From: Bacteroidaceae bacterium | GTDB taxonomy: Bacteria > Bacteroidota > Bacteroidia > Bacteroidales > Bacteroidaceae | Direction of reading: 5' to 3' | Assembly (NCBI GenBank): GCA_017642425.1 | Contig: JAGCPB010000047.1 | Span: forward strand, 1 to 59,177 | Length of the DNA: 59,177 nucleotides | Shown: positions 1-59,177 of the stretch, piece after piece | Layout: every line of letters starts with the position of its first letter | How positions within the stretch are numbered: position 1 is the stretch's first letter | Position numbers and translations under genes: made by a program | Notes under the pieces: generated by a model | What the model saw: the letters and a program-made list of their open reading frames with translations, nothing else | The model's database searches: none | What the model was told of the DNA's origin: nothing

Positions 1-175
1 ACCTTCTGACGAAGGCCGTTTAAGGAGTATGTTTTAATCCGAATTTGATATAAAAGATATTTATCTGTGTATCAATAGAATAGAAAAATAATCAAAAATT
101 TCAATCCAATTTTATTTGGATTTTAACTGGAAAAAAAAAGGTTGTATCTAATACGCAGATAAGTTTCCAGCTAAC

Positions 176-206
176 GACTTTTTAGGCCCAAGGGGCCATA
201 AAAGTC
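176..206. repeat. Palindrome in the first intergenic stretch
   Basis: Arms 176-189 and 192-206 form a nearly perfect hairpin (GACTTTTTAGGCCC against GGGGCCATAAAAGTC). It lies beyond the terminator of the hybrid regulator gene. Positions 1-175 hold no gene or structure I can support; they are AT-rich. Confidence 0.5.
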
Positions 207-232
207 AAAAAACACCGAGCGCCGAAGGCGCG
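207..232 (-). terminator. Rho-independent terminator of the hybrid two-component gene
   Basis: Read on the minus strand there is a hairpin GCGCC-TTC-GGCGC (219-231) followed by a run of six T (207-212), about 25 bp after the stop codon of the regulator gene. Confidence 0.7.
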
Positions 233-258
233 AGAAGCCCGCCGGATGGACATAATAA

Positions 259-3200
259 TTACTGTTTCGATTCGTCTGTTTCCAACTGCTTGATATACTC
301 AGTAGGACTCACACCATAATACTGCTTAAACGTAGTAGAAAAATGCGTTTGAGATGAGAACCCCACGCTATAAGCAATCTGTGAAACATTAACCTTCTTC
401 TCCTTAAGCAGCTTCATAGCCTGCTGCATCCTGATATTCTGCAGGAACCTGGAAGCAGAGAATCCGGTCAGCTCCTTAAGTTTGCGATGCAATTGAGTGC
501 GGCTCATCCCAACCTCATCAACCATCTGTGATATATTGAATTCACTGTTTGAAATGTTCTTGTTCACAATTGCCATGACACGTTTCATGAACAACTCATC
601 GCTTGACTCAAACTGTACGGGCTTGACCTGCTCTGCCTGCTCCTGCTTGCCAGAGAACTTGCCCTTTACAATAAGGCGGTTGTTTATCAGATTGGATATC
701 ATTGACTTGAGCTCGCTCATATAGAACGGTTTGGGCAGATAACTGTCTGCGCCGGTATCAAGTCCCATCAAGCGATCCTGAAGCTTATTCTTGCCCGACA
801 GCATTATAACCGGAATATGACTTACCAGCGAATTGCCCTTAAGTGCCTTAACCAGTTGAATGCCGTCCATTTCGGGCATGACCACATCGGTAATGATAAG
901 GTCAGGAATCTGCGATACCGCCATTTTGAGACCCTCCTTACCGTTTCGTGCCGTCATTACCTTGAAATTGTGTCCAAGACTGTTTGACAGATAATCCAGC
1001 ATTGACTCATCATCATCCACTATCAGTACCTTTATCGAGCCCTTGACCTGTTTGTCATCATCAGGCTCCTCATAATCCATACTTGCCCTGGTACGTTCCA
1101 GCTGAGGCCTTGATATCTGGTCCGGTTCAACTATATCATCGGGTGAGATGTGTTTGTTTCCCAGCGGGAGACGGAAATAGAACACAGACCCTCTCAGTCC
1201 GTCATCACGATTGGCTGCCTTAATGATACCCGAATGCATGTGTATAAGCATCTTGCTGTAATTCAGTCCTATACCCATTCCCATAGTGGCCGATGTCATC
1301 TTGTTGTCGGCACGATAGAAACGGTCAAACACCTTATTGGCCTCATCCTTATCCAGCCCCATGCCGGTATCCGTGACAGAAACCTGGACATAGTTATGCA
1401 ACGGTCCGCTCTCATGGTTGTCAGTACCCACCTCCATGGTAATCTCTATTGACCCCTCATCGGGAGTATATTTGAATGCGTTTGACAGCAGGTTCATCAT
1501 TACCTTGTCTATGCTGTCACGGTCTATCCACACCGGTTGCTCCGCCATGGAATGATTGAACTTGAACTCAATATTACGGCGCTCTGCCGTCTGTGTATAC
1601 AGTTCAAAAGGTCCCATCAGAAAATTCACCAGGTCAGTCTCGGCAAAATGCAGCTGCATCTGTCCCTCGTCATACTTACGCATATCCAGCAACTGGTTTA
1701 TCAGAGAGAGTATTCGCGTGGAACTCTTGTGCATCTGACGCAGATTGGTCTGGATATCCTGCGGGATGTCACGGTTCTGAAGCATATCCTCAAGCGGAGA
1801 AATCACCATAGTCATAGGCGCACATATCTCATGCGCCACGTTTATGAATGACTGGAATTTGGCCTCATCCATCTCGCGCAAACGGGCTTTGCGGCGCATT
1901 CTCAATATAATAAGCAGTATTCCGGTTATCAGGACCACATAAATTATAATGGCCACAGTCCTTGCGTACCACGGAGCTTCAATCTTGATAGTGTACGTTC
2001 TGGTATCGGATACAATATCGTTCAGCCTGGCTCTCACAGAGAGGTCGTATCTTCCGAATCCAAGTTTGGAGAAAGTGAACCTGTTTACCCCCGGCGGGTT
2101 GCTTGTCCACTCCTTCTTGTCGGGAGTGAACGTATACTCGTATATCAGACTCTGCTCATCGCCGTAGTTCAGCGTACTGAACTCAAGAGTGAATGAATTG
2201 TCCCGATACGCCAGCCTGAAATAATCCGATACGCTAAGCGGTTTCTCCGTTATTTTTTTGCCTCCCGATAACGACTGTGATGTTATCAGCACACCATTCA
2301 GGTAAAAACCCGTCATGATGACATTATTCACCGATGACTGGGTCGTTATCCCGTATGGGTAAAAAGCCGTGATACCGAAATTACTGCCAAAATAGGCCCT
2401 CTCATCCACTTGTGAGAAAGCTGCAACCCTGTTGAATGCCTTCTCCTCGGTATAGAAGCGGCTCACTTCATAATCGTACGGATTGATCCTGTTCATGCCC
2501 GTAGGAGTAGACGCCCATATATAGTCGTCATTATCTTTTATCATGCTGCGTATGTCATCGTTTGACAGTCCGTTAGCAGTATTGAGCAAATGAGTCTCAC
2601 CGCTGGTGGTATTATATACGATAATTCCTTTTGTAGTTCCGAACCACAACACCCCTTCACGTTCCTCAAGGATACAGGTACACCCTGATGTCCCCATGGC
2701 CGATGAAAGCTTGCTGTTACCGATAAACGTATTATTGTCTATGTCAAAGCAGTCTGCGCCATTGTCATGACCTATCCAGAGACGGTTCCAGCTGTCCACA
2801 AAAAGAATGTGTATCCAGTCATTTGACAGCCATTGACCGTTCTTTCCTGTCTTGGCAAAATCATTATAAGCCTCCACCTTGTTGCCCGACGGGTCTATCC
2901 TGCTGAATCCGTTTCCCAGTTCTGAGAAATAAATTCTGCCCTGAAGGTCTTCGGCTATTGATGACACATTTGAATACTCGTTTATCATCACGGTACTCAA
3001 ACGACCGGTTTCAGGGTCCAGACGCGCCAGTCCGCCACTGGGATAACCGGCCCAGATACGGTCACGGCTGTCACGGAACAGACAACTTATGTACGGAGAG
3101 TTACGTCCATCCTTGATAACCCGGCCGTCACTTGACAGACAGGTAAGGCCGTTGTTGTTGTATCCAACCCACAGACGGCCCTGGGTATCGGTCACCATTG

Positions 3201-4233
3201 CAGTTATGTTTCCGGTAGCATCCCGTTGGTAATCAGAGAATTTCCAGTACTCAAATTCATTACGGTCCTTTGAAACCAGGATCAGGTCAGAAATGAAACA
3301 TCCTATCCATCTGTTTCCAGACCTGTCCATAAAATAAGCACTCACATCCAGCTTCTCCAGACTTCGGTCCGTAGGATTCAGTTCCATCTGTTCCAGTTTC
3401 CTGTCCTCCGTTAGAGCCAGCAGTCCCTTGCCTCGGAGTGATATCTTAAGCCCCTCCTTATCCAGGAATGAGTGCGTTATCTCCCAAATACCCTCATCGG
3501 GCGTAATCCTGTCCAGTCTGTGTCTGGAAGGGTTCCATACAAACAGATGATTGTTTGTGGTGATATAGACAAAACCGTTTGCATCACAGTTCAAGCCTGT
3601 AATGTCATGGTCAATTACATCCCTGCGGAACTCCGTGACATTATCTGTCTTGGGATCATACAGCAGAACGCCTTCGGATGTACCCACCCAGATGGTTCCC
3701 TCCTGATCCTCAACAAAATTCCTGAACACGCCGCCTGCCGCCGGATTGGTATTCACGCTAACCACGCTGTTAAGCTTGTCGGGATTCTCCGGGTCAATCC
3801 AGTAAATGCCGTGTCCCTGCGATGCAATCCAGATACGACCGTCACTCAACTGGCTTATCTTGCGTATGTATGAGTTTCGGCTGCCGGGGAAAGGAATCGT
3901 ATAGAACCTTCTCTCACTTGGTTTCAGGTACTGCACGCCACGGTTTGTTCCAATCCACAATGTACCGTCCTTGTCAGTGTACAGGCTTCTTACATAGTTG
4001 CTCATAAGAGACAATGAGTCATTGTCATCATGATAGAACTTATAGAAATTGTATCCGTCATAGCGGTTAAGGCCGTTCTCGGTACCTATCCAGATAAAAC
4101 CGGACTGGTCCTGGCAGATTGCGTGGAACCTGTTGTCGGACAGTTGGCCTAAAGGATAACGGTATGTTCTCTGTGCATGTGCCGAAACAAAGACAAACAT
4201 TACGGCAAGGAGTGCGGATATTGGTTTACGCAT
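259..4233 (-). CDS. Hybrid two-component system regulator (sensor kinase / response regulator / AraC in one chain)
   Basis: This 1324-aa one-protein signalling system is typical of Bacteroidetes glycan loci. A signal peptide (first ~20 residues, ending AHA) leads into a periplasmic two-bladed-propeller sensor made of Reg_prop repeats such as GTLWIGTNRGVQYL. A Y_Y_Y domain (about 690-755) and one membrane helix (about 758-780) follow. The cytoplasmic part has a HisKA domain with the H-box read as VAHEICAPMT, a HATPase with N-box NLLSNAFKYT and G-box GMGIGL, a receiver from about 1065 with phospho-acceptor in ITDVVMPEMDG, and a C-terminal AraC DNA-binding domain. In this family the sensor binds an oligosaccharide and activates nearby glycan genes. 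Plausible targets are the esterase, CotH-like and GH115 genes next door, but the ligand cannot be read from sequence. The H-box departs from the common ISHEFRTPL form. Confidence 0.95.
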   Translation of the reverse strand: MRKPISALLAVMFVFVSAHAQRTYRYPLGQLSDNRFHAICQDQSGFIWIGTENGLNRYDGYNFYKFYHDDNDSLSLMSNYVRSLYTDKDGTLWIGTNRGVQYLKPSERRFYTIPFPGSRNSYIRKISQLSDGRIWIASQGHGIYWIDPENPDKLNSVVSVNTNPAAGGVFRNFVEDQEGTIWVGTSEGVLLYDPKTDNVTEFRRDVIDHDITGLNCDANGFVYITTNNHLFVWNPSRHRLDRITPDEGIWEITHSFLDKEGLKISLRGKGLLALTEDRKLEQMELNPTDRSLEKLDVSAYFMDRSGNRWIGCFISDLILVSKDRNEFEYWKFSDYQRDATGNITAMVTDTQGRLWVGYNNNGLTCLSSDGRVIKDGRNSPYISCLFRDSRDRIWAGYPSGGLARLDPETGRLSTVMINEYSNVSSIAEDLQGRIYFSELGNGFSRIDPSGNKVEAYNDFAKTGKNGQWLSNDWIHILFVDSWNRLWIGHDNGADCFDIDNNTFIGNSKLSSAMGTSGCTCILEEREGVLWFGTTKGIIVYNTTSGETHLLNTANGLSNDDIRSMIKDNDDYIWASTPTGMNRINPYDYEVSRFYTEEKAFNRVAAFSQVDERAYFGSNFGITAFYPYGITTQSSVNNVIMTGFYLNGVLITSQSLSGGKKITEKPLSVSDYFRLAYRDNSFTLEFSTLNYGDEQSLIYEYTFTPDKKEWTSNPPGVNRFTFSKLGFGRYDLSVRARLNDIVSDTRTYTIKIEAPWYARTVAIIIYVVLITGILLIILRMRRKARLREMDEAKFQSFINVAHEICAPMTMVISPLEDMLQNRDIPQDIQTNLRQMHKSSTRILSLINQLLDMRKYDEGQMQLHFAETDLVNFLMGPFELYTQTAERRNIEFKFNHSMAEQPVWIDRDSIDKVMMNLLSNAFKYTPDEGSIEITMEVGTDNHESGPLHNYVQVSVTDTGMGLDKDEANKVFDRFYRADNKMTSATMGMGIGLNYSKMLIHMHSGIIKAANRDDGLRGSVFYFRLPLGNKHISPDDIVEPDQISRPQLERTRASMDYEEPDDDKQVKGSIKVLIVDDDESMLDYLSNSLGHNFKVMTARNGKEGLKMAVSQIPDLIITDVVMPEMDGIQLVKALKGNSLVSHIPVIMLSGKNKLQDRLMGLDTGADSYLPKPFYMSELKSMISNLINNRLIVKGKFSGKQEQAEQVKPVQFESSDELFMKRVMAIVNKNISNSEFNISQMVDEVGMSRTQLHRKLKELTGFSASRFLQNIRMQQAMKLLKEKKVNVSQIAYSVGFSSQTHFSTTFKQYYGVSPTEYIKQLETDESKQ

Positions 4234-4270
4234 ACTGTAATCAGGTTTATTTTGAATGAAAGGTCAACCG

Positions 4271-4278
4271 CAAAGATA
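4271..4278 (-). promoter_or_regulatory. -7 box for the hybrid regulator gene
   Basis: Minus-strand TATCTTTG matches the Bacteroidetes -7 consensus TAnnTTTG, 38 bp before the start codon. Confidence 0.55.
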
Positions 4279-4395
4279 ATCCAATATTTGCAAATGTTCC
4301 AAACGGAACAACGTAAATGGAACAAATATTAACGTATGAAACATGAAATGATTCTTAACGTGCATCAATTTGTTTACATGAAAAGACAAAAAGGA

Positions 4396-4425
4396 TTGTA
4401 TGGCTGTCATAATTTAGTAACTTTA
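4396..4425 (+). promoter_or_regulatory. Promoter of the SGNH esterase gene
   Basis: TTG at 4396-4398 (-33 element) and TAACTTTA at 4418-4425 (-7 element) are 19 bp apart, the spacing usual for Bacteroidetes housekeeping promoters. The start codon is 40 bp downstream. Confidence 0.6.
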
Positions 4426-4465
4426 CCATTCCAAACCGGACAATAACAATCTAACAAATAATGAT

Positions 4466-5665
4466 ATGAAACTTCAATCCTTATTAATGACCGCCGTCAT
4501 TGCGGTTCTGAGTTGGTCTCCGGCCAATGCCGGAAAGCATTGGGTAGCAACATGGGCTACAGCCGAACAGGTAGTGGAACCTCACAACTGCCCCCCTGCC
4601 CCGGGTCTGGAAGGTAACTCCATCCGCCAGATCGTACAGACCTCCATCAGCGGCAAGACAGTCAGGGTAAAGTTCTCCAATGAATTCAGCCAGGGTCCCG
4701 TAACCATCAATGCGGCAGAGATTGCACATGCAGCAACAGCAGGTTCCAGCAGTGATATCGTTGCCGGCACAGAGGTCAGCCTCACTTTCAATGGAAGCAA
4801 GTCCGTAACCATTCAGCCTGGACAGCTTGTAACATCAGATCCTGTCAAGTTCCCCATGTCCGACCGCCAGAATGTGGCCATCACCATGCATCTGGGCCAG
4901 GCTTCATCCACAAGCGTAACCGGACACCCCGGCTCACGTACAGACTCCTATCTCATTGAAGGCCAAGGTTCAGACTTCAGTAACGCAGTCAAGACCGCTC
5001 ACTGGTACATAATCAACGCAATAGAGATCAAGGCCGAGAAGAAGGCCCGCGCCGTTGTGGTCCTGGGCAACTCCATCACCGATGGCCGCGGATCAACCAC
5101 CAATGAGCAGAACCGCTGGACCGACAACCTGTCACGCCGCCTCCTTGCCAACAAGAAAACCCGCCGCGTATCAGTCCTTAACATGGGCTTGGGAGGCAAC
5201 TGCATCCTTGCCGGTGGTCTCGGACCGACCGGAAAGAGCCGCTATCCTCGTGACCTTTTCCAACAGGAGGGCGTGAAATATATCATTCTGTTTGAAGGTG
5301 TAAACGATCTGGGCGGTCGTGGTGATGCCACACAGAAAGCCAAGGATATCATAGAGGTTTACAAACAGATCATAAATGAGGCGCATGAAAAAGGCATTCT
5401 TGTCTATGGTGCACCCGTGATGCAGTTCAAGGGCAACAACTACTACAGTGAGAACCATGAGGCCGGTCGTCAGCAGCTCAACCAATGGATCCGTTCAAGC
5501 GGATACTGTGACGGCGTGATTGATTTTGATGCATTCATGGGTAATCCCAATGACCCCGCACAGCTCAATCCCAAATACCTGTTTGAGAATGACTATCTGC
5601 ATCCCAATGCAGAAGGATACGTACAAATGGGTGACTGCATTGACCTGAAGCTCTTTGAGAAATAA
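4466..5665 (+). CDS. Secreted SGNH/GDSL-type hydrolase (probable carbohydrate or acyl esterase)
   Basis: The 399-aa protein has a cleavable signal peptide (first ~22 residues, ending ANA). All four SGNH blocks are visible: block I with the nucleophile in LGNSITDG (about residue 200), the Gly block GLGGNC, the Asn block GVNDLGGR, and the C-terminal Asp-His pair in DYLHPNAEGY. The N-terminal ~190 residues form a beta-rich accessory region. Family members hydrolyse ester bonds, often removing acetyl groups from xylan or other glycans in the periplasm. GH115 and the xylosidase-type GH3 elsewhere in the window make an acetyl-xylan role plausible, but that is inference. It lies 25 bp or more before the CotH-like gene, in the same direction, and probably shares its transcript. 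Confidence 0.9.
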   Translation: MKLQSLLMTAVIAVLSWSPANAGKHWVATWATAEQVVEPHNCPPAPGLEGNSIRQIVQTSISGKTVRVKFSNEFSQGPVTINAAEIAHAATAGSSSDIVAGTEVSLTFNGSKSVTIQPGQLVTSDPVKFPMSDRQNVAITMHLGQASSTSVTGHPGSRTDSYLIEGQGSDFSNAVKTAHWYIINAIEIKAEKKARAVVVLGNSITDGRGSTTNEQNRWTDNLSRRLLANKKTRRVSVLNMGLGGNCILAGGLGPTGKSRYPRDLFQQEGVKYIILFEGVNDLGGRGDATQKAKDIIEVYKQIINEAHEKGILVYGAPVMQFKGNNYYSENHEAGRQQLNQWIRSSGYCDGVIDFDAFMGNPNDPAQLNPKYLFENDYLHPNAEGYVQMGDCIDLKLFEK

Positions 5666-5731
5666 ATCAAAGAGAAAAGATTTAACTTTTTGCCTTTATA
5701 TCGCTATTCTAAAATAAACTTGAATAACGAT

Positions 5732-7489
5732 ATGAAGGCAAAATTATTCTCAGTACTGTCAGTAATTCTTTTCTCAACAACCTGTTTTGCACAGTTCCCC
5801 GGCGGAGGCGGTTTCGGTGGAGGTTTCCCCGGTGGTGGCGGTGGCGGATTCCAAGGAGGCGGATTCCCCGGAGGTTTTGGCGGACGTTTCCCTTTTGATC
5901 CACAAGAAGAAGGCCAGTTTCCCGGCGGTGGAGGTTTCCCCGGCGGAGGCGGCTTTGGAGGCGGTTTCATGATGGGAACCGAGTATGACCCCACCACATT
6001 GCGTAATGATGTGGAGTTCACATCGTCTAACCTGCCCATAATCATCATCCAGACAGAAAGCAAGACACTGACCAACCGTGAAAAATCACCTGCCTCAATG
6101 AAAATCATTGACAACGGCACCAAACGTAATAAAGTCACTGACAAGCCCAACGGATATAACGGCAACATAAAGATCAAACTGCGCGGCAACTCATCACTTT
6201 TCTTTGACCAGAAGCGTTTCACTTTTGAGACTACAAGTTCCGATGGCAAAGAACTCAACGTAAAACTGCTTGGCATGCCAGCCGAGCATGACTGGGTATT
6301 GCTGGCCCCCTACAATGACGTATCCATGATGCGTGACGTGTTCGCCTTTGACATGTGGAACCATATGGACCACTGGGCACCGCGTACCCGTTATTGTGAA
6401 GTCGTGATGAACGGCAAATACATAGGTGTCTATGTACTGTGTGAGAAAATCAAACGCGGCAAGGACCGTATTGACATAGCCAAACTCACCCCCAAGGACA
6501 CCAGCGCCTTGGATATCACAGGCGGTTATATCGTACGTGTAGATCCGCCCGATGAAGGCGAAAAATCATTTACATCCCAGGTTCCCGGCATCATGAACAC
6601 CAACATTGGTGGAGGATTCGGCGGATTCGGAGGCGGAATGGGAGGTTTCGGCGGAATGGGTGGCCGTGCTACAGTAACATGGACCATATTCTACCCCAAG
6701 GCTGACAAAATTACACAGGAGCAGTATGACTACATATCGGATTACGTAAATACCGTTGAGAAAGTAATCCAGAGCGATGATTTCGCCGATCCCGTGAACG
6801 GCTATGCCAAGTACATCAGCGTATCGTCATTCGTAGATTATTTCATACATACAGAGCTGAGCATGAATGCCGACGGACTCAAGCGCAGCACCTATTTCTA
6901 CAAGAAAAAGCAGAACCCTGACGGCACCGGTGGCAAGCTCCATGCCGGAACAGTATGGGACTACAACCTGGCTTACGGCAACTGCAACTTTGCAAACGCC
7001 AACAGGACCGATGCCTGGGTCTATGAGGGCAGCGAGACCAACCCCACCCCGGCCATGTGGAAACGCCTCACAGAGGATCCCGCCTTCATGGACAAGGTCA
7101 AGGCCCGCTGGAAAGAGTTGCGCAAGGGTTATCTGAGTGATGACAGCATCAATATTTTCATCGATGAGCACGCAGCACTGCTTAAGGAGGCTCAGACTCG
7201 TCAGTATGCCAAGTATTCCGATCTTCTTGTACCCAAAAGCAACAATCAGAATGCAGCCCAAGGTCAGCAGAACGGCGGATTCGGCGGATTTGGAGGCATG
7301 GGCGGATTCGGTGGTGGTTTTGGCGGCCCCGGTGGAGGGTTCGGAGGCGGTTTCGGTGGATTCGGTGGCGGCGGTGGTGCTGCTGGAATGTTCTCGGCCT
7401 ACACCGTCTCCAGCTATGATGAGGAAATTGAGGTACTCAAAAAATGGTTTTCAGACCGCATAGCTTTTCTTGATAAAAACTGGAAGTGA
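5732..7489 (+). CDS. CotH-like kinase-fold secreted protein with Gly-rich inserts
   Basis: The start at 5732 places a clean signal peptide (MKAKLFSVLSVILFSTTCFA) at the N-terminus; an in-frame ATG at 5690 would add 14 residues in front of it. After an FPGGGGFGGG-type low-complexity stretch (residues ~20-80) comes a CotH domain with KIKLRGNSS, HDWVLLAPYNDVSMMRD, GVYVLCEKIKRG and GTVWDYNLAYGN. Two more Gly/Phe-rich inserts lie within or after it (about residues 290-310 and 510-565). CotH proteins are atypical kinases, known from spore coats and from bacterial surface proteins. The target here is unknown. It follows the esterase and precedes another Gly-rich secreted protein, suggesting a cell-surface set. 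Confidence 0.85.
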   Translation: MKAKLFSVLSVILFSTTCFAQFPGGGGFGGGFPGGGGGGFQGGGFPGGFGGRFPFDPQEEGQFPGGGGFPGGGGFGGGFMMGTEYDPTTLRNDVEFTSSNLPIIIIQTESKTLTNREKSPASMKIIDNGTKRNKVTDKPNGYNGNIKIKLRGNSSLFFDQKRFTFETTSSDGKELNVKLLGMPAEHDWVLLAPYNDVSMMRDVFAFDMWNHMDHWAPRTRYCEVVMNGKYIGVYVLCEKIKRGKDRIDIAKLTPKDTSALDITGGYIVRVDPPDEGEKSFTSQVPGIMNTNIGGGFGGFGGGMGGFGGMGGRATVTWTIFYPKADKITQEQYDYISDYVNTVEKVIQSDDFADPVNGYAKYISVSSFVDYFIHTELSMNADGLKRSTYFYKKKQNPDGTGGKLHAGTVWDYNLAYGNCNFANANRTDAWVYEGSETNPTPAMWKRLTEDPAFMDKVKARWKELRKGYLSDDSINIFIDEHAALLKEAQTRQYAKYSDLLVPKSNNQNAAQGQQNGGFGGFGGMGGFGGGFGGPGGGFGGGFGGFGGGGGAAGMFSAYTVSSYDEEIEVLKKWFSDRIAFLDKNWK

Positions 7490-7554
7490 TTAAACCTTTT
7501 CCTCTTTTTATAATCAAAGAATAAATCCTTTGAATTATAACCGCTATGCCAAAT

Positions 7555-8301
7555 ATGCGTATTAAAAAGTTCCTCTCTGTACTGGTAGTATCATTGTTGT
7601 CAATCGCAGCAGTCGCTCAGCCCGGTGGTGGCGGTGGCGGCGGATTCGGCGGCGGTGGAGGCGGCTTTGGCGGCGGAGGCGGTGGCTTCGGCGGCGGAGG
7701 TGGCGGCCGCGGAGGCGGTGGTCAGTTTGGTGGCGGAGGAGGCCAATTCGGCGGAGGCGGAGGAGGCCGTGGCGGTTTTGGCGGCGGCTGGGGTAACTAC
7801 AACACCCTCAATGACAGCACAGCTCTGGAAAGATATAGCGGCAGTATAACGTTTACAGAGGGCCGTGGTGCCGGCAATGTCATCCGTGACGATGACCTTA
7901 AGCAACTGCTGGATTCAGTCACTTTCCTCAAATATCAGGATGCCCACAAGCAGTTCATCAAAGGCGATAACCGCGAAAGCATAGGCGTACTTCTGGGTAT
8001 TCCCGCAGCAATTATGACTCTGATAGCGGTGACCCACCGACCGGAGGATGACCCGGAGTTGTCCAAAAAACTCTATATCATTTCCGGTGCATTAGTGGTC
8101 CCTACCGTATCAATCTACTGTTGGGGCCGGATAAAGAAAAGAAAAGCAATAAACACCATCAATACTATCTGTAATGATTACAACTATGAATTGGAACTAA
8201 GGAAAGCCGCCAAACTCCTCCAATTCGAGTTTGAACCTACAGTATTCTTAGACCGGCAAAACAACACCTCTTTCGGTGCCTCGGTCAACCTGAGTTTCTA
8301 A
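7555..8301 (+). CDS. Gly-rich secreted or membrane protein of unknown function
   Basis: Starting at 7555 gives 248 residues with a signal peptide (MRIKKFLSVLVVSLLSIAAV, then AQ); an ATG three codons earlier (7546) is also possible. Residues ~23-75 are almost entirely Gly with Phe, Arg and Gln in FGGGGG units. The rest contains two hydrophobic segments (VLLGIPAAIMTLIAV and LYIISGALVVPTVSIYCW) separated by a charged stretch, then a basic region and a beta-strand-like C-terminus ending in NLSF, as in some outer-membrane strands. I do not recognise a named family. It sits 65 bp after the CotH-like gene and ends at a strong terminator. Confidence 0.7.
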   Translation: MRIKKFLSVLVVSLLSIAAVAQPGGGGGGGFGGGGGGFGGGGGGFGGGGGGRGGGGQFGGGGGQFGGGGGGRGGFGGGWGNYNTLNDSTALERYSGSITFTEGRGAGNVIRDDDLKQLLDSVTFLKYQDAHKQFIKGDNRESIGVLLGIPAAIMTLIAVTHRPEDDPELSKKLYIISGALVVPTVSIYCWGRIKKRKAINTINTICNDYNYELELRKAAKLLQFEFEPTVFLDRQNNTSFGASVNLSF

Positions 8302-8338
8302 ACAAGAAAGCCTCGCTGATTGCGAGGCTTTCTTGTTT
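8301..8338. terminator. Bidirectional terminator between convergent genes
   Basis: A perfect 16-bp stem (AACAAGAAAGCCTCGC with its complement) and a 5-nt loop lie between the Gly-rich gene (plus) and the GH115 gene (minus). They serve both directions; the last bases overlap the GH115 stop codon. Confidence 0.9.
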
Positions 8339-10892
8339 ATTCACGTACATATGGTGATTCTGGCATGAACAAATAGCTTTTGATATACCCGCCTGCATCA
8401 ATCACCACCTTCTCAAACACCGTACCCGGCTCAATCGGGCGGATAGTCAGCGTATGCTCACCCTTGGCTGCCTTGCCCAGCTGTACGCGGTCATCCTTGA
8501 CACGTGTAGCCACTGTGGGATAATAGACTGAGTATATGTTGCGCTGATCCTCGTTCAGGCGCTCGTTGAAAACTACCTCAACCTCCTGGCCGCCATCCAG
8601 GCTAACCATATAACGGTGACCTTCAAGACGATAGAATGTAAGTGTTGCGTTCACAGCAATTACGGCCGATAAGTTCTCCACATCCTCTGTCAGGTTGAAC
8701 TTATAGGTCATGCTGGCGCCGTCGGTAGGCTGGCTGTAAGGCATCAGTGCCACGCCAGACAGCGTACGGCCCATGAAAGGAATTGTGGTCCACTTTGCAG
8801 AACCAGATGTCACTGCATTCTGGCTGTAGAAATGCTCAGCCTCCATAGCAACCACACCGTCCTTCTGGGTGAAAACATATCCGCCCACCTTGTCCCCTAC
8901 CTCAACGCGGCTTACGCGCGGCTGTGTATCGGCACGGAAATTATCGTTCCAAGATGTGTAACCTATGTGCTTCTGGATCATCATGCCGTTCCACTTACCG
9001 CCGGCCATCTCCTTGTTATAATATGCGCACAGCTCGGCATCACGCTGGAAATCGCGCTCGCAACGCTCTGCCCAGTAGTTTGCAGCCGGATCATTGTTGC
9101 GCACCAGTTTCTGGTTCATGGCCTGGCTGTAATACATATCGTAGATGTTGCCCATAGCCTGTACGGGGAACAGGATTATCTGCTGATATGCGTCACGATA
9201 CTCGGGTTTCAGTTTCAGGTACTGACGCAATGCCTCAGCCTCCAGGCGTGCGTAATCGTCGCAAACCTGCTCAAACTCACCGGTCTCCATTGTGTAGTAC
9301 TGACGTGCATCCAGCATCTCGGCACTAATGCGGCCGTTGTACTTGCAGCACAGGTTCAGTATGCGGGCAGCCTCCTGAGCCTCCTCCTCGCCAAAGAACT
9401 CCAGGCAGAAGTCATATGTATGGTCAAGCAGGGTCTCAACCGTGAATGATGTGGGGTTCCATGCCATATCCAGGAACAGTGTGATGGGATACTCCATCGG
9501 CTTAAGGTCACCTACGTTGAGCACCCATATCTTGTCAACTCCGTAGTCATACGTAAGCTGCATCTGCTCCCATAGGTGCTGTATCGGAGTGATGTTCAAC
9601 CACTTTGAGTTACGCGGTGCACCCACGTAGTCCACGTGGTAGTACATACCCCACCCGCCTTTGCGCTTGCGCTCCTGCTCATTGGGCAGACGGCGTATGT
9701 CACCCCAGTTGTCATCTGACAGCAGAATAATAACGTCGTCAGGCACGCGCAGGCCCTTATTATAATAGGTCTGAACCTCCTTGTAGAGTGCCCACACCTG
9801 CGGACGCTGTTCGGCAGGCTTGCCGGTAACCTCCTTGATGATCTGGCGCTGGTCGGCGAACAGGCCCTCCAACATCTTCATATTATCCTCGTCGCTGCCA
9901 CGCAGTTCGGCGTCACCATCACCGCGCATACCGATGGTAATCAGATCCTCGGTATTCTTGGCGCGCTCCACGCCCTCGCGGAAGAACCTCTGGAGCTCCT
10001 GTTTGTTGGTGGTATAATCCCACTGACCTCCGTATGCCCTGGGGTTACGTGCCCACTCCTGATGGTTGCGTGCCATTGGCTCGTGGTGACTGGTTCCCAT
10101 TATCACGCCCATGTCATTGGCTGTCTTGGAGTTCTCGGGGTCATCGGCATAGAATGCCCAGTCCCACATGGCGGGCCACATAAAGTTACCGCGCAGACGC
10201 AGTATCAGTTCAAAGCACTTGGCGTAGAACTCATGGCCTCCGCGCTGTGTGCCGAATGTATTCTGCACCCATGTGGTCAGGCAAGGAGCCTCATCGTTCA
10301 GGAATATGCCGCGGTAGGTTACTGCGGGCTCACCTGCGGTGTATGTTCCCTTGGCCAGTGATACGTTATCCTGATGCTCTATTGGCACGTCTGCCCAGTA
10401 GTACCAGGGTGATACGCCTATCTGCTCGGACAGCTCGTAGATACCGTAGATGGCACCGCGCATATCACTACCGGCTATCACAAGGGCCTCGTCGATACCC
10501 TTTACGGGGTTTTCAATCACGGTCATGATATACTTCTCGCGCTTGCCCTGAAGCTCCTTCTTGTCAATCTTCTTGCCCTTAATTATCTGGGCAATGAACT
10601 TGCTGTCAATCGTACCCACAATCACCGGTTTTCCGGAAACTGAGGCTGCATCATAAACCACTTGAGCCTCCTGCCCGCCAACAGCCTTAAAATCCTGCTG
10701 CAGAGCCTTAAGGGCTATCTGCACGCCTGTCTTATCAGCCTGGTCTGCAAGAATCTGTACGGGTTTCCCGTTATCAATAAGCGTAAACCTGTCAGCAGAC
10801 AACTCGTTGAATGAAATGCCTTTGTTATCGGCAGCAACGGCCGATGCACACGTCAGCGCAAAAACGCTCAGGACCATTAAGATCTTTCTCAT
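8337..10892 (-). CDS. GH115 family glycosyl hydrolase (xylan alpha-1,2-glucuronidase type)
   Basis: The 851-aa secreted enzyme has a signal peptide (MRKILMVLSVFALTCASAVA). An N-terminal domain carries the family signature around AGSDMRGAIYGIYELSEQIG followed by SPWYYWADVP. The central catalytic region includes FLNDEAPCLTTW, GTSHHEPMARN and ILLSDDNWGDIRRLP. The C-terminal ~170 residues form the family's beta-sandwich domain. GH115 enzymes remove (4-O-methyl-)glucuronic acid from intact xylan, so this gene is the best single clue that the neighbourhood handles glucuronoxylan. It has its own -7 box and a shared terminator, so it is probably monocistronic. Confidence 0.93.
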   Translation of the reverse strand: MRKILMVLSVFALTCASAVAADNKGISFNELSADRFTLIDNGKPVQILADQADKTGVQIALKALQQDFKAVGGQEAQVVYDAASVSGKPVIVGTIDSKFIAQIIKGKKIDKKELQGKREKYIMTVIENPVKGIDEALVIAGSDMRGAIYGIYELSEQIGVSPWYYWADVPIEHQDNVSLAKGTYTAGEPAVTYRGIFLNDEAPCLTTWVQNTFGTQRGGHEFYAKCFELILRLRGNFMWPAMWDWAFYADDPENSKTANDMGVIMGTSHHEPMARNHQEWARNPRAYGGQWDYTTNKQELQRFFREGVERAKNTEDLITIGMRGDGDAELRGSDEDNMKMLEGLFADQRQIIKEVTGKPAEQRPQVWALYKEVQTYYNKGLRVPDDVIILLSDDNWGDIRRLPNEQERKRKGGWGMYYHVDYVGAPRNSKWLNITPIQHLWEQMQLTYDYGVDKIWVLNVGDLKPMEYPITLFLDMAWNPTSFTVETLLDHTYDFCLEFFGEEEAQEAARILNLCCKYNGRISAEMLDARQYYTMETGEFEQVCDDYARLEAEALRQYLKLKPEYRDAYQQIILFPVQAMGNIYDMYYSQAMNQKLVRNNDPAANYWAERCERDFQRDAELCAYYNKEMAGGKWNGMMIQKHIGYTSWNDNFRADTQPRVSRVEVGDKVGGYVFTQKDGVVAMEAEHFYSQNAVTSGSAKWTTIPFMGRTLSGVALMPYSQPTDGASMTYKFNLTEDVENLSAVIAVNATLTFYRLEGHRYMVSLDGGQEVEVVFNERLNEDQRNIYSVYYPTVATRVKDDRVQLGKAAKGEHTLTIRPIEPGTVFEKVVIDAGGYIKSYLFMPESPYVRE

Positions 10893-10927
10893 AACTATAT
10901 TTGGTTAATTGTTAGCTTTTATAAAAG

Positions 10928-10935
10928 CAAATATA
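10928..10935 (-). promoter_or_regulatory. -7 box for GH115
   Basis: Minus-strand TATATTTG lies 36 bp before the start codon, in the 49-bp gap after the metalloprotease gene. Confidence 0.5.
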
Positions 10936-10941
10936 ATGAAT

Positions 10942-12426
10942 TTATTTTACCGACACCACTCTTCCGTCATGGATATACAGTCCGTGCACTACAGGCTTGC
11001 CCGGAAGCAGACGGCCGTCAATGGTAAACCACTTTCCATTACCGTCCGAACTGATTGCAGGCACAAGAGTATAATCTTTCAACAGATTTACGAATCTGAA
11101 TGAAGCCAGTCCGTTCACAACAGTCATTTCCGTTAATGGTTTGGACATCAGCAGACTGCCGTCTCTATTGGATTTGTTCAGTTCGGCAGCGGGCGCCGAA
11201 GTATTTGTAAGGCTGTCATTATCGGCATAGGGATAGGCCCAATATTTCATATTAGCCTTTGATGTATACGTCAACCCGTTGGCTGGAATTATAGTGTACA
11301 GTTGTCTGTTTTTGTTATTTACACTACCATAATGGAATATATAATCATCATAATCCACATGGCAGACCACTACTCCGCTGCCAGGCAATGATTCATCCCA
11401 ACCTTTCATCTGCCTGTTTTCCACAAGATAATACTCATCGGCCCAACCGTCATTCCGGATCAGATACGATACGGGAGCATCGGACAGCGCTTTCATTCCG
11501 TCAACCACCGTATCATTATTCAGTTCCACGGGATTGAGCCACCCCACATATGTACGCTCAAATGCAGAGTAACCGCAGGGATGAAAACCGTTACCACTAT
11601 AGTTTCCGTCGTCCATCAGATCCCAACTGCCCACATAACTCTTAGAGCCGTCATACAAGTCCGGTAGTCCGAAACAGTGGCTGTACTCATGACAGAGAGT
11701 GCCGAATGTGCCGTAATCGCCTTTTCCTGACAACTCCTGAACAGCACAGTATGCATCAACCAGATATGTCGTCAATCCTGTGGTTACAGGTATCGCCTGG
11801 CAACTATCGTGTTCGCTCATCCACCATTGATGCGGCCAGATAGTCATATTGCCACCTCCGTCATTCATTCCTTTACCGGCATATAATATGAGCAACTGAT
11901 CTACCTTGCCGTCATTGTTCCAGTCATATAGACTCCAGTCGTTTATACTGTCTTTAATATTTTCTACTATGTCCTGGACCAGATATTTGCTGTTTTCGTC
12001 ATCATATTGCGTACTGCGGTACTTTTTCATACTGTCCACCTGCACATAGAACAGGTCAAAGCTCAAGTCTAGCTGGCCGTAACTCTGGTCATAGAAATAA
12101 TCATGAAGGGAGCCATACAGCAGAGTATCACTTAAGTTTTTGGTGTTCAATACCTTATTCCACTGCCGCATAGTCTGCAGGCTGTCTCCTCTGAATCCTT
12201 TGTCGGCAAATGCCGCAAGCACTACCAGTTGGTGGCGCACACCTATGAGCGGGTTACCCACCGTATCACCGTCAATTCTATTCAGGTCCGATGCACGGCG
12301 CTGCGTATGTCTGGACAGGTCAACCCGATCCAACCGCGGACGGCAGTTCCTGCTGAACGTAACCTCCTGGCCTATAACCGGGAGCATCACCACTGTCAAC
12401 AATAATAATAAAATAGTCCTTCTCAT
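10942..12426 (-). CDS. M6-type secreted zinc metalloprotease
   Basis: The 494-aa protein has a signal peptide (MRRTILLLLLTVVMLPVIG) and the extended metzincin-like zinc motif HEYSHCFGLPD (HExxHxxGxxD) near residue 245. The motif is followed by GSWDLMDDG, as in M6 (immune inhibitor A-like) proteases. The C-terminus (YIHDGRVVSVK) resembles a short sorting or beta-strand tail. M6 enzymes are extracellular or periplasmic proteases. The gene starts only 2 bp after the UPF0280 gene, so it is transcribed with the sulfur-assimilation genes although no functional link is evident. Substrate unknown. Confidence 0.9.
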   Translation of the reverse strand: MRRTILLLLLTVVMLPVIGQEVTFSRNCRPRLDRVDLSRHTQRRASDLNRIDGDTVGNPLIGVRHQLVVLAAFADKGFRGDSLQTMRQWNKVLNTKNLSDTLLYGSLHDYFYDQSYGQLDLSFDLFYVQVDSMKKYRSTQYDDENSKYLVQDIVENIKDSINDWSLYDWNNDGKVDQLLILYAGKGMNDGGGNMTIWPHQWWMSEHDSCQAIPVTTGLTTYLVDAYCAVQELSGKGDYGTFGTLCHEYSHCFGLPDLYDGSKSYVGSWDLMDDGNYSGNGFHPCGYSAFERTYVGWLNPVELNNDTVVDGMKALSDAPVSYLIRNDGWADEYYLVENRQMKGWDESLPGSGVVVCHVDYDDYIFHYGSVNNKNRQLYTIIPANGLTYTSKANMKYWAYPYADNDSLTNTSAPAAELNKSNRDGSLLMSKPLTEMTVVNGLASFRFVNLLKDYTLVPAISSDGNGKWFTIDGRLLPGKPVVHGLYIHDGRVVSVK

Positions 12427-12428
12427 AT

Positions 12429-13178
12429 CTATCTGAATAATCTAAGTTCAAACCGGCCTGTAACGGCCATGCGGTCATCTTTTACGGCAATTGCGCCTAA
12501 TATGTCAGGAATGTCGGAAATACTGTCTATAACGGGTTGCAGATCTTCTGCGGATCGGATGCGGTTGGCCATTGCAGTTGCGTAGCTGTCGGCCAGCATA
12601 ACATCGCGGCAGACAATCATCACCGCATCGGCCCTACCCAGGCTCAATGATGGCCCCACTGTGCCGCTTGAAGTGCAGATACCGCACGGAAATGCGGCCG
12701 CAGGTATGTGCAGACCCACTTTTTCGGATAGCGGTGATTGGCCGGCAAATACCGATATGTCCATATCGGAGGCCGCCTGGGCGTATATGTCTCCCCCATT
12801 CTCCACTATAACCTCCTCAGTGCCGAAATTCTCTTTCAGGAAATCCGCCACACGTAACGCTACTGCTCCGGCAACGGCACTCATGGGCCCTATTCCTGTC
12901 TTATGGCTTATGCGCGACATCTCCTTCAATATGTCTGGTGCCTCCGGTCTGGCATCGTAAGGTATAAGCACTGACTTGTATTGCGGGTCCATCAGCAGAT
13001 AGGCATCCATCATGCGGCGCAAATCCACCAGCATTGAATAAGCATCGGCCTCCATCCGGTCCGAAAACGAGCCGCTGTCAACCCCTATCCATAAATCAGA
13101 TTCCAGAAACTTTACGCAGAACCAGCGTCTCCCGTCATCCGAGAAACGGCTTCGGTAACTGCGCTCAGTATAATCCAT
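12429..13178 (-). CDS. UPF0280 (COG2122, ApbE-like) protein, predicted homocysteine-synthesis accessory
   Basis: The 249-aa protein from the ATG at 13178 (MDYTERSYRSRF); a TTG six bases upstream is the only longer start and overlaps the ferredoxin stop codon. The segment GMGPMSAVAGAVA-like (read as IGPMSAVAGAVALRVADFL), then VENGGDIYA, and CTSSGTVGPSLSLG mark the UPF0280/COG2122 family, related to the ApbE flavin-transferase fold. In methanogens this family, COG1900 and a NIL-ferredoxin have been linked genetically to making homocysteine directly from sulfide and aspartate semialdehyde. All three occur here back to back. No signal peptide, so cytoplasmic. Confidence 0.88.
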   Translation of the reverse strand: MDYTERSYRSRFSDDGRRWFCVKFLESDLWIGVDSGSFSDRMEADAYSMLVDLRRMMDAYLLMDPQYKSVLIPYDARPEAPDILKEMSRISHKTGIGPMSAVAGAVALRVADFLKENFGTEEVIVENGGDIYAQAASDMDISVFAGQSPLSEKVGLHIPAAAFPCGICTSSGTVGPSLSLGRADAVMIVCRDVMLADSYATAMANRIRSAEDLQPVIDSISDIPDILGAIAVKDDRMAVTGRFELRLFR

Positions 13179-13180
13179 TA

Positions 13181-13591
13181 TCAATCAGCAAATTCAATAT
13201 GGAACAGCTTGAGCGGACAAGCGGTAATGCACATCTTGCAGACCACGCACTTGTCGGGCTGGAACTTTAGTTTCCAATCGGGAGCATCTATCGACAGCGC
13301 CCCTGACGGGCAGGCCGATGTGCATGCACCGCAGCTTATGCACTTGGCATCGTCAAAAGTAATTTTCTTCTCCAGCGGGCTTACATCCACACCGCTATTC
13401 TGCATAAAACCTATTGCCTGGGCGATATGGTCTGAGTCCGAATCCAACTCCAGCACCAGCTTTCCACGACGTCCGCCGTCGATATCGGCCTTGATGATGC
13501 TGACCATTATGTCATACTTCTTAATCAGCTCATAGATAAGCGGGCGGCTGGCCTCGCCATCTGGGAATGATATAACTACTTTCTTTGTCAT
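13181..13591 (-). CDS. NIL-domain 4Fe-4S ferredoxin (homocysteine synthesis)
   Basis: The 136-aa protein has an N-terminal NIL domain (about residues 1-75) and two 4Fe-4S cluster motifs, CISCGACTSACP and CVVCKMCITACP, in the C-terminal 55 residues. It corresponds to the small partner of COG1900 proteins, thought to deliver electrons or sulfur during conversion of aspartate semialdehyde plus sulfide to homocysteine. It begins 11 bp after the COG1900 gene; the next ATG lies 2 bp past its stop codon, so the three genes are tightly coupled. Confidence 0.92.
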   Translation of the reverse strand: MTKKVVISFPDGEASRPLIYELIKKYDIMVSIIKADIDGGRRGKLVLELDSDSDHIAQAIGFMQNSGVDVSPLEKKITFDDAKCISCGACTSACPSGALSIDAPDWKLKFQPDKCVVCKMCITACPLKLFHIEFAD

Positions 13592-13602
13592 AATGTGCTG
13601 AT

Positions 13603-14748
13603 TTACAAGTTCAAATCTTTAAGTCCCTGAAGTGACGTTCCGGTTGGCATAGGTCTTACCGGAGCGGTCAGTTCAAACTGTCCCTTCTCAATCCAATCCT
13701 TCAGGATGGCGGCAATCTTACGAGCCTTGTTGAGGCTTGACAGAGGAGCGGTATGGATCTTCTTGCCCATAAACTCTATCTCACCGGAGCGCAACTGCTC
13801 ATAGTTGACCTTACCAATCAGGTCACCCTTCTGGCCGTAATCCTCTATGAATGTGTCAATCTGGCTGTTACGTATGCTCACGCGGTGTGCAAGGTCCTCA
13901 TCCAGCAGCGGAATGGGCACTCCCACTCCAACGTACATCGTTACGCCGTATTTCTCAAAATATGCGCCGCGCAGGAACTCACTTGACATCTCCCTCATCT
14001 CACCCATCAGGGCTAATGTGCGCGCATTGCCCATCGGCACACCATATTCATTCAAAGGCTTGCTGCAGTTGAACTGAGTGCCGTTCCAGACCACGTAACC
14101 CTGTGTTCCGCACAGGAAAATGCGTGTACCCAGACCTATAGTACGGCATTCTGGATCGTTCAGCAGCGGTGAAAGCTCACCTGCCGAGCTGTAAGACGCG
14201 TTCTTCATATGGGGCAGCAGAGTGCCCATGTAAGTATAAAGCGTGCGGTCCGTGGAGTTCACGGCCATATTGTAGTTCTGATACGCATTACGGGGATTCA
14301 TCAGGATTGCCTCGTTTATGGTCTTGAGGCTTATCTGAGTCTTTATGTGCTTGCGTGGATAGCAGTCCGTACCCTTACCCCAGGCCTCCAGAGTCAGTTC
14401 CTTACCATCAATCAACTCCTGAATTATGTGTGCACCACCGTATGTGGGATTCTGCGGATTGCAGTCAGTTGCCCCCACAAACGTATCCACAGCAGCCAGA
14501 CCGCCGCATACGGGCACACCGTTAATCTCAATCCTCTCCATGCGGATGGGCGGATTGGCGTGACCAAAGTTCAGGAACGCACCGCTTGAGCACATAGCGC
14601 CGAACGTAGCGGTAGTAACCACATCAACCTTCTCAAGAATCTCCTTGGGCGCCATCGTCCTGGCCATCTCCGACACCTCCTCGGCCGTCAGCACCACCGC
14701 CTTACCCTTACGGATCTTCTCATTAATCTCCTCGTATGATTTCGTCAT
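13603..14748 (-). CDS. COG1900/DUF39 homocysteine biosynthesis protein
   Basis: The 381-aa cytoplasmic protein matches the DUF39 family (sulfur incorporation into homocysteine). Conserved-looking stretches include GAMCSSGAFLNFGHANPP near residue 50, with a likely functional Cys, GGAHIIQELIDGK, and GLGTRIFLCGTQGYVVWNGT near 205 with another Cys. Unlike some archaeal members it has no C-terminal CBS domains. It is the first gene of the minus-strand set COG1900 - ferredoxin - UPF0280 - M6 protease. A -7 box lies 25 bp upstream. Confidence 0.92.
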   Translation of the reverse strand: MTKSYEEINEKIRKGKAVVLTAEEVSEMARTMAPKEILEKVDVVTTATFGAMCSSGAFLNFGHANPPIRMERIEINGVPVCGGLAAVDTFVGATDCNPQNPTYGGAHIIQELIDGKELTLEAWGKGTDCYPRKHIKTQISLKTINEAILMNPRNAYQNYNMAVNSTDRTLYTYMGTLLPHMKNASYSSAGELSPLLNDPECRTIGLGTRIFLCGTQGYVVWNGTQFNCSKPLNEYGVPMGNARTLALMGEMREMSSEFLRGAYFEKYGVTMYVGVGVPIPLLDEDLAHRVSIRNSQIDTFIEDYGQKGDLIGKVNYEQLRSGEIEFMGKKIHTAPLSSLNKARKIAAILKDWIEKGQFELTAPVRPMPTGTSLQGLKDLNL

Positions 14749-14772
14749 CTCTGCTTATTGCTTAAACGTCCA

Positions 14773-14780
14773 CAAAGATA
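14773..14780 (-). promoter_or_regulatory. -7 box for the homocysteine cluster
   Basis: Minus-strand TATCTTTG lies 25 bp before the COG1900 start codon. Confidence 0.55.
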
Positions 14781-14805
14781 GTGCTTTTGTCCCCATTTGC
14801 ACAAG

Positions 14806-14889
14806 CTAGACCTTAGTTTTTGGGAGCATTAGCGGAGGGCGTTAAGCGGAGAGCCCTGGAGGTGTTGTCTCCCAAAAACTAAGGTCTAG
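14806..14889. repeat. Long palindrome with GGGAG/CTCCC inner ends
   Basis: Perfect 21-bp inverted arms, 14806-14826 and 14869-14889 (CTAGACCTTAGTTTTTGGGAG and complement), enclose 42 bp. It sits between divergent genes. The inner end GGGAG...GTTGTCTCCC is shared with the palindrome at 46305-46352, while the outer arm sequences differ. Confidence 0.85.
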
Positions 14890-14960
14890 CGTTTCACCAC
14901 AGATAGCGGGCCGTTTACCACAATTATATATTAAATAGGTTCGTTTGCATCATTATGCAG

Positions 14961-14968
14961 TATTTTTG
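14961..14968 (+). promoter_or_regulatory. -7 box for the lipid genes
   Basis: TATTTTTG lies 24 bp before the acyltransferase start codon. A TTTG at 14944-14947 is closer than the usual -33 spacing, so the upstream element is uncertain. Confidence 0.5.
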
Positions 14969-14991
14969 CGCCCAAATTCAAAACAGACATT

Positions 14992-15543
14992 ATGTGGCGT
15001 AAATTCTGCGGATGGATATTGAAGGTTTGGGGATGGGAGACCAGCCCTTTCCTGCCCCCTGAACCCAAGTGCATACTTCTGGGCGTTCCCCATACATCAA
15101 TGCTGGACTTTGTCGTAGCTTACCTGTTCTACAAATCAATTGGCGGCAAGACATTCTGCCTTGTCAAGGGAAGTCTGTTCTTCCCTCCTCTAGGATGGAT
15201 TCTGCGTGCCATGGGTGGTATTCCTGTTGACCGCAATCATCCCGCATCGGTAGTCCGTTCCGTCCTCAAGGAGATGGAGAAACAGGAAATAATGCATCTG
15301 GCAATAGCACCCGAGGGAACACGCAAACCGGTACGCCATTGGAAAACCGGGTATCATTTCATTGCCAAGGCTGCAAATATACCCGTCTATCTATGTTATT
15401 ATGATTGGGGACGCAAGAAAGTGGCTGTAGATCAGAAATTTGAACTTACTGATGATGCCAACGCCGATACCCGCCGCATCCAGGAGATATATGAAAGCAT
15501 GAACCTTCAGGGCCGTTATCCTGATAAATACCTTACACACTGA
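14992..15543 (+). CDS. PlsC-like 1-acyl-glycerol-3-phosphate acyltransferase family protein
   Basis: The 183-aa acyltransferase is short for the family. Its catalytic H(x4)D motif reads HTSMLD near residue 35, the glycerol-phosphate-binding block is APEGTRKP near 105, and a hydrophobic segment LFFPPLGWILRAMGGIPVDR lies between them. Such enzymes transfer acyl chains to lysophospholipids or ornithine/amino lipids at the inner membrane. The next gene, 10 bp downstream, encodes an acyl-activating ligase, so the pair may channel free fatty acids into lipid. Confidence 0.88.
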   Translation: MWRKFCGWILKVWGWETSPFLPPEPKCILLGVPHTSMLDFVVAYLFYKSIGGKTFCLVKGSLFFPPLGWILRAMGGIPVDRNHPASVVRSVLKEMEKQEIMHLAIAPEGTRKPVRHWKTGYHFIAKAANIPVYLCYYDWGRKKVAVDQKFELTDDANADTRRIQEIYESMNLQGRYPDKYLTH

Positions 15544-15553
15544 TATTTTATAA

Positions 15554-17179
15554 ATGAGACACAGATTCAGCACACTGGCCGATGTGTTGGAATACTCGGC
15601 TTCAGTCAACCGTAATCGAATGGTATCCGACTTTGTCGATGGCGGATGCCGATACACATTCACGCAGTTCAAGGATAAGTGTGACCAGCTTTCGGGCACG
15701 CTGTCAACCTTTGGTATCAACGCCGATGACAAGATAGCAATCCTGTCCGAGAACATGCCCAACTGGGCCATAGCGTTCTTTGCAATCACCGCCAGCGGCC
15801 GAATAGCTGTACCCATGCTGCCTGAACTCTCGCCAAATGAGGTGGAGAACATACTCACCCATTCCGATGCCAAGGCTATATTCGTTTCGCAGAAACAGCT
15901 GCCCAAAATCAGTCAGGAAACATTAGCTAAGCTTCACTTAGTCATAGATATAAGCACTTTTGATTTCATCAAGGCCGAGGATGACCGCTACACCTGCGAC
16001 GGCCGCGGCAAGCTGCCCGAACCCATGGACATAGCCGCCATCATCTACACATCGGGCACTACGGGCAATGCCAAAGGAGTAATGCTAAGCCACCGCAACT
16101 TCTGCCACAACATATTCACAGCCTGGCACGCGCACAAGGTACACCGCCGCAAAGACGTATTCCTGTCCATCCTTCCGCTGGCGCACACCTATGAGATGAG
16201 CATCGGCATGCTCTATCCCTTCAGCACCGGTTGCCCCGTCTACTACATCCAGAAGCCCCCCACTCCGACCATTCTGGCCGATGCACTTAAACGCGTCCGC
16301 CCCACAACCATACTGTCCGTTCCACTGATAATTGAAAAAGTAATACGTGGCAAGATCTTCCCCACAATAGCCTCCAGCAAGTATCTGCGCTACCTCAAGA
16401 AGCATTTCCCGCGCATACTCTACTTCCTTGTCGGCAAGAAAGTAAAGCAGCAGTTCGGCGGTCGTGTACGTTTCTTTGGCGTCGGCGGATCCAAGCTTGA
16501 CCCGGAAGTTGAAAAGTTCCTGCGAAACATAAAGTTCCCGTATGCAATAGGTTACGGCCTCACTGAGACTGCACCTCTCATTTGTGACGCCGGCCCCAAG
16601 CGCACCCATCTGGGCAGCACCGGCACCGCCTCGCGTGAGGTTCAGGTCCGTCTGGCCGATGTCAACCCCCAGACCGGTCAGGGAGAACTTCAGGTAAAAG
16701 GGCCAAACGTAATGCTTGGTTACTATAAGGATTACCAGCGCACAAAGGCAGTCTTTACCGACGACGGTTGGATGCGCACCGGCGATATCGCCACGGTCGA
16801 TAAGAAAGGCCGCTACTCTATCCTGGGCCGCTCCGGCAGCGTCATCATCGGCGCATCGGGCGAAAACATCTACCCCGAGGAGATTGAGAGCGTTATAAAC
16901 AATATGTCTGACGTAAACGAATCACTCGTAATAAGCCGCTCGGGCCAGTTGGTAGCACTCGTACAGTTCAACGATGGCGCCGTAGACTGGAATCTTGAAG
17001 GTCAGGAGAAATTCCTTGAAAACATTGAGCGACGCAAGAAAGAGGTCATCGAATTCGTAAATTCCAAAGTCAGCCAGTTCCTCAAGATCAAGGACGTGGA
17101 GGTAATGAAAGAACCCTTCAGCAAGACCGCCACGCACAAGATCCGCCGCTTCCTCTACCAGGACAAAAACAAAAAATGA
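15554..17179 (+). CDS. AMP-dependent acyl-CoA/acyl-ACP synthetase (long-chain fatty acid ligase)
   Basis: The 541-aa adenylate-forming enzyme has the P-loop-like motif YTSGTTGNAKGVMLSH (residues ~175-190), the A5 motif GYGLTETAPLI (~335), the adenylate-binding MRTGDIATVD (~415) and a C-terminal catalytic Lys region TATHKIRRFLY. There is no signal peptide. Family members activate fatty acids through an acyl-adenylate. It is coupled to the upstream acyltransferase and followed by a hotdog thioesterase on the same strand. Confidence 0.92.
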   Translation: MRHRFSTLADVLEYSASVNRNRMVSDFVDGGCRYTFTQFKDKCDQLSGTLSTFGINADDKIAILSENMPNWAIAFFAITASGRIAVPMLPELSPNEVENILTHSDAKAIFVSQKQLPKISQETLAKLHLVIDISTFDFIKAEDDRYTCDGRGKLPEPMDIAAIIYTSGTTGNAKGVMLSHRNFCHNIFTAWHAHKVHRRKDVFLSILPLAHTYEMSIGMLYPFSTGCPVYYIQKPPTPTILADALKRVRPTTILSVPLIIEKVIRGKIFPTIASSKYLRYLKKHFPRILYFLVGKKVKQQFGGRVRFFGVGGSKLDPEVEKFLRNIKFPYAIGYGLTETAPLICDAGPKRTHLGSTGTASREVQVRLADVNPQTGQGELQVKGPNVMLGYYKDYQRTKAVFTDDGWMRTGDIATVDKKGRYSILGRSGSVIIGASGENIYPEEIESVINNMSDVNESLVISRSGQLVALVQFNDGAVDWNLEGQEKFLENIERRKKEVIEFVNSKVSQFLKIKDVEVMKEPFSKTATHKIRRFLYQDKNKK

Positions 17180-17186
17180 TACAATT

Positions 17187-17199
17187 GGGGTCAGACCCC
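17187..17199. repeat. Short palindrome GGGGTCAGACCCC
   Basis: This 13-bp palindrome, followed by TTTTGCAC, lies in the 42-bp gap between the ligase and thioesterase genes. It resembles the ends of REP-type dispersed repeats in many bacteria; only one copy is in the window. Confidence 0.45.
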
Positions 17200-17221
17200 T
17201 TTTGCACTAAAATGATGAAAT

Positions 17222-17692
17222 ATGAAAAAGATTATTAACTCTTGGATCAATACAGAAGGCTACAACTGCTTTGTATGCTGCCCCACCAATCCCATCGGAC
17301 TGCATCTGGAGTTCTGGGAGGACGGTGACTACATAGTAACCAAGTTCAAGCCTACGCATGATTACGAAAGCTGGCAGAATACTCTGCATGGCGGCATTCA
17401 GGCGCTTCTGATAGACGAGACCGCCGGCTGGGTGGTTTGCCGCAAGCTGCAAACCAACGGCGTAACCTCAAAGATGAATATGGAGTACCTTAAGCCCGTC
17501 AGCACCCTGCTGGATGAAATCATCGTCCGCGCACACATAACCAAAATGATGCGCAACGTAGCCTTCATCGAGGCCGAACTGATGGATGCCGACAGCACCG
17601 TCCTAACCCGCGCCGAGCTAATCTACTTCTGCACCCCCAAATTCAAGCTAGACGAAACCACCTTCCCCGGCTGCAAAGTCGAAGGAGAATAG
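17222..17692 (+). CDS. PaaI-type hotdog-fold thioesterase
   Basis: The 156-aa single hotdog domain carries the PaaI signature NTLHGGIQALLIDETAGW (residues ~58-75), with the HGG and catalytic DE pair. Then come strands read as MNMEYLKPVSTLLDEIIV. An N-terminal CFVCCPTNPIGLHLEF stretch is seen in the broader Bacteroidetes group. It likely hydrolyses an acyl-CoA thioester in the cytoplasm; substrate unknown. It follows the acyl ligase by 42 bp. Confidence 0.9.
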   Translation: MKKIINSWINTEGYNCFVCCPTNPIGLHLEFWEDGDYIVTKFKPTHDYESWQNTLHGGIQALLIDETAGWVVCRKLQTNGVTSKMNMEYLKPVSTLLDEIIVRAHITKMMRNVAFIEAELMDADSTVLTRAELIYFCTPKFKLDETTFPGCKVEGE

Positions 17693-17760
17693 GGGCACAA
17701 AAAGCGCTCGGCTCCGAAGGAGACGCTTGGCTTGTCCAAGAACCGTCCCCTTTGTGCCCC
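17692..17760. repeat. Palindromic repeat with partial copy of the ACCGTCCCC family
   Basis: Arms GGGGCACAAA (17692-17701) and TTTGTGCCCC (17751-17760) enclose a shorter GC-rich hairpin. The right side reads AAGAACCGTCCCCTTTGTG, matching the core of the large paired repeats at 37166, 56470 and 57843. It lies between convergent thioesterase genes and may act as a terminator. Confidence 0.6.
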
Positions 17761-17769
17761 TTTGGGGCG

Positions 17770-18501
17770 CTATCGCCAGCTGAACTGCACTCTGGCAAGT
17801 TCCCTTCCATCTTCTGCTTTTATGCTGTGGAGGGAGGTGTCTGCGTCCATTTGGGTGTGGACAAGGATTTTCTCACCAAACAGGCCTTCCTTTTTGAAGT
17901 TGATGTCCAGGCGGGCGGGCTCGTGAGCGAGACGGTATTCCGGAACCAGGCTCTCGCTGGCCCAGAGCGGATATATTGCGTTGTTGACGTGATTGTTGCG
18001 GTCTATATCATCGTAGCGTACCAGGAAACGCTCGCTGTAATCCTCACGCTCCACAGCCGGCAGTTTAGGGAACCGGCCTTCAAGCATAACCTTCTCACGG
18101 ATAGGCTCATACTCCGGCAGCCACTCCTTAAGGTGCACCGGGCGGCGTGACGCAAAATCAATCACAATCCATTGGCTGCAGGCACGGATAATACGCTCCC
18201 CGTCAGCGCTCCACACCTCAAATTCACGCTCCGTATACAGGGCCGATGTATCTGACGGCCAGCTCTTCAAAGTAATCTCCTCCTGCAGGTGCGGCATCCT
18301 GTCTATCTCCACGTTCATGGCAATCAGCACCCAGGCCTTGCCGACTGTACGCAGGTAATCATAACCGATGCCAATCTCATTAGCGCTGTCATCGGCAATA
18401 TCCTGAAACAGGTTCAGCAGCGTCAGCAACCTCAGAGTATCCTTACGGTCACATTCAAAACTCTTTACCACATATGTGTGCACCTGTTTTCTGATAGCCA
18501 T
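17770..18501 (-). CDS. Acyl-[acyl-carrier-protein] thioesterase (FatA/acyl-ACP TE family)
   Basis: The 243-aa protein has two hotdog domains. The N-terminal half contains FECDRKDTLRLLTLLNLFQD and GIGYDYLRTVGKAWVLIAMN, hallmarks of bacterial acyl-ACP thioesterases. The second half carries the catalytic-type segment RYDDIDRNNHVNN (Asp/Asn/His) near residue 168. It would release free fatty acids from ACP in the cytoplasm. It converges on the PaaI thioesterase, so this 3.5-kb patch carries both acyl-releasing and acyl-activating enzymes. Confidence 0.92.
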   Translation of the reverse strand: MAIRKQVHTYVVKSFECDRKDTLRLLTLLNLFQDIADDSANEIGIGYDYLRTVGKAWVLIAMNVEIDRMPHLQEEITLKSWPSDTSALYTEREFEVWSADGERIIRACSQWIVIDFASRRPVHLKEWLPEYEPIREKVMLEGRFPKLPAVEREDYSERFLVRYDDIDRNNHVNNAIYPLWASESLVPEYRLAHEPARLDINFKKEGLFGEKILVHTQMDADTSLHSIKAEDGRELARVQFSWR

Positions 18502-18528
18502 AAATGCATCTTTTGATTGATTCAGGCG

Positions 18529-18536
18529 CGAAGTTA
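18529..18536 (-). promoter_or_regulatory. -7 box for the acyl-ACP thioesterase
   Basis: Minus-strand TAACTTCG lies 28 bp before the start codon, in the divergent gap shared with the methyltransferase. Confidence 0.45.
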
Positions 18537-18547
18537 ATAAAAATCAC

Positions 18548-18555
18548 TACCTTCG
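18548..18555 (+). promoter_or_regulatory. -7 box for the methyltransferase
   Basis: TACCTTCG predicts transcription from about 18562. That supports the start codon at 18585 rather than the in-frame ATG at 18504, which would lie upstream of the promoter. Confidence 0.45.
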
Positions 18556-18584
18556 CAAACAATCCAATCAAACATGACCCCAAT

Positions 18585-19367
18585 ATGCAGGACAGACACT
18601 TTGACAACCGGCGGTACTTTGATGAACTGGTAACAACCAGCAACAAATACTTCTATCCCTATATCGAACAGTTCATTACTGTCCATGAAGGTTTTAAGGT
18701 ACTTGAGATAGGCTGTGGTGAAGGCGGCATACTCCTGCCGTTCGCACGCAAGGGGGCCGATGTGGTCGGCGTGGATTTTGACAGCAAGAAGATCAATGCT
18801 GCCACAGAGATATTCAGAGAGGAAGGTGTAAAAGGCCTGTTCATCGCCCAGGACATATTCAAACTCAAGGAGATGGAACATGAGTTTGACCTTATTGTAT
18901 GCCATGACGTTATAGAACATATATCTGACAAGGACGGATTCATCTCCAAATGTGAGCTTCTGCTCAAGCCATCAGGAATGATGTTCATGTCATTTCCGGC
19001 ATGGCAGATGCCTTTTGGAGGACACCAGCAGATGTGCAAGAGCCGTTTTCTCTCCCATCTCCCGTGGTTCCATCTGCTGCCCGCGTTCCTTTACAGAGGC
19101 ATCCTCAAACTGGCTAAAGAAGACCAGTTCCGCATAGATGACCTGATGGACATAAAACACTGCAAATGCCCCATAGAAAAGTTTGAAAGGGTTGTCAAGA
19201 CCAAACACTTCACAATACTTGACAGGCAGCTCTTCTTTATAAATCCCCATTATGAGGCCAAGTTCCGTCTCAAGCCCCGCAAATTGTGGAAACCCATAGG
19301 CTGGATCCCATATTTCCGTGACTTCTTTACCACTTCATGTTTCTACATACTCAAATTGACAGACTGA
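18585..19367 (+). CDS. Class I SAM-dependent methyltransferase
   Basis: The 260-aa protein from the ATG at 18585 (MQDRHFDNRRYFDEL); a longer reading frame to 18504 would overlap the divergent promoter and adds an unlikely N-terminus. Motif I is VLEIGCGEGGILLPFA, motif II VVGVDFDSKKI, and the post-I acidic motif DLIVCHDVIEHI. The methyltransferase core ends near residue 150; the remaining ~110 residues are basic and aromatic, possibly a membrane-associated substrate domain. UbiE/glycan or lipid methyltransferases have this layout, but the substrate cannot be assigned. It ends at a hairpin before the convergent GH9 gene. Confidence 0.85.
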   Translation: MQDRHFDNRRYFDELVTTSNKYFYPYIEQFITVHEGFKVLEIGCGEGGILLPFARKGADVVGVDFDSKKINAATEIFREEGVKGLFIAQDIFKLKEMEHEFDLIVCHDVIEHISDKDGFISKCELLLKPSGMMFMSFPAWQMPFGGHQQMCKSRFLSHLPWFHLLPAFLYRGILKLAKEDQFRIDDLMDIKHCKCPIEKFERVVKTKHFTILDRQLFFINPHYEAKFRLKPRKLWKPIGWIPYFRDFFTTSCFYILKLTD

Positions 19368-19389
19368 CTACCCTATTTCACATCATAAC

Positions 19390-19428
19390 ACAGACCCCGT
19401 TCCACCATAGCGATGAAACGGGGTCTGT
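19390..19428. terminator. Hairpin between convergent genes (possible terminator or REP-type repeat)
   Basis: ACAGACCCCGTT and complementary AACGGGGTCTGT form a 12-bp-plus stem between the methyltransferase and GH9 genes. There is no strong U-tract, so it may be a REP-like element rather than a classic terminator. Confidence 0.5.
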
Positions 19429-19445
19429 CATAAATATCAATCACA

Positions 19446-22013
19446 TCAATTCTTTGAAACCATATTCTTAAAGGCCTCGCCGAAAATCAGGTAACTGCAG
19501 TTTCCGGCAATCGTACCCTCGTTCTGGCCCCACAGGAACGGCCAGTCGTCAAAGTTCTCAAAGTGGTCCGGACGGCGGAACAGCAGGCCTGGAGCCACAT
19601 TACCGGGTATGAATGAGAAGTCGGCACGGTTGTTGCCGTAGAACACCTGCTTGGGACGAGCTGCACCAACAGCTGCCACAAGTGAATAGTTGTGGTAAGG
19701 ATGGCATCCGAACATGAATGCGGCGGCATTATATGCATATTTCCTGTCAATGATGTCCGGGAAATAGATGGCTGCAAATGCTGCAGTGGTTCCGTATGTT
19801 ACCACAGCGCCGCTGCCGGCCCAGTTACCCTCGCCTATCGGCACTCCGTAAGGATTGTTGTTGGAAACCTGCTCCAGATAATCCTTATACTTCTCAGCAT
19901 ACGGGCGGAGCTTCTGCTTGTAATCGGCAGGCATATAAGGAATGGCATCCATAGCGGTACGTATGCTGTTGTTCACGTTACGGTCCAGAGCCGGCCAAAT
20001 CTGCTGCTCAAACTGGTCCAGATAAGATTTGTCGCCCGTAGCCACATAAAGCTGCAGGTTTGTAGCCATATTACCTCCACCCTGACGGTTATTGTTCTGC
20101 ATCTGACCTCCCTGACGGCCACGCATATTGTTATTGCGCTGATTCTGCAGCTCAGTAACCTCGGCCTGGAGTCTCTTGGACTGTTTGAGACAGCGTGCAG
20201 CCAGCTCATCATTGTAACCTTTCAGCACACGGCTTGCAGCAGCAAACATGTTGGCCGCATTCATGTCATTGTTCAGGTTACGGTTGGTGAACGCCCACAT
20301 GTCATCAGGGGTACCGCTACGCTTTCCGTCGGCAGATTTCACGTACTTGGGCAGGCTTGGATCATAGTGCAGACCGTCTGTGATGGCGGCAGCATCACCC
20401 AGATGATGGTAATTGTCCAGAACAGAGTTGGACAAGGTCTGTGACATAAAGCCTATGTTCTCAGCCTGCGCCAGCAGGTTCAGCACGCCGTGCTCAATGT
20501 ACTGCAGCAGGTCAGGCTTGCCGTCCGGACGGTGCAGGTCCACGTATCGCTGCTCCTCGCTTACGAATGTCTCGTCACGCGTGTTGCCAAACAGTGACCA
20601 GGCCGATACCAGACTCAGCACCACGTTGATGTTTGAGCCCGTCTCTATGTCAAAGTCACCTGCGTCAAAGTAACCGCCCACGTTCAGACCCGGGATAAGC
20701 TCATATGGCTTGTACTTGGTATTGGTGTTGGGGCCCTGTGAATGCAGGTCAAAGTGGTCGCTCTGAGGAGCCTGCAGATAACCCTCCTTGAAAGGCTCTC
20801 CGTGCCAGATGCGGTAACCCTCGTTCACCGTCATGTGGTTCATATGTATGGGAATCCACACGTCGCTGGTGGCATCGGTAATCCAGTTATAGACAGACTG
20901 GTCAATGATAAAGTTACCGGTCTTGTAATCACCGTACTTTATGAAATATACGCCCGGATCCTTTACATCGGTAAAGTCAAACTTCACGTAATTGTACTTG
21001 TAGTACTCACCCCAAACGGTGGTCTTGCCCTTGTAGGCCAGTTTCTCACTGCCGTCATCGGCAATACGGTAAATCTCGGCAGTGGCAAGCGGCTTATCCT
21101 TCTTGTCAAGCTCAATTACGGCGGTCTTGGGCTGTGAAGGCACATATCCCACCTGTGAGAAACCTATGTTAGGCTCCCTTATCCAGCTCGGAATGGCATG
21201 AGGCTCAACGGTCCATGTCACCACCTTGCCGGTCTTGCCTGCGGGCAGAACGCTGCGCAGCACATACCAGCCGTTCTGGGCCAGCATACGGCCGTCGTAA
21301 AGCTCCAATGTAGCGTCATCTGACGTAATCTTAATCATACGCTCAGGATCATCGGGGGCCATCAGGATAGAGTGACCTGTCTCAAGAGGCAGCGGATCCA
21401 CAAATTCTCCGGTACCGCGGTCATCGTAAGTGCGGAAACCCTTGAACTGACGTGGTTTCTCTTCATTAGGCACAGCCTGGGTCTGGCTTACCGCATAGCG
21501 CGGGAACCTGTTGGGGCGCCCGTCCATGATATATGCCTTGTTCCAGTACTGTGACGGCAGGAACTCCAGGTTAAAACCGGCTTTCCCTGCCAGGAACTCA
21601 GGCACAGGCTTGTCCAGATAGACCGCAATCTCAACGGCACTGCCTTTGGCAGTCACCACCACGCGCGAATCAAAGTCATAGTCGGCATAGCGCATGGCCA
21701 CCTCAATTGAGTTGTTGATTGAATCCACCTTGCGTGACGGTGAAGCCGGCACCAGATCCCACTGCTCCGGGGTCTTGCACAGACGCACTGCGCCACCCTG
21801 AACGGTACGCACTCCGTGATGGATAATCTCAATTCCGGAATTTTTCTCATCGTTGAATCCGCCCGAGAATGTGTTGCTGAACACCAGGACGTTAACTCCC
21901 TGGGTCTCAAAATACTCCTTGTCGTTCAACTTAAGAGGGCCCGCCTTTTCCGGGGCATTTTCACATGCGGCTATAGCAAGAGCCGCACACAGCAATAGCA
22001 ATGTTCTTTTCAT
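19446..22013 (-). CDS. GH9 family glycosyl hydrolase (endoglucanase type), lipoprotein
   Basis: The 855-aa protein has an SPII signal with lipobox Cys17 (LAIAAC). An N-terminal domain of ~280 residues is followed by the Ig-like cellulase N-domain (NIGFSQVGYVPSQPKTAVIE) and a GH9 (alpha/alpha)6 barrel. The nucleophilic-water Asp motif GGYFDAGDFDI lies near residue 450 and the catalytic acid Glu sits in WGQNEGTIAGN near the C-terminus. A Gln/Asn/Gly-rich insertion (MRGRQGGQMQNNNRQGGG) interrupts the barrel near residue 630. GH9 enzymes cut beta-1,4-glucans or xyloglucan. A -7 box and a 72-bp gap separate it from the GH3 genes upstream. Confidence 0.92.
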   Translation of the reverse strand: MKRTLLLLCAALAIAACENAPEKAGPLKLNDKEYFETQGVNVLVFSNTFSGGFNDEKNSGIEIIHHGVRTVQGGAVRLCKTPEQWDLVPASPSRKVDSINNSIEVAMRYADYDFDSRVVVTAKGSAVEIAVYLDKPVPEFLAGKAGFNLEFLPSQYWNKAYIMDGRPNRFPRYAVSQTQAVPNEEKPRQFKGFRTYDDRGTGEFVDPLPLETGHSILMAPDDPERMIKITSDDATLELYDGRMLAQNGWYVLRSVLPAGKTGKVVTWTVEPHAIPSWIREPNIGFSQVGYVPSQPKTAVIELDKKDKPLATAEIYRIADDGSEKLAYKGKTTVWGEYYKYNYVKFDFTDVKDPGVYFIKYGDYKTGNFIIDQSVYNWITDATSDVWIPIHMNHMTVNEGYRIWHGEPFKEGYLQAPQSDHFDLHSQGPNTNTKYKPYELIPGLNVGGYFDAGDFDIETGSNINVVLSLVSAWSLFGNTRDETFVSEEQRYVDLHRPDGKPDLLQYIEHGVLNLLAQAENIGFMSQTLSNSVLDNYHHLGDAAAITDGLHYDPSLPKYVKSADGKRSGTPDDMWAFTNRNLNNDMNAANMFAAASRVLKGYNDELAARCLKQSKRLQAEVTELQNQRNNNMRGRQGGQMQNNNRQGGGNMATNLQLYVATGDKSYLDQFEQQIWPALDRNVNNSIRTAMDAIPYMPADYKQKLRPYAEKYKDYLEQVSNNNPYGVPIGEGNWAGSGAVVTYGTTAAFAAIYFPDIIDRKYAYNAAAFMFGCHPYHNYSLVAAVGAARPKQVFYGNNRADFSFIPGNVAPGLLFRRPDHFENFDDWPFLWGQNEGTIAGNCSYLIFGEAFKNMVSKN

Positions 22014-22046
22014 AAGTGCAGTAATTGGTTTCGTGATTGATATTTA

Positions 22047-22054
22047 CAAAGATA
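22047..22054 (-). promoter_or_regulatory. -7 box for GH9
   Basis: Minus-strand TATCTTTG lies 34 bp before the start codon. Confidence 0.55.
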
Positions 22055-22085
22055 ATGTTTTTTAATTTGCAAGCCTATTATTTCC

Positions 22086-24425
22086 TCAGATACTTACTTC
22101 CGGAAAATAGTGCTCCCGCAAAGGCTTGCAAACCGTATTCCCAGTCAAGGTCACGGTCTGTTGCAGTCTGATATCCACCGATGAGCTGCCCACCTTGACC
22201 GTAAACCTACCGGGAGCGATGTTCCACCGGCGCTGCCCGTCATTGCTGTAATAGCCAAACTGCTCGGTGTAAAGCTTAACCTGAACGGTCTTGCTCTCAC
22301 CCGGCTCCAATGATACACGGGCAAACCCCTGCAACTGTATTGGGTGGATATTCTGATTCTCAGATGTAGGTGACAGATAGACCTGTGCCACCTCATCGGC
22401 AGTCACGCTGCCGGTGTTCTTTACGGTAAAAGTAGCCGTAAGCGATTCATCAGTGGTTTTTGCGTCCTCAACTTTAATATCGCTGTACTCAAACGTACTG
22501 TAGCTCAATCCATAGCCAAAAGGCCACTGCACGCGCGAATCCTGCTTTACGGAACGGTTATAGCATATCGGCTCATACAGCTCTGTGTTGGGATAGCTGA
22601 CCGACAGTTTGGCCGATGGCGATACGCTTCCATACAGTATATCAGCCACAGCATGACCGCCCTCCTCGCCCGGATACCACGCCTGGATAACCGCTGCACA
22701 ACGCTCGGCCAGGCCTGATACAACCTGTGCCCTGCCGCCAAACATAACCAGAACAACCGGCTTTCCGGTCTTTATAAGCTCCTCAACATACTGCTCCTGC
22801 TTGCCCGGCAGACGCAGACCCATACGGTCACGGTTCTCGCCGCACAGCATCACGTTCTCACCCATTGCGGCTATGATCACATCGGCCTGAGTGGCCATAC
22901 GCAGCGCTTCTTTCTTATCGGCTTTCTCGCCAGATTGAACCATCCTGTGAAGAATATACCAGTCCCATGCACGCTCATCGCCGTCTTCGCGGTATTTGGT
23001 CTCAAGTTCCTCTGTCCAGTCGCATCCACGGGAGTACATAATGTTCATTCCGTAAGGCTTGCGGTTGTTCATTCCCTCCAGCAACTTAACTATATGGGGC
23101 TGGTCCTGGTCGGCTATATCCTCCACCCTCTTCCAGAAATAAGACATGGCGGGATAGGTGTAGTCACCGCACATGGCCCAGATTGAGTTTGCATTGGGGC
23201 CGGTCACCAGAATGTTCTTTACGTCCTTAAGCGGCAGCACACCGTTGTTCTCAAGCAATACTATGGATTGAGATGCTATATCGTACGCTGTCCTGCGCTC
23301 CTCGGGAGTATCCAAAACAATCTTCTCCTTACTGTACAAGTACGGATTCTCATCAAGCAGTCCAGCACGGATTTTATGGCGCAGCACATCCTTCACCGCA
23401 CGCTCAAACGCCTCAGGCTTGGCCAGCCCTTTGTCAAGCGCCTCCTGCAGATTAATATAATCGCTCCCTTCCGGGAAATCCACATCATTACCGTTATTTA
23501 TGGCCTCAGCTGCTTTTGCGGCCGATCCCCTAACACCCGGAATCTGGCCTATGGCCGTATAGTCACTCACCACCATACCGTCAAATCCCACATAGTCACG
23601 CAGAATGTCCATCAGTATCTCACCGTTTGCCACACAGTTGGTACCGTGTACCGCATGATAGCCGGGCATGACAGTCCTGCCTCCGGCCAGACGTATTATT
23701 GCCTCATGCGGCAGCAGAATCTCTTCCATAAGCTCCTTCTCAGGTGCATCGCCTCCGCCACCATAACCCAGATAGTGCTTGGAGCATGCACCTACACCCT
23801 TCTTAAGGTCTTTCTGCTGCAGCCCGTTTACAAAAGCCACACCCATCACCGCACTCAGAAAACCGTCCTCACCGTAAGACTCCTCCAGACGGTTAAAACT
23901 GGGCGTGCGGCATACATCCACCATTGGTGAAAGTGCCAGAATTCCGCCCATCTTGCGCATCAGCCTACCTGTCTGCAGAGTCTTGAGCTCTGCCAGTGCG
24001 GGATTGAATGATCCGGCCTGCCCTATCTGCTGCGGATAGATTGTTGCACCCAAAGTGTTTATACCGGAAAGCACCTCCTCATGGAACAGTGCCGGAATAC
24101 CGTTCGGAGTGTTTTTCATCAGCCACTCCTGCAGTTGGGCCACACGGTCACGCAAATCATTCGGGTCACGGGGCTGCTGCAGTGCAAACTGTGAGAAATG
24201 GCCTATGCCGTAAGGTATCAGCTTGCGGCACTGGGCAGTATCAAGCCTGCCCTGCTCGTCAAAAAGCACATCCATATACATGCTGCGCAACTGCGCAATG
24301 CGCTCCTGCTGCGGCATACGCTCATACAGCTTATCAACCTGACGTTCCAAGTCACTATCCTGTTTGCACGATGTAATCATACACAATAACAATCCACTTA
24401 TAATCAATACTTTTCTTCTGTCCAT
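22086..24425 (-). CDS. GH3 family beta-glucosidase (third GH3 of the cluster), lipoprotein
   Basis: The 779-aa protein has an SPII signal (MDRRKVLIISGLLLCMITSC). The N-terminal barrel carries KHYLGYGGGGDAPE and the nucleophile Asp in GFDGMVVSDYTAIG (about residue 290). The alpha/beta sandwich has AAMGENVMLCGENRDR, and a C-terminal fibronectin III-like domain follows, with VAQVYLSPT. The enzyme releases terminal glucose, or a related sugar, from beta-linked oligosaccharides at the periplasmic face. It starts 17 bp after the RNase HII gene and closes the putative operon. Confidence 0.93.
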   Translation of the reverse strand: MDRRKVLIISGLLLCMITSCKQDSDLERQVDKLYERMPQQERIAQLRSMYMDVLFDEQGRLDTAQCRKLIPYGIGHFSQFALQQPRDPNDLRDRVAQLQEWLMKNTPNGIPALFHEEVLSGINTLGATIYPQQIGQAGSFNPALAELKTLQTGRLMRKMGGILALSPMVDVCRTPSFNRLEESYGEDGFLSAVMGVAFVNGLQQKDLKKGVGACSKHYLGYGGGGDAPEKELMEEILLPHEAIIRLAGGRTVMPGYHAVHGTNCVANGEILMDILRDYVGFDGMVVSDYTAIGQIPGVRGSAAKAAEAINNGNDVDFPEGSDYINLQEALDKGLAKPEAFERAVKDVLRHKIRAGLLDENPYLYSKEKIVLDTPEERRTAYDIASQSIVLLENNGVLPLKDVKNILVTGPNANSIWAMCGDYTYPAMSYFWKRVEDIADQDQPHIVKLLEGMNNRKPYGMNIMYSRGCDWTEELETKYREDGDERAWDWYILHRMVQSGEKADKKEALRMATQADVIIAAMGENVMLCGENRDRMGLRLPGKQEQYVEELIKTGKPVVLVMFGGRAQVVSGLAERCAAVIQAWYPGEEGGHAVADILYGSVSPSAKLSVSYPNTELYEPICYNRSVKQDSRVQWPFGYGLSYSTFEYSDIKVEDAKTTDESLTATFTVKNTGSVTADEVAQVYLSPTSENQNIHPIQLQGFARVSLEPGESKTVQVKLYTEQFGYYSNDGQRRWNIAPGRFTVKVGSSSVDIRLQQTVTLTGNTVCKPLREHYFPEVSI

Positions 24426-24442
24426 ATATAATCATTTTGTAT

Positions 24443-25057
24443 TCAGAAATCAAGTGAAAGCTGACCGTCACCAAGCAGATTGAACGTCATGCGGTGGTAC
24501 GGAGTAGTTCCGTATAGCTTTATTGCCTCACGGTGCTTTGCCGTAGGATAGCCCTTGTTCTCCTTCCAGTCATACTGCGGATATTCATCGGCTATACGGT
24601 TCATAAAATCGTCACGATAGGTCTTGGCCAGAATTGAAGCCGCAGCTATTGACATCATCTTGCCGTCACCCTTAACAATGGTAGTATGCGGAATGCCCGG
24701 ATACGGAATAAAGCGGTTACCGTCTATAAGCAGATGCTCCGGCCGCACCTTAAGCTGGTCAATAGCCCTGTGCATGGCCGTAAATGAAGCCTTCAAGATA
24801 TTGATCCTGTCAATTTCCTTATTATCCACCACCCCAACGGCCCAGGCAAGAGCCTCACTCTCAATTATAGGTCGCAGTTCATAACGCTGCTTCTCAGTAA
24901 GCTGCTTGGAATCATTCAGCAGCGGATTGCTGAAACCTGGCGGCAATATCACCGCAGCGGCATACACGGGCCCTGCCAGACAGCCGCGCCCCGCCTCATC
25001 ACAGCCGGCCTCCACCCGGCCCTCAACCATATACGGCAACAGAATATTATGACTCAT
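24443..25057 (-). CDS. rnhB: Ribonuclease HII
   Basis: The 204-aa protein carries all RNase HII motifs: [20 protein letters not shown] with the DE metal ligands, [33 protein letters not shown] and [14 protein letters not shown]. It removes RNA from RNA/DNA hybrids and misincorporated ribonucleotides. It is a housekeeping gene lodged between glycosidase genes, 10 bp after the propeller-like protein and 17 bp before a GH3 gene, so it is probably co-transcribed with them. Confidence 0.97.
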
Positions 25058-25067
25058 TCTCCCAGTA

Positions 25068-25850
25068 TCACTCTAATAAACTGAAATAGTGCCATACTGA
25101 ACCGTCCCCTTTGGCCCTGTCATTGCAGTGTGAACACCCCGGCATATAAAACAGCCAGCCGTCACTGCAGGCCATCACAAACCTATCCATGCGTCTGTCA
25201 TAAGCCAGTCTCAACGGTTGCTGTTCCAGCTGGAAAGTCTCCCCGCCCTTGGTATATGTCAGTTCTCTCTCACTCCAGACATTTCCCGTGGCCGATGTAA
25301 ACACCGCCGGCATGCCGTCATAGTATGTTCCCGCTATGCAGAAACTGTTGTCCGATGCACTTATGGCACAGAACCTTACATCATCATAATACCCTGAATA
25401 TGTGAGATTAAAGTCCATGGAATTGAAGCTGTCAAAAGTGGTGGTACTAAGAATCACCCCACTCTCCGTAAGAACAAGGCTGTTGTCTTTGGTACAGGCA
25501 ATCCCCACCACACGGTCCCATTTGTTCTTTAATTGGCTGCGGCACAGACGGCGGCTCCTGCCGCTACGTTCCACGCTCATAACCCTGCAATCGGGACTCA
25601 CTGCCAGCACACTGCCATCCCTCACATCAATTGCGGCAATCTCCATCCTTATCCTCACACTGTCAGAGGCATTACCCTCCATATCGGTCCAGACAACCAT
25701 ACCGTCGGCACGAGCCGATACAAAACCGTCAGAATAAGGCTTTACGTCAACCGTAACCGGAGTAACGGCAAATGTATCGGAAACTGAACCCAACCACATA
25801 AATATTGAGGCCAGGAACAGTTTCCAACACCATTTACCATTAAGACCCAT
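25068..25850 (-). CDS. Propeller-like secreted protein of unknown function; C-terminus written by a repeat
   Basis: The 260-aa protein has a hydrophobic N-terminal export signal ([20 protein letters not shown]). The body has recurring short beta segments such as [37 protein letters not shown] and [11 protein letters not shown], resembling an incomplete beta-propeller. I do not recognise a family. Its start codon overlaps the preceding GH3 stop codon by one base (TAATG), showing translational coupling. The last codons ([12 protein letters not shown]) are read from a fragment of the GGGGACGGTTC repeat family at about 25096-25125, so the native C-terminus may have been replaced. Confidence 0.7.
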
Positions 25851-28800
25851 TATCTGTTCTTGATATGGAACCAGTCAAACCAAGCCTTAAGCGGAGCAGA
25901 CTGCTGCTGTGCAGGAGCAGCCGCAGGAGCGGCACCGCCCGGACGCATGCCCATACGCATATTCTGGACGCCTTGACAGCAAATCAGACCGGCCTGTATA
26001 TCCTTCAATGCAATATCAGTCTGACCGGCCTGGATCCAACTCTTGCCGTTCACAGAATAAGATGCGGTATAAACGCTGCCATCCTTCTCCAGTTTGAGCC
26101 ATATGGTATTGTCCTTCACGCCGGCCTCTGCCAGATTCACGCTCAGCGTACTCTTGGACGCACCGTTCTCCTCAACGTAGAGCTGCAGGCTACCGGCTGC
26201 GGAAGCTGCAGCGGCTGCGCCACCCTGCTGCATTCCGCCGCGGCGCATTGCGGCACCGGTATATACAAACTTAATAAAGTGTGAATCATCCTGATATGCC
26301 ACCAGACCTGCGTTCTGTGCACCTGCAGGCAATGCGCTTGTCTGCAGTTTGGTGTCTATTGTCCAATCACTGTTGGCGCTCTGAAGCACCACGTTGGCAC
26401 CGTTGTCGGCAGTTCCGTTAATGTCACCGGTAGCGGCGGTAATCTCCAGCCGTCCGTCGGCCATCAGCAGATTGTCATCATCGGGACGTATCACGTTCCA
26501 CTGGCGGCCCAGGCTGTTGTTCTTGAACTCATCGTTCACTCCTTTGGTGCCAAAGTTCACATAATATGCCTGTGCATCACCTGTAACAGGCTCCAGAACC
26601 TTTACAACGGCTGTTCCGGGCACTGTCGTAGCCTGCTTAACATCAACCTTAAGCTGCGGAGATTTGGCAGTGGCACTCACCTGGCTTGACATCTTGCCCA
26701 GCACGCTGAACTGCTTGCGGCCGGCCTTGAAAATGGACTTGCCGCCGTTCTTGAGCGTAGCAAGTGAGAAATCGGCATTCACCTTTATAGAATAGGTGTC
26801 GCTCACGGTCTTGTCATTGTAAGTAACGCTCACGGTCACAGAAGCAATGCCGGGACCCACAGCTGTCAGTTTGCCCGATGCATCCACAGTTGCCACGCCC
26901 GTATTGCTGCTCATATACTTGACAGTAGCCTTGTCCAGTCCAATGAACGAATCATCGGTAAGGCAGGCCGATGTCACCGTCTGTGCAGTCTGGCCAATCT
27001 CCAGTACCGATACACGGCAATCGGCCACCACGGTCTTGAGCTGCGGAGTGAACCTGCCGTTCATGTTTGCGGTAACAGTTCCGCGTATATCCTGCGATGA
27101 AGAACCGATCTCAAACACATAACGGCCAGAATCATAAGTGATGCGGTCATTCTGCATATCCCAGAACCAGAGGTCGGCGCAGTCAATCTCAATCTCCACC
27201 AGACGTGTCTGTCCGCGCGGAATGGTAACGCGCTTGAATCCCTTCAGTCTCTTGATAGGACGCTGCAATGAAGCAGGGCTGTCAGGGGTAGTCATATAAA
27301 TCTGAACAACCTCATCACCGTCATAATCACCTGTATTCTTTACGTTTACGCTCACTACAATCTTGTCATTCGGAGTGATTGAACTCTTGCTTATCTTAAA
27401 GTCAGAGTACTCAAATGTGGTATAGCTGATACCGTAACCGAACTCATAAGAAACCGGCTTGGTAAAGTACCACAGCGTACGTCCGGGCTTGCCGTTCTCT
27501 GCACGCAGAGTATAATCGGTAATGGGCGGCAGGTCCTTGACAGACTTGTACCAGGTGGCGTTCAACTTGCCGCCGGGGGTAACGTCACCAAACAGCACCA
27601 TCGGGATTGCAGCACCCTGTGCCTGGCCGTTGTAACCTGTCCACAGAATACCCGGAATGTTCTCCAGGTTCTTGAAATCCTCAACCTCAACGCATCCCAA
27701 AGTCTGCATCACAACCACGGTGTTCTTGTTCTCCTTAGCCACAGCCTGAATCAGCTTGACCTGGTTACCCGGCAGGTTCAGGGTCAGACGGTCAGCCTCC
27801 TCAGTAGCTGTATTCTCATCGGTTCCCACAAACACGATTGCCACGTCACTCTTACGCGCGGCAGCCAGTACATCCTCAGGAATCTCATCATCCTCAGGAG
27901 CCTTGTAAACCAGATACAGGGTCTGCGGACCGTTGTAACCCAGTTTGTTCACCTTGGCCTCCATGGGGGTGCTGGCACCGTAAACGCCGCCTACCCTCTT
28001 GCCCGATGCACGGGTTGCCTCGATGGTGCTTATCAGGTTACCCTCGGGTGAACCCACATGAACCTCAATTATACCACCCTCAGTAGGAATGTTTGCGCCT
28101 ATGGTAATCTTCTCAACGTTTATCAGGTCAATGTTCTCATATGCGGTCCATGAACCGTCATCGATAGAACGTACCTGCTCCTCGGTACCCATACCGGAAC
28201 CCACTGTGATACCCTCCGATGATGAACTGTACTGCGTAGCGTCATGGCGGCTGGTAGCGCCGTCAGATTTCTCAAGCTCAAACCATGCCACATACAGCAG
28301 GTTGCTCTTGCTCTTGGTGCTTCCGCCCGATGCCAGAGTCACCTCAACATCCAGTCCCTTGTCAGCAATGTACTTGCTTATACCAGCATACGGAGTGGTA
28401 CGGCTTGACTGCTCGGGACGTCCTGAGTACGGTCCCAGCTCCACGCGGTCAGCCTGCGGGCCAATCAGCGCGATGCTCTTTATTCCATCCAGCTTGATAG
28501 GAAGAGCCTTTACATCCGTACCCACTACCTTATCATTCTTGAGCAGAACCGGAGTACGTGTAGCCACCTCAATGGCAATAGCCTGGCTGCGCTCCGAGTT
28601 CACGGTGCTGGCCGGGAAATTGGTATACGGAACCTTCATCAGCGGGTCGAATTCACCCGTACGCATACGTATCATGAACATGTTCACCAGCGCACGGTCC
28701 ATATCGGCCTCTGTGATAAGGCCTTTCTCCAGTGCGCTCAGGGCGTAACGCTGGTAAACGCTTCCGCAGTCAGAGTCAACACCGGCACGGAGTCCGGCAG

Positions 28801-29665
28801 CGGTAGCCTCCTCGGCGGTCTCAACATAGTAGTGGCCGGTGTAGATATCCTCAATTGCAGCGCAGTCACCCGTCACGTAACCCTTCATACCGTAGGTGCG
28901 GCGGGCAATAGTGTCCAGATACAGTCCGCTGGCCGATGTGGGCACATGGTTCACCGCGTTATACGATGACATGATAGAAGGCAGGTTATCCTTCTCAATC
29001 AGCTCCTTGTAAGGATAGAGGTAGAACTCCCTCATGTCACGGCTGTCCATATTCGAGCTGCCCACATGGCGGTCAAACTCACTGTTATTGGCAAAATAGT
29101 GCTTGGCGCACGGCACAGCCTTGATGTAGTTGGGGTCATCGCCCATCATGCCGCGCACAAATCCGCCGCTCATCACGGCAGCCAGAAACGGATCCTCACC
29201 GTAGCTCTCACCCGTACGTCCCCAGCGCGGATCACGTATAGGCTCCACCACCGGGCTCCAGAACGTAAGCCCCTTGGTGCCCGTCTGGAAAATGGCACGC
29301 GCCTCATCGGCTATGACCGATGCCTCCAGCTCCAGCAGGTCCGGATCCCATGTTGAGCCCAGAGCCACACTGCCGGGGAATGATGTAGGTCCCTGCAGCC
29401 CTACCGATGCATTGGCACCTGACAGCACGCCGTGCAGAGCCTCACTCCATACATTATACTGCTTTATGCCCAGACGCGGCACGGCAGCCATATTGTTGCC
29501 CAAAAGGGCCTGTTTCTCCTCAAGCGTAAGACGTGAAACCAGGTCTACAGCCCTCTCCTGGAATGAATAGTTGGTGTTCTTGTATACCGGAACACTCTCC
29601 TGTGCAACCATCGGGCTAACAGATCCCAGAACGGCTGCAAAAGCAATTAGTAATGACTTTCTCAT
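25850..29665 (-). CDS. Multidomain GH3 beta-xylosidase/glucosidase with CBM6-like, Big2-like and C-terminal lectin-like domains
   Basis: The 1271-aa secreted protein has a signal peptide (MRKSLLIAFAAVLGSVSPMVA). Its GH3 barrel carries the xylosidase-type nucleophile region GYVTGDCAAIEDIY (about residue 265). A CBM6-like insert (about 450-590) holds SDGATSRHDATQYSS and HVGSPEGNLIS, then comes the GH3 sandwich and an Fn3-like domain. Beyond the usual GH3 end lie a bacterial Ig-like domain (SSNTGVATVDASGKLTAVGP, ~895-960) and a concanavalin-like C-terminal domain (~1050-1230) as found on beta-xylosidases. Ala/Gly/Met-rich low-complexity stretches (RRGGMQQGGAAAAASAAG) interrupt the last domain. 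It starts 7 bp after the preceding GH3 gene. Confidence 0.92.
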   Translation of the reverse strand: MRKSLLIAFAAVLGSVSPMVAQESVPVYKNTNYSFQERAVDLVSRLTLEEKQALLGNNMAAVPRLGIKQYNVWSEALHGVLSGANASVGLQGPTSFPGSVALGSTWDPDLLELEASVIADEARAIFQTGTKGLTFWSPVVEPIRDPRWGRTGESYGEDPFLAAVMSGGFVRGMMGDDPNYIKAVPCAKHYFANNSEFDRHVGSSNMDSRDMREFYLYPYKELIEKDNLPSIMSSYNAVNHVPTSASGLYLDTIARRTYGMKGYVTGDCAAIEDIYTGHYYVETAEEATAAGLRAGVDSDCGSVYQRYALSALEKGLITEADMDRALVNMFMIRMRTGEFDPLMKVPYTNFPASTVNSERSQAIAIEVATRTPVLLKNDKVVGTDVKALPIKLDGIKSIALIGPQADRVELGPYSGRPEQSSRTTPYAGISKYIADKGLDVEVTLASGGSTKSKSNLLYVAWFELEKSDGATSRHDATQYSSSSEGITVGSGMGTEEQVRSIDDGSWTAYENIDLINVEKITIGANIPTEGGIIEVHVGSPEGNLISTIEATRASGKRVGGVYGASTPMEAKVNKLGYNGPQTLYLVYKAPEDDEIPEDVLAAARKSDVAIVFVGTDENTATEEADRLTLNLPGNQVKLIQAVAKENKNTVVVMQTLGCVEVEDFKNLENIPGILWTGYNGQAQGAAIPMVLFGDVTPGGKLNATWYKSVKDLPPITDYTLRAENGKPGRTLWYFTKPVSYEFGYGISYTTFEYSDFKISKSSITPNDKIVVSVNVKNTGDYDGDEVVQIYMTTPDSPASLQRPIKRLKGFKRVTIPRGQTRLVEIEIDCADLWFWDMQNDRITYDSGRYVFEIGSSSQDIRGTVTANMNGRFTPQLKTVVADCRVSVLEIGQTAQTVTSACLTDDSFIGLDKATVKYMSSNTGVATVDASGKLTAVGPGIASVTVSVTYNDKTVSDTYSIKVNADFSLATLKNGGKSIFKAGRKQFSVLGKMSSQVSATAKSPQLKVDVKQATTVPGTAVVKVLEPVTGDAQAYYVNFGTKGVNDEFKNNSLGRQWNVIRPDDDNLLMADGRLEITAATGDINGTADNGANVVLQSANSDWTIDTKLQTSALPAGAQNAGLVAYQDDSHFIKFVYTGAAMRRGGMQQGGAAAAASAAGSLQLYVEENGASKSTLSVNLAEAGVKDNTIWLKLEKDGSVYTASYSVNGKSWIQAGQTDIALKDIQAGLICCQGVQNMRMGMRPGGAAPAAAPAQQQSAPLKAWFDWFHIKNR

Positions 29666-29672
29666 ATTTAGG

Positions 29673-31997
29673 TTATTTTATCGTGACTTCTGTCTTGGCC
29701 ACCACATTACCGGCATCACGCGCCAGCAGCAGCTCTATCTTACCGGGTTCAAGCACCCAGTCATGCCTGGTCTCATCCCAGTACTTGAGCCAGCTGACAG
29801 GTATTTCCTGTGTCGTTGTCACAGACATGCCGGGAACAAGATACAGTTTCTCAAAAGCCTTGAGCTCCTTGTACGGCCATTCAACCTTTGCATCCACACG
29901 GTGAACATAAACCTGCGGAACATCATATTGGTTGTACTTGCCCACATTCTTAACTGTAAACTGAACCTGGATATCCTCACCGTCACGGTACTGGCTGTTC
30001 AGGACCTTAAAGTCCGAATACTCAATCTCAGAGTATCCCAGACCATATCCGAACGGATACATCACAGGCTTGTTCTTGGTATCGAACCAACGGTAACCTA
30101 CCAGCAGGTCCTCGCTGTAGAGAGCGGTACCGCGGCCTGTAGCGCCCTTAAGCATCTCCTCGGCCTTGCTGTCCTCCTGAACCAGTGATACAAACACATC
30201 CTGGTTGATCGGGGCATCAGTCTGCGGGAAACTGCCCGTAGCGTATGCAGGGCTGTCCTCAAGCTTTATGGGATATGAGAACGGCAGACGTCCGCTGGGT
30301 GAAATCTTGCCGATAAGTATGTCGGCCAATGCGTTACCGCCCTCGGTACCGTTAAACCATGACTGGACAATTGCCGGGCAGCAAGCCTGAACGCGGTTCA
30401 AATCAACCGGAGCACCGGCAACAGCAATGAACACCACGTTGGGATTAACCTTGGCTACAGCCTCCAGAACATTCTCCTGGTCATACGGCAGGTCCATGCT
30501 GCGGCGGTCACTGCCCTCGGTCTCGTGCGCACGGTTGTCACCGCCTATAAACAGCACCAGGTCAGCATCCTTGGCCACCTTGACAGCCTCATCCTGAAGC
30601 TTCTTTGCAGTATCATCAGGCTTGGGTGCAGTGGCAGGAGTCTGAGCCCCGCCACGACGGCCAAATCCGCCAAAACCGCCGCCAAAACCGCCGAATCCCC
30701 CGCGTGCCTGCTGTGAGGTATAGCCCTGCGCATGAACAATCTTGGCCTTATCACCTATCCTGTTACGCAAACCGGCAATAGGAGTAATCTCATACAGGGC
30801 CTTTACGCCTGCACCAACACCACCGGTAGCCATAATCTTATCGGCATTATCGCCAATCACGGCAATAGTCTTTACCTTATTCAAATCTATAGGCAGCAGG
30901 CCGCCCTCATTCTTAAGCAGCACAATAGACTGTGTGGCAACCTCATATGCAATCTGAGCCTGCTCAGGCTTGGCTGTCATCTCCTTGTTGGCCTTATCCT
31001 CAGGGACAGGATCTATAACCATACGTACGCGCAGAATCTCACGCACACGCTCATCAATCACGCTCTCAGCCACGGCACCGCTCTTGACAGAATCCAGCAG
31101 AGCCGGTCCAAGATACTGCTGATTGGGCATCTCCACGTTCAGACCTGCCTTGACAGAACCCACAGTGCTGTGAGTACCGCCCCAGTCTGATATCACCATA
31201 CCCTTGAATCCCCAGTCCTTACGCAGAATCTGGTTCAGCAGCTCGTCATTCTCGGCGCACCAGTATCCGTTTATCTTGTTGTAGGCCGACATCACACCAT
31301 ATGCGTTACCGTCAACCACAGCAGCCTCAAACGGCACAAGATAAATCTCACGCATGGCGCGCGGACTTACAATCACATTCACGCTGCCGCGGTTTGTCTC
31401 CTGGTTGTTCAGGGCAAAATGCTTTATGCAGACTGCCACACCGTTATCCTGCACGCCCAGCGTATAACCCACTGACAGCTGTGCGCTCAGATATGGATCC
31501 TCACTCAAATATTCATATGTACGTCCGCCTGTAGGAATGCGCTGAATGTTTATGGCGGGACCCAGAATCATATCCTTACCGCGCAGACGTGCCTCGCGGG
31601 CCATACCTGTACCGTATTTATATGCCAGCTCGGTACTCCAGGTTGCAGCCAGGGCCGATCCTGTGGGGAAAAACGTTGCGGAGTCAGTTGTCATATGGAT
31701 GGAGTTCCATGAATGAGGCTCCATCTCCTCACGGATACCAAAGGGACCGTCGGCATATACCATATCGGCAACACCCTGACTGGGAACACCCTCCGATGTG
31801 AACATATGCTTGCCGTGAAGCATTGCAACCTTCTCCTCAAGCGTCATCTTGTTGATGATCTGAGTGATTTTCTTCTCATTCTGCATCAACGGGTCATCAT
31901 ACCCCTTTACGTCACGTGACAATGTCGGATCACCCTTGCAGTTACAAAACAGAACTCCCGCACAAAGCAGTGCAGTAAGCAAAACTTTTACTCTCAT
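29673..31997 (-). CDS. GH3 family beta-glucosidase (first GH3 of the cluster), lipoprotein
   Basis: The 774-aa protein has an SPII signal (MRVKVLLTALLCAGVLFCNC). Hallmarks are KHFALNNQETNRGSVN, the nucleophile Asp in GFKGMVISDWGGTHS (about residue 270), the alpha/beta sandwich (IGGDNRAHETEGSDRRSMDL) and an Fn3-like C-terminal domain. A Gly/Phe insert (GGFGGFGGGFGGFGRRGG) sits in the sandwich near residue 450, where family members have an ordinary loop. SDW at the nucleophile favours beta-glucosidase over xylosidase. It follows the clostripain-type peptidase gene by 39 bp. Confidence 0.93.
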   Translation of the reverse strand: MRVKVLLTALLCAGVLFCNCKGDPTLSRDVKGYDDPLMQNEKKITQIINKMTLEEKVAMLHGKHMFTSEGVPSQGVADMVYADGPFGIREEMEPHSWNSIHMTTDSATFFPTGSALAATWSTELAYKYGTGMAREARLRGKDMILGPAINIQRIPTGGRTYEYLSEDPYLSAQLSVGYTLGVQDNGVAVCIKHFALNNQETNRGSVNVIVSPRAMREIYLVPFEAAVVDGNAYGVMSAYNKINGYWCAENDELLNQILRKDWGFKGMVISDWGGTHSTVGSVKAGLNVEMPNQQYLGPALLDSVKSGAVAESVIDERVREILRVRMVIDPVPEDKANKEMTAKPEQAQIAYEVATQSIVLLKNEGGLLPIDLNKVKTIAVIGDNADKIMATGGVGAGVKALYEITPIAGLRNRIGDKAKIVHAQGYTSQQARGGFGGFGGGFGGFGRRGGAQTPATAPKPDDTAKKLQDEAVKVAKDADLVLFIGGDNRAHETEGSDRRSMDLPYDQENVLEAVAKVNPNVVFIAVAGAPVDLNRVQACCPAIVQSWFNGTEGGNALADILIGKISPSGRLPFSYPIKLEDSPAYATGSFPQTDAPINQDVFVSLVQEDSKAEEMLKGATGRGTALYSEDLLVGYRWFDTKNKPVMYPFGYGLGYSEIEYSDFKVLNSQYRDGEDIQVQFTVKNVGKYNQYDVPQVYVHRVDAKVEWPYKELKAFEKLYLVPGMSVTTTQEIPVSWLKYWDETRHDWVLEPGKIELLLARDAGNVVAKTEVTIK

Positions 31998-32036
31998 AAA
32001 ATCAAGAAAATTAAGTTTATATTCAGTCAGTAATTA

Positions 32037-33290
32037 TCAATAATCGGTGGCCCGGCTCCATGCCGTCTTCCGGTAATCACCATTCAGCCCGAATGAGTCA
32101 TACTCCTTTAACGGCACATAAATGCTCACACCGCAGTATGCGTCAATGCTGATGGCGTCTACCGGCCAATAATCCTTACCGCCCGGGAAAATGTACGGGG
32201 TGGATATCTTAAACGGTATGCATTTTTTAAGTATTGCAACAAACTCATTCAGATATTCCTTGCTTGGCCCCAGTTTCTCCACAAAATCCCGCATGTCATA
32301 GAACACATGCTTGTCAAAACGGTCAAAACACTGAACCTGGCTCACATCCATATTGGGTATGGAGTCCCGGAAATCGGCCACAATCTTCTTGAAACATGAT
32401 GCCAGACTGTCCAGGCCTTCGGTCTTGACCAATGATATGCCGGCCATCTGTTGTGACAGTGACATCTCGTTGTAATAGTTGTAGAACTCCTGGCACAGAT
32501 GCGTCAGGTTCCCGCTCAGGATCTCCTTTGGAACTTCATAGTAAGGAAATCCGGAACTCATTATCTCATAACACGATGATATTACATATTCCGTCTTGTG
32601 CCTCAATGCGTATGCAATCTCTATGTTTCCCATGTAACAGGCATCAAACGCTATGAATTCAAACAACCCGTCGGGAATGGCATCCACCATATCATCAATC
32701 TCCATGCAAACATAATTGGGACGCTGGTTTGAACGTGACTCCCAGGCAAAAGACTTGGTACGGTCAAACAGGCCGAACACATTATCGTTCGGGGCTTCAT
32801 CACGACCGCCGTCACGCCCACGGGCATATCCCATGCTGCGGGCTGCCACATTATGAAGCTGTGCAGTGGGGAGCCAACCCGTGCCATGAGACCACATTAT
32901 CAGACCGTATGAATCAGACTTGTAGTTGCTGCGCACATAATCAATGGCCTCTGACAATGTGTTTGCATCGGCACTGTTCATCTCAGGATAGGTCATCAGG
33001 GTGTCAATCTTATGGTCATGAATACGTACCATGATCGGAGCGGCACCGTGTATGTCCACAAAGGCCAGCAGGTTCAGGTGCCCCATTCCGTTCCCCATGG
33101 CGCTTTTCATAGAGTATAGGTTATGATTGGCGTCGGTGCTCAGGTTGTTGTCGGCTGCAATATATACCAGAACGGTACGGGTGGGATTATCATCGGCCAC
33201 GTCGTTCCTTACACATGATGACAGGATGAGACCGCCTAAACAGAGCATCATCCCAATCCGCCTGACACAAAACTCAATCACCTTCTTCAT
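32037..33290 (-). CDS. Clostripain-type (C11) cysteine peptidase, lipoprotein
   Basis: The 417-aa protein from the ATG at 33290; a GTG one codon earlier is also possible. The signal ends in a lipobox (GGLILSSC). The caspase-like catalytic dyad is visible: His in LIMWSHGTGW and Cys in FIAFDACYMGNIEIAYAL. C11 peptidases cut after basic residues and often self-activate. Bacteroidales encode several, some with roles in processing surface proteins. Its start codon overlaps the stop codon of the PepSY-like gene (TGATG), so the two are translationally coupled; the latter could be a partner or inhibitor. Confidence 0.92.
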   Translation of the reverse strand: MKKVIEFCVRRIGMMLCLGGLILSSCVRNDVADDNPTRTVLVYIAADNNLSTDANHNLYSMKSAMGNGMGHLNLLAFVDIHGAAPIMVRIHDHKIDTLMTYPEMNSADANTLSEAIDYVRSNYKSDSYGLIMWSHGTGWLPTAQLHNVAARSMGYARGRDGGRDEAPNDNVFGLFDRTKSFAWESRSNQRPNYVCMEIDDMVDAIPDGLFEFIAFDACYMGNIEIAYALRHKTEYVISSCYEIMSSGFPYYEVPKEILSGNLTHLCQEFYNYYNEMSLSQQMAGISLVKTEGLDSLASCFKKIVADFRDSIPNMDVSQVQCFDRFDKHVFYDMRDFVEKLGPSKEYLNEFVAILKKCIPFKISTPYIFPGGKDYWPVDAISIDAYCGVSIYVPLKEYDSFGLNGDYRKTAWSRATDY

Positions 33291-33733
33291 CACTCCTGGA
33301 CTACATGATCCACGTCAATCAGTCTGTACGAACTGTTAAATGTCAGCTCATCACCGTTGTTCAGAACCACATCAAACAGTTTGCTGTCATGTTCTATACG
33401 CATTACGGTCCTGCCGGGAAACTCCTTGGCTACAAATGAACGTATCTTTTGGGGAATGAGCATGTCCGGCACGGCACTCTTGGTGCATTCGCACTCGGTA
33501 AAAGCGCCGTCCTTGGAGAACTGCATCTTGATTCCGCCCGCCAGTTTCACCTCATACTGGATCAGGCTGGCCCTGCGCTCCATATCCACCTTCTTAATCT
33601 TGGTGTCAGGAAACGCCTTAAGAACTATCTTCTGCGCCTTCTCGGGGAGCTGGCTGAAAGATATCTCCACATCCTCGGCAGCAGCCGGCAGAACCAGCAT
33701 CAATGCTATCAATGCGTAAAGAAACCTTCTCAT
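33290..33733 (-). CDS. PepSY-like (DUF2874-type) periplasmic protein
   Basis: The start at 33733 gives a 147-aa protein with a clean signal peptide (MRRFLYALIALMLVLPAAA); an in-frame start at 33754 would overlap the previous gene. Two similar units follow (FSQLPEKAQKIVLKAFPDTKI and PQKIRSFVAKEFPGRTVMRI), each predicting helix plus strands as in PepSY-like beta-lactamase-inhibitor-type proteins of Bacteroidetes. Such domains are thought to bind or inhibit peptidases. Direct coupling to the C11 peptidase gene fits that idea but does not prove it. Confidence 0.8.
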   Translation of the reverse strand: MRRFLYALIALMLVLPAAAEDVEISFSQLPEKAQKIVLKAFPDTKIKKVDMERRASLIQYEVKLAGGIKMQFSKDGAFTECECTKSAVPDMLIPQKIRSFVAKEFPGRTVMRIEHDSKLFDVVLNNGDELTFNSSYRLIDVDHVVQE

Positions 33734-33738
33734 AATCT

Positions 33739-35004
33739 TTATTTTAAAGGACACAACCTGCCGCCGCCTGTCTTGTACTCCTTACCGCCCAAAGGTGCGT
33801 TGTCGGGGTCCGACGGGTCATAATATATGGTGTGTTTACCCTTAAGCTGTTTCACGCCCTTCTCTACGGGCTGTGCAAATACTATCGATGTCAGGTAAGA
33901 ATCCCCCTTTGATGTCCAGGTGGAACCAGCATCCAGCTTGACCTTAACCTGGGCGCAGCGGTTCTCGGTAGCGTTTATCTTACCGTTCAGCTTTCCGCCC
34001 TTATGCAGTTCCAGGTTCAGGGAACTTATGCTGTCTACCGTGATGTCGCCGTTCAGGGTCTGCTTGTCAACAAACAGTGATGCGTGGCCGCCGTTTGAGC
34101 CTTTCACGCCCCATTCATCGGCCTTGACAATCATCAGGTCACCGCTCTTGCAGCTTATCTTGTTATTCTGAACGGTTACCCAGGCAGTGGTGTTGGTCAC
34201 CAGGAACAGCGGGCCTTCTGCAACAGAAATGGTGTTTTTGGCAAGCGTAAGTATACCATGCCCCTCATTGCTCTTGGCTCCGTAAAGCAGGAATCCGCAT
34301 ATTCCGCCGGCCTTGAGTTCACCCTTGGTCAGAGTCATTATGCCGCCGTCCACATTTGCAATAGTCCATTTGCCCGATGACATACGACATTTGTTTGCCG
34401 TCAGGATACCGTTAAATGCAGAGTGGAATATGGGCGATGCCTGTCCCGATCCGGTGCCGAACGCCTCATTCACATCCATAGTACCGCCATTGTAGGTATA
34501 GAATGATGGTGACTGGTTTGACTGGGTGTTGACCTCGGTCTTGAAAACATCCACCTTAGCCTCATTGAGCGCGTTTACGGCCGATGACTGCCCTCTGTAC
34601 ATGGTCACCTTGCCCTCTGTCAGCTTGACCTTGGTGCCGCTGCCCGTGGCCGATACGCCATCGGCCTGAGCTGTATGTGATGACACGTCACAAGCCTCCA
34701 GCAGCACGTCACTGCCGCCATCGGCCACAAGTACTGAGTTTACGCCTGTGTTCCTTCGGTCCGGATCATTCACTCCGCCCGATGTCTTGTTCATGCGCAA
34801 CTTGGTAAGAATCAGTTCCACGCCGTTTGTGGCATAGACCACGCTCACCCCCTGCTCCATGGATTCAACCGCTGTATGTGAACGGTTGTCGAATTTGGTT
34901 TTGGCACCATCCACAAAATATGTGGCACGGATTCCCGCACCCTGTCCGTAAAGTGATACAGACAACAGAACAGTGCAGCCGATAGATAATAACCTGTTCA
35001 ACAT
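33739..35004 (-). CDS. Secreted right-handed beta-helix-like protein of unknown function
   Basis: The 421-aa protein has a signal peptide (MLNRLLSIGCTVLLSVSLYG). The rest is Gly/Thr/Lys-rich with short repeating beta units (KVKLTEGKVTMYRG, GGIMTLTKGELKAGG, NDTLNGDITVDSISSLNLELHKGG-like), the look of a parallel beta-helix or adhesin passenger. No enzyme motif was found. It is the first gene of the long minus-strand series, with a -7 box 20 bp upstream. Its product may be a surface or matrix component; family unknown to me. Confidence 0.75.
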   Translation of the reverse strand: MLNRLLSIGCTVLLSVSLYGQGAGIRATYFVDGAKTKFDNRSHTAVESMEQGVSVVYATNGVELILTKLRMNKTSGGVNDPDRRNTGVNSVLVADGGSDVLLEACDVSSHTAQADGVSATGSGTKVKLTEGKVTMYRGQSSAVNALNEAKVDVFKTEVNTQSNQSPSFYTYNGGTMDVNEAFGTGSGQASPIFHSAFNGILTANKCRMSSGKWTIANVDGGIMTLTKGELKAGGICGFLLYGAKSNEGHGILTLAKNTISVAEGPLFLVTNTTAWVTVQNNKISCKSGDLMIVKADEWGVKGSNGGHASLFVDKQTLNGDITVDSISSLNLELHKGGKLNGKINATENRCAQVKVKLDAGSTWTSKGDSYLTSIVFAQPVEKGVKQLKGKHTIYYDPSDPDNAPLGGKEYKTGGGRLCPLK

Positions 35005-35023
35005 AATTGCCTTTTAATTTCGG

Positions 35024-35031
35024 TAAAGGTA
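35024..35031 (-). promoter_or_regulatory. -7 box for the minus-strand series starting with the beta-helix gene
   Basis: Minus-strand TACCTTTA lies 20 bp before the start codon, in a 67-bp divergent gap. Confidence 0.5.
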
Positions 35032-35042
35032 ACATTATTTTG

Positions 35043-35050
35043 TAACTTCG
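35043..35050 (+). promoter_or_regulatory. -7 box for the M3 peptidase
   Basis: TAACTTCG lies 22 bp before the start codon of the M3 peptidase gene. Confidence 0.45.
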
Positions 35051-35071
35051 CACTCAACAAAACGTAAAAAT

Positions 35072-37162
35072 ATGATAAGAAGGACCCTTTTGTGTATTTT
35101 AGGTATTACACTCTTAACCGCTTGCAATATGCAGAACAACCCGTTATTGACAGAATCACCGCTTCCATACGGTGCGCCGCAGTTTGACAAGATCAAGCCC
35201 GAACACTACCTGCCGGCCTTTGAACAGGCTTTCAAGGAGGGAAAGCAGGAGATTGACGCCATAGTAAACAACCCCGATGCCCCCACGTTCCAGAACACCA
35301 TCGAGGCCCTGGAATATGCCGGCAGCGCAGTCAACCGCGTAGGCTCCATATTCTACAATCTGCTTGAGGCCGATGCCTCTGACCAGCTCCAGGAGATAGC
35401 TGAGAAGGTTGCCCCCATGTCAACCGAGTACTCCATGTACATCAGCCTCAACGAGAAACTGTTCCAGCGCATCAAGACCGTCTATAACCAGCGTGAAAGC
35501 CTCAAGCTGGACCCCGACCAGAAGAAACTGCTGGAGGACACCTACAAGTCATTCGAGCGCAGCGGTGCCAACCTGAGCACAGAAGACAAGAAGAAATACA
35601 GTGAAATAAGTGAGAAACTCTCACTCCTTACCCTGCAGTTCCAGAAAAACCAGCTGGCATCCACCAACAACTTCCGCATGGTCCTGACCGATGAGGCCGA
35701 TCTTGCCGGACTGCCCGGTTATATCCGTGACATGGCCGCCCAGGCTGCCAAGGACAAGGGCGTAGAGGGCTGGCTCTTTGACCTCTCAGCCCCCAGCTAC
35801 GGCGGATTCATTAAGTTCAGTGACCGCCGTGACCTGCGTGAAAAGATCTACCGCGCATACAACCGCCGTGCCTACGGCGATGAATGGGACAACACCGAGA
35901 CCATCCGCCAGATTGCCGACCTGCGCTATCAGCAGGCCGCCCTGCTGGGTTACAAGGACTACGCTGACTACAAGACAGAACTCCGTATGGTCAAGAACGG
36001 AGATGCCGTGTGGAAGTTCATCGAGGAGCTCCGCGCCCCCGCCCTGCCCAAGGCAAAGCAGGAGGTTGCAGAGTTGAATGCCTTTGCCCGTAGCATCGGT
36101 TTTACCGGTGACCAGATCCGCCCATGGGACTTCAGCTACTACGCAGAGAAACAGCGCGTTGCCAAGTACAACCTGACAGATGAGGAACTCAAACCCTACT
36201 TCCGCCTTGAGGACTGCATTGACGCTATTTTCAGCCTGGCCAACCGACTGTACGGCCTCACCTTCAAGCCCGCCGATGTGCCCGTCTATCACCCCGATGT
36301 CAAGGTCTATGAGGTATGTGACGCCGACGGCTCATTCCTGGCCCTGTTCTATGCAGATTTCTTCCCGCGCGCCAGCAAGCGCAGCGGCGCCTGGATGACC
36401 TCATTCCGTGACCTCAAGATAGAGAACGGAGTCGAGGAGCGTCCGTTCATCAGCCTGGTGACCAACTTCACCAAACCCACGGCCGATACACCTTCTCTTA
36501 TTACTCACGATGAGTTCACCACCATGCTCCACGAGTTCGGCCACTCCCTGCACGGCATCATGGCCAAGGGGCGCTACCCCTCCATGACCGGCACCAGCGT
36601 TGACCATGACTTTGTAGAGCTGCCCAGCCAGATAATGGAGAACTGGGCCTATGAGAAGGAGTATCTGACCACCTTCGCCAAGCATTACAAGACCGGTCAG
36701 CCCCTGCCCGATGAGCTCATAGCCAAGATAAAAGCCTCCAAGAACTACTTGAGCGCCTACTACCACATGCGCCAGCTCCAGTTCGGCATCCTGGACATGA
36801 ACTACCACACGCAGACTGCACCCATCCAGGGTGAGATCATCAAGTTTGAGAAAGATGCCCTTCTCTCTACCGATGTCCTGCCCACCGTACCCGAGTGCAT
36901 AATCTCCACATCGTTCAGCCACATATTCAGCGGCGGTTACGCAGCCGGCTACTACTCATACAAGTGGGCCGAGGTCCTTGCAGCCGACGGCTACAGCCTC
37001 TTTGAGGAGAAAGGCATCTTTGACCGTGAGACCGCCCGCAAGTTCCGCCACCTCCTGGAGCAAGGAGGCAGCGTCGACGCCGCCCAGCTCTACCGTGACT
37101 TCCGCGGCCACGACCCCGAGCCCGCCGCCCTCCTCCGCCAGCTCGAAATCATCAAAAAATGA
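35072..37162 (+). CDS. M3 family peptidyl-dipeptidase (Dcp type), lipoprotein
   Basis: The 696-aa protein has an SPII-like signal (TLLCILGITLLTAC). The thimet-family zinc motif is HEFGHSLHGIMAKG near residue 490, followed by the third ligand region DFVELPSQIMENWAYE. The N-terminal helical half (TIEALEYAGSAVNRV) and the C-terminal IISTSFSHIFSGGYAAGYYSY agree with Dcp/oligopeptidase A relatives. It removes dipeptides from periplasmic peptides. Its stop codon overlaps the start of the TonB-receptor reading frame (ATGA). Confidence 0.95.
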   Translation: MIRRTLLCILGITLLTACNMQNNPLLTESPLPYGAPQFDKIKPEHYLPAFEQAFKEGKQEIDAIVNNPDAPTFQNTIEALEYAGSAVNRVGSIFYNLLEADASDQLQEIAEKVAPMSTEYSMYISLNEKLFQRIKTVYNQRESLKLDPDQKKLLEDTYKSFERSGANLSTEDKKKYSEISEKLSLLTLQFQKNQLASTNNFRMVLTDEADLAGLPGYIRDMAAQAAKDKGVEGWLFDLSAPSYGGFIKFSDRRDLREKIYRAYNRRAYGDEWDNTETIRQIADLRYQQAALLGYKDYADYKTELRMVKNGDAVWKFIEELRAPALPKAKQEVAELNAFARSIGFTGDQIRPWDFSYYAEKQRVAKYNLTDEELKPYFRLEDCIDAIFSLANRLYGLTFKPADVPVYHPDVKVYEVCDADGSFLALFYADFFPRASKRSGAWMTSFRDLKIENGVEERPFISLVTNFTKPTADTPSLITHDEFTTMLHEFGHSLHGIMAKGRYPSMTGTSVDHDFVELPSQIMENWAYEKEYLTTFAKHYKTGQPLPDELIAKIKASKNYLSAYYHMRQLQFGILDMNYHTQTAPIQGEIIKFEKDALLSTDVLPTVPECIISTSFSHIFSGGYAAGYYSYKWAEVLAADGYSLFEEKGIFDRETARKFRHLLEQGGSVDAAQLYRDFRGHDPEPAALLRQLEIIKK

Positions 37163-39273
37163 TACAAAAGGTGACAAAGGGGACGGTTCTGTTTGTCATC
37201 TTTCAACCTCAACGAAATAAGTTGAAATTTTCAAAAGATGACAAACAGAACCGTCCCCTTTGTCATCTTCTGAAAATTGAGACTATTATATTGGGGTGTT
37301 TTCTTACTGTGCAGGCTTTTGCGCAGCAGGATTCTATACGCAATGTAGTCTTGCAAGAGGTTACGCTTACCGAGAACCGCAACCTCTCAGCCCTGAGCGG
37401 CTCGCTGGCCAGCGGAATCCGCATCGACTCCAAGGTCATGAAGACATACCCCCGGCTCTTTGGCTACACTGATCCCATGCGCTACCTGCAGTCCATGCCC
37501 GGCGTAAGCACCAACGGCGACCAGTCAGGGGGCCTTCACGTGCAGGGAGGCGAATCATCGCACAACCTCATCACCGTATCCGATGCACCCGTCTACGGCA
37601 CCCTCAACTTTACCGGCATGTTCTCACTCTTCAACCAGGACCATCTCTCAACGGTTCAGTTCAGCACAACCACCCCCCAGCCCTTCCTGGGCGCCGGGCT
37701 TGCCCTTGATCACGCCGACACCATACCAAATAAAATATCGGGCATAGCCACACTTGGTCTCATATCGGCCCAGGGAACGGTCAGCGCGCCCATATCGGAC
37801 CGGACCGCCATCACGCTCTCACTGCGCCGTTCATTCATAAACACCGTCTACGGCAGCCTGATGACTTTCGATGACAACCCACTTGAATATGGTTTTACCG
37901 ATGCCAACCTCACCCTGCTCACCCGTCTGGACCAGCGCAACACCATAGACCTGAACATGCTCATCAACCGTGACCACGGCAGCACCATTTTCGGCCGATC
38001 CAAAATCATGATGGACTGCCGCTGGGGCAACACCCTGGCCTCACTACGCTGGCGCCACCGTGACAGTTGCATAACCTCATCCACATCACTTTTTGTAACA
38101 AGGTACGCGCTTATGGGTAAGATGGACAACGGCCAGAACAAGGGTTATATGCCAGCCAATATCACCCATAGCGGCATAAAGACAGCCGTAACGCTCCCCT
38201 ACACAATCAATATTGAGGCCGATGCAAACCTCTACCATATCCTCCCCCAAGACCCGCATGTAGAGACCAATCAGGCAGGCACTGCCTCTCAACCCGCTCA
38301 GCAGGTCCTTCTGGGCAACATCAGCCTAAGCCGTCCCTTCAAACCCGGCCAAAGACTCACCATAACCCCAAACCTGCTCCTGTCAGCATACACAGAAAAG
38401 GGACAGTATGACTGCGTCAATCCCGATCCCGCCCTCACCTTGGAGTACAATCTCTTCCGCAAGGGCACCATCACGCTCCAATCGGGCATAAAACACCAGT
38501 ATCTTGCGCAGACCGGCATGAGCAACGTGGGCCTGCCAATTGAGTTCTGGGTAGCAGCAGGCCGCTATTTCAAGCCTCAGAAAGCTACTTACGGCACATT
38601 ATCCTATGACCTGAGTTTCATTCAGTCCAGATACAATCTCTCACTCCAGGCCTACTACCGCCGGCTCAGCAACCAGCTGGAATATACCGGTTTCCTGTAT
38701 GACCTGCTCTCACGCCCGTACCACCTTGAAGACAACCTGCTCATCTGCTCCGGCTACAACTACGGCCTCAACGTCATGCTCTCCAAGCAGGCAGGCCAGC
38801 TTACCGGATGGCTCAGCTACTCATACGGCCAGTCACTGCGTGAGGGTGACGGAGATCTGTACCCCCTCCTGTTCCACTCATCGCACGAGCGCCGCCATGA
38901 GTTCAACGTCGTAATGAACTATTCCATAGGCCGTTTTGAACTCGGAGCCAACTTCATCCTGGCATCGGGCTGCCCCTATACACCAGCCCGAAACCTCTAT
39001 CTTGTGGCCAACACCCTCTTCATCTATTATGATGAATACAACTCGGCGCAGCTGCCCCCCTATCTACGCCTGGACCTGTCGGCCACCTATAATCTGCTGC
39101 TACGCGGCCGTCTGGACCATAGTTTCAACTTCTCGCTGTTTAACGCCACCGCCCACAAGAACTACACCCTGGGCTACATCAATGCCGATGAAGACAAGCT
39201 CACCATCCGCTACAGACTGTCACAGATGATGATACCAGTCATACCTTCAATAAGTTACACATGCCGGTTCTAA
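37159..39273 (+). CDS. TonB-dependent outer-membrane receptor whose N-terminus runs through a dispersed repeat
   Basis: The 704-aa reading frame contains a plug domain (GYTDPMRYLQSMPGVSTNGD, GGLHVQGGESSHNLITVSDA) and a ~500-residue barrel ending in an aromatic strand (IPSISYTCRF). There is no carboxypeptidase-regulatory domain in front. The first ~38 codons are a translation of the dispersed repeat at 37166-37270. The signal-peptide core (TIILGCFLTVQAFAQ) begins right after it, with no other ATG available before residue ~90. So the native start may have been replaced by the repeat, giving a long n-region, or translation begins at a non-ATG codon. The DUF4249 lipoprotein gene follows 1 bp later. 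Confidence 0.88.
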   Translation: MIQKVTKGTVLFVIFQPQRNKLKFSKDDKQNRPLCHLLKIETIILGCFLTVQAFAQQDSIRNVVLQEVTLTENRNLSALSGSLASGIRIDSKVMKTYPRLFGYTDPMRYLQSMPGVSTNGDQSGGLHVQGGESSHNLITVSDAPVYGTLNFTGMFSLFNQDHLSTVQFSTTTPQPFLGAGLALDHADTIPNKISGIATLGLISAQGTVSAPISDRTAITLSLRRSFINTVYGSLMTFDDNPLEYGFTDANLTLLTRLDQRNTIDLNMLINRDHGSTIFGRSKIMMDCRWGNTLASLRWRHRDSCITSSTSLFVTRYALMGKMDNGQNKGYMPANITHSGIKTAVTLPYTINIEADANLYHILPQDPHVETNQAGTASQPAQQVLLGNISLSRPFKPGQRLTITPNLLLSAYTEKGQYDCVNPDPALTLEYNLFRKGTITLQSGIKHQYLAQTGMSNVGLPIEFWVAAGRYFKPQKATYGTLSYDLSFIQSRYNLSLQAYYRRLSNQLEYTGFLYDLLSRPYHLEDNLLICSGYNYGLNVMLSKQAGQLTGWLSYSYGQSLREGDGDLYPLLFHSSHERRHEFNVVMNYSIGRFELGANFILASGCPYTPARNLYLVANTLFIYYDEYNSAQLPPYLRLDLSATYNLLLRGRLDHSFNFSLFNATAHKNYTLGYINADEDKLTIRYRLSQMMIPVIPSISYTCRF
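37166..37270. repeat. Paired inverted dispersed repeat, copy 1 (ACCGTCCCC family)
   Basis: Two opposed units of about 32 bp (GGTGACAAAGGGGACGGTTC... and its complement ...GAACCGTCCCCTTTGTCATC) flank ~35 bp. The whole element can fold into one long hairpin. Units match those at 56470-56570 and 57843-57940 almost base for base, while the central spacer differs here. It overlaps the 5' end of the TonB-receptor gene. Confidence 0.9.
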
Positions 39274-39274
39274 G

Positions 39275-40108
39275 ATGAAAAGATACGCCTACATATTACT
39301 CTCAATCATCGTTGCGCTTGCAGGCTGTGAGCCTCAGTTGCCAGATAGCCCGGATATGCTGGTCATAGAGGGCTGGATAGAGAACGATGCCGTCCCCGTG
39401 GTGTTCGTCACCTCATCGGTCTCCGCATCGTTTGATGAGATGGACATGTCGGACCTTATCGGCCATGTAGCTATAAATGCAACCGTAACCATCACTCATA
39501 ACGGTGTAACCTACCCGCTCACGCCTACCGTCCGCAATGATTACCTACTAAAGTATTGCTACACATCATCCACCCTAAAAGGCACTGTAGGAGGAACTTA
39601 TCAGCTGGATGTGGATTGGAAAGGAATGCATGCAAGCGCCGTTACCACCATCCAGACGCCGGGCAGCGTAGACTCCATTGTGATTGAGCGGCATCAGACC
39701 ATAGACTCGCTCTATGTACTCAAAGTGCATCCCGTACCTGCGCCCGATGTACATTACTACCAGTTCTTCAGCTGGGATGTAAACAAGGAACCGGCCTACA
39801 CGGCATCATACATGGGCGTTTATGACAGCTGGCTTAATGGCACGGACCTGATAGCCGTAAACCGAGGAATGGACAATCCCTTTACCCGGAATGACTACTT
39901 CTACGCCATGGGCGACAGTGTCCGCTTCAAGATTGCATCTCTTGAGCCCATAGCCTATGAATTCTGGCGCAAGTTTGATGAGAACCGCCAGTTCAGCCAC
40001 ACCTCGCTCCTGCCCTACACCACCAACCTAAAGAGCAATATCACCGGCGGCCTAGGCTACTTCTTCGGCTACGGAGTTTCAAATTATTCTCTTACAATAA
40101 AAAAATGA
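39275..40108 (+). CDS. DUF4249 family lipoprotein (partner of the TonB receptor)
   Basis: The 277-aa protein has a lipobox signal (LLSIIVALAGC) and the family's opening strand pattern LVIEGWIENDAVPVVFVTSS, then Ig-like VTITHNGVTYPL and GGTYQLDVDW. DUF4249 proteins regularly accompany short TonB-dependent receptors in Bacteroidetes, much as SusD accompanies SusC; the ligand is unknown. It starts one base after the receptor stop codon, so the two are one operon, and it runs into a strong terminator that includes its own stop codon. Confidence 0.88.
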   Translation: MKRYAYILLSIIVALAGCEPQLPDSPDMLVIEGWIENDAVPVVFVTSSVSASFDEMDMSDLIGHVAINATVTITHNGVTYPLTPTVRNDYLLKYCYTSSTLKGTVGGTYQLDVDWKGMHASAVTTIQTPGSVDSIVIERHQTIDSLYVLKVHPVPAPDVHYYQFFSWDVNKEPAYTASYMGVYDSWLNGTDLIAVNRGMDNPFTRNDYFYAMGDSVRFKIASLEPIAYEFWRKFDENRQFSHTSLLPYTTNLKSNITGGLGYFFGYGVSNYSLTIKK

Positions 40109-40133
40109 CCTCGCGTCGCGAGGTCATTTTTTT
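40099..40133. terminator. Bidirectional terminator
   Basis: An A7/T7-bounded perfect palindrome (ATGACCTCGCG and complement around one central base) lies between convergent genes. It overlaps the end of the DUF4249 coding sequence. Confidence 0.92.
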
Positions 40134-40137
40134 ATTA

Positions 40138-41124
40138 TCAGAAGCCTCCACCGAAGCCTCCCATGCCGCCGCCACCAAAGCCACCGGCACCGCCGCCAAA
40201 GCCGCCGCCACCAAAGTCGCCGCCGCCCATGCCGCCGCCGAAGCCGCCCATGCCGCCGCCAAAGTTACCCATCTGCATCTCCTCAACCTTATAGTCCTTG
40301 GGGAGTTCAAACAGGGCCTGGTCAACATCGGTCTCCTCAAGTTTCTCAACGGTCTGACCCATTGTGCCCCAATCGGAGATGGTCTCTGACTTCATTGTCA
40401 GATTCTTGTATATCCACAGGGTCATCTCAGTGCTGTAACCCTGGTTGTTCTGTGTTACTGAGTACTTCTTGCACATTACGCCTGCAACTTCCTCCTCACC
40501 AAGCTCCTTGATCTTATTCTTCTTGATGGTCTTGGCATCCAGGTTCTCCCAGTCGAACATAGGAGTTGTCTGGGCACCCATGCCCATTCCCATGCCCATA
40601 CCCATGCCACGGCCGCCTCCGCCGCCCTGACCGCCACGACGTCCGCCAAATGACGGCATCTTGGTAGCAGACTTCTCAGCGTCGTTGATGGTGTAGTTGT
40701 CCTCACCGATAACCAGTGAACGTGAAGAACCGGCCTCACCGCGATCGGTAACGGTAACGGTCTTCTTGCCGTAATCATCAAAATATATCTTGGTAACCGT
40801 CTGGCTGGGGTCAAAGTTCATCTGACGCTGACCGCCCTGGCCTCCCTGGCCGCCACGGCCCTGAGGAGCACCCTGCGGACGCTGACCGCCACCGAACTGG
40901 CCGCCGCCCATGCCCATACCGGCACCGCCGCCAAATCCGGCGCCACCGCCGAAACCACCGGCACCGCCACCGAACTGACCCATATTGTTGGCCATGGTTA
41001 TAACACCTGATTTAATGCCAAGAACAGGCTCTTCAGCCGCTTTCTTATCCTTCTTGGCCGCATTCACAGACATACTCACTGCCGCAAGCATCATGGCGGC
41101 CACCATAAGTTTTCTCATTTGCAT
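40138..41124 (-). CDS. Secreted Gly-rich protein with a DUF4412-like beta domain
   Basis: The 328-aa protein starts at 41124, or at 41118 on the second Met. A signal peptide (RKLMVAAMMLAAVSMSVNA) precedes Gly-rich tracts (residues ~50-95, ~170-190 and the last ~45, GFGGGAGGFGG type). Between them is a beta-rich domain (TVTKIYFDDYGKKTVTVTD; EEVAGVMCKKYSVTQ; TLWIYKNLTMKSE) that resembles DUF4412/GLPGLI-like proteins, thought to bind or sense something at the cell surface. Function unknown. It shares the Phe-Gly-Gly tract style of the CotH-like protein and one GH3 enzyme. Confidence 0.75.
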   Translation of the reverse strand: MQMRKLMVAAMMLAAVSMSVNAAKKDKKAAEEPVLGIKSGVITMANNMGQFGGGAGGFGGGAGFGGGAGMGMGGGQFGGGQRPQGAPQGRGGQGGQGGQRQMNFDPSQTVTKIYFDDYGKKTVTVTDRGEAGSSRSLVIGEDNYTINDAEKSATKMPSFGGRRGGQGGGGGRGMGMGMGMGMGAQTTPMFDWENLDAKTIKKNKIKELGEEEVAGVMCKKYSVTQNNQGYSTEMTLWIYKNLTMKSETISDWGTMGQTVEKLEETDVDQALFELPKDYKVEEMQMGNFGGGMGGFGGGMGGGDFGGGGFGGGAGGFGGGGMGGFGGGF

Positions 41125-41189
41125 TTAATTATTTAAGGTTTATAAATTTGATTCTTTCTACTTATATAAAGTTTAATTCCAAAAGTTAA

Positions 41190-41224
41190 AAAGATGACAA
41201 AGGAGACGGTTCTGTTTGTCATCC
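41190..41224. repeat. Single unit of the ACCGTCCCC repeat family
   Basis: AAGATGACAAAGGAGACGGTTC and onward, with one base changed (GGAG for GGGG), abuts the stop codon of the DUF3108 gene. No opposed partner is visible. Confidence 0.85.
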
Positions 41225-41974
41225 TCAACTTATCAGCTTTGCTTTGGCGCTTCCAACCTTGAACTTGATATCCATCTGAACGATAGTGCGGGATTTGTCA
41301 TCGGTCACATAGATTGTAAGGATATCCTTGAACTTGGTCTTGCCCTTCTCCAGATAAGGCTCCACCAGCTTGAACACCAAGCAGTTGTACTTCTTGCCCG
41401 ATAATTTAACAGTCTCGCGCCCCTCATAAATCAGGCACTCGTCCAGAATCTCGGCCGCATCCACAAGCCGGAAATCAATATGCTTGCCCTCCTTCAGGCC
41501 CGATGTGTTTATAGCGCGAGCATAACCCATCACGCTCACCATATCATACACCGCAACATCACTGCTCTCGGTGCGCTCCTTCACGCGGCCGCTCTTGTAA
41601 TTCTTGCGCATTGCCGCCTGGCAGCCTCCGCCGTCAGGATAGGTAAACCGAGCAAACTCCTCATAAGTGTCATCGCCCTCAAAGCAGTGCTTGCGGAAAT
41701 ACACCGGGCGCGTGCTCACAGGGTCCAGATATGTGGTAAGGGTATCGTTCATGCTAAAAAGCTTCTCGGCAGCGCTCGTAGTCTTGGCAATCAGGTCCAT
41801 CCGCACCACTTTTTGCCCCTCAAACGTAGTGTTCCTGGTAACAAAACTGGCCTCACCTGCCTTTAAAGGACCAATATAGAGCGCATACTTAAGCGTCTCG
41901 TTCTTCCACTCCTGCTGCGCCATAGCACTCACCGTTGCCACCAGCACCATTATCATCAAAACAATCCTTTTCAT
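41225..41974 (-). CDS. DUF3108 family secreted protein
   Basis: The start at 41974 gives a 249-aa protein with a signal peptide (MKRIVLMIMVLVATVSAMA). The body matches DUF3108: LKYALYIGPLKAGEASFVTR, then DLIAKTTSAAEKLFSMNDTLTTYLD, and the C-terminal strand pair DDKSRTIVQMDIKFKVGSA. These periplasmic proteins adopt a lipocalin/LolA-like barrel; no precise function is established. A -7 box lies 36 bp upstream. A repeat unit sits directly after the stop codon. Confidence 0.88.
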   Translation of the reverse strand: MKRIVLMIMVLVATVSAMAQQEWKNETLKYALYIGPLKAGEASFVTRNTTFEGQKVVRMDLIAKTTSAAEKLFSMNDTLTTYLDPVSTRPVYFRKHCFEGDDTYEEFARFTYPDGGGCQAAMRKNYKSGRVKERTESSDVAVYDMVSVMGYARAINTSGLKEGKHIDFRLVDAAEILDECLIYEGRETVKLSGKKYNCLVFKLVEPYLEKGKTKFKDILTIYVTDDKSRTIVQMDIKFKVGSAKAKLIS

Positions 41975-42009
41975 ATCCCAATAGTTTAGCACTTCTATTA
42001 ATAAGATTT

Positions 42010-42017
42010 CAAATATA
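42010..42017 (-). promoter_or_regulatory. -7 box for the DUF3108 gene
   Basis: Minus-strand TATATTTG lies 36 bp before the start codon. Confidence 0.5.
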
Positions 42018-42041
42018 GCTCAAAGTTAAACTTTTTCTGAG

Positions 42042-42049
42042 TACATTTG
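42042..42049 (+). promoter_or_regulatory. -7 box for aminopeptidase P
   Basis: TACATTTG lies 23 bp before the start codon. Confidence 0.55.
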
Positions 42050-42071
42050 TGCTAACAGAAAAAACTAACCT

Positions 42072-43463
42072 ATGTTATTTGACAAGAATACCTATTCACA
42101 GCGTCGCGCTGAATTGAGAGAGAAAGTTGAGAGCGGACTGATAATCCTGCTCGGTAATAACAACGCCCCGTGCAACTACCCCGCCAACGGCTACACCTTC
42201 CGTCAGGACAGCTCATTCCTGTACTACACCGGTCAGGAACGCGATTCTCTTGCCCTGGTAATTGACGCCGACAGCGGTCAGGAGTGGCTCCTGGGCGATG
42301 ACATCGACATCGAAGATATCATCTGGACCGGATTCGTACCCTCCGTCGCAGATTTGGCCGCCGATTGTGGAATCAGCAACAGCGCCCCGTTCAGCAAACT
42401 GAATGAAATGGTGGCCGATGCTCGCAAACTGGGCCGCACCGTCCATTTCCTGCCCCCCTACCGCCACGATCACATGATCCTGCTGTCCGATATGCTGGGC
42501 ATCCACCCTCTCAAAACCCGCGCAGCCGCATCCGTCAAACTCATCATGGCAGTAGTCAGCATGCGCTCCATCAAATCCGGTGCTGAGATCGCCGAGATTG
42601 AGCGCGCCATGTCCATAGGCTACAAGATGCACACCACCGCCATGAAGCTCTGCAAACCCGGCATCACAGAAAAGTCCATCGGAGGCGCAATGGAAGGAAT
42701 AGCAATGAGTTACGGAGCAAAAGTCTCATTCAACAGCATCGTCTCTATGCACGGCGAGATATTCCATGGAGACCCCTCGCTCAAGCCCCTTGAGCCCGGC
42801 CGTCTGCTCCTGGTCGACGCCGGAGCCGAGACCGTCAACAACTACTGCAGCGACAACACCCGCACCCTGCCCATCAGCGGCCGCTTCACCTCAAAGCAAC
42901 GTGACATCTACTCAATAGTTGAGGCTTGCCACGACCTGGTGATAGAGAAAGCCCGCCCAGATTACAAATGGATGGACATGCACCTTGACGTCTGCCGCCT
43001 CATGACCGACCGCCTCAAGGACCTTGGCCTCATGAAGGGCAACACCGATGACGCCGTCCAAGCCGGAGCGCACGCCATGTTCCTGCAGCACGGTCTGGGC
43101 CACATGATGGGAATGGACGTACACGATATGGAAGGCCTAGGCCAAATCTACGTAGGCTTTGATGATGAAGTCCGCCCGTCCAATCAGTTCGGCACCAACT
43201 GCCTGCGCTGCGGCCGCCGCCTCCAGCCCGGCTTCGTCATGACCGATGAGCCCGGCATCTACTTCATCCCCGCCCTCATCGATAAGTGGCGCGCGGAGAA
43301 GATGCATATGGAGTTTTTGAATTATGATGCGATTGAGAAATACCGCGACTTTGGCGGCATCCGCCTGGAGGATGATATTTTGATTACCCCCACAGCCTGC
43401 CGCGTTCTTGGCGCTGATATTATCCCTTACCATCCTGATGACGTTGAGAATTTTATGAGTTAG
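42072..43463 (+). CDS. pepP: Xaa-Pro aminopeptidase (M24B, aminopeptidase P family)
   Basis: The 463-aa cytoplasmic enzyme has an N-terminal AMP_N domain (NAPCNYPANGYTFRQDSSF) and a pita-bread catalytic domain. The five metal ligands can be placed: Asp in LLVDAGAET, Asp in YCSDNTRTLP, His in HGLGHMMGMDVHD, Glu in MTDEPGIYF and Glu in GGIRLEDDILIT. It removes N-terminal residues that precede proline. It is monocistronic with its own promoter, and a large inverted repeat follows 20 bp after the stop codon. Confidence 0.94.
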   Translation: MLFDKNTYSQRRAELREKVESGLIILLGNNNAPCNYPANGYTFRQDSSFLYYTGQERDSLALVIDADSGQEWLLGDDIDIEDIIWTGFVPSVADLAADCGISNSAPFSKLNEMVADARKLGRTVHFLPPYRHDHMILLSDMLGIHPLKTRAAASVKLIMAVVSMRSIKSGAEIAEIERAMSIGYKMHTTAMKLCKPGITEKSIGGAMEGIAMSYGAKVSFNSIVSMHGEIFHGDPSLKPLEPGRLLLVDAGAETVNNYCSDNTRTLPISGRFTSKQRDIYSIVEACHDLVIEKARPDYKWMDMHLDVCRLMTDRLKDLGLMKGNTDDAVQAGAHAMFLQHGLGHMMGMDVHDMEGLGQIYVGFDDEVRPSNQFGTNCLRCGRRLQPGFVMTDEPGIYFIPALIDKWRAEKMHMEFLNYDAIEKYRDFGGIRLEDDILITPTACRVLGADIIPYHPDDVENFMS

Positions 43464-43482
43464 TCTGGATGGAAACCCCGAT

Positions 43483-43663
43483 TTTTTTGGGGTATAGGTA
43501 TCTGAAACTACGCGCCTTGCGGCGCTATCCCTCCCATCCCTAATAAGACGCTCTGAAAGGCATGAGTAAACTCCTACCTTCCAGAGCATCTTCTTAGGCA
43601 CGGGCCCCTCCCGTTCACAAGCCCACGGGCGGCCATGGTTTCTGATACCTATACCCCAAAAAA
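43483..43663. repeat. 181-bp element with 26-bp inverted ends
   Basis: Arms 43483-43508 and 43638-43663 (TTTTTTGGGGTATAGGTATC and onward) match at 25 of 26 positions. The interior has smaller hairpins (GCGCC-TTGC-GGCGC; a CTCTGAAAGG against CCTTCCAGAG pair). No open reading frame of its own is convincing. It could be a non-autonomous mobile element or a structured RNA, and fills most of the 239-bp gap between two convergent genes. Confidence 0.75.
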
Positions 43664-43702
43664 TTCTATTTGGCACTTAGAGACCTTCTGCAGAAAGAAA
43701 CA

Positions 43703-43849
43703 TTAGAGTTTTCCTTCTTTTTTGCAGCAATCTTTCATAGAGCACCCACAACATGAGTTTCCCTTCTTGCGGTTATTTATGGCGCCAATAACCGCCACAA
43801 CGACCAGACCTGCAACAGCTATAATCGCAATAATTGATGACGTATTCAT
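43703..43849 (-). CDS. FeoB-associated Cys-rich membrane protein
   Basis: This 48-aa protein from the ATG at 43849 has one membrane helix (SSIIAIIAVAGLVVVAVIGA) and a basic Cys-rich tail (GNSCCGCSMKDCCKK). The pattern is typical of small proteins encoded next to feoB; they may help iron handling or assembly of the transporter. The start codon overlaps the FeoB stop codon (ATGA), so translation is coupled. Confidence 0.9.
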   Translation of the reverse strand: MNTSSIIAIIAVAGLVVVAVIGAINNRKKGNSCCGCSMKDCCKKEGKL

Positions 43850-46215
43850 AGGGCTTGAGCAATTAGATAACCTAACCATGCCACAACCCAGGCAATGACA
43901 CACTGGAAGATCACGACGTAGATTGCCCACTTGTCACCAAGTTCGCGACGCACGCTGCTGATGGCGGCAACGCAGGGCGTGTACAACAAGCTGAATATCA
44001 GCATCGGAACGGCAGTAACAACGGTCAGCGATTCTGTTACGCCAAGCACCTCCATTGTGGCAACCACGCTCTCCTTGGCAAGGAAACCGCTCACGAATGA
44101 GGTTACTATGCGCCAATCGCCAAGGCCGAGCGGACGGAACAGCGGCTCCAGCACGCCGGCAACCCAGGCCATCATGGAGCCCTCGCCGTTCTCAACCATG
44201 TTGAAGCGGAAATCAAATGTCTGCAGCAGCCAGATTACGATCGTGGCCACAAAGATTACGGTAAATGCACGCTGCACAAAGTCCTTGGTCTTGTCCCACA
44301 GCAGATGGCTCACGTTCTTGAGCCCCGGCATGCGATAATTGGGCAGCTCCATCACGAACGGCGCAGCCACATAATTCTTGCGGAACAGCTTGGTAACCAG
44401 CGCCACAATCACGCCCACAAGAATGGACAGCAGATACAGACCGGCCAGAATCAGACCGCCCTTGCCTGGGAAAAACGCATTGGTAAAGAAACCGTAAATA
44501 GGAATCTTGGCGCTGCAACTCATGAACGGAGTGAGCAGAATGGTCAGTTTGCGGTCTCGGGCCGATGGCAATGTCCTTGTAGCCATCACAGCCGGCACGG
44601 AACAGCCAAAACCGATGAGCAGCGGCACGATAGAACGTCCCGACAAGCCCAATTTACGCAGTAGCTTATCGGTCACGAAAGCGATACGCGCCATATATCC
44701 GCTGTCCTCAATCAAGCTCAGGAAGAAGAACAGTATGATGATGATAGGCACAAAACTCAGCACACTTCCCACGCCGCCAAAAATGCCGTCCTCAACCAGT
44801 GAAATGATTGCCGGGCTTACATCCGCACGCTCCAAACCTGCCACGCAAATGCCTGCAAGCCACTGAATTCCCTGATCCAGCCAGTCCTGCAACGGTGCAC
44901 CCAACACATCGATTGTGAGCCAGATTACCAGGCACATCACCACAATAAAAATGGGGATTGCGGTCCAACGGCCGGTCAAAACGCGGTCAATCCTGCGGCT
45001 GCGGATATATTCGCGGCTCTTCTGAGGCTTGACAACCGTCTGTGAGCAAAGGCGCTCAATAAATGAGAACCGCATATCGGCAATGGCGGCCGCGCGGTCC
45101 ATGCCACGCTCCTCCTCCATCTGCAGGATGATATGCTCCATCATCTCCTTCTCATTCTGCGATAACTGCAACGCTTCCAGCACCTTAGCATCACCCTCCA
45201 CCAGCTTGCCGGCCGCAAATCGGCCCGGAATGCCAGCCCGCTCAGTGTGATCCTCAACCAGATGCATTATGCTGTGCAGGCAACGGTGAACAGCGCCCCC
45301 GTGATCATCCTTAGTGCAAAAGTCTGTGCGAGCCGGAACCTCCTGATACTCAGCCACATGAATGGCATGCTCCACCAGCTCCTTAATACCCTCGCCCTTT
45401 GCGGCCGATATCGGAACCACCGGAATGCCCAATATGCGCTCCATCTCATTCACGCGCACCGAACCTCCGTTACCCGTCAGCTCATCCATCATATTGAGAG
45501 CCAGCACCATAGGAACGCCCAACTCCATCAGCTGAACCGTCAGATATAGGTTGCGCTCAATATTCGTAGCATCCACAATATTGATAATGCAGTTAGGCTT
45601 CTGCTCAATAATGAACTGCCGCGAAACCGTCTCCTCCTGGGTATAAGGCGACAGAGAATAAATGCCCGGCAAATCCGTCACAAGTGTATCGGGATGCCCC
45701 TTAATCTGCCCGTCCTTGCGGTCCACAGTCACGCCCGGGAAATTACCCACATGCTGATTAGACCCCGTCAACTGATTAAACAAGGTCGTCTTGCCGCAGT
45801 TCTGCTGCCCCGCCAGAGCAAACCTAAGCACCGTACCCTTAGGCAGCGCATTCTCATGCGTAGCATCATGGTACTTACCTGCCTCACCCAATCCCGGATG
45901 AGAATTATGCTCATGCAGCGAAAGATTATAACCGAAATCGACCTGGTCGATTTCGGGCTGTTGGCTGTTAGCTGTTAGCTGTTGGCTGCCATCCGGTGCG
46001 CTAACCGTAATCTGAGCAGCCTCCTCAAGCCTTAATGACAAAGTATACCCGCGAACCAAAAGCTCCATAGGATCACCCATAGGAGCATACTTCAATAACT
46101 TAACCTCGACGCCAGGCAGCAACCCCATATCCAGGAAATGCTGTCTGAGCGCCCCCTCACCACCAACTGCGGCCACAACCGCACTCTCACCAATCTTAAG
46201 TTCGCGTAAAGTCAT
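43846..46215 (-). CDS. feoB: FeoA-FeoB fusion ferrous iron transporter
   Basis: The 789-aa chain fuses a FeoA SH3-like domain (residues ~1-72, QHFLDMGLLPGVEV) to FeoB. A His-rich linker follows (~95-120, SLHEHNSHPGLGEAGKYHD). The G domain has GQQNCGKTTLFNQLTG, DLPGIYSLSP and NMMDE. The membrane region has the Cys-containing gate motifs GCSVPAVMATRTL and MSCSAKIPIYGFF. It moves Fe2+ across the inner membrane, driven or gated by GTP binding. The DNA coding for the linker contains a 25-bp palindrome and four heptamer repeats. A -7 box lies about 20 bp upstream. Confidence 0.96.
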   Translation of the reverse strand: MTLRELKIGESAVVAAVGGEGALRQHFLDMGLLPGVEVKLLKYAPMGDPMELLVRGYTLSLRLEEAAQITVSAPDGSQQLTANSQQPEIDQVDFGYNLSLHEHNSHPGLGEAGKYHDATHENALPKGTVLRFALAGQQNCGKTTLFNQLTGSNQHVGNFPGVTVDRKDGQIKGHPDTLVTDLPGIYSLSPYTQEETVSRQFIIEQKPNCIINIVDATNIERNLYLTVQLMELGVPMVLALNMMDELTGNGGSVRVNEMERILGIPVVPISAAKGEGIKELVEHAIHVAEYQEVPARTDFCTKDDHGGAVHRCLHSIMHLVEDHTERAGIPGRFAAGKLVEGDAKVLEALQLSQNEKEMMEHIILQMEEERGMDRAAAIADMRFSFIERLCSQTVVKPQKSREYIRSRRIDRVLTGRWTAIPIFIVVMCLVIWLTIDVLGAPLQDWLDQGIQWLAGICVAGLERADVSPAIISLVEDGIFGGVGSVLSFVPIIIILFFFLSLIEDSGYMARIAFVTDKLLRKLGLSGRSIVPLLIGFGCSVPAVMATRTLPSARDRKLTILLTPFMSCSAKIPIYGFFTNAFFPGKGGLILAGLYLLSILVGVIVALVTKLFRKNYVAAPFVMELPNYRMPGLKNVSHLLWDKTKDFVQRAFTVIFVATIVIWLLQTFDFRFNMVENGEGSMMAWVAGVLEPLFRPLGLGDWRIVTSFVSGFLAKESVVATMEVLGVTESLTVVTAVPMLIFSLLYTPCVAAISSVRRELGDKWAIYVVIFQCVIAWVVAWLGYLIAQAL
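45932..45984. repeat. Palindrome plus heptamer tandem repeat inside the FeoA-FeoB linker
   Basis: CCGAAATCGACC-T-GGTCGATTTCGG (45932-45956) is a perfect 12-bp-arm palindrome. It is directly followed by four copies of GCTGTTR (45957-45984). Both stay in frame and encode QQLTANSQQ and PEIDQVDF in the linker. Confidence 0.85.
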
Positions 46216-46234
46216 ACCTCGCTAATTTTGCCCG

Positions 46235-46242
46235 CAAAATTA
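46235..46242 (-). promoter_or_regulatory. -7 box for feoAB
   Basis: Minus-strand TAATTTTG lies 20 bp before the start codon. Confidence 0.5.
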
Positions 46243-46304
46243 CACCGTGAAGAGCATTAATTCAATACCTACAAATAAGTATAAAAGCCAGCTATTTGCA
46301 CCAG

Positions 46305-46352
46305 CAGAACTTCCAGTTTGGGGAGCGTTGTCTCCCCAAACTGGAAGTTCTG
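46305..46352. repeat. Perfect palindrome with GGGAG/CTCCC core
   Basis: Arms 46305-46325 and 46332-46352 (CAGAACTTCCAGTTTGGGGAG and complement) surround the loop CGTTGT. It lies between the feoAB promoter and the end of the GMP synthase gene. The core GGGAGC..GTTGTCTCCC matches the palindrome at 14806-14889. Confidence 0.85.
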
Positions 46353-46368
46353 CGGTACTACTAGAAGA

Positions 46369-47352
46369 TTATTCCCATTCTATTGTACCAGTGGGTTTCG
46401 GAGTAAGATCATATAGTACACGATTCACACCAGGAACCTCAGTAATGATGCGCTGAGTAATATGGTGCAAAAGCTTATAAGGAATCTCCTCAATAGTTGC
46501 AGTCATAGCATCCCTGGTATTCACCGCACGAATTATAACCGGCCAATCCCAAGACCGCTTATTATCCTTAACGCCCGTAGACTTATAATCCGGAACAATA
46601 GTAAAATACTGCCAAACCTTACCCTCAAGGCCGTTCTTAGCAAACTCCTCACGCAAGATAGCATCGCTCTCCCGCAGAGCCTCCAGCCTGTCACGGGTAA
46701 TAGCACCAGTGCAGCGCACACCCAGACCCGGCCCCGGGAACGGCTGGCGGTAAACCATATTGTCGGGCAGACCCAGCTCCTTGCCAACCACGCGCACCTC
46801 GTCCTTAAACAGCAGCTTGATAGGCTCCACCAGCTCAAACTGAAGGTCCTCAGGCAGACCGCCTACGTTGTGATGACTCTTTACGGGACCCGACTCAACG
46901 ATATCGGGATAGATGGTACCCTGGGCCAAAAATGAAATGCCCTCAAGTTTACGTGCCTCCTCCTCAAACACCCGTATAAACTCAGCGCCAATAATCTTAC
47001 GCTTCTGCTCAGGATCAGCCACGCCAGCCAACTTATTCAAAAATCTGTCAACCGCATCCACATAAATAAGGTTAGCCTTAAGCTCATCGCGGAACACCCG
47101 CACCACCTGCTCCGGCTCGCCCTTACGCAGCAAACCGTGGTTAACATGCACAGAAACAAGCTGTTGCCCCACAGCCTTAATCAGCAAAGCTGCTACAACT
47201 GATGAGTCCACACCACCGGAAAGAGCCAGCAGCACCTTCTTGTCACCAATCTGAGCACGCAGCTCCTTAATCTGTTCATCAATGAATTTTTTGGCCAACG
47301 CCGGAGTCGTGATGCGCTCCATATCGGCCGGACGTACGTTACCTGTTGTCAT
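46369..47352 (-). CDS. guaA: GMP synthase ATP-pyrophosphatase subunit without a glutaminase domain
   Basis: The ATG at 47352 gives a 327-aa protein that begins directly with the PP-loop domain (LLALSGGVDSSVVAALL near residue 40). It continues through QGTIYPDIVESGPVKSHHN, QPFPGPGLGVRC and the C-terminal dimerisation domain ending TPKPTGTIEWE. The family's N-terminal class I amidotransferase domain (about 190 residues) is absent, as in archaeal-type split GMP synthases. It converts XMP to GMP with ATP and ammonia. A separate glutaminase must act in trans, or free ammonia is used; no such gene is in the window. Confidence 0.93.
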   Translation of the reverse strand: MTTGNVRPADMERITTPALAKKFIDEQIKELRAQIGDKKVLLALSGGVDSSVVAALLIKAVGQQLVSVHVNHGLLRKGEPEQVVRVFRDELKANLIYVDAVDRFLNKLAGVADPEQKRKIIGAEFIRVFEEEARKLEGISFLAQGTIYPDIVESGPVKSHHNVGGLPEDLQFELVEPIKLLFKDEVRVVGKELGLPDNMVYRQPFPGPGLGVRCTGAITRDRLEALRESDAILREEFAKNGLEGKVWQYFTIVPDYKSTGVKDNKRSWDWPVIIRAVNTRDAMTATIEEIPYKLLHHITQRIITEVPGVNRVLYDLTPKPTGTIEWE

Positions 47353-47391
47353 AAACAATAAAGTATTTGAGAGTTAATAATCTTCTGACCA

Positions 47392-47399
47392 CAAAAATA
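47392..47399 (-). promoter_or_regulatory. -7 box for the GMP synthase gene
   Basis: Minus-strand TATTTTTG lies 40 bp before the ATG. Confidence 0.45.
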
Positions 47400-47460
47400 A
47401 AATAAAACAGTCAGAAAAAACTCACCTAAAATACCTTGTTTTCAACAGGCAAGAGCCCTA

Positions 47461-48771
47461 TTATCGGTAATAACTGATATCTCTGTGCACAGCATGCTCC
47501 TGCCCCTCGGTAAAACCCGGGTAAGGAATCTCCCGCGATTGGATAATCCAGTTGCCCATGTTGTCATACTGGTACTGCGAGTACTTGTCTGTCGTTACAA
47601 AATCCACCCCGTGGTACTGCACCTTACGCTCCATCGGGTCACGGTTAAAATTATATTTAAAGGTATACCATTCCACCTCCTTGTCCTCCAGGGTTCTGTT
47701 GGTATTGTAAGAATAAGATTCCGGCACCAACTTCTGAACGTTCTCCAGATACTCGTACTTACCCCCTTGCGTACTGATAATCTTGAGCATACCGTTCTTG
47801 TAGTATGTGGTATTGCTTATAAACTTGCTGGTGTACGGAAGCCCGTTGCGGTACTCCACGCGCAGCGTATCGCCACCGGTAATAATCGTGTCCGATACTT
47901 TATCGCCCGATACCTTCCATTGTTGCGTAATAATCGTAAGACGGTCCTGGTCATTAAAAGAGTACCAGCGGCTCTCGCCCGATACACCGTCCCCGTCAAT
48001 CCAACATCCGTAAACACCGGACAGATCAGGCACCACCATCCCCTCCATACTCTCAGACAGCGGATTAGGATCCCTCCAGTCCTTGGCCGAATACGCCGTA
48101 AGCCGTCCGGTGTTGTTGTATTCGTAACGCCATTTGCGGACCACATCCTCATGCTCATCCTGAACCGTACAAGAGAGCCGGTGATTGGCCTCGTCATAGA
48201 CGTAATATCGCGTAGTGTCAAAATGGCTATACTCCTCATCATCAGTGTATTGGCACGTCAGGTTACCCCTTTCATCAAACAGATATGTATATGTCTTGGT
48301 CCTGTACCTGCTGTCAGTCTGCTCAACACAAGACACCTTACCGCGCAGTCCAAGCCTCTGCACTGCGGTTCTGTGCCAGTAATCAGTGTCAAACCATTCC
48401 TCTCCGGCATTCTGATAAACCTTGAATATCCTTACCGTTAAGCCCGATTCAAGCACCACCGATGTCTGGCGCATCTGTGTGGTGGGATTTTCATCTACGT
48501 GCACCATAATGGTATCCCTGCCCTTCTTTCCGGAGTTCTTGGACAGACGGCACCATTCACCCCCTCTGGAAACAGCTGCAGTCCAGTCAGTTTCTGAATT
48601 GATTATCACCTGCGATGAATCCGGCACGCTTGCCAGCCTGCGTATGGACAGAGAATCGGTAATGAGCGTTCTCTCCATATTGTCAATCAGCACCTCTCCT
48701 TTGTCACAACCCGTCAGGAACATGCCCCACAATGCGGCAACAGACAAAAAAACACGTAAACCGGATCTCAT
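47461..48771 (-). CDS. BACON-domain lipoprotein with YD-repeat-like C-terminal region
   Basis: The start at 48771 gives a 436-aa protein with a lipobox signal (FLSVAALWGMFLTGC). Residues ~25-130 form a BACON domain (SETDWTAAVSRGGEWCRLSK, then NPTTQMRQTSVVLESG), common on Bacteroidetes glycan-associated proteins. The rest has repeated strands such as YLFDERGNLTCQYTDDEEY, YVYDEANHRLSCTV and YEYNNTGRLTAYSA, like RHS/YD wrap repeats. It is a likely surface-exposed binding or matrix lipoprotein; function unknown. A -7 box at 48793-48800 lies 21 bp upstream. Confidence 0.8.
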   Translation of the reverse strand: MRSGLRVFLSVAALWGMFLTGCDKGEVLIDNMERTLITDSLSIRRLASVPDSSQVIINSETDWTAAVSRGGEWCRLSKNSGKKGRDTIMVHVDENPTTQMRQTSVVLESGLTVRIFKVYQNAGEEWFDTDYWHRTAVQRLGLRGKVSCVEQTDSRYRTKTYTYLFDERGNLTCQYTDDEEYSHFDTTRYYVYDEANHRLSCTVQDEHEDVVRKWRYEYNNTGRLTAYSAKDWRDPNPLSESMEGMVVPDLSGVYGCWIDGDGVSGESRWYSFNDQDRLTIITQQWKVSGDKVSDTIITGGDTLRVEYRNGLPYTSKFISNTTYYKNGMLKIISTQGGKYEYLENVQKLVPESYSYNTNRTLEDKEVEWYTFKYNFNRDPMERKVQYHGVDFVTTDKYSQYQYDNMGNWIIQSREIPYPGFTEGQEHAVHRDISYYR

Positions 48772-48792
48772 ATATGCAGCTGTTAGTTTCCA

Positions 48793-48800
48793 CAAACTTA
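48793..48800 (-). promoter_or_regulatory. -7 box for the BACON lipoprotein
   Basis: Minus-strand TAAGTTTG lies 21 bp before the start at 48771 and argues against an in-frame start further upstream. Confidence 0.5.
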
Positions 48801-48960
48801 GTAAAGAAAACTGACTGATTCCACACAAATGGCACAAAAATTAATATTTCATGAACAATTATCCAATCAGGGTTTAATGAGTGGAAACAAACCAAATCTA
48901 TTCACAACATGCCGTAATCACGTTTGTACCATATTGTAAGCCATATTACGTTCATGCCCT

Positions 48961-48968
48961 TAACTTTG
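48961..48968 (+). promoter_or_regulatory. -7 box for a candidate small RNA
   Basis: TAACTTTG matches the -7 consensus. A TTG at 48934-48936 is a weakly spaced -33 candidate. Predicted transcription starts near 48975. Confidence 0.45.
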
Positions 48969-48974
48969 CAATAC

Positions 48975-49058
48975 CATTAGGTTAGAGTCGATTCCGGACT
49001 TAAAAACCGAATCAGCATGTGTTGGAATCTCCTGTCTGAGAAGACGGGAGTTTTCTTT
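48975..49058 (+). ncRNA. Candidate small RNA (promoter, hairpin and terminator, no ORF)
   Basis: Between the -7 box at 48961 and an intrinsic terminator ending in TTTTCTTTT there are about 84 nt. They contain a first hairpin (GATTCCGG against CCGAATC with one bulge, about 48989-49013) and the terminator hairpin at 49029-49050. The downstream kinase gene has its own -7 box at 49106, so this looks like a free-standing transcript. A leader attenuator for the kinase is the alternative. No family recognised. Confidence 0.5.
49029..49058 (+). terminator. Intrinsic terminator of the candidate small RNA
   Basis: CTCCTGTCT and AGACGGGAG pair around GAGA and are followed by TTTTCTTTT. Confidence 0.75.
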
Positions 49059-49105
49059 TATGGATTTTTATGGTACTTACCAATGCATAAAAAAACACAA
49101 TGATG

Positions 49106-49113
49106 TATCTTTG
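49106..49113 (+). promoter_or_regulatory. -7 box for the adenylate kinase-cupin gene
   Basis: TATCTTTG lies 31 bp before the ATG at 49144. It rules out the in-frame ATG at 49060, which lies upstream of the box. Confidence 0.55.
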
Positions 49114-49143
49114 TATCATAAACCAAGAAAAAAGTTCCATATT

Positions 49144-50127
49144 ATGAAATACTACATCCTATTTGGCCCTCCCGGAGCAGGAAAAGGCACACAGGCCGGT
49201 GCCATCTCACAGAAATATAACCTTAAGCACATTAGCACAGGCGAGATGCTGCGCGCCGAGATTGCGGCAGGCACAGAGCTTGGCCGTCAGGCAAAAGAGC
49301 TGATTGACTCCGGCAATCTGGTACCTGACAGTGTGGTTGAAGGCATGATAGAGAGCACATTCAACAGCAACAGGAACGTGGCAGGTTTCCTTCTGGACGG
49401 ATTCCCCCGTACACTGGGTCAGGCCGCAGACCTGGATGAGATGCTGGCCCGCCGCGGTGAGAAGGTAAACGCCGTCATCTCAATCATGATCAAGGATGAA
49501 ACCATAAAGGAGCGTCTGCAGCACCGCGCCCAGATAGAGGGCCGTGCCGATGATGCAAATGAGGAAACCATAAACAACCGCATAGCAACATACCATAAGC
49601 AGACAGAGCCCCTCATCACCTACTACAAGAATGCCGGCAAATACCACGAAGTGGATGGTGAGTGCGGAGATATAGAGGCCGTTCGCAAGGCTATGTTCCG
49701 CGTTTTCAAGGGAATAGACCACAAGTTCCTGGAGCGCCAGGTAGTACTTGATGACTCACTGCTCAACAAGATTCAGATGCTTGCACAGGAGTCACCGCGC
49801 CTGCGTATGAACTATGACCTGCGCAACACAGAGGATGACCAGTCACAGCGTCTGCTCAACGTCATGCTGCCCGGCACCCACACAACAATCCACAAGCACA
49901 ACCTGTCCAGTGAGACCGTGATGCTTATGCGCGGCCGCATGGATACCGTATTCTATAATAATAAGGGAGTAGAGATGCAGCGCATCCACATGGGTGGCGA
50001 TACCGGCGTATTCGGCGTCAACATCCCCAAAGGCCAGTGGCACACTTTCGAGGTTTTTGAACTGAGCATTATCTTCATGGCGCAGGACGGACCTTGGAGC
50101 CCTTTGGCAAAAGAGAACATGCTATAA
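49144..50127 (+). CDS. adk: Adenylate kinase fused to a WbuC-like cupin
   Basis: The 327-aa protein from the ATG at 49144. Residues ~1-190 are a complete short-type adenylate kinase: P-loop LFGPPGAGKGTQAG, STGEMLRAEI, LDGFPRTLGQA and the LID region RAQIEGRADD. Residues ~195-327 form a second domain: SPRLRMNYDLRN, then the cupin signature THTTIHKHNLSSETVMLMRG and FGVNIPKGQWHTFEVFE. This is the layout of WbuC-family cupin metalloproteins, usually separate proteins in LPS/O-antigen loci. The kinase balances AMP, ADP and ATP; what the cupin adds is unknown. The two domains are in one frame with no stop codon. GDP-mannose genes lie convergent, just downstream. Confidence 0.9.
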   Translation: MKYYILFGPPGAGKGTQAGAISQKYNLKHISTGEMLRAEIAAGTELGRQAKELIDSGNLVPDSVVEGMIESTFNSNRNVAGFLLDGFPRTLGQAADLDEMLARRGEKVNAVISIMIKDETIKERLQHRAQIEGRADDANEETINNRIATYHKQTEPLITYYKNAGKYHEVDGECGDIEAVRKAMFRVFKGIDHKFLERQVVLDDSLLNKIQMLAQESPRLRMNYDLRNTEDDQSQRLLNVMLPGTHTTIHKHNLSSETVMLMRGRMDTVFYNNKGVEMQRIHMGGDTGVFGVNIPKGQWHTFEVFELSIIFMAQDGPWSPLAKENML

Positions 50128-50160
50128 AAAATGAAATCGCCGGTTGGCGATTTCTTTTTT
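50125..50160. terminator. Bidirectional terminator
   Basis: GAAATCGCC-GGTT-GGCGATTTC (50133-50154) is flanked by A-rich and T6 tracts between the convergent kinase and mannose-1-phosphate guanylyltransferase genes. Confidence 0.9.
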
Positions 50161-50164
50161 ATCC

Positions 50165-51190
50165 TTAGCTTGCTCCAAACTCCTTAATCCGCTGCTCCTC
50201 GCTCCGTTTGCATATAAGAATCTGTCCGCCCTTCTCGGACACAATGTATCCGTCCAGTCCCTGGATTACAACCTTCTTGGCATCCTCTGCATGCACCACG
50301 CAGTTGGAACTCTCATAAAAGCGGACATTCCCTACCGCACCGTTGTTTTCTGCATCTTTATGCAGTTTCTCATGTAATGACTGCCAGTTGCCCAGGTCAC
50401 TCCAGCCAAAATCAGCCGGATATGTGAACACCTTCCCGTCTGCAGCGGCCGGTTCCATAACAGCATAGTCAACAGAGATCTTCTCACACTGCGGGAATAT
50501 CTCATTCACCTGCCCAGTCACCACCATCTTGTCAATGTCTGAAGCCAGCTGTGGCTTATACTTGGTAAGGCTTGCTGTTATAGTCTTTACATTCCATACA
50601 AATATACCTGCATTCCAGAGATAATTCCCATCTGCCAGATACTTCTTGGCAGTCTCCAGATCCGGTTTCTCCTTGAACGCCTCCACAGCCTTAATCTCAC
50701 AGTCAGCTGCCATAGCTTTCACATATCCGTAACCGACCTCAGGACGATTGGGCTTTATGCCGATAGTAACAATGTAATCATGCCCAGCGGTAAACTCCAA
50801 AGCACCCTTTATAACTCTCTGGAACTCAATGGTATCCATCACAACCGCATCTGCCGGAGTCACCACCACGTTCGCATCCGGGTCTTCATTCAATATGCTA
50901 CGGCACGCCCACGCAATGCAAGGCGCAGTGTTTCGTGCGGCAGGCTCAGCCAGAATATGATTTGACGGTATCCCGGGAATCTGCTCCTTGACTATATCCA
51001 CATAGGCCTTGTTTGTTACCACCCAGAAATTCTCACCTGCACAGATACCCTTGAATCTGTCAACAGTGAGCTGTATAAGCGTTCTGCCACAACCTAAGAT
51101 ATCAATAAACTGCTTAGGAAACTCCGGAGTGCTCAAGGGCCAGAAACGGCTCCCCACTCCTCCTGCCATTATAACAACATGATTTGCCAT
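50165..51190 (-). CDS. manC: Mannose-1-phosphate guanylyltransferase
   Basis: The 341-aa nucleotidyltransferase starts with the signature VIMAGGVGSRFWPLS and FPKQF. It continues with VVTPADAVVMD and NAGIFVWNVKTI, and lacks the C-terminal isomerase domain of bifunctional ManC/AlgA enzymes. It makes GDP-mannose from mannose-1-phosphate and GTP for capsule, O-antigen or protein glycosylation. It begins 20 bp after the phosphomannose isomerase gene in the same direction, so both steps are co-transcribed. Confidence 0.95.
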   Translation of the reverse strand: MANHVVIMAGGVGSRFWPLSTPEFPKQFIDILGCGRTLIQLTVDRFKGICAGENFWVVTNKAYVDIVKEQIPGIPSNHILAEPAARNTAPCIAWACRSILNEDPDANVVVTPADAVVMDTIEFQRVIKGALEFTAGHDYIVTIGIKPNRPEVGYGYVKAMAADCEIKAVEAFKEKPDLETAKKYLADGNYLWNAGIFVWNVKTITASLTKYKPQLASDIDKMVVTGQVNEIFPQCEKISVDYAVMEPAAADGKVFTYPADFGWSDLGNWQSLHEKLHKDAENNGAVGNVRFYESSNCVVHAEDAKKVVIQGLDGYIVSEKGGQILICKRSEEQRIKEFGAS

Positions 51191-51210
51191 CTATTATCAA
51201 TTATTTGTTT

Positions 51211-52257
51211 TCAATATCTGTTCCTATGAAACCAACGGTGTACGGTACTTATAATCCCGCCGCCCTGATTGTCAATAAAAGCATCCAGCACCTTGCTGCT
51301 CTCTCCCAACGGCCTGATATAATAATCCGCCACAGCAGCAGGAATCAGGCAACTGTATCCCTCTCGCAATGTCACCTCATCACCGGTTTCACGTACACGT
51401 ATCACGCAATCCCCTTTCAGGCACATCGTGATGATAAAACTGTCATACTTTACAAGATTCCTATGGAACTCACGCCCTATCTCGGTGACACGGGCGCTGA
51501 AAAACCTTGATTCCATAATCAGGTTGGCCCTGTCATTGCGCACGGCATAATCAGTCCTGTACTTGCGCTCAACCTTGTAATTCAGGGCCTTGGCGGCCAG
51601 AGCGGTATGCAGTTCACGCGGTTTTCCGTCCAGTCCGGGACGGTTATAATCAAATATCCTATAAGTTACGTCACTTGACTGCTGAATCTCGGCCAGCATA
51701 ATTCCGCCGCAGATAGCATGAACACGCCCGGCAGGAATGTAGAACACATCACCCGCATGAGCCTCGTGTCTGGCAAGGGCATCAACCACAGTGCCGTCCT
51801 GCACCATCTGCTTGTACTCATCGGGGGTAAGAGACTTCTTAAAGCCGGAGTAGATGCACGCACCGGGCTCAGCATCAAGCACATACCACATCTCGCTCTT
51901 GCCCAGCTTGCCGTGCTCACGCTGCGCCATCTCATCATCAGGATGGACCTGTATCGACAGGTCATTGCGGGCATCTATAAACTTGACCAGCAGAGGCATA
52001 TGCCCGCCATTCTTACGCGCCACAACCTTGCCCAGAATCCCCTCGGGGTCAGACTCCACCACCTCAGGTAAGGTACGCCCTGCAAATATACCGTTAGCCA
52101 CCACACTGGCCGAACTCTCCACAGCACTTACCTCCCAGCTTTCGCCAATATGATCCTGCTGCGGCAGCCCTTTCCAACGGGTCAGTCTGTCACCACCCCA
52201 CACAATCCGGTGCAGATTGGGCTCAAACAATAGCGGATATAATTGCACTCCATCCAT
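51211..52257 (-). CDS. manA: Mannose-6-phosphate isomerase, class I
   Basis: The 348-aa zinc isomerase has the cupin-like motifs LPLLVKFIDARNDLSIQVHPDD, where metal ligands lie, KSEMWYVLDAEPGA and VFYIPAGRVHAICGG. The N-terminus LFEPNLHRIVWGG is typical of the Bacteroidetes/Firmicutes type I group. It interconverts fructose-6-phosphate and mannose-6-phosphate, feeding the GDP-mannose enzyme encoded 20 bp downstream. A -7 box overlaps the terminator region upstream. Confidence 0.94.
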   Translation of the reverse strand: MDGVQLYPLLFEPNLHRIVWGGDRLTRWKGLPQQDHIGESWEVSAVESSASVVANGIFAGRTLPEVVESDPEGILGKVVARKNGGHMPLLVKFIDARNDLSIQVHPDDEMAQREHGKLGKSEMWYVLDAEPGACIYSGFKKSLTPDEYKQMVQDGTVVDALARHEAHAGDVFYIPAGRVHAICGGIMLAEIQQSSDVTYRIFDYNRPGLDGKPRELHTALAAKALNYKVERKYRTDYAVRNDRANLIMESRFFSARVTEIGREFHRNLVKYDSFIITMCLKGDCVIRVRETGDEVTLREGYSCLIPAAVADYYIRPLGESSKVLDAFIDNQGGGIISTVHRWFHRNRY

Positions 52258-52265
52258 ACCAATCG

Positions 52266-52273
52266 CGAAATTA
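52266..52273 (-). promoter_or_regulatory. -7 box for manA-manC
   Basis: Minus-strand TAATTTCG lies 9 bp before the start codon, just after the terminator of the export genes, so the leader would be very short. Confidence 0.4.
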
Positions 52274-52274
52274 C

Positions 52275-52310
52275 AAAAAACCCGATAATCGTCATCAGAT
52301 TATCGGGCCT
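52275..52310 (-). terminator. Terminator of the export/kinase genes
   Basis: On the minus strand CCCGATAATC and its complement form a 10-bp stem followed by T6, 20 bp after the PHP phosphatase gene. Confidence 0.88.
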
Positions 52311-52330
52311 TTGTTATACACATCTCCGTA

Positions 52331-53020
52331 TTACTTTGGAAGCATGTTGAAAATCCTGCGTGGAACCTTCTGGGTAGTCAGTTTGTCCAGCTGGGTTACG
52401 GTGTGAAGGTCTGTAGCCATGAAATCGTACATACCTTTTGACAGCAGATAGTCTATGATTGTTATGCTTTCGCCACCATAGATTCCTGTCAATGACAGAC
52501 GGTTCATCTGGAAACGGCAACCCATATCCCGCAGATGGTCAAAATCCCTAAGACTCTCTGCCATATACAGATAGCGTTCCGGATGCGCCAGAATAGGCTT
52601 GTACCCTTCAGTAACAAGTGCAAACACCGTATCTTCCAGGTTGTCGCTCCTAAAATAATATGACATCTCAATCAGAATTGAACCATCAGGGAAAGTCAGC
52701 AGCTCACCGCTGGCGGCCCTGTCCTGGAAATTGTTTACCACCATGTACTCGGCAGCCAGCCAGGTCTTTACGCCCAATTCAGACGGAATCCTGGGAATGA
52801 ATGAATCGTAAACCTCTTTCAGTTTGGCCTCAGTCATATCAGGATATACATCGGGATTCATATGAGGTGTCATATAGATCTCCTTACACCCCTCCTGAGC
52901 CATCCTTTTAATGGCTTCAAGAGAATCTTCTGCATGTCTGAATCCGTCATCTACACCGGGAAGCAGGTGATTATGTATATCACGTGTCCCTATACCTACA
53001 ATTTTATTAAAACTAAACAC
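52331..53020 (-). CDS. CpsB/YwqE-type PHP-domain tyrosine phosphatase
   Basis: The 229-aa protein starts at a GTG (53020) supported by an AAAGGA ribosome site directly before it. PHP metal-site motifs are TRDIHNHLLPGVDDG, YMTPHMNPDVYPD, ILAHPERYLYM and FMATDLHTV. Such phosphatases dephosphorylate the Tyr-rich tail of the BY-kinase and so control capsule or EPS chain length. The kinase gene lies 29 bp upstream, in one transcript with the Wza-like exporter. Confidence 0.93.
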   Translation of the reverse strand: MFSFNKIVGIGTRDIHNHLLPGVDDGFRHAEDSLEAIKRMAQEGCKEIYMTPHMNPDVYPDMTEAKLKEVYDSFIPRIPSELGVKTWLAAEYMVVNNFQDRAASGELLTFPDGSILIEMSYYFRSDNLEDTVFALVTEGYKPILAHPERYLYMAESLRDFDHLRDMGCRFQMNRLSLTGIYGGESITIIDYLLSKGMYDFMATDLHTVTQLDKLTTQKVPRRIFNMLPK

Positions 53021-53049
53021 GTCCTTTGATTTGTTTTTTCAGGCAGTCC

Positions 53050-55620
53050 TTATTTGTTGTCATCTTCCTTGATTTTGGACTTCCTCTTGTTCCTTTTAAG
53101 CAATGTTGATAGATTTACTCCCTTCTTGGCATGTTCTGCCTCGTTACCATAGCCGTAACCATATCCGTAGCCATAACCGTAGCCATAGCCATAGCCGCGT
53201 CCGTAACCGTAACCCTTACCATAGCCGTAGCCATAGCCTGCACCATAACCGTAGCGGTACTTATTGGCAGCCAGGTCAAGACCGTTCAGGACAATGTTCA
53301 CGTTCTTCATAGGTTTGCTCTTGGACTTGATGGCTTCATCAATCTCATTAAGCATCTTGAGTTCGGTGACATCGGCCCTGATGGTATAAAGTGTTGCATC
53401 CACGAATGTATTTATAAGGAATGAGTCCGATACCGGCAGATACGGGGCACTGTCAATAACCACATAATCGTACTTGTCACGCAGATACTTGATCAGGTCC
53501 TCATGCTTGTTCTGTGCAAAAAGCTCAGTTGGGTTGGGCGGCACAGGTCCTGCTAACATGATATCCAGAGTATCACTGATGTCGCTCTTAACTATGGCGT
53601 CATCTATGTTCTGGAGTTTTCCAATCAGATAACCCACCACACTGTTCATCTTGTCAACCCTAAGGTTGGGGAATATCTTTTGCAGTGCAGGCTTTCTAAG
53701 GTCCATACCAACAAGGATTACCTTCTTGCCCACATGTGATATTGACAGAGCCAGGTTACTGGCCACGTAACTCTTACCCTCACCCGGAGTGGAGCTTGTA
53801 ACCTGCAGAACCTTCACGCCAGGCAGATACTGAATGTTTGATCTGAGCATACGGAATGATTCCGATGTCGTATCACGTCCGTTCTTGGGTATGAGAGCAT
53901 AGTTGGTATTGTCGTTCTTGGGCAGACATGCCAGAACAGAGGCGTCAATGTGGTCTTCGACATCCTTCTTGGTCTCAACCTTGTGTTTCATAGCGCCTCT
54001 AAGCATCACTATTCCGGGAGGTATGCAGCATCCCAGAACAAATGCCAGCAGCATTATCATCTTCTTGTTGGGAGATATCGGATAAATGCTCTCGCCAAAT
54101 GAAGCCTCAATAACCCTGAAGTTGTCAACCTCACTGTACATGCTAATCTGGGCCTCCTCACGTTTCTGCTGCAAAAGCTGGAACAGCGGCTCAATGATCT
54201 CCATCTTACGTGACAGCTGCTGTAGTTCAAACTGCTGCTCAGGTATTGAAGCCATCTTCTGCTGACTGCTGCCAAGCACCTTCTCAAGTTCTTTCTCACG
54301 TATGCCATACACCTTGACCAGGTTGGCAATAGAAAGTTCTATGGATTTCTTGCCGTCCTCCAACTGCTGGTTCATGTTGAGCACACGGGGGTTGGTTTCA
54401 CTGGAGTTGGCAATCATACGGTTACGTTCGGCCACCAATGTATTGTAGTTGCCTATAATCGTATTGAGTCCGGCATCACTTATGCCCACATTTGCAGGTA
54501 TCACATTATACTCACCCTGTGCTGTCTCGGCCAGATAACCGGTAATCATATCCAGAATCTGGAGCTGAAGCTGTACCTCGGTAAGCTGCTTGCGGTAATC
54601 CATGTCGCTGGTCACTGCCAGTTGGGTCTGCGATTCCAGGTTTACGGCAACCTTGGTTGACTGGTAGTTCTTGTAATCGGTCTCGGCTGCACCAAGTTCG
54701 GTCGATATCACAGACAATCGCTGGTCAATGAAATTGATGGTATTCTGGGTTGACAGGTTCTTGTAATCACGGCTCTCCACGTTCACAAACCTTACAAGCG
54801 TGTTCAGGATCTCATCGGCCCTACCCGGTATGTTGTCCTTAAGGGTCAGGACTATCACATCACTCTGATTGGTTGCCTTTCCCTGAACCGTTGCCTCCAT
54901 GCTCTTAAGGATTGCACGGGCTGTGGCGATAGGAGTATTCCATGTAGTCATGAACTTTTCACCATTGTCAATCAGCTGGGCGTTCACCAGGTTCAGCTTT
55001 ATGGAATAACTGCCCAGAGGAATGGAATCGCTGTACATGAATGACTTGGTTTCAACATCCTGCTCCTTACCGTTCACAAGCAGTTCCTTGATATGGAAGG
55101 TATGTCCGTCTATATTCTTGAAGGTAAGGCTCACAGAAGTTGGCTGCATCTCTTTGGGATACAAGGGGTTAGGCTCAACAATAAACTCATACGGAGTGTC
55201 ATCATACATCTCCTGCCGTTTCAAGCTCAACAGGCCGCTTCCTTTCCTGAACCTGTCTGCCACCGGCATTGAGTATTTGTAATAACGGGTATTTACGCCA
55301 AGTTCCTTAACCACCTTGCTCATCAGGGTAGGACTCTTTATTATGAATACCTCGTTGTCTATCTTCTTGGTTGTACCTCTACCGGTAAATTCGGCCAACA
55401 AGTTCAATTCGGCATTGTTTCCGTCATTCTTGTTCATCATAATCCATGAGGTCCTCTCATAGATGGGCGTCTGCATCCTGACATAAATAAATGCTACGCA
55501 AACAGTAACAAAGGCGGACATCGCTATCCACCATTTCAGGCGCCATACAAATTCCAGCAACTCGCGGATATTGACACTCTGTTCCTCCTCAAGCTGGCCG
55601 TTTAACTCCTTATCAACCAT
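53050..55620 (-). CDS. Polysaccharide co-polymerase / BY tyrosine autokinase (Wzc-like)
   Basis: The 856-aa inner-membrane protein has a Wzz domain with a first helix (WWIAMSAFVTVCVAFIYV), a long periplasmic coiled region, a GNVR-like segment and a second helix (MIMLLAFVLGCCIPPGIVML). The cytoplasmic kinase has Walker A STPGEGKSYVASNLA, Walker A' LVGMDLRKPAL and Walker B YDYVVIDSAPYL. The C-terminus (about 795-830) is an extreme (GY)n tract with some fifteen tyrosines, the autophosphorylation cluster, far more regular than in most homologues. With Wza and the PHP phosphatase it makes a complete export-control trio, but no glycosyltransferases are adjacent. Confidence 0.95.
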   Translation of the reverse strand: MVDKELNGQLEEEQSVNIRELLEFVWRLKWWIAMSAFVTVCVAFIYVRMQTPIYERTSWIMMNKNDGNNAELNLLAEFTGRGTTKKIDNEVFIIKSPTLMSKVVKELGVNTRYYKYSMPVADRFRKGSGLLSLKRQEMYDDTPYEFIVEPNPLYPKEMQPTSVSLTFKNIDGHTFHIKELLVNGKEQDVETKSFMYSDSIPLGSYSIKLNLVNAQLIDNGEKFMTTWNTPIATARAILKSMEATVQGKATNQSDVIVLTLKDNIPGRADEILNTLVRFVNVESRDYKNLSTQNTINFIDQRLSVISTELGAAETDYKNYQSTKVAVNLESQTQLAVTSDMDYRKQLTEVQLQLQILDMITGYLAETAQGEYNVIPANVGISDAGLNTIIGNYNTLVAERNRMIANSSETNPRVLNMNQQLEDGKKSIELSIANLVKVYGIREKELEKVLGSSQQKMASIPEQQFELQQLSRKMEIIEPLFQLLQQKREEAQISMYSEVDNFRVIEASFGESIYPISPNKKMIMLLAFVLGCCIPPGIVMLRGAMKHKVETKKDVEDHIDASVLACLPKNDNTNYALIPKNGRDTTSESFRMLRSNIQYLPGVKVLQVTSSTPGEGKSYVASNLALSISHVGKKVILVGMDLRKPALQKIFPNLRVDKMNSVVGYLIGKLQNIDDAIVKSDISDTLDIMLAGPVPPNPTELFAQNKHEDLIKYLRDKYDYVVIDSAPYLPVSDSFLINTFVDATLYTIRADVTELKMLNEIDEAIKSKSKPMKNVNIVLNGLDLAANKYRYGYGAGYGYGYGKGYGYGRGYGYGYGYGYGYGYGYGNEAEHAKKGVNLSTLLKRNKRKSKIKEDDNK

Positions 55621-55633
55621 ATGTGACTAATTA

Positions 55634-56419
55634 TTACTTACCCAAAAAACCTATTATTGCAATCATTGTGGTGATTGATGACAGCACCACGCTCCATATA
55701 CCTGTTGCCGTAGTTGCCGTAGCTACACGCGTAGCACTGGGCGAAACGTACAGCACATCATTCTGCTGAAGATAAAAATACGGAGACTCCAGAATTTCCT
55801 TATCCCTAAGGTCAATCCTGTGATGCTTTATCACGCCGTCCTCTTCACGCAACAGCAGTATGTCATTTCTCAGAGCCGTCAGGTTAAGGTCACCTGCACG
55901 GCCAAGAGCCTGCAGCACATTGAATTTCTCAGAATCAATTGTATATGTGCCAGGACTGCGAACCTCGCCAAGCACCGTAAACTTGTAGTTTCTGAAAGCT
56001 ACGTACACAATGGGATTCTTTACGTCCTTGCCAATCTCCTCGGTCAGATAATTGACCAGTTCATTGCGGGTCATGCCCTCAACGTGGATCTTGCCCAGAA
56101 TCGGGAAATCTATATCGCCGTTGGGGTCTACAAGATAACTCAGCGTGGCCTGCTCGGGATTTGTGCTGGAGCTGATACCTGATGAACTCATCTCACCAAG
56201 AGTCAGGTTATACGGTGCGCACACGGTCTTGTCCGGTCCGCTCACAACAATCGTAAGACGGTCATCTTTCTTGATAACTGCCTCATAATCATTAGCTAAC
56301 GGCTTAAGTTCAGCATCATCTATATTCTGAAAATAGAGAATCTCCTTAGAAGATGTACAGCCCGATAACCCCAATACCAAGCCAGCCATACCCACAATTA
56401 ACAGTTTGCGTAAACCCAT
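55634..56419 (-). CDS. Wza-like polysaccharide export lipoprotein
   Basis: The 261-aa protein has a lipobox signal (GMAGLVLGLSGC), a Poly_export domain (YEAVIKKDDRLTIVVSGPDK) and one SLBB domain (FTVLGEVRSPGTYTIDSEKF). It ends in a hydrophobic helix (WSVVLSSITTMIAIIGFLG) that would cross the outer membrane in the Wza oligomer. Shorter than E. coli Wza, as is usual in Bacteroidetes. It is the first gene of the export trio; the kinase gene begins 13 bp after it. A -7 box lies 32 bp upstream. Confidence 0.93.
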   Translation of the reverse strand: MGLRKLLIVGMAGLVLGLSGCTSSKEILYFQNIDDAELKPLANDYEAVIKKDDRLTIVVSGPDKTVCAPYNLTLGEMSSSGISSSTNPEQATLSYLVDPNGDIDFPILGKIHVEGMTRNELVNYLTEEIGKDVKNPIVYVAFRNYKFTVLGEVRSPGTYTIDSEKFNVLQALGRAGDLNLTALRNDILLLREEDGVIKHHRIDLRDKEILESPYFYLQQNDVLYVSPSATRVATATTATGIWSVVLSSITTMIAIIGFLGK

Positions 56420-56450
56420 TTCTTAAATCATTATTATTTACAATTTCCCG

Positions 56451-56458
56451 CAAAGATA
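56451..56458 (-). promoter_or_regulatory. -7 box for the wza-like gene
   Basis: Minus-strand TATCTTTG lies 32 bp before the start codon and 12 bp from the adjacent repeat. Confidence 0.5.
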
Positions 56459-56469
56459 ATGCTTTTTTT

Positions 56470-56570
56470 AAAGATGACAAAGGGGACGGTTCTGTTTGTC
56501 ATCTTTTCACCCCATCAACCCAATGAGCCAAAATCAAAAGATGACAAACAGAACCGTCCCCTTTGTCACC
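56470..56570. repeat. Paired inverted dispersed repeat, copy 2
   Basis: Two opposed units (AAAGATGACAAAGGGGACGG... and complement) flank a spacer containing CCCATCAACCCAATGAGCC, close to the spacer of copy 3. It lies 3 bp past the serB stop codon. Confidence 0.92.
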
Positions 56571-56573
56571 TAT

Positions 56574-57803
56574 TTAAAGCTTTCCTTGCTCTCCAAGATA
56601 GGAGTCTTTGAAGCCCAGGAAGTAGAGGACGCCATCAAGGCCGATGGTATTGATGCTCTGCTCGGCGTTTGCAACAACACGGGGTTTTGCGTGGAAAGCA
56701 ATACCTAGACCTGCTTCCGATATCATCGGCAGATCATTGGCTCCATCGCCTACAGCAATGGTCTGCGCCAGATTCACCTTCTCAACCTGAGCAATAAGCT
56801 TGAGCAACTCTGCCTTCCGATGTCCGTCCACAATCTCGCCCACGTATCGGCCAGTGAGTTTGCCGTCATCGCCTATCTCTAGCTCATTAGCATAAACATA
56901 ATCAATGCCGTAACGCCTCTGCAAATGCTGACCAAAATAAGTAAATCCACCGGAAAGAATAGCAATCTTATACCCGCAAGTCTTGAGTACTGACATAAGA
57001 CGGTCCACACCCTCGGTCATAGGCAGATGCTCTGCTATATCCTGTAAGACGCTTACATCCAATCCCTTAAGCAATGCAACACGACGGGTAAAACTCTCCT
57101 TAAAATCAATCTCACCTCGCATTGCGCTCTCCGTAATTGCGCGAACCTGCGCCCCAACGCCATTACGCTCTGCCAATTCGTCAATACACTCCGTCTGGAT
57201 GAGCGTAGAATCCATATCAAAACATATCAGACGCCTCATCCGGCGGAACATATCGTCCTTCTGGAAAGAGAAATCAATCTCCATCTCCTGCGACATCCGC
57301 ATCAGTTTGGACTGCATCTCCTTGCGGTCCAAAGGCTCACCGCGCAGCGAGAACTGAATGCAAGCCCGCGTATGCTTGTCCAGCTGCTTTATGCTCTTGC
57401 GCCCCGTAAGACGCAAAATAGAATCAATATTAAGTCCCTGATCAGCAAGAATTTGAGTAGCCGCCTGAATCTGCCGAGCCTCCAGTTGCCGCCCCAGCAC
57501 CGTCAGAATGTACCGGTTCTTGCCCTGATGTCCAACCCAGTCCTCATACTCATCATCGCTAATAGGTGAGAAACCGATGTTCACCCCCAGCTCCGTAGCC
57601 TTAAACAACAGCTCCTTCATAGCCAACCCGGATTTCATCTCATCCATGCGGATTAAAATGCCCAATGACAGCGTGTTATGAATATCGGCCTGACCAATAT
57701 CCAGCACATGCGCATCATATCGCGCCAGAATCCCCATCACCGCCGCCGTCAACCCCGGCCTGTCCTGCCCCGTAATCCTAACCAAAATCTGCTCTTCTTT
57801 CAT
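56574..57803 (-). CDS. serB: Phosphoserine phosphatase with N-terminal ACT domains
   Basis: The start at 57803 gives 409 aa; an in-frame codon further upstream would pass through the promoter box. The first ~180 residues are two ACT-like domains (LVRITGQDRPGLTAAVMG; ILTVLGRQLEARQIQ). The C-terminal HAD phosphatase has CFDMDSTLIQTECIDELAE with nucleophile Asp, ILSGGFTYFG and VGDGANDLPMISEAGLGI. It makes L-serine in the last step of its synthesis; the ACT domains probably sense serine. Its gene is bracketed by two near-identical dispersed repeats (56470-56570 and 57843-57940). Confidence 0.95.
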   Translation of the reverse strand: MKEEQILVRITGQDRPGLTAAVMGILARYDAHVLDIGQADIHNTLSLGILIRMDEMKSGLAMKELLFKATELGVNIGFSPISDDEYEDWVGHQGKNRYILTVLGRQLEARQIQAATQILADQGLNIDSILRLTGRKSIKQLDKHTRACIQFSLRGEPLDRKEMQSKLMRMSQEMEIDFSFQKDDMFRRMRRLICFDMDSTLIQTECIDELAERNGVGAQVRAITESAMRGEIDFKESFTRRVALLKGLDVSVLQDIAEHLPMTEGVDRLMSVLKTCGYKIAILSGGFTYFGQHLQRRYGIDYVYANELEIGDDGKLTGRYVGEIVDGHRKAELLKLIAQVEKVNLAQTIAVGDGANDLPMISEAGLGIAFHAKPRVVANAEQSINTIGLDGVLYFLGFKDSYLGEQGKL

Positions 57804-57824
57804 ACCAAATCTCAACTTCTCCCG

Positions 57825-57832
57825 CAAAGATA
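57825..57832 (-). promoter_or_regulatory. -7 box for serB
   Basis: Minus-strand TATCTTTG lies 22 bp before the start codon at 57803, ten bases from the next repeat. Confidence 0.5.
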
Positions 57833-57842
57833 GAAAAGATGC

Positions 57843-57940
57843 AAAAGGTGACAAAGGGGACGGTTCTGTTTGTCATCTTTTTGCCCCATCAAACCAATGA
57901 GCCAAAATCAAAAGATGACAAACAGAACCGTCCCCTTTGT
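57843..57940. repeat. Paired inverted dispersed repeat, copy 3
   Basis: It has the same opposed units as copies 1 and 2, and a spacer (GCCCCATCAAACCAATGAGCC) nearly identical to copy 2. It ends about 10 bp from the 3' end of the tRNA-Thr gene. Confidence 0.92.
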
Positions 57941-57949
57941 CCATCTTTG

Positions 57950-58022
57950 CGGCCGCGGTTGGATTCGAACCAACGATATCGACATTACAAGTGTTGCCCT
58001 TTAACCACTAAGGTACGCGGCC
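57950..58022 (-). tRNA. tRNA-Thr (anticodon UGU), atypical
   Basis: All tRNA parts can be assigned on the minus strand. Acceptor GGCCGCG/CGCGGCC is a perfect 7 bp. D-stem CCTT/AAGG has conserved loop bases including G18 G19. The anticodon loop CTTGTAA gives UGU with U33. The variable loop is ATATC and the T-arm GTTGG-TTCGAAT-CCAAC. Oddities are an A-C mismatch at 28-42 of the anticodon stem, a G at the discriminator position and no encoded CCA. It is therefore either a secondary, divergent tRNA-Thr or one with a special role. It lies ~30 nt after the far end of the permuted tRNA-like element on the same strand. Confidence 0.8.
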
Positions 58023-58099
58023 TGGACTGGGATTCTTATCCTTCTTCCCGGCCCCAGGTTGGCCGATAGGATTCAGAGTATTTCAAGCTGATGCTGTCA

Positions 58100-58184
58100 G
58101 TCCATAATCTGCCAATTGATCTAACCCGCCATATAATAAATTGATTTAGAGGCGGGTACGGGACTTGAACCCGCAACCTTGGAC
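58100..58184 (-). ncRNA. Circularly permuted tRNA-like element (3' half upstream of 5' half)
   Basis: Read 5' to 3' on the minus strand, a full tRNA 3' half comes first: anticodon-stem strand GTCCA (58184-58180), variable loop AGGTT, T-arm GCGGG-TTCAAGT-CCCGT, acceptor strand ACCCGCC (58157-58151) and base T (58150). After 19 nt the matching 5' half follows: acceptor GGCGGGT (58130-58124), TA, D-stem GATC, loop AATTGGCA with A14, A15, G18, G19, A21, D-stem GATT, A26, and TGGAC (58104-58100). Acceptor (7/7), anticodon stem (5/5) and D-stem (4/4, one G-U) all pair, and A15 fits U48. Flanks can pair as well: TTAAG (58203-58199) with CTTGA (58087-58083), TCAGAG (58210-58205) with CTCTGA (58078-58073), ATAGG (58219-58215) with CCTAT (58070-58066). 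No way of joining the two loop ends yields U33. Maturation and role are unknown. Confidence 0.75.
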
Positions 58185-58329
58185 TCTCTGTCGAAACACT
58201 TAACCTCTGAAGAGCCTATACTTTGAACCATAATGCAGAAGCTTTGGCACAATGCTGATGCTTACGCGCACCCCACCGGGATGATGATAAAGCTGAGTCA
58301 TAATGCTAACGCTGAACTGCCAATCAGAA

Positions 58330-59136
58330 TCATTCCGTTCCGTTAAAAATATACCCCAAGAGCTTGTCCGCAGCAAGATTCGGCTCCAAAGTTTGCGTAT
58401 CATTTACCTTCTTAGTAGCCTCTATTACGGCGTTCATCAGTTTACTTATACGCTCTTGAACCAATTGCTTTTGTCTAAGCGTCCACTCTCCCGAGAATTT
58501 CTGCGACGTATATGATCCTCTCTTTATTGTTGTCTTAACTTCCTTTGTAATAGGCCGATAACTGGACGGAAGATGCTCCTTGTCAATATTAGGATCCAGC
58601 AAGATTTCAGTATCAGTAATAGTAGTGAAACTGTCACCTTCCAGCCGCGGTGTCTCAAAAATATCATCCCGACCCTGATAGTCTTCATTCTCACTTGCCT
58701 TCCAAATCTCAGAATCAGACCTTACAGGAATATTAGCAATAAGATTTTTAAGATTCTCATCGGTCAAGATGTTCTTTAGCCTTAACAGTTCCGTAGCCGA
58801 CAGATCTCCAAGATTAAGCCCGTCCACCACAAACGGAACTCTAGCCGAACCTGCAGAATTAGTAGCCTCTATTGCGAACTGATCCTTAAGATAAGGCAGC
58901 AACGACCTGTCCACCAACCTCTTGATTTCTTCTGATACCGTAGTAGCAACTACCGTATGTCCCATCTTAGTAGGATCTTCCAACTGCCCTTCGGCCGCAT
59001 GGAATGTCTTCTTCTCTCCCTTAAAAGAAGAGGTATTCCTCTTAAAAAACTCCCCCTGCTTGCGCAACGATTCCGTATAAACCGCCCGCTCATGCTCGGC
59101 CTTAGCCAGCGTAACATTCATCTTTTCCTGTGTCAT
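58330..59136 (-). CDS. Conserved-looking 268-aa cytoplasmic protein of unknown function next to the permuted tRNA
   Basis: The 268-aa protein has no signal peptide or membrane helix. The N-terminus is charged and helical (LAKAEHERAVYTESLRKQGE). The middle has TTVSEEIKRLVDRSLLPYL, VPFVVDGLNLGDLSATELL and RLKNILTDENLKNLIANIPV. The C-terminus has GEWTLRQKQLVQERISKLMN and ends LLGYIFNGTE. From memory it resembles a widespread group of uncharacterised proteins of about 270 residues, possibly DUF7873, but I cannot confirm that and assign no function. Its own -7 box lies at the window edge, and the permuted tRNA-like element follows ~145 nt after its stop codon, on the same strand, with no terminator that I can see between them. 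Confidence 0.8.
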   Translation of the reverse strand: MTQEKMNVTLAKAEHERAVYTESLRKQGEFFKRNTSSFKGEKKTFHAAEGQLEDPTKMGHTVVATTVSEEIKRLVDRSLLPYLKDQFAIEATNSAGSARVPFVVDGLNLGDLSATELLRLKNILTDENLKNLIANIPVRSDSEIWKASENEDYQGRDDIFETPRLEGDSFTTITDTEILLDPNIDKEHLPSSYRPITKEVKTTIKRGSYTSQKFSGEWTLRQKQLVQERISKLMNAVIEATKKVNDTQTLEPNLAADKLLGYIFNGTE

Positions 59137-59162
59137 AGCGTTCGTTTTGATGTTTCGTGAGG

Positions 59163-59170
59163 CAAAATTA
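59163..59170 (-). promoter_or_regulatory. -7 box for the 268-aa protein gene
   Basis: Minus-strand TAATTTTG lies 27 bp before the start codon, at the window edge. Confidence 0.5.
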
Positions 59171-59177
59171 CGCCCAC

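What the first reader, a model, noticed from the sequence alone, without database searches (positions are those of the whole stretch)
58100..58184. Circularly permuted tRNA (3' half before 5' half) in a bacterial chromosome
Two adjacent half-tRNAs occur in reversed order and complement each other in every stem: acceptor 7/7, anticodon stem 5/5 (6/6 with the next pair), D-stem 4/4, plus the A15-U48 tertiary pair and canonical T- and D-loops. Independent decay of two unrelated tRNAs would not leave matching acceptor and anticodon stems. Permuted tRNAs are known in a few algae and archaea; the topology also recalls permuted two-piece tmRNA. In bacteria an ordinary tRNA of this form would need circularisation or two-piece assembly.
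Basis: partly seen in the sequence, partly recalled or inferred. Interest (0 to 1): 0.9.

Follow-up and report, generated by a model that had tools for sequence, protein, structure and literature searches.

The report
Permuted tRNA-like RNA beside DUF7873
A short RNA folded like a tRNA but with its two halves written in reverse order is real here, and the same arrangement follows one uncharacterised protein gene in many phages and some bacteria, which points to an unstudied RNA-protein partnership.

Summary
In detail: at 58184-58100 (minus strand) a 3' tRNA half precedes a 5' half, with acceptor 7/7, T-arm 5/5, D-arm 4/4 and anticodon stem 5-6 bp. It is not a chance relic. A DUF7873 (PF25283) gene lies directly upstream. 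Of 142 DUF7873 loci (ruminant-gut Bacteroidales, actinobacteria, phages of many hosts), 120 have such a module within 700 nt downstream on the same strand (model R1). Acceptor sequences differ but stay paired; the Levitt pair 15-48, spanning the two halves, is kept in 82 of 86; CCA follows the discriminator in 79 of 112 unique modules. Patterns blind to DUF7873 found 6 places: 5 have it just upstream, the sixth record lacks it.

It is probably not a decoding tRNA: its anticodon stem runs into pairing flanks and the topology is that of the Y RNA YrlA. Yet Ro is absent from 22 of 23 carriers tested and the Rfam YrlA score is 27.6 against 69. Upstream lie 6-nt repeats.

Best reading: a mostly Ro-independent, Y-RNA-like tRNA mimic acting with DUF7873. 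Function is inferred; no expression data.

The parts
58330..59136 (-). DUF7873 (PF25283) gene, 268 aa; proposed protein partner
   Evidence: Pfam 97.5 bits, cut-off 27; a permuted module lies downstream in 120 of 142 homologous loci
58244..58323 (-). 5' domain: candidate outer helix TTGGCA/TGCCAA (by eye), hexamer tract 1 CAGCGT-TAGCAT-TATGAC (58314-58297), apical hairpin 58283-58269, tract 2 58264-58250
   Evidence: 6-nt periodicity over 89 loci, consensus about YARNYU (the near relative L004 scores only 8.5, a weak tract); conserved in alignment A7; RNAalifold proposes a different pairing here
58198..58229 (-). 5' strand of predicted basal stem
   Evidence: RNAalifold on 10 Bacteroidales loci: 23 pairs, 3 of them with a change on both sides; excess of flank complementarity over 93 loci
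58100..58184 (-). circularly permuted tRNA module (3' half, 20-nt linker, 5' half)
   Evidence: R1 66.5 bits; covariation; Levitt pair
58131..58150 (-). linker closing the acceptor stem; here it begins TCTA, elsewhere usually NCCA
   Evidence: NCCA in 79 of 112 unique modules
58057..58088 (-). 3' strand of predicted basal stem
58024..58054 (-). predicted hairpin between the two tRNA-like parts
57949..58022 (-). canonical-order tRNA-like element, called tRNA-Thr(TGT) by ARAGORN; last part of the conserved block
   Evidence: stems conserved, but anticodon TGT, AGT, GCA, AAT or unassigned in syntenic copies; BLAST homology to the 10 other loci stops within about 20 nt of its end (L009 resumes further on)

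Best explanation
The locus makes a structured non-coding RNA of roughly 300-380 nt, downstream of and on the same strand as the DUF7873 gene. Its 5' part carries hexamer repeats (about YARNYU), proposed here as binding sites for several DUF7873 protomers. Its centre is a tRNA L-shape made from permuted halves, mounted through its anticodon stem on a basal stem, as in the Y RNA YrlA. DUF7873 and the RNA form an RNP that shows a tRNA mimic without an anticodon loop. The acceptor end, often with encoded CCA, is predicted to attract tRNA-handling enzymes (RNase P, CCA-adding enzyme, modification enzymes, possibly PNPase), or to act as a decoy against tRNA-attacking factors in phage-host conflict. 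Shown by sequence: tRNA fold, linkage to DUF7873, periodic repeats, absence of Ro in most carriers tested. Inferred: transcription, DUF7873 binding, RNA processing, biological role.
For: Linkage: R1 at 48 bits or more within 700 nt downstream, same strand, in 120 of 142 loci, 4 more further downstream; of 152 such matches in these loci 141 lie in that place. Descriptor: 115 of 140 downstream, 2 of 139 upstream, 1 of 140 on the reverse strand downstream, 0 of 139 on the reverse strand upstream, 0 of 2800 shuffles. Reverse test: 5 of 6 pattern hits have DUF7873 just upstream. In 37 genomes of the genus the three with DUF7873 are the three with R1 at 66 bits or more; the best of the other 34 is 45.9 (at most 123 candidates scored per genome). 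Fold: 96.9% of pair cells standard against 62.9% shuffled, 424 double changes against 111; G15-C48 or A15-U48 in 82 of 86, maximum 62 in 10,000 shuffles; U8 and A14 in 86 of 86. CCA at exactly linker positions 2-4 in 79 of 112, at offsets 0, 2 and 3 in 0 of 112. Hexamers: lag-6 z 14.9, lag-12 z 6.5, lag-3 z -2.6, lag-9 z 0.2, 89 loci. Flank pairing energy -36.9 against -29.8 (mismatched partners) and -31.6 (shuffled) kcal/mol, 93 loci. No Ro in 22 of 23 carriers tested or in the own genome. In Lak-C1 and Lak-A1 phages a module (51.6 and 51.4 bits) lies far from DUF7873, so it need not be a 3' UTR (Lak-C1 checked).
Against: No transcript or binding data. 16 of 142 loci have no R1 match at 48 bits in the stretch held: contig ends or truncated (L070, L103, L013), Lak phages, others unexplained; Lak-B5's best match anywhere is 42.8. 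The sixth pattern hit scores 53.4 bits on a 213-kb viral record with no DUF7873 (the record may be a fragment), so modules can occur without it. Of 14 control genomes, the only one with DUF7873 is also the only one with TROVE, Deinobacterium chartae. MFE of the window RNA is not unusual (z -0.72). Modules in A6 (85 of 89 selected plus the window) were chosen partly for acceptor pairing, so the pairing percentage is inflated; the Levitt pair was not a criterion. R1 was trained on many of the loci it then scored; thresholds were set after first results. The stretch upstream of the gene also shows lag 6 (z 6.8), there with lag 3 (z 8.5) as in coding DNA. The longest flank helix is only slightly above control (6.8 against 6.2-6.4 bp). 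In 9 of 10 Bacteroidales copies of A7 the linker has no CCA. The own genome is 87% complete.
Confidence: 0.6

Rival explanations
1. It is simply a bacterial Y RNA (YrlA class) whose protein is Ro; DUF7873 is an accessory neighbour.
For: Same permuted topology as RF02553; one Rhizobium phage has Ro with two sub-threshold YrlA matches beside it, one of which R1 scores 65.4 and the other 42.3 bits; basal stem; Deinobacterium chartae is the only one of 14 control genomes with DUF7873 and also the only one with TROVE.
Against: Ro absent from 22 of 23 carriers tested and the own genome; Rfam score 27.6 against 69; no YrlA match over the gathering score in 20 loci.
Confidence: 0.17
2. A two-piece tRNA or tmRNA-like molecule: RNase P and 3' trimming remove the linker, leaving two RNAs joined by base pairs with a CCA end that is charged with an amino acid.
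For: Discriminator plus CCA at the expected place in 79 of 112; CCA tends to follow the habit of neighbouring ordinary tRNAs (28 of 31 against 8 of 14, p 0.017, near-identical loci not removed); full L-shape.
Against: Acceptor sequences and discriminators differ widely, and G3-U70 occurs in only 4 of 112; no tag reading frame was looked for or noticed; no closed anticodon loop in the 86 modules as modelled.
Confidence: 0.14
3. A genuine permuted tRNA gene that is circularised and decodes, as in red algae.
For: 3'-half-first order, tRNA core residues.
Against: Anticodon stem extends into pairing flanks; bacteria lack the BHB splicing route known for permuted tRNAs (recalled; the algal pathway is in passages of PMC3978253).
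Confidence: 0.03
4. Debris of tRNA arrays: two unrelated halves, kept by chance.
For: Several carriers sit in phage tRNA arrays.
Against: Covariation, linkage and reverse test.
Confidence: 0.01

Closest known systems
YrlA / bacterial Y RNA (RF02553)
   Same: T-arm, closed acceptor stem, D-arm in that order, enclosed by further stems (structure line); predicted basal stem
   Different: Ro absent in 22 of 23 carriers tested; DUF7873 next to it; linker usually carrying NCCA (one Ro-side module also has TCCA by eye); hexamer repeats (not tested in Ro-side Y RNAs); Rfam score far below cut-off
Permuted (two-piece) tmRNA (RF04321)
   Same: 3' tRNA-like part precedes 5' part (recalled; PMC10085705 passages); processed linker plausible
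   Different: Full D-arm and T-arm; no Rfam tmRNA match at the module
Permuted tRNA genes of red algae and Thermofilum
   Same: 3' half before 5' half with intervening sequence at the acceptor end; CCA encoded in two Thermofilum genes (PMC3978253 passages)
   Different: No closed anticodon loop seen in the modelled modules; linked to a protein gene; occurs in bacteria and phages
GOLLD RNA of tRNA arrays
   Same: Location in tRNA arrays (title seen in a reference list)
   Different: No match over the gathering score to it in the 20 loci searched

Membership tests
YrlA Y RNA | permuted T-arm / closed acceptor stem / D-arm module | tested here: met
YrlA Y RNA | reaches Rfam gathering score 69 | tested here: not met
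   27.6 bits; no YrlA match over the gathering score in 20 loci
YrlA Y RNA | Ro/TROVE protein encoded in the same genome | tested here: not met
   1 of 23 carriers tested; own genome 0 (87% complete)
YrlA Y RNA | basal stem | tested here: inconclusive
   predicted, 3 of 23 pairs with compensatory change; excess of flank pairing energy
Ro protein | DUF7873 is a divergent TROVE protein | tested here: not met
   hhalign probability 0.1% against one phage Ro sequence
Permuted tRNA | tRNA core incl. Levitt pair across the halves | tested here: met
Permuted tRNA | anticodon loop formed after ligation, decoding | not testable with these tools
   needs RNA sequencing; flank pairing argues against
tmRNA | Rfam tmRNA model matches | tested here: not met
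   no tmRNA match at the module in the window or in 20 loci
tmRNA | G3-U70 alanine identity | tested here: not met
   4 of 112

The most novel reading that the evidence does not exclude
A new class of RNP: DUF7873 oligomerises on hexamer repeats and presents one or two permuted tRNA modules. RNase P cuts the acceptor linker, giving multi-piece tRNA-like RNAs with genuine CCA ends that may be charged, used by phages to protect or manage the tRNA pool during infection.
Probability: 0.2. Interest if true: 0.95.

Novelty: new variant of a known kind. Interest (0 to 1): 0.85.

Why it matters
It ties an uncharacterised protein family to a specific structured RNA across unrelated phages, suggests that permuted tRNA mimics are used outside Ro particles, and offers a compact system (one gene, one RNA) in which tRNA mimicry by phages can be tested. 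It may also explain odd tRNA calls in phage genomes (e.g. tRNA-Sup-TTA in Klebsiella phage FBKp24, which overlaps a module).

Tried and rejected
Ordinary tRNA: ARAGORN finds none at the module. YrlA as a full member: rejected on score and Ro. tmRNA: no match at the module. DUF7873 as Ro, known defence protein or known phage family: window protein has no NCBIfam, PADLOC or PHROGs hit; four phage homologues give only weak PHROGs matches to families of unknown function, or none; no similarity to one Ro sequence. A weak YicC-like_C match in one protein (E 0.0009, below cut-off) is not among the 25 families shown over the 60 members of A5, which does not hold that protein. No solved structure. Whole-RNA MFE gave no signal.

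Biases: thresholds 20.5 (descriptor) and 48 bits (R1) were set after first results; one search lists other cut-offs. EM runs had 12 seeds and 25 iterations on real, 5 seeds and 15 iterations on shuffled sets. The viral scan kept 80 of 137 relatives. Loci left out of the 142: four same-contig repeats (L050, L059, L083, L093), L021, L027, L032, L033 (near-identical or same contig), L157-L159 (partial gene matches), and L001-L003 and L014-L016 (own genome and its genus). L002/L009 and L003/L004 are the same two genomes (contig lengths), so alignment A1 (13 rows) holds 11 distinct copies; A7 holds 10 distinct ones. Some near-identical loci remain among the 142 (e.g. L080/L081, L119-L121, L136/L155).

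Full report
What is there. ARAGORN does not call the module; Rfam gives only a sub-threshold YrlA match on the right strand (27.6 bits, gathering 69). In the Rfam YrlA structure line the order is T-arm, acceptor stem closed by a loop, D-arm, all enclosed by further stems, which is the permuted tRNA order seen here.

Surroundings. The gene directly upstream is DUF7873 (58330-59136). Ten genome contigs share a block from the gene to the end of the downstream tRNA-like element (to about 57946; one, L013, in two pieces); on that side only L009 shows further homology within window 50000-59177. On the gene side the window ends 41 bases past the gene, so the other boundary could not be tested; neighbouring ORFs differ in part between loci, by eye. 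L013 is a decayed copy that has lost the permuted module and much of the gene. In the genus 3 of 37 genomes carry DUF7873; in draws of 295 genomes of the order and 395 of the phylum only the own genome does. The unit is sporadic and may be a small mobile cassette (inference).

Relatives. tblastn finds DUF7873 in Lak, Rhizobium, Klebsiella/Serratia, Vibrio, Gordonia, Arthrobacter, Rhodococcus, Pseudanabaena and Microcoleus phages and in four actinobacterial records, each of which has two descriptor modules. Several lie in tRNA arrays. IMG/VR scans added more.

Linkage. With a descriptor (T-arm, acceptor, D-arm with GG), 115 of 140 DUF7873 loci with at least 350 nt downstream score 20.5 or more within 700 nt on the same strand, against 2 of 139 upstream, 1 of 140 on the reverse strand downstream, 0 of 139 on the reverse strand upstream and 0 of 2800 shuffles; one locus had a shuffle at 20.5. 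With covariance model R1, 120 of 142 loci have 48 bits or more in that place; 4 further downstream, 1 upstream, 1 on the other strand, 16 none. R1 also matches what are probably tandem ordinary tRNAs, up to 45.9 bits in the 34 genus genomes without DUF7873, hence the threshold. Without using DUF7873, two degenerate patterns matched 6 stretches in the 2.9 million viral contigs; five have DUF7873 just upstream on the same strand, one of them (L196) on a contig already in the training set. The sixth (L198) scores 53.4 bits in R1 on a 213-kb record without DUF7873, has no descriptor anticodon stem, and ARAGORN calls no tRNA there; by eye its 5' half carries a closed anticodon arm and its outer flanks AACCTTG and CAAGGTT could pair. 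In Lak-C1 the module sits far from DUF7873, with flanks that by eye resemble the Bacteroidales RNA; a relative of Lak DUF7873, L132, has it downstream.

tRNA fold. In 86 aligned modules all 16 pairs have a change on both sides (shuffled mean 14.0), 96.9% of cells are paired against 62.9% shuffled and 36-50% slid; acceptor pairing was partly a selection criterion, so these are upper values. Not a criterion: the Levitt pair 15-48, G-C or A-U in 82 of 86 (mean 42.8, maximum 62 in 10,000 shuffles), with U8 and A14 in all 86. The acceptor 3' strand is followed by N-CCA in 79 of 112 unique modules and by CCA at offsets 0, 2 or 3 in none. In loci with at least two ordinary tRNAs, modules carry CCA in 28 of 31 cases where half or more of those tRNAs encode it, otherwise in 8 of 14 (p 0.017, relatedness not removed).

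Rest of the RNA. Between the DUF7873 stop and the module the sequence has a 6-nt period in 89 loci (lag 6 z 14.9, lag 12 z 6.5, lag 3 z -2.6, lag 9 z 0.2). The stretch after the module shows it too (lag 6 z 6.6); the stretch upstream of the gene has lag 6 z 6.8 together with lag 3 z 8.5, as coding DNA does. An EM fit gives about YARNYU, total score 1290 against 624-674 in four shuffled sets; 82 of 89 loci exceed an arbitrary tract score of 8, for which no shuffled count was made. Flanks of the module pair with each other more strongly than controls in energy, but the longest helix is only slightly longer. In Bacteroidales RNAalifold finds a basal stem of 23 pairs below the anticodon stem, 3 with compensatory change; the covariation term is small (-3.1 of -105.6). 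The window RNA does not fold better than shuffles (z -0.72). The downstream canonical-order element keeps its stems while the anticodon is TGT, AGT, GCA, AAT or unassigned, so decoding is doubtful for it too.

Reading. A structured, Y-RNA-like tRNA mimic and DUF7873 form a unit. Ro, the known partner of this topology, is missing from 22 of 23 carriers tested, though the one control genome with DUF7873, Deinobacterium chartae, also has Ro. DUF7873 shows no relation to a phage Ro or to any solved structure. That DUF7873 binds the hexamer repeats is inference from linkage and periodicity. The role (tether for RNA enzymes as in Ro-Y RNA-PNPase, or decoy) is open; a review passage on YrlA (PMC8394870) and a proposal that YrlA inhibits an anticodon nuclease (PMC7790460) are the nearest precedents, both read as passages only.

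In print. Searches of the held library: DUF7873, 0 papers; YrlA with tRNA, 7 papers; at least 3 of Y RNA, Ro60, phage and tRNA-like, 20 papers, 19 listed; permuted tRNA with phage, 6 papers, 5 listed; at least 2 of permuted tRNA, bacteria and tRNA-like, 705 papers, 15 listed; jumbo phage with related terms, 1 paper, unrelated. I read passages of PMC7824862, PMC7790460, PMC8394870, PMC10085705, PMC3978253, PMC7765460 and PMC9569102, the rest as listings. None of what I saw describes this unit. A jumbo-phage survey mentions TROVE proteins with a tRNA-like partner (PMC7824862). The primary YrlA paper was not held; what I say of it beyond cited passages is recalled.

Noticed in passing
window 56470-56567 and 57844-57941: Two 96%-identical copies of a 98-nt element with inverted arms of about 41-43 nt, MITE-like; one abuts the end of the downstream tRNA-like element.
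   Followed up: partly
window 57949-58022: tRNA-Thr call whose syntenic relatives have anticodons TGT, AGT, GCA, AAT or unassigned; possibly not a decoding tRNA.
   Followed up: partly
L199 around 1501-1573 (contig G727, IMGVR_UViG_3300028840_006257): Permuted-looking tRNA on a 213-kb viral record without DUF7873 (R1 53.4 bits); by eye it keeps a closed anticodon arm and has pairing ends, perhaps a permuted tRNA of another kind.
   Followed up: partly
L020 9694-9947: Two sub-threshold YrlA matches beside a TROVE gene in Rhizobium phage RHph_TM21B; by eye one has TCCA after the acceptor strand.
   Followed up: partly
L022 5934-6013: Annotated tRNA-Sup-TTA of Klebsiella phage FBKp24 overlaps a permuted module and is probably a false call.
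   Followed up: yes
L145 5043-5340; L040 1072-1600; L029 5523-5870: tmRNA genes on phage contigs near DUF7873, one matching the permuted kind (RF04321).
   Followed up: no
L101 3272-3342: A canonical-order tRNA match (38.1 bits) lies between DUF7873 and the permuted module.
   Followed up: no
L192 1695-1786 (-): Lak-C1 permuted module away from its DUF7873 gene; flanks resemble the Bacteroidales RNA by eye.
   Followed up: partly
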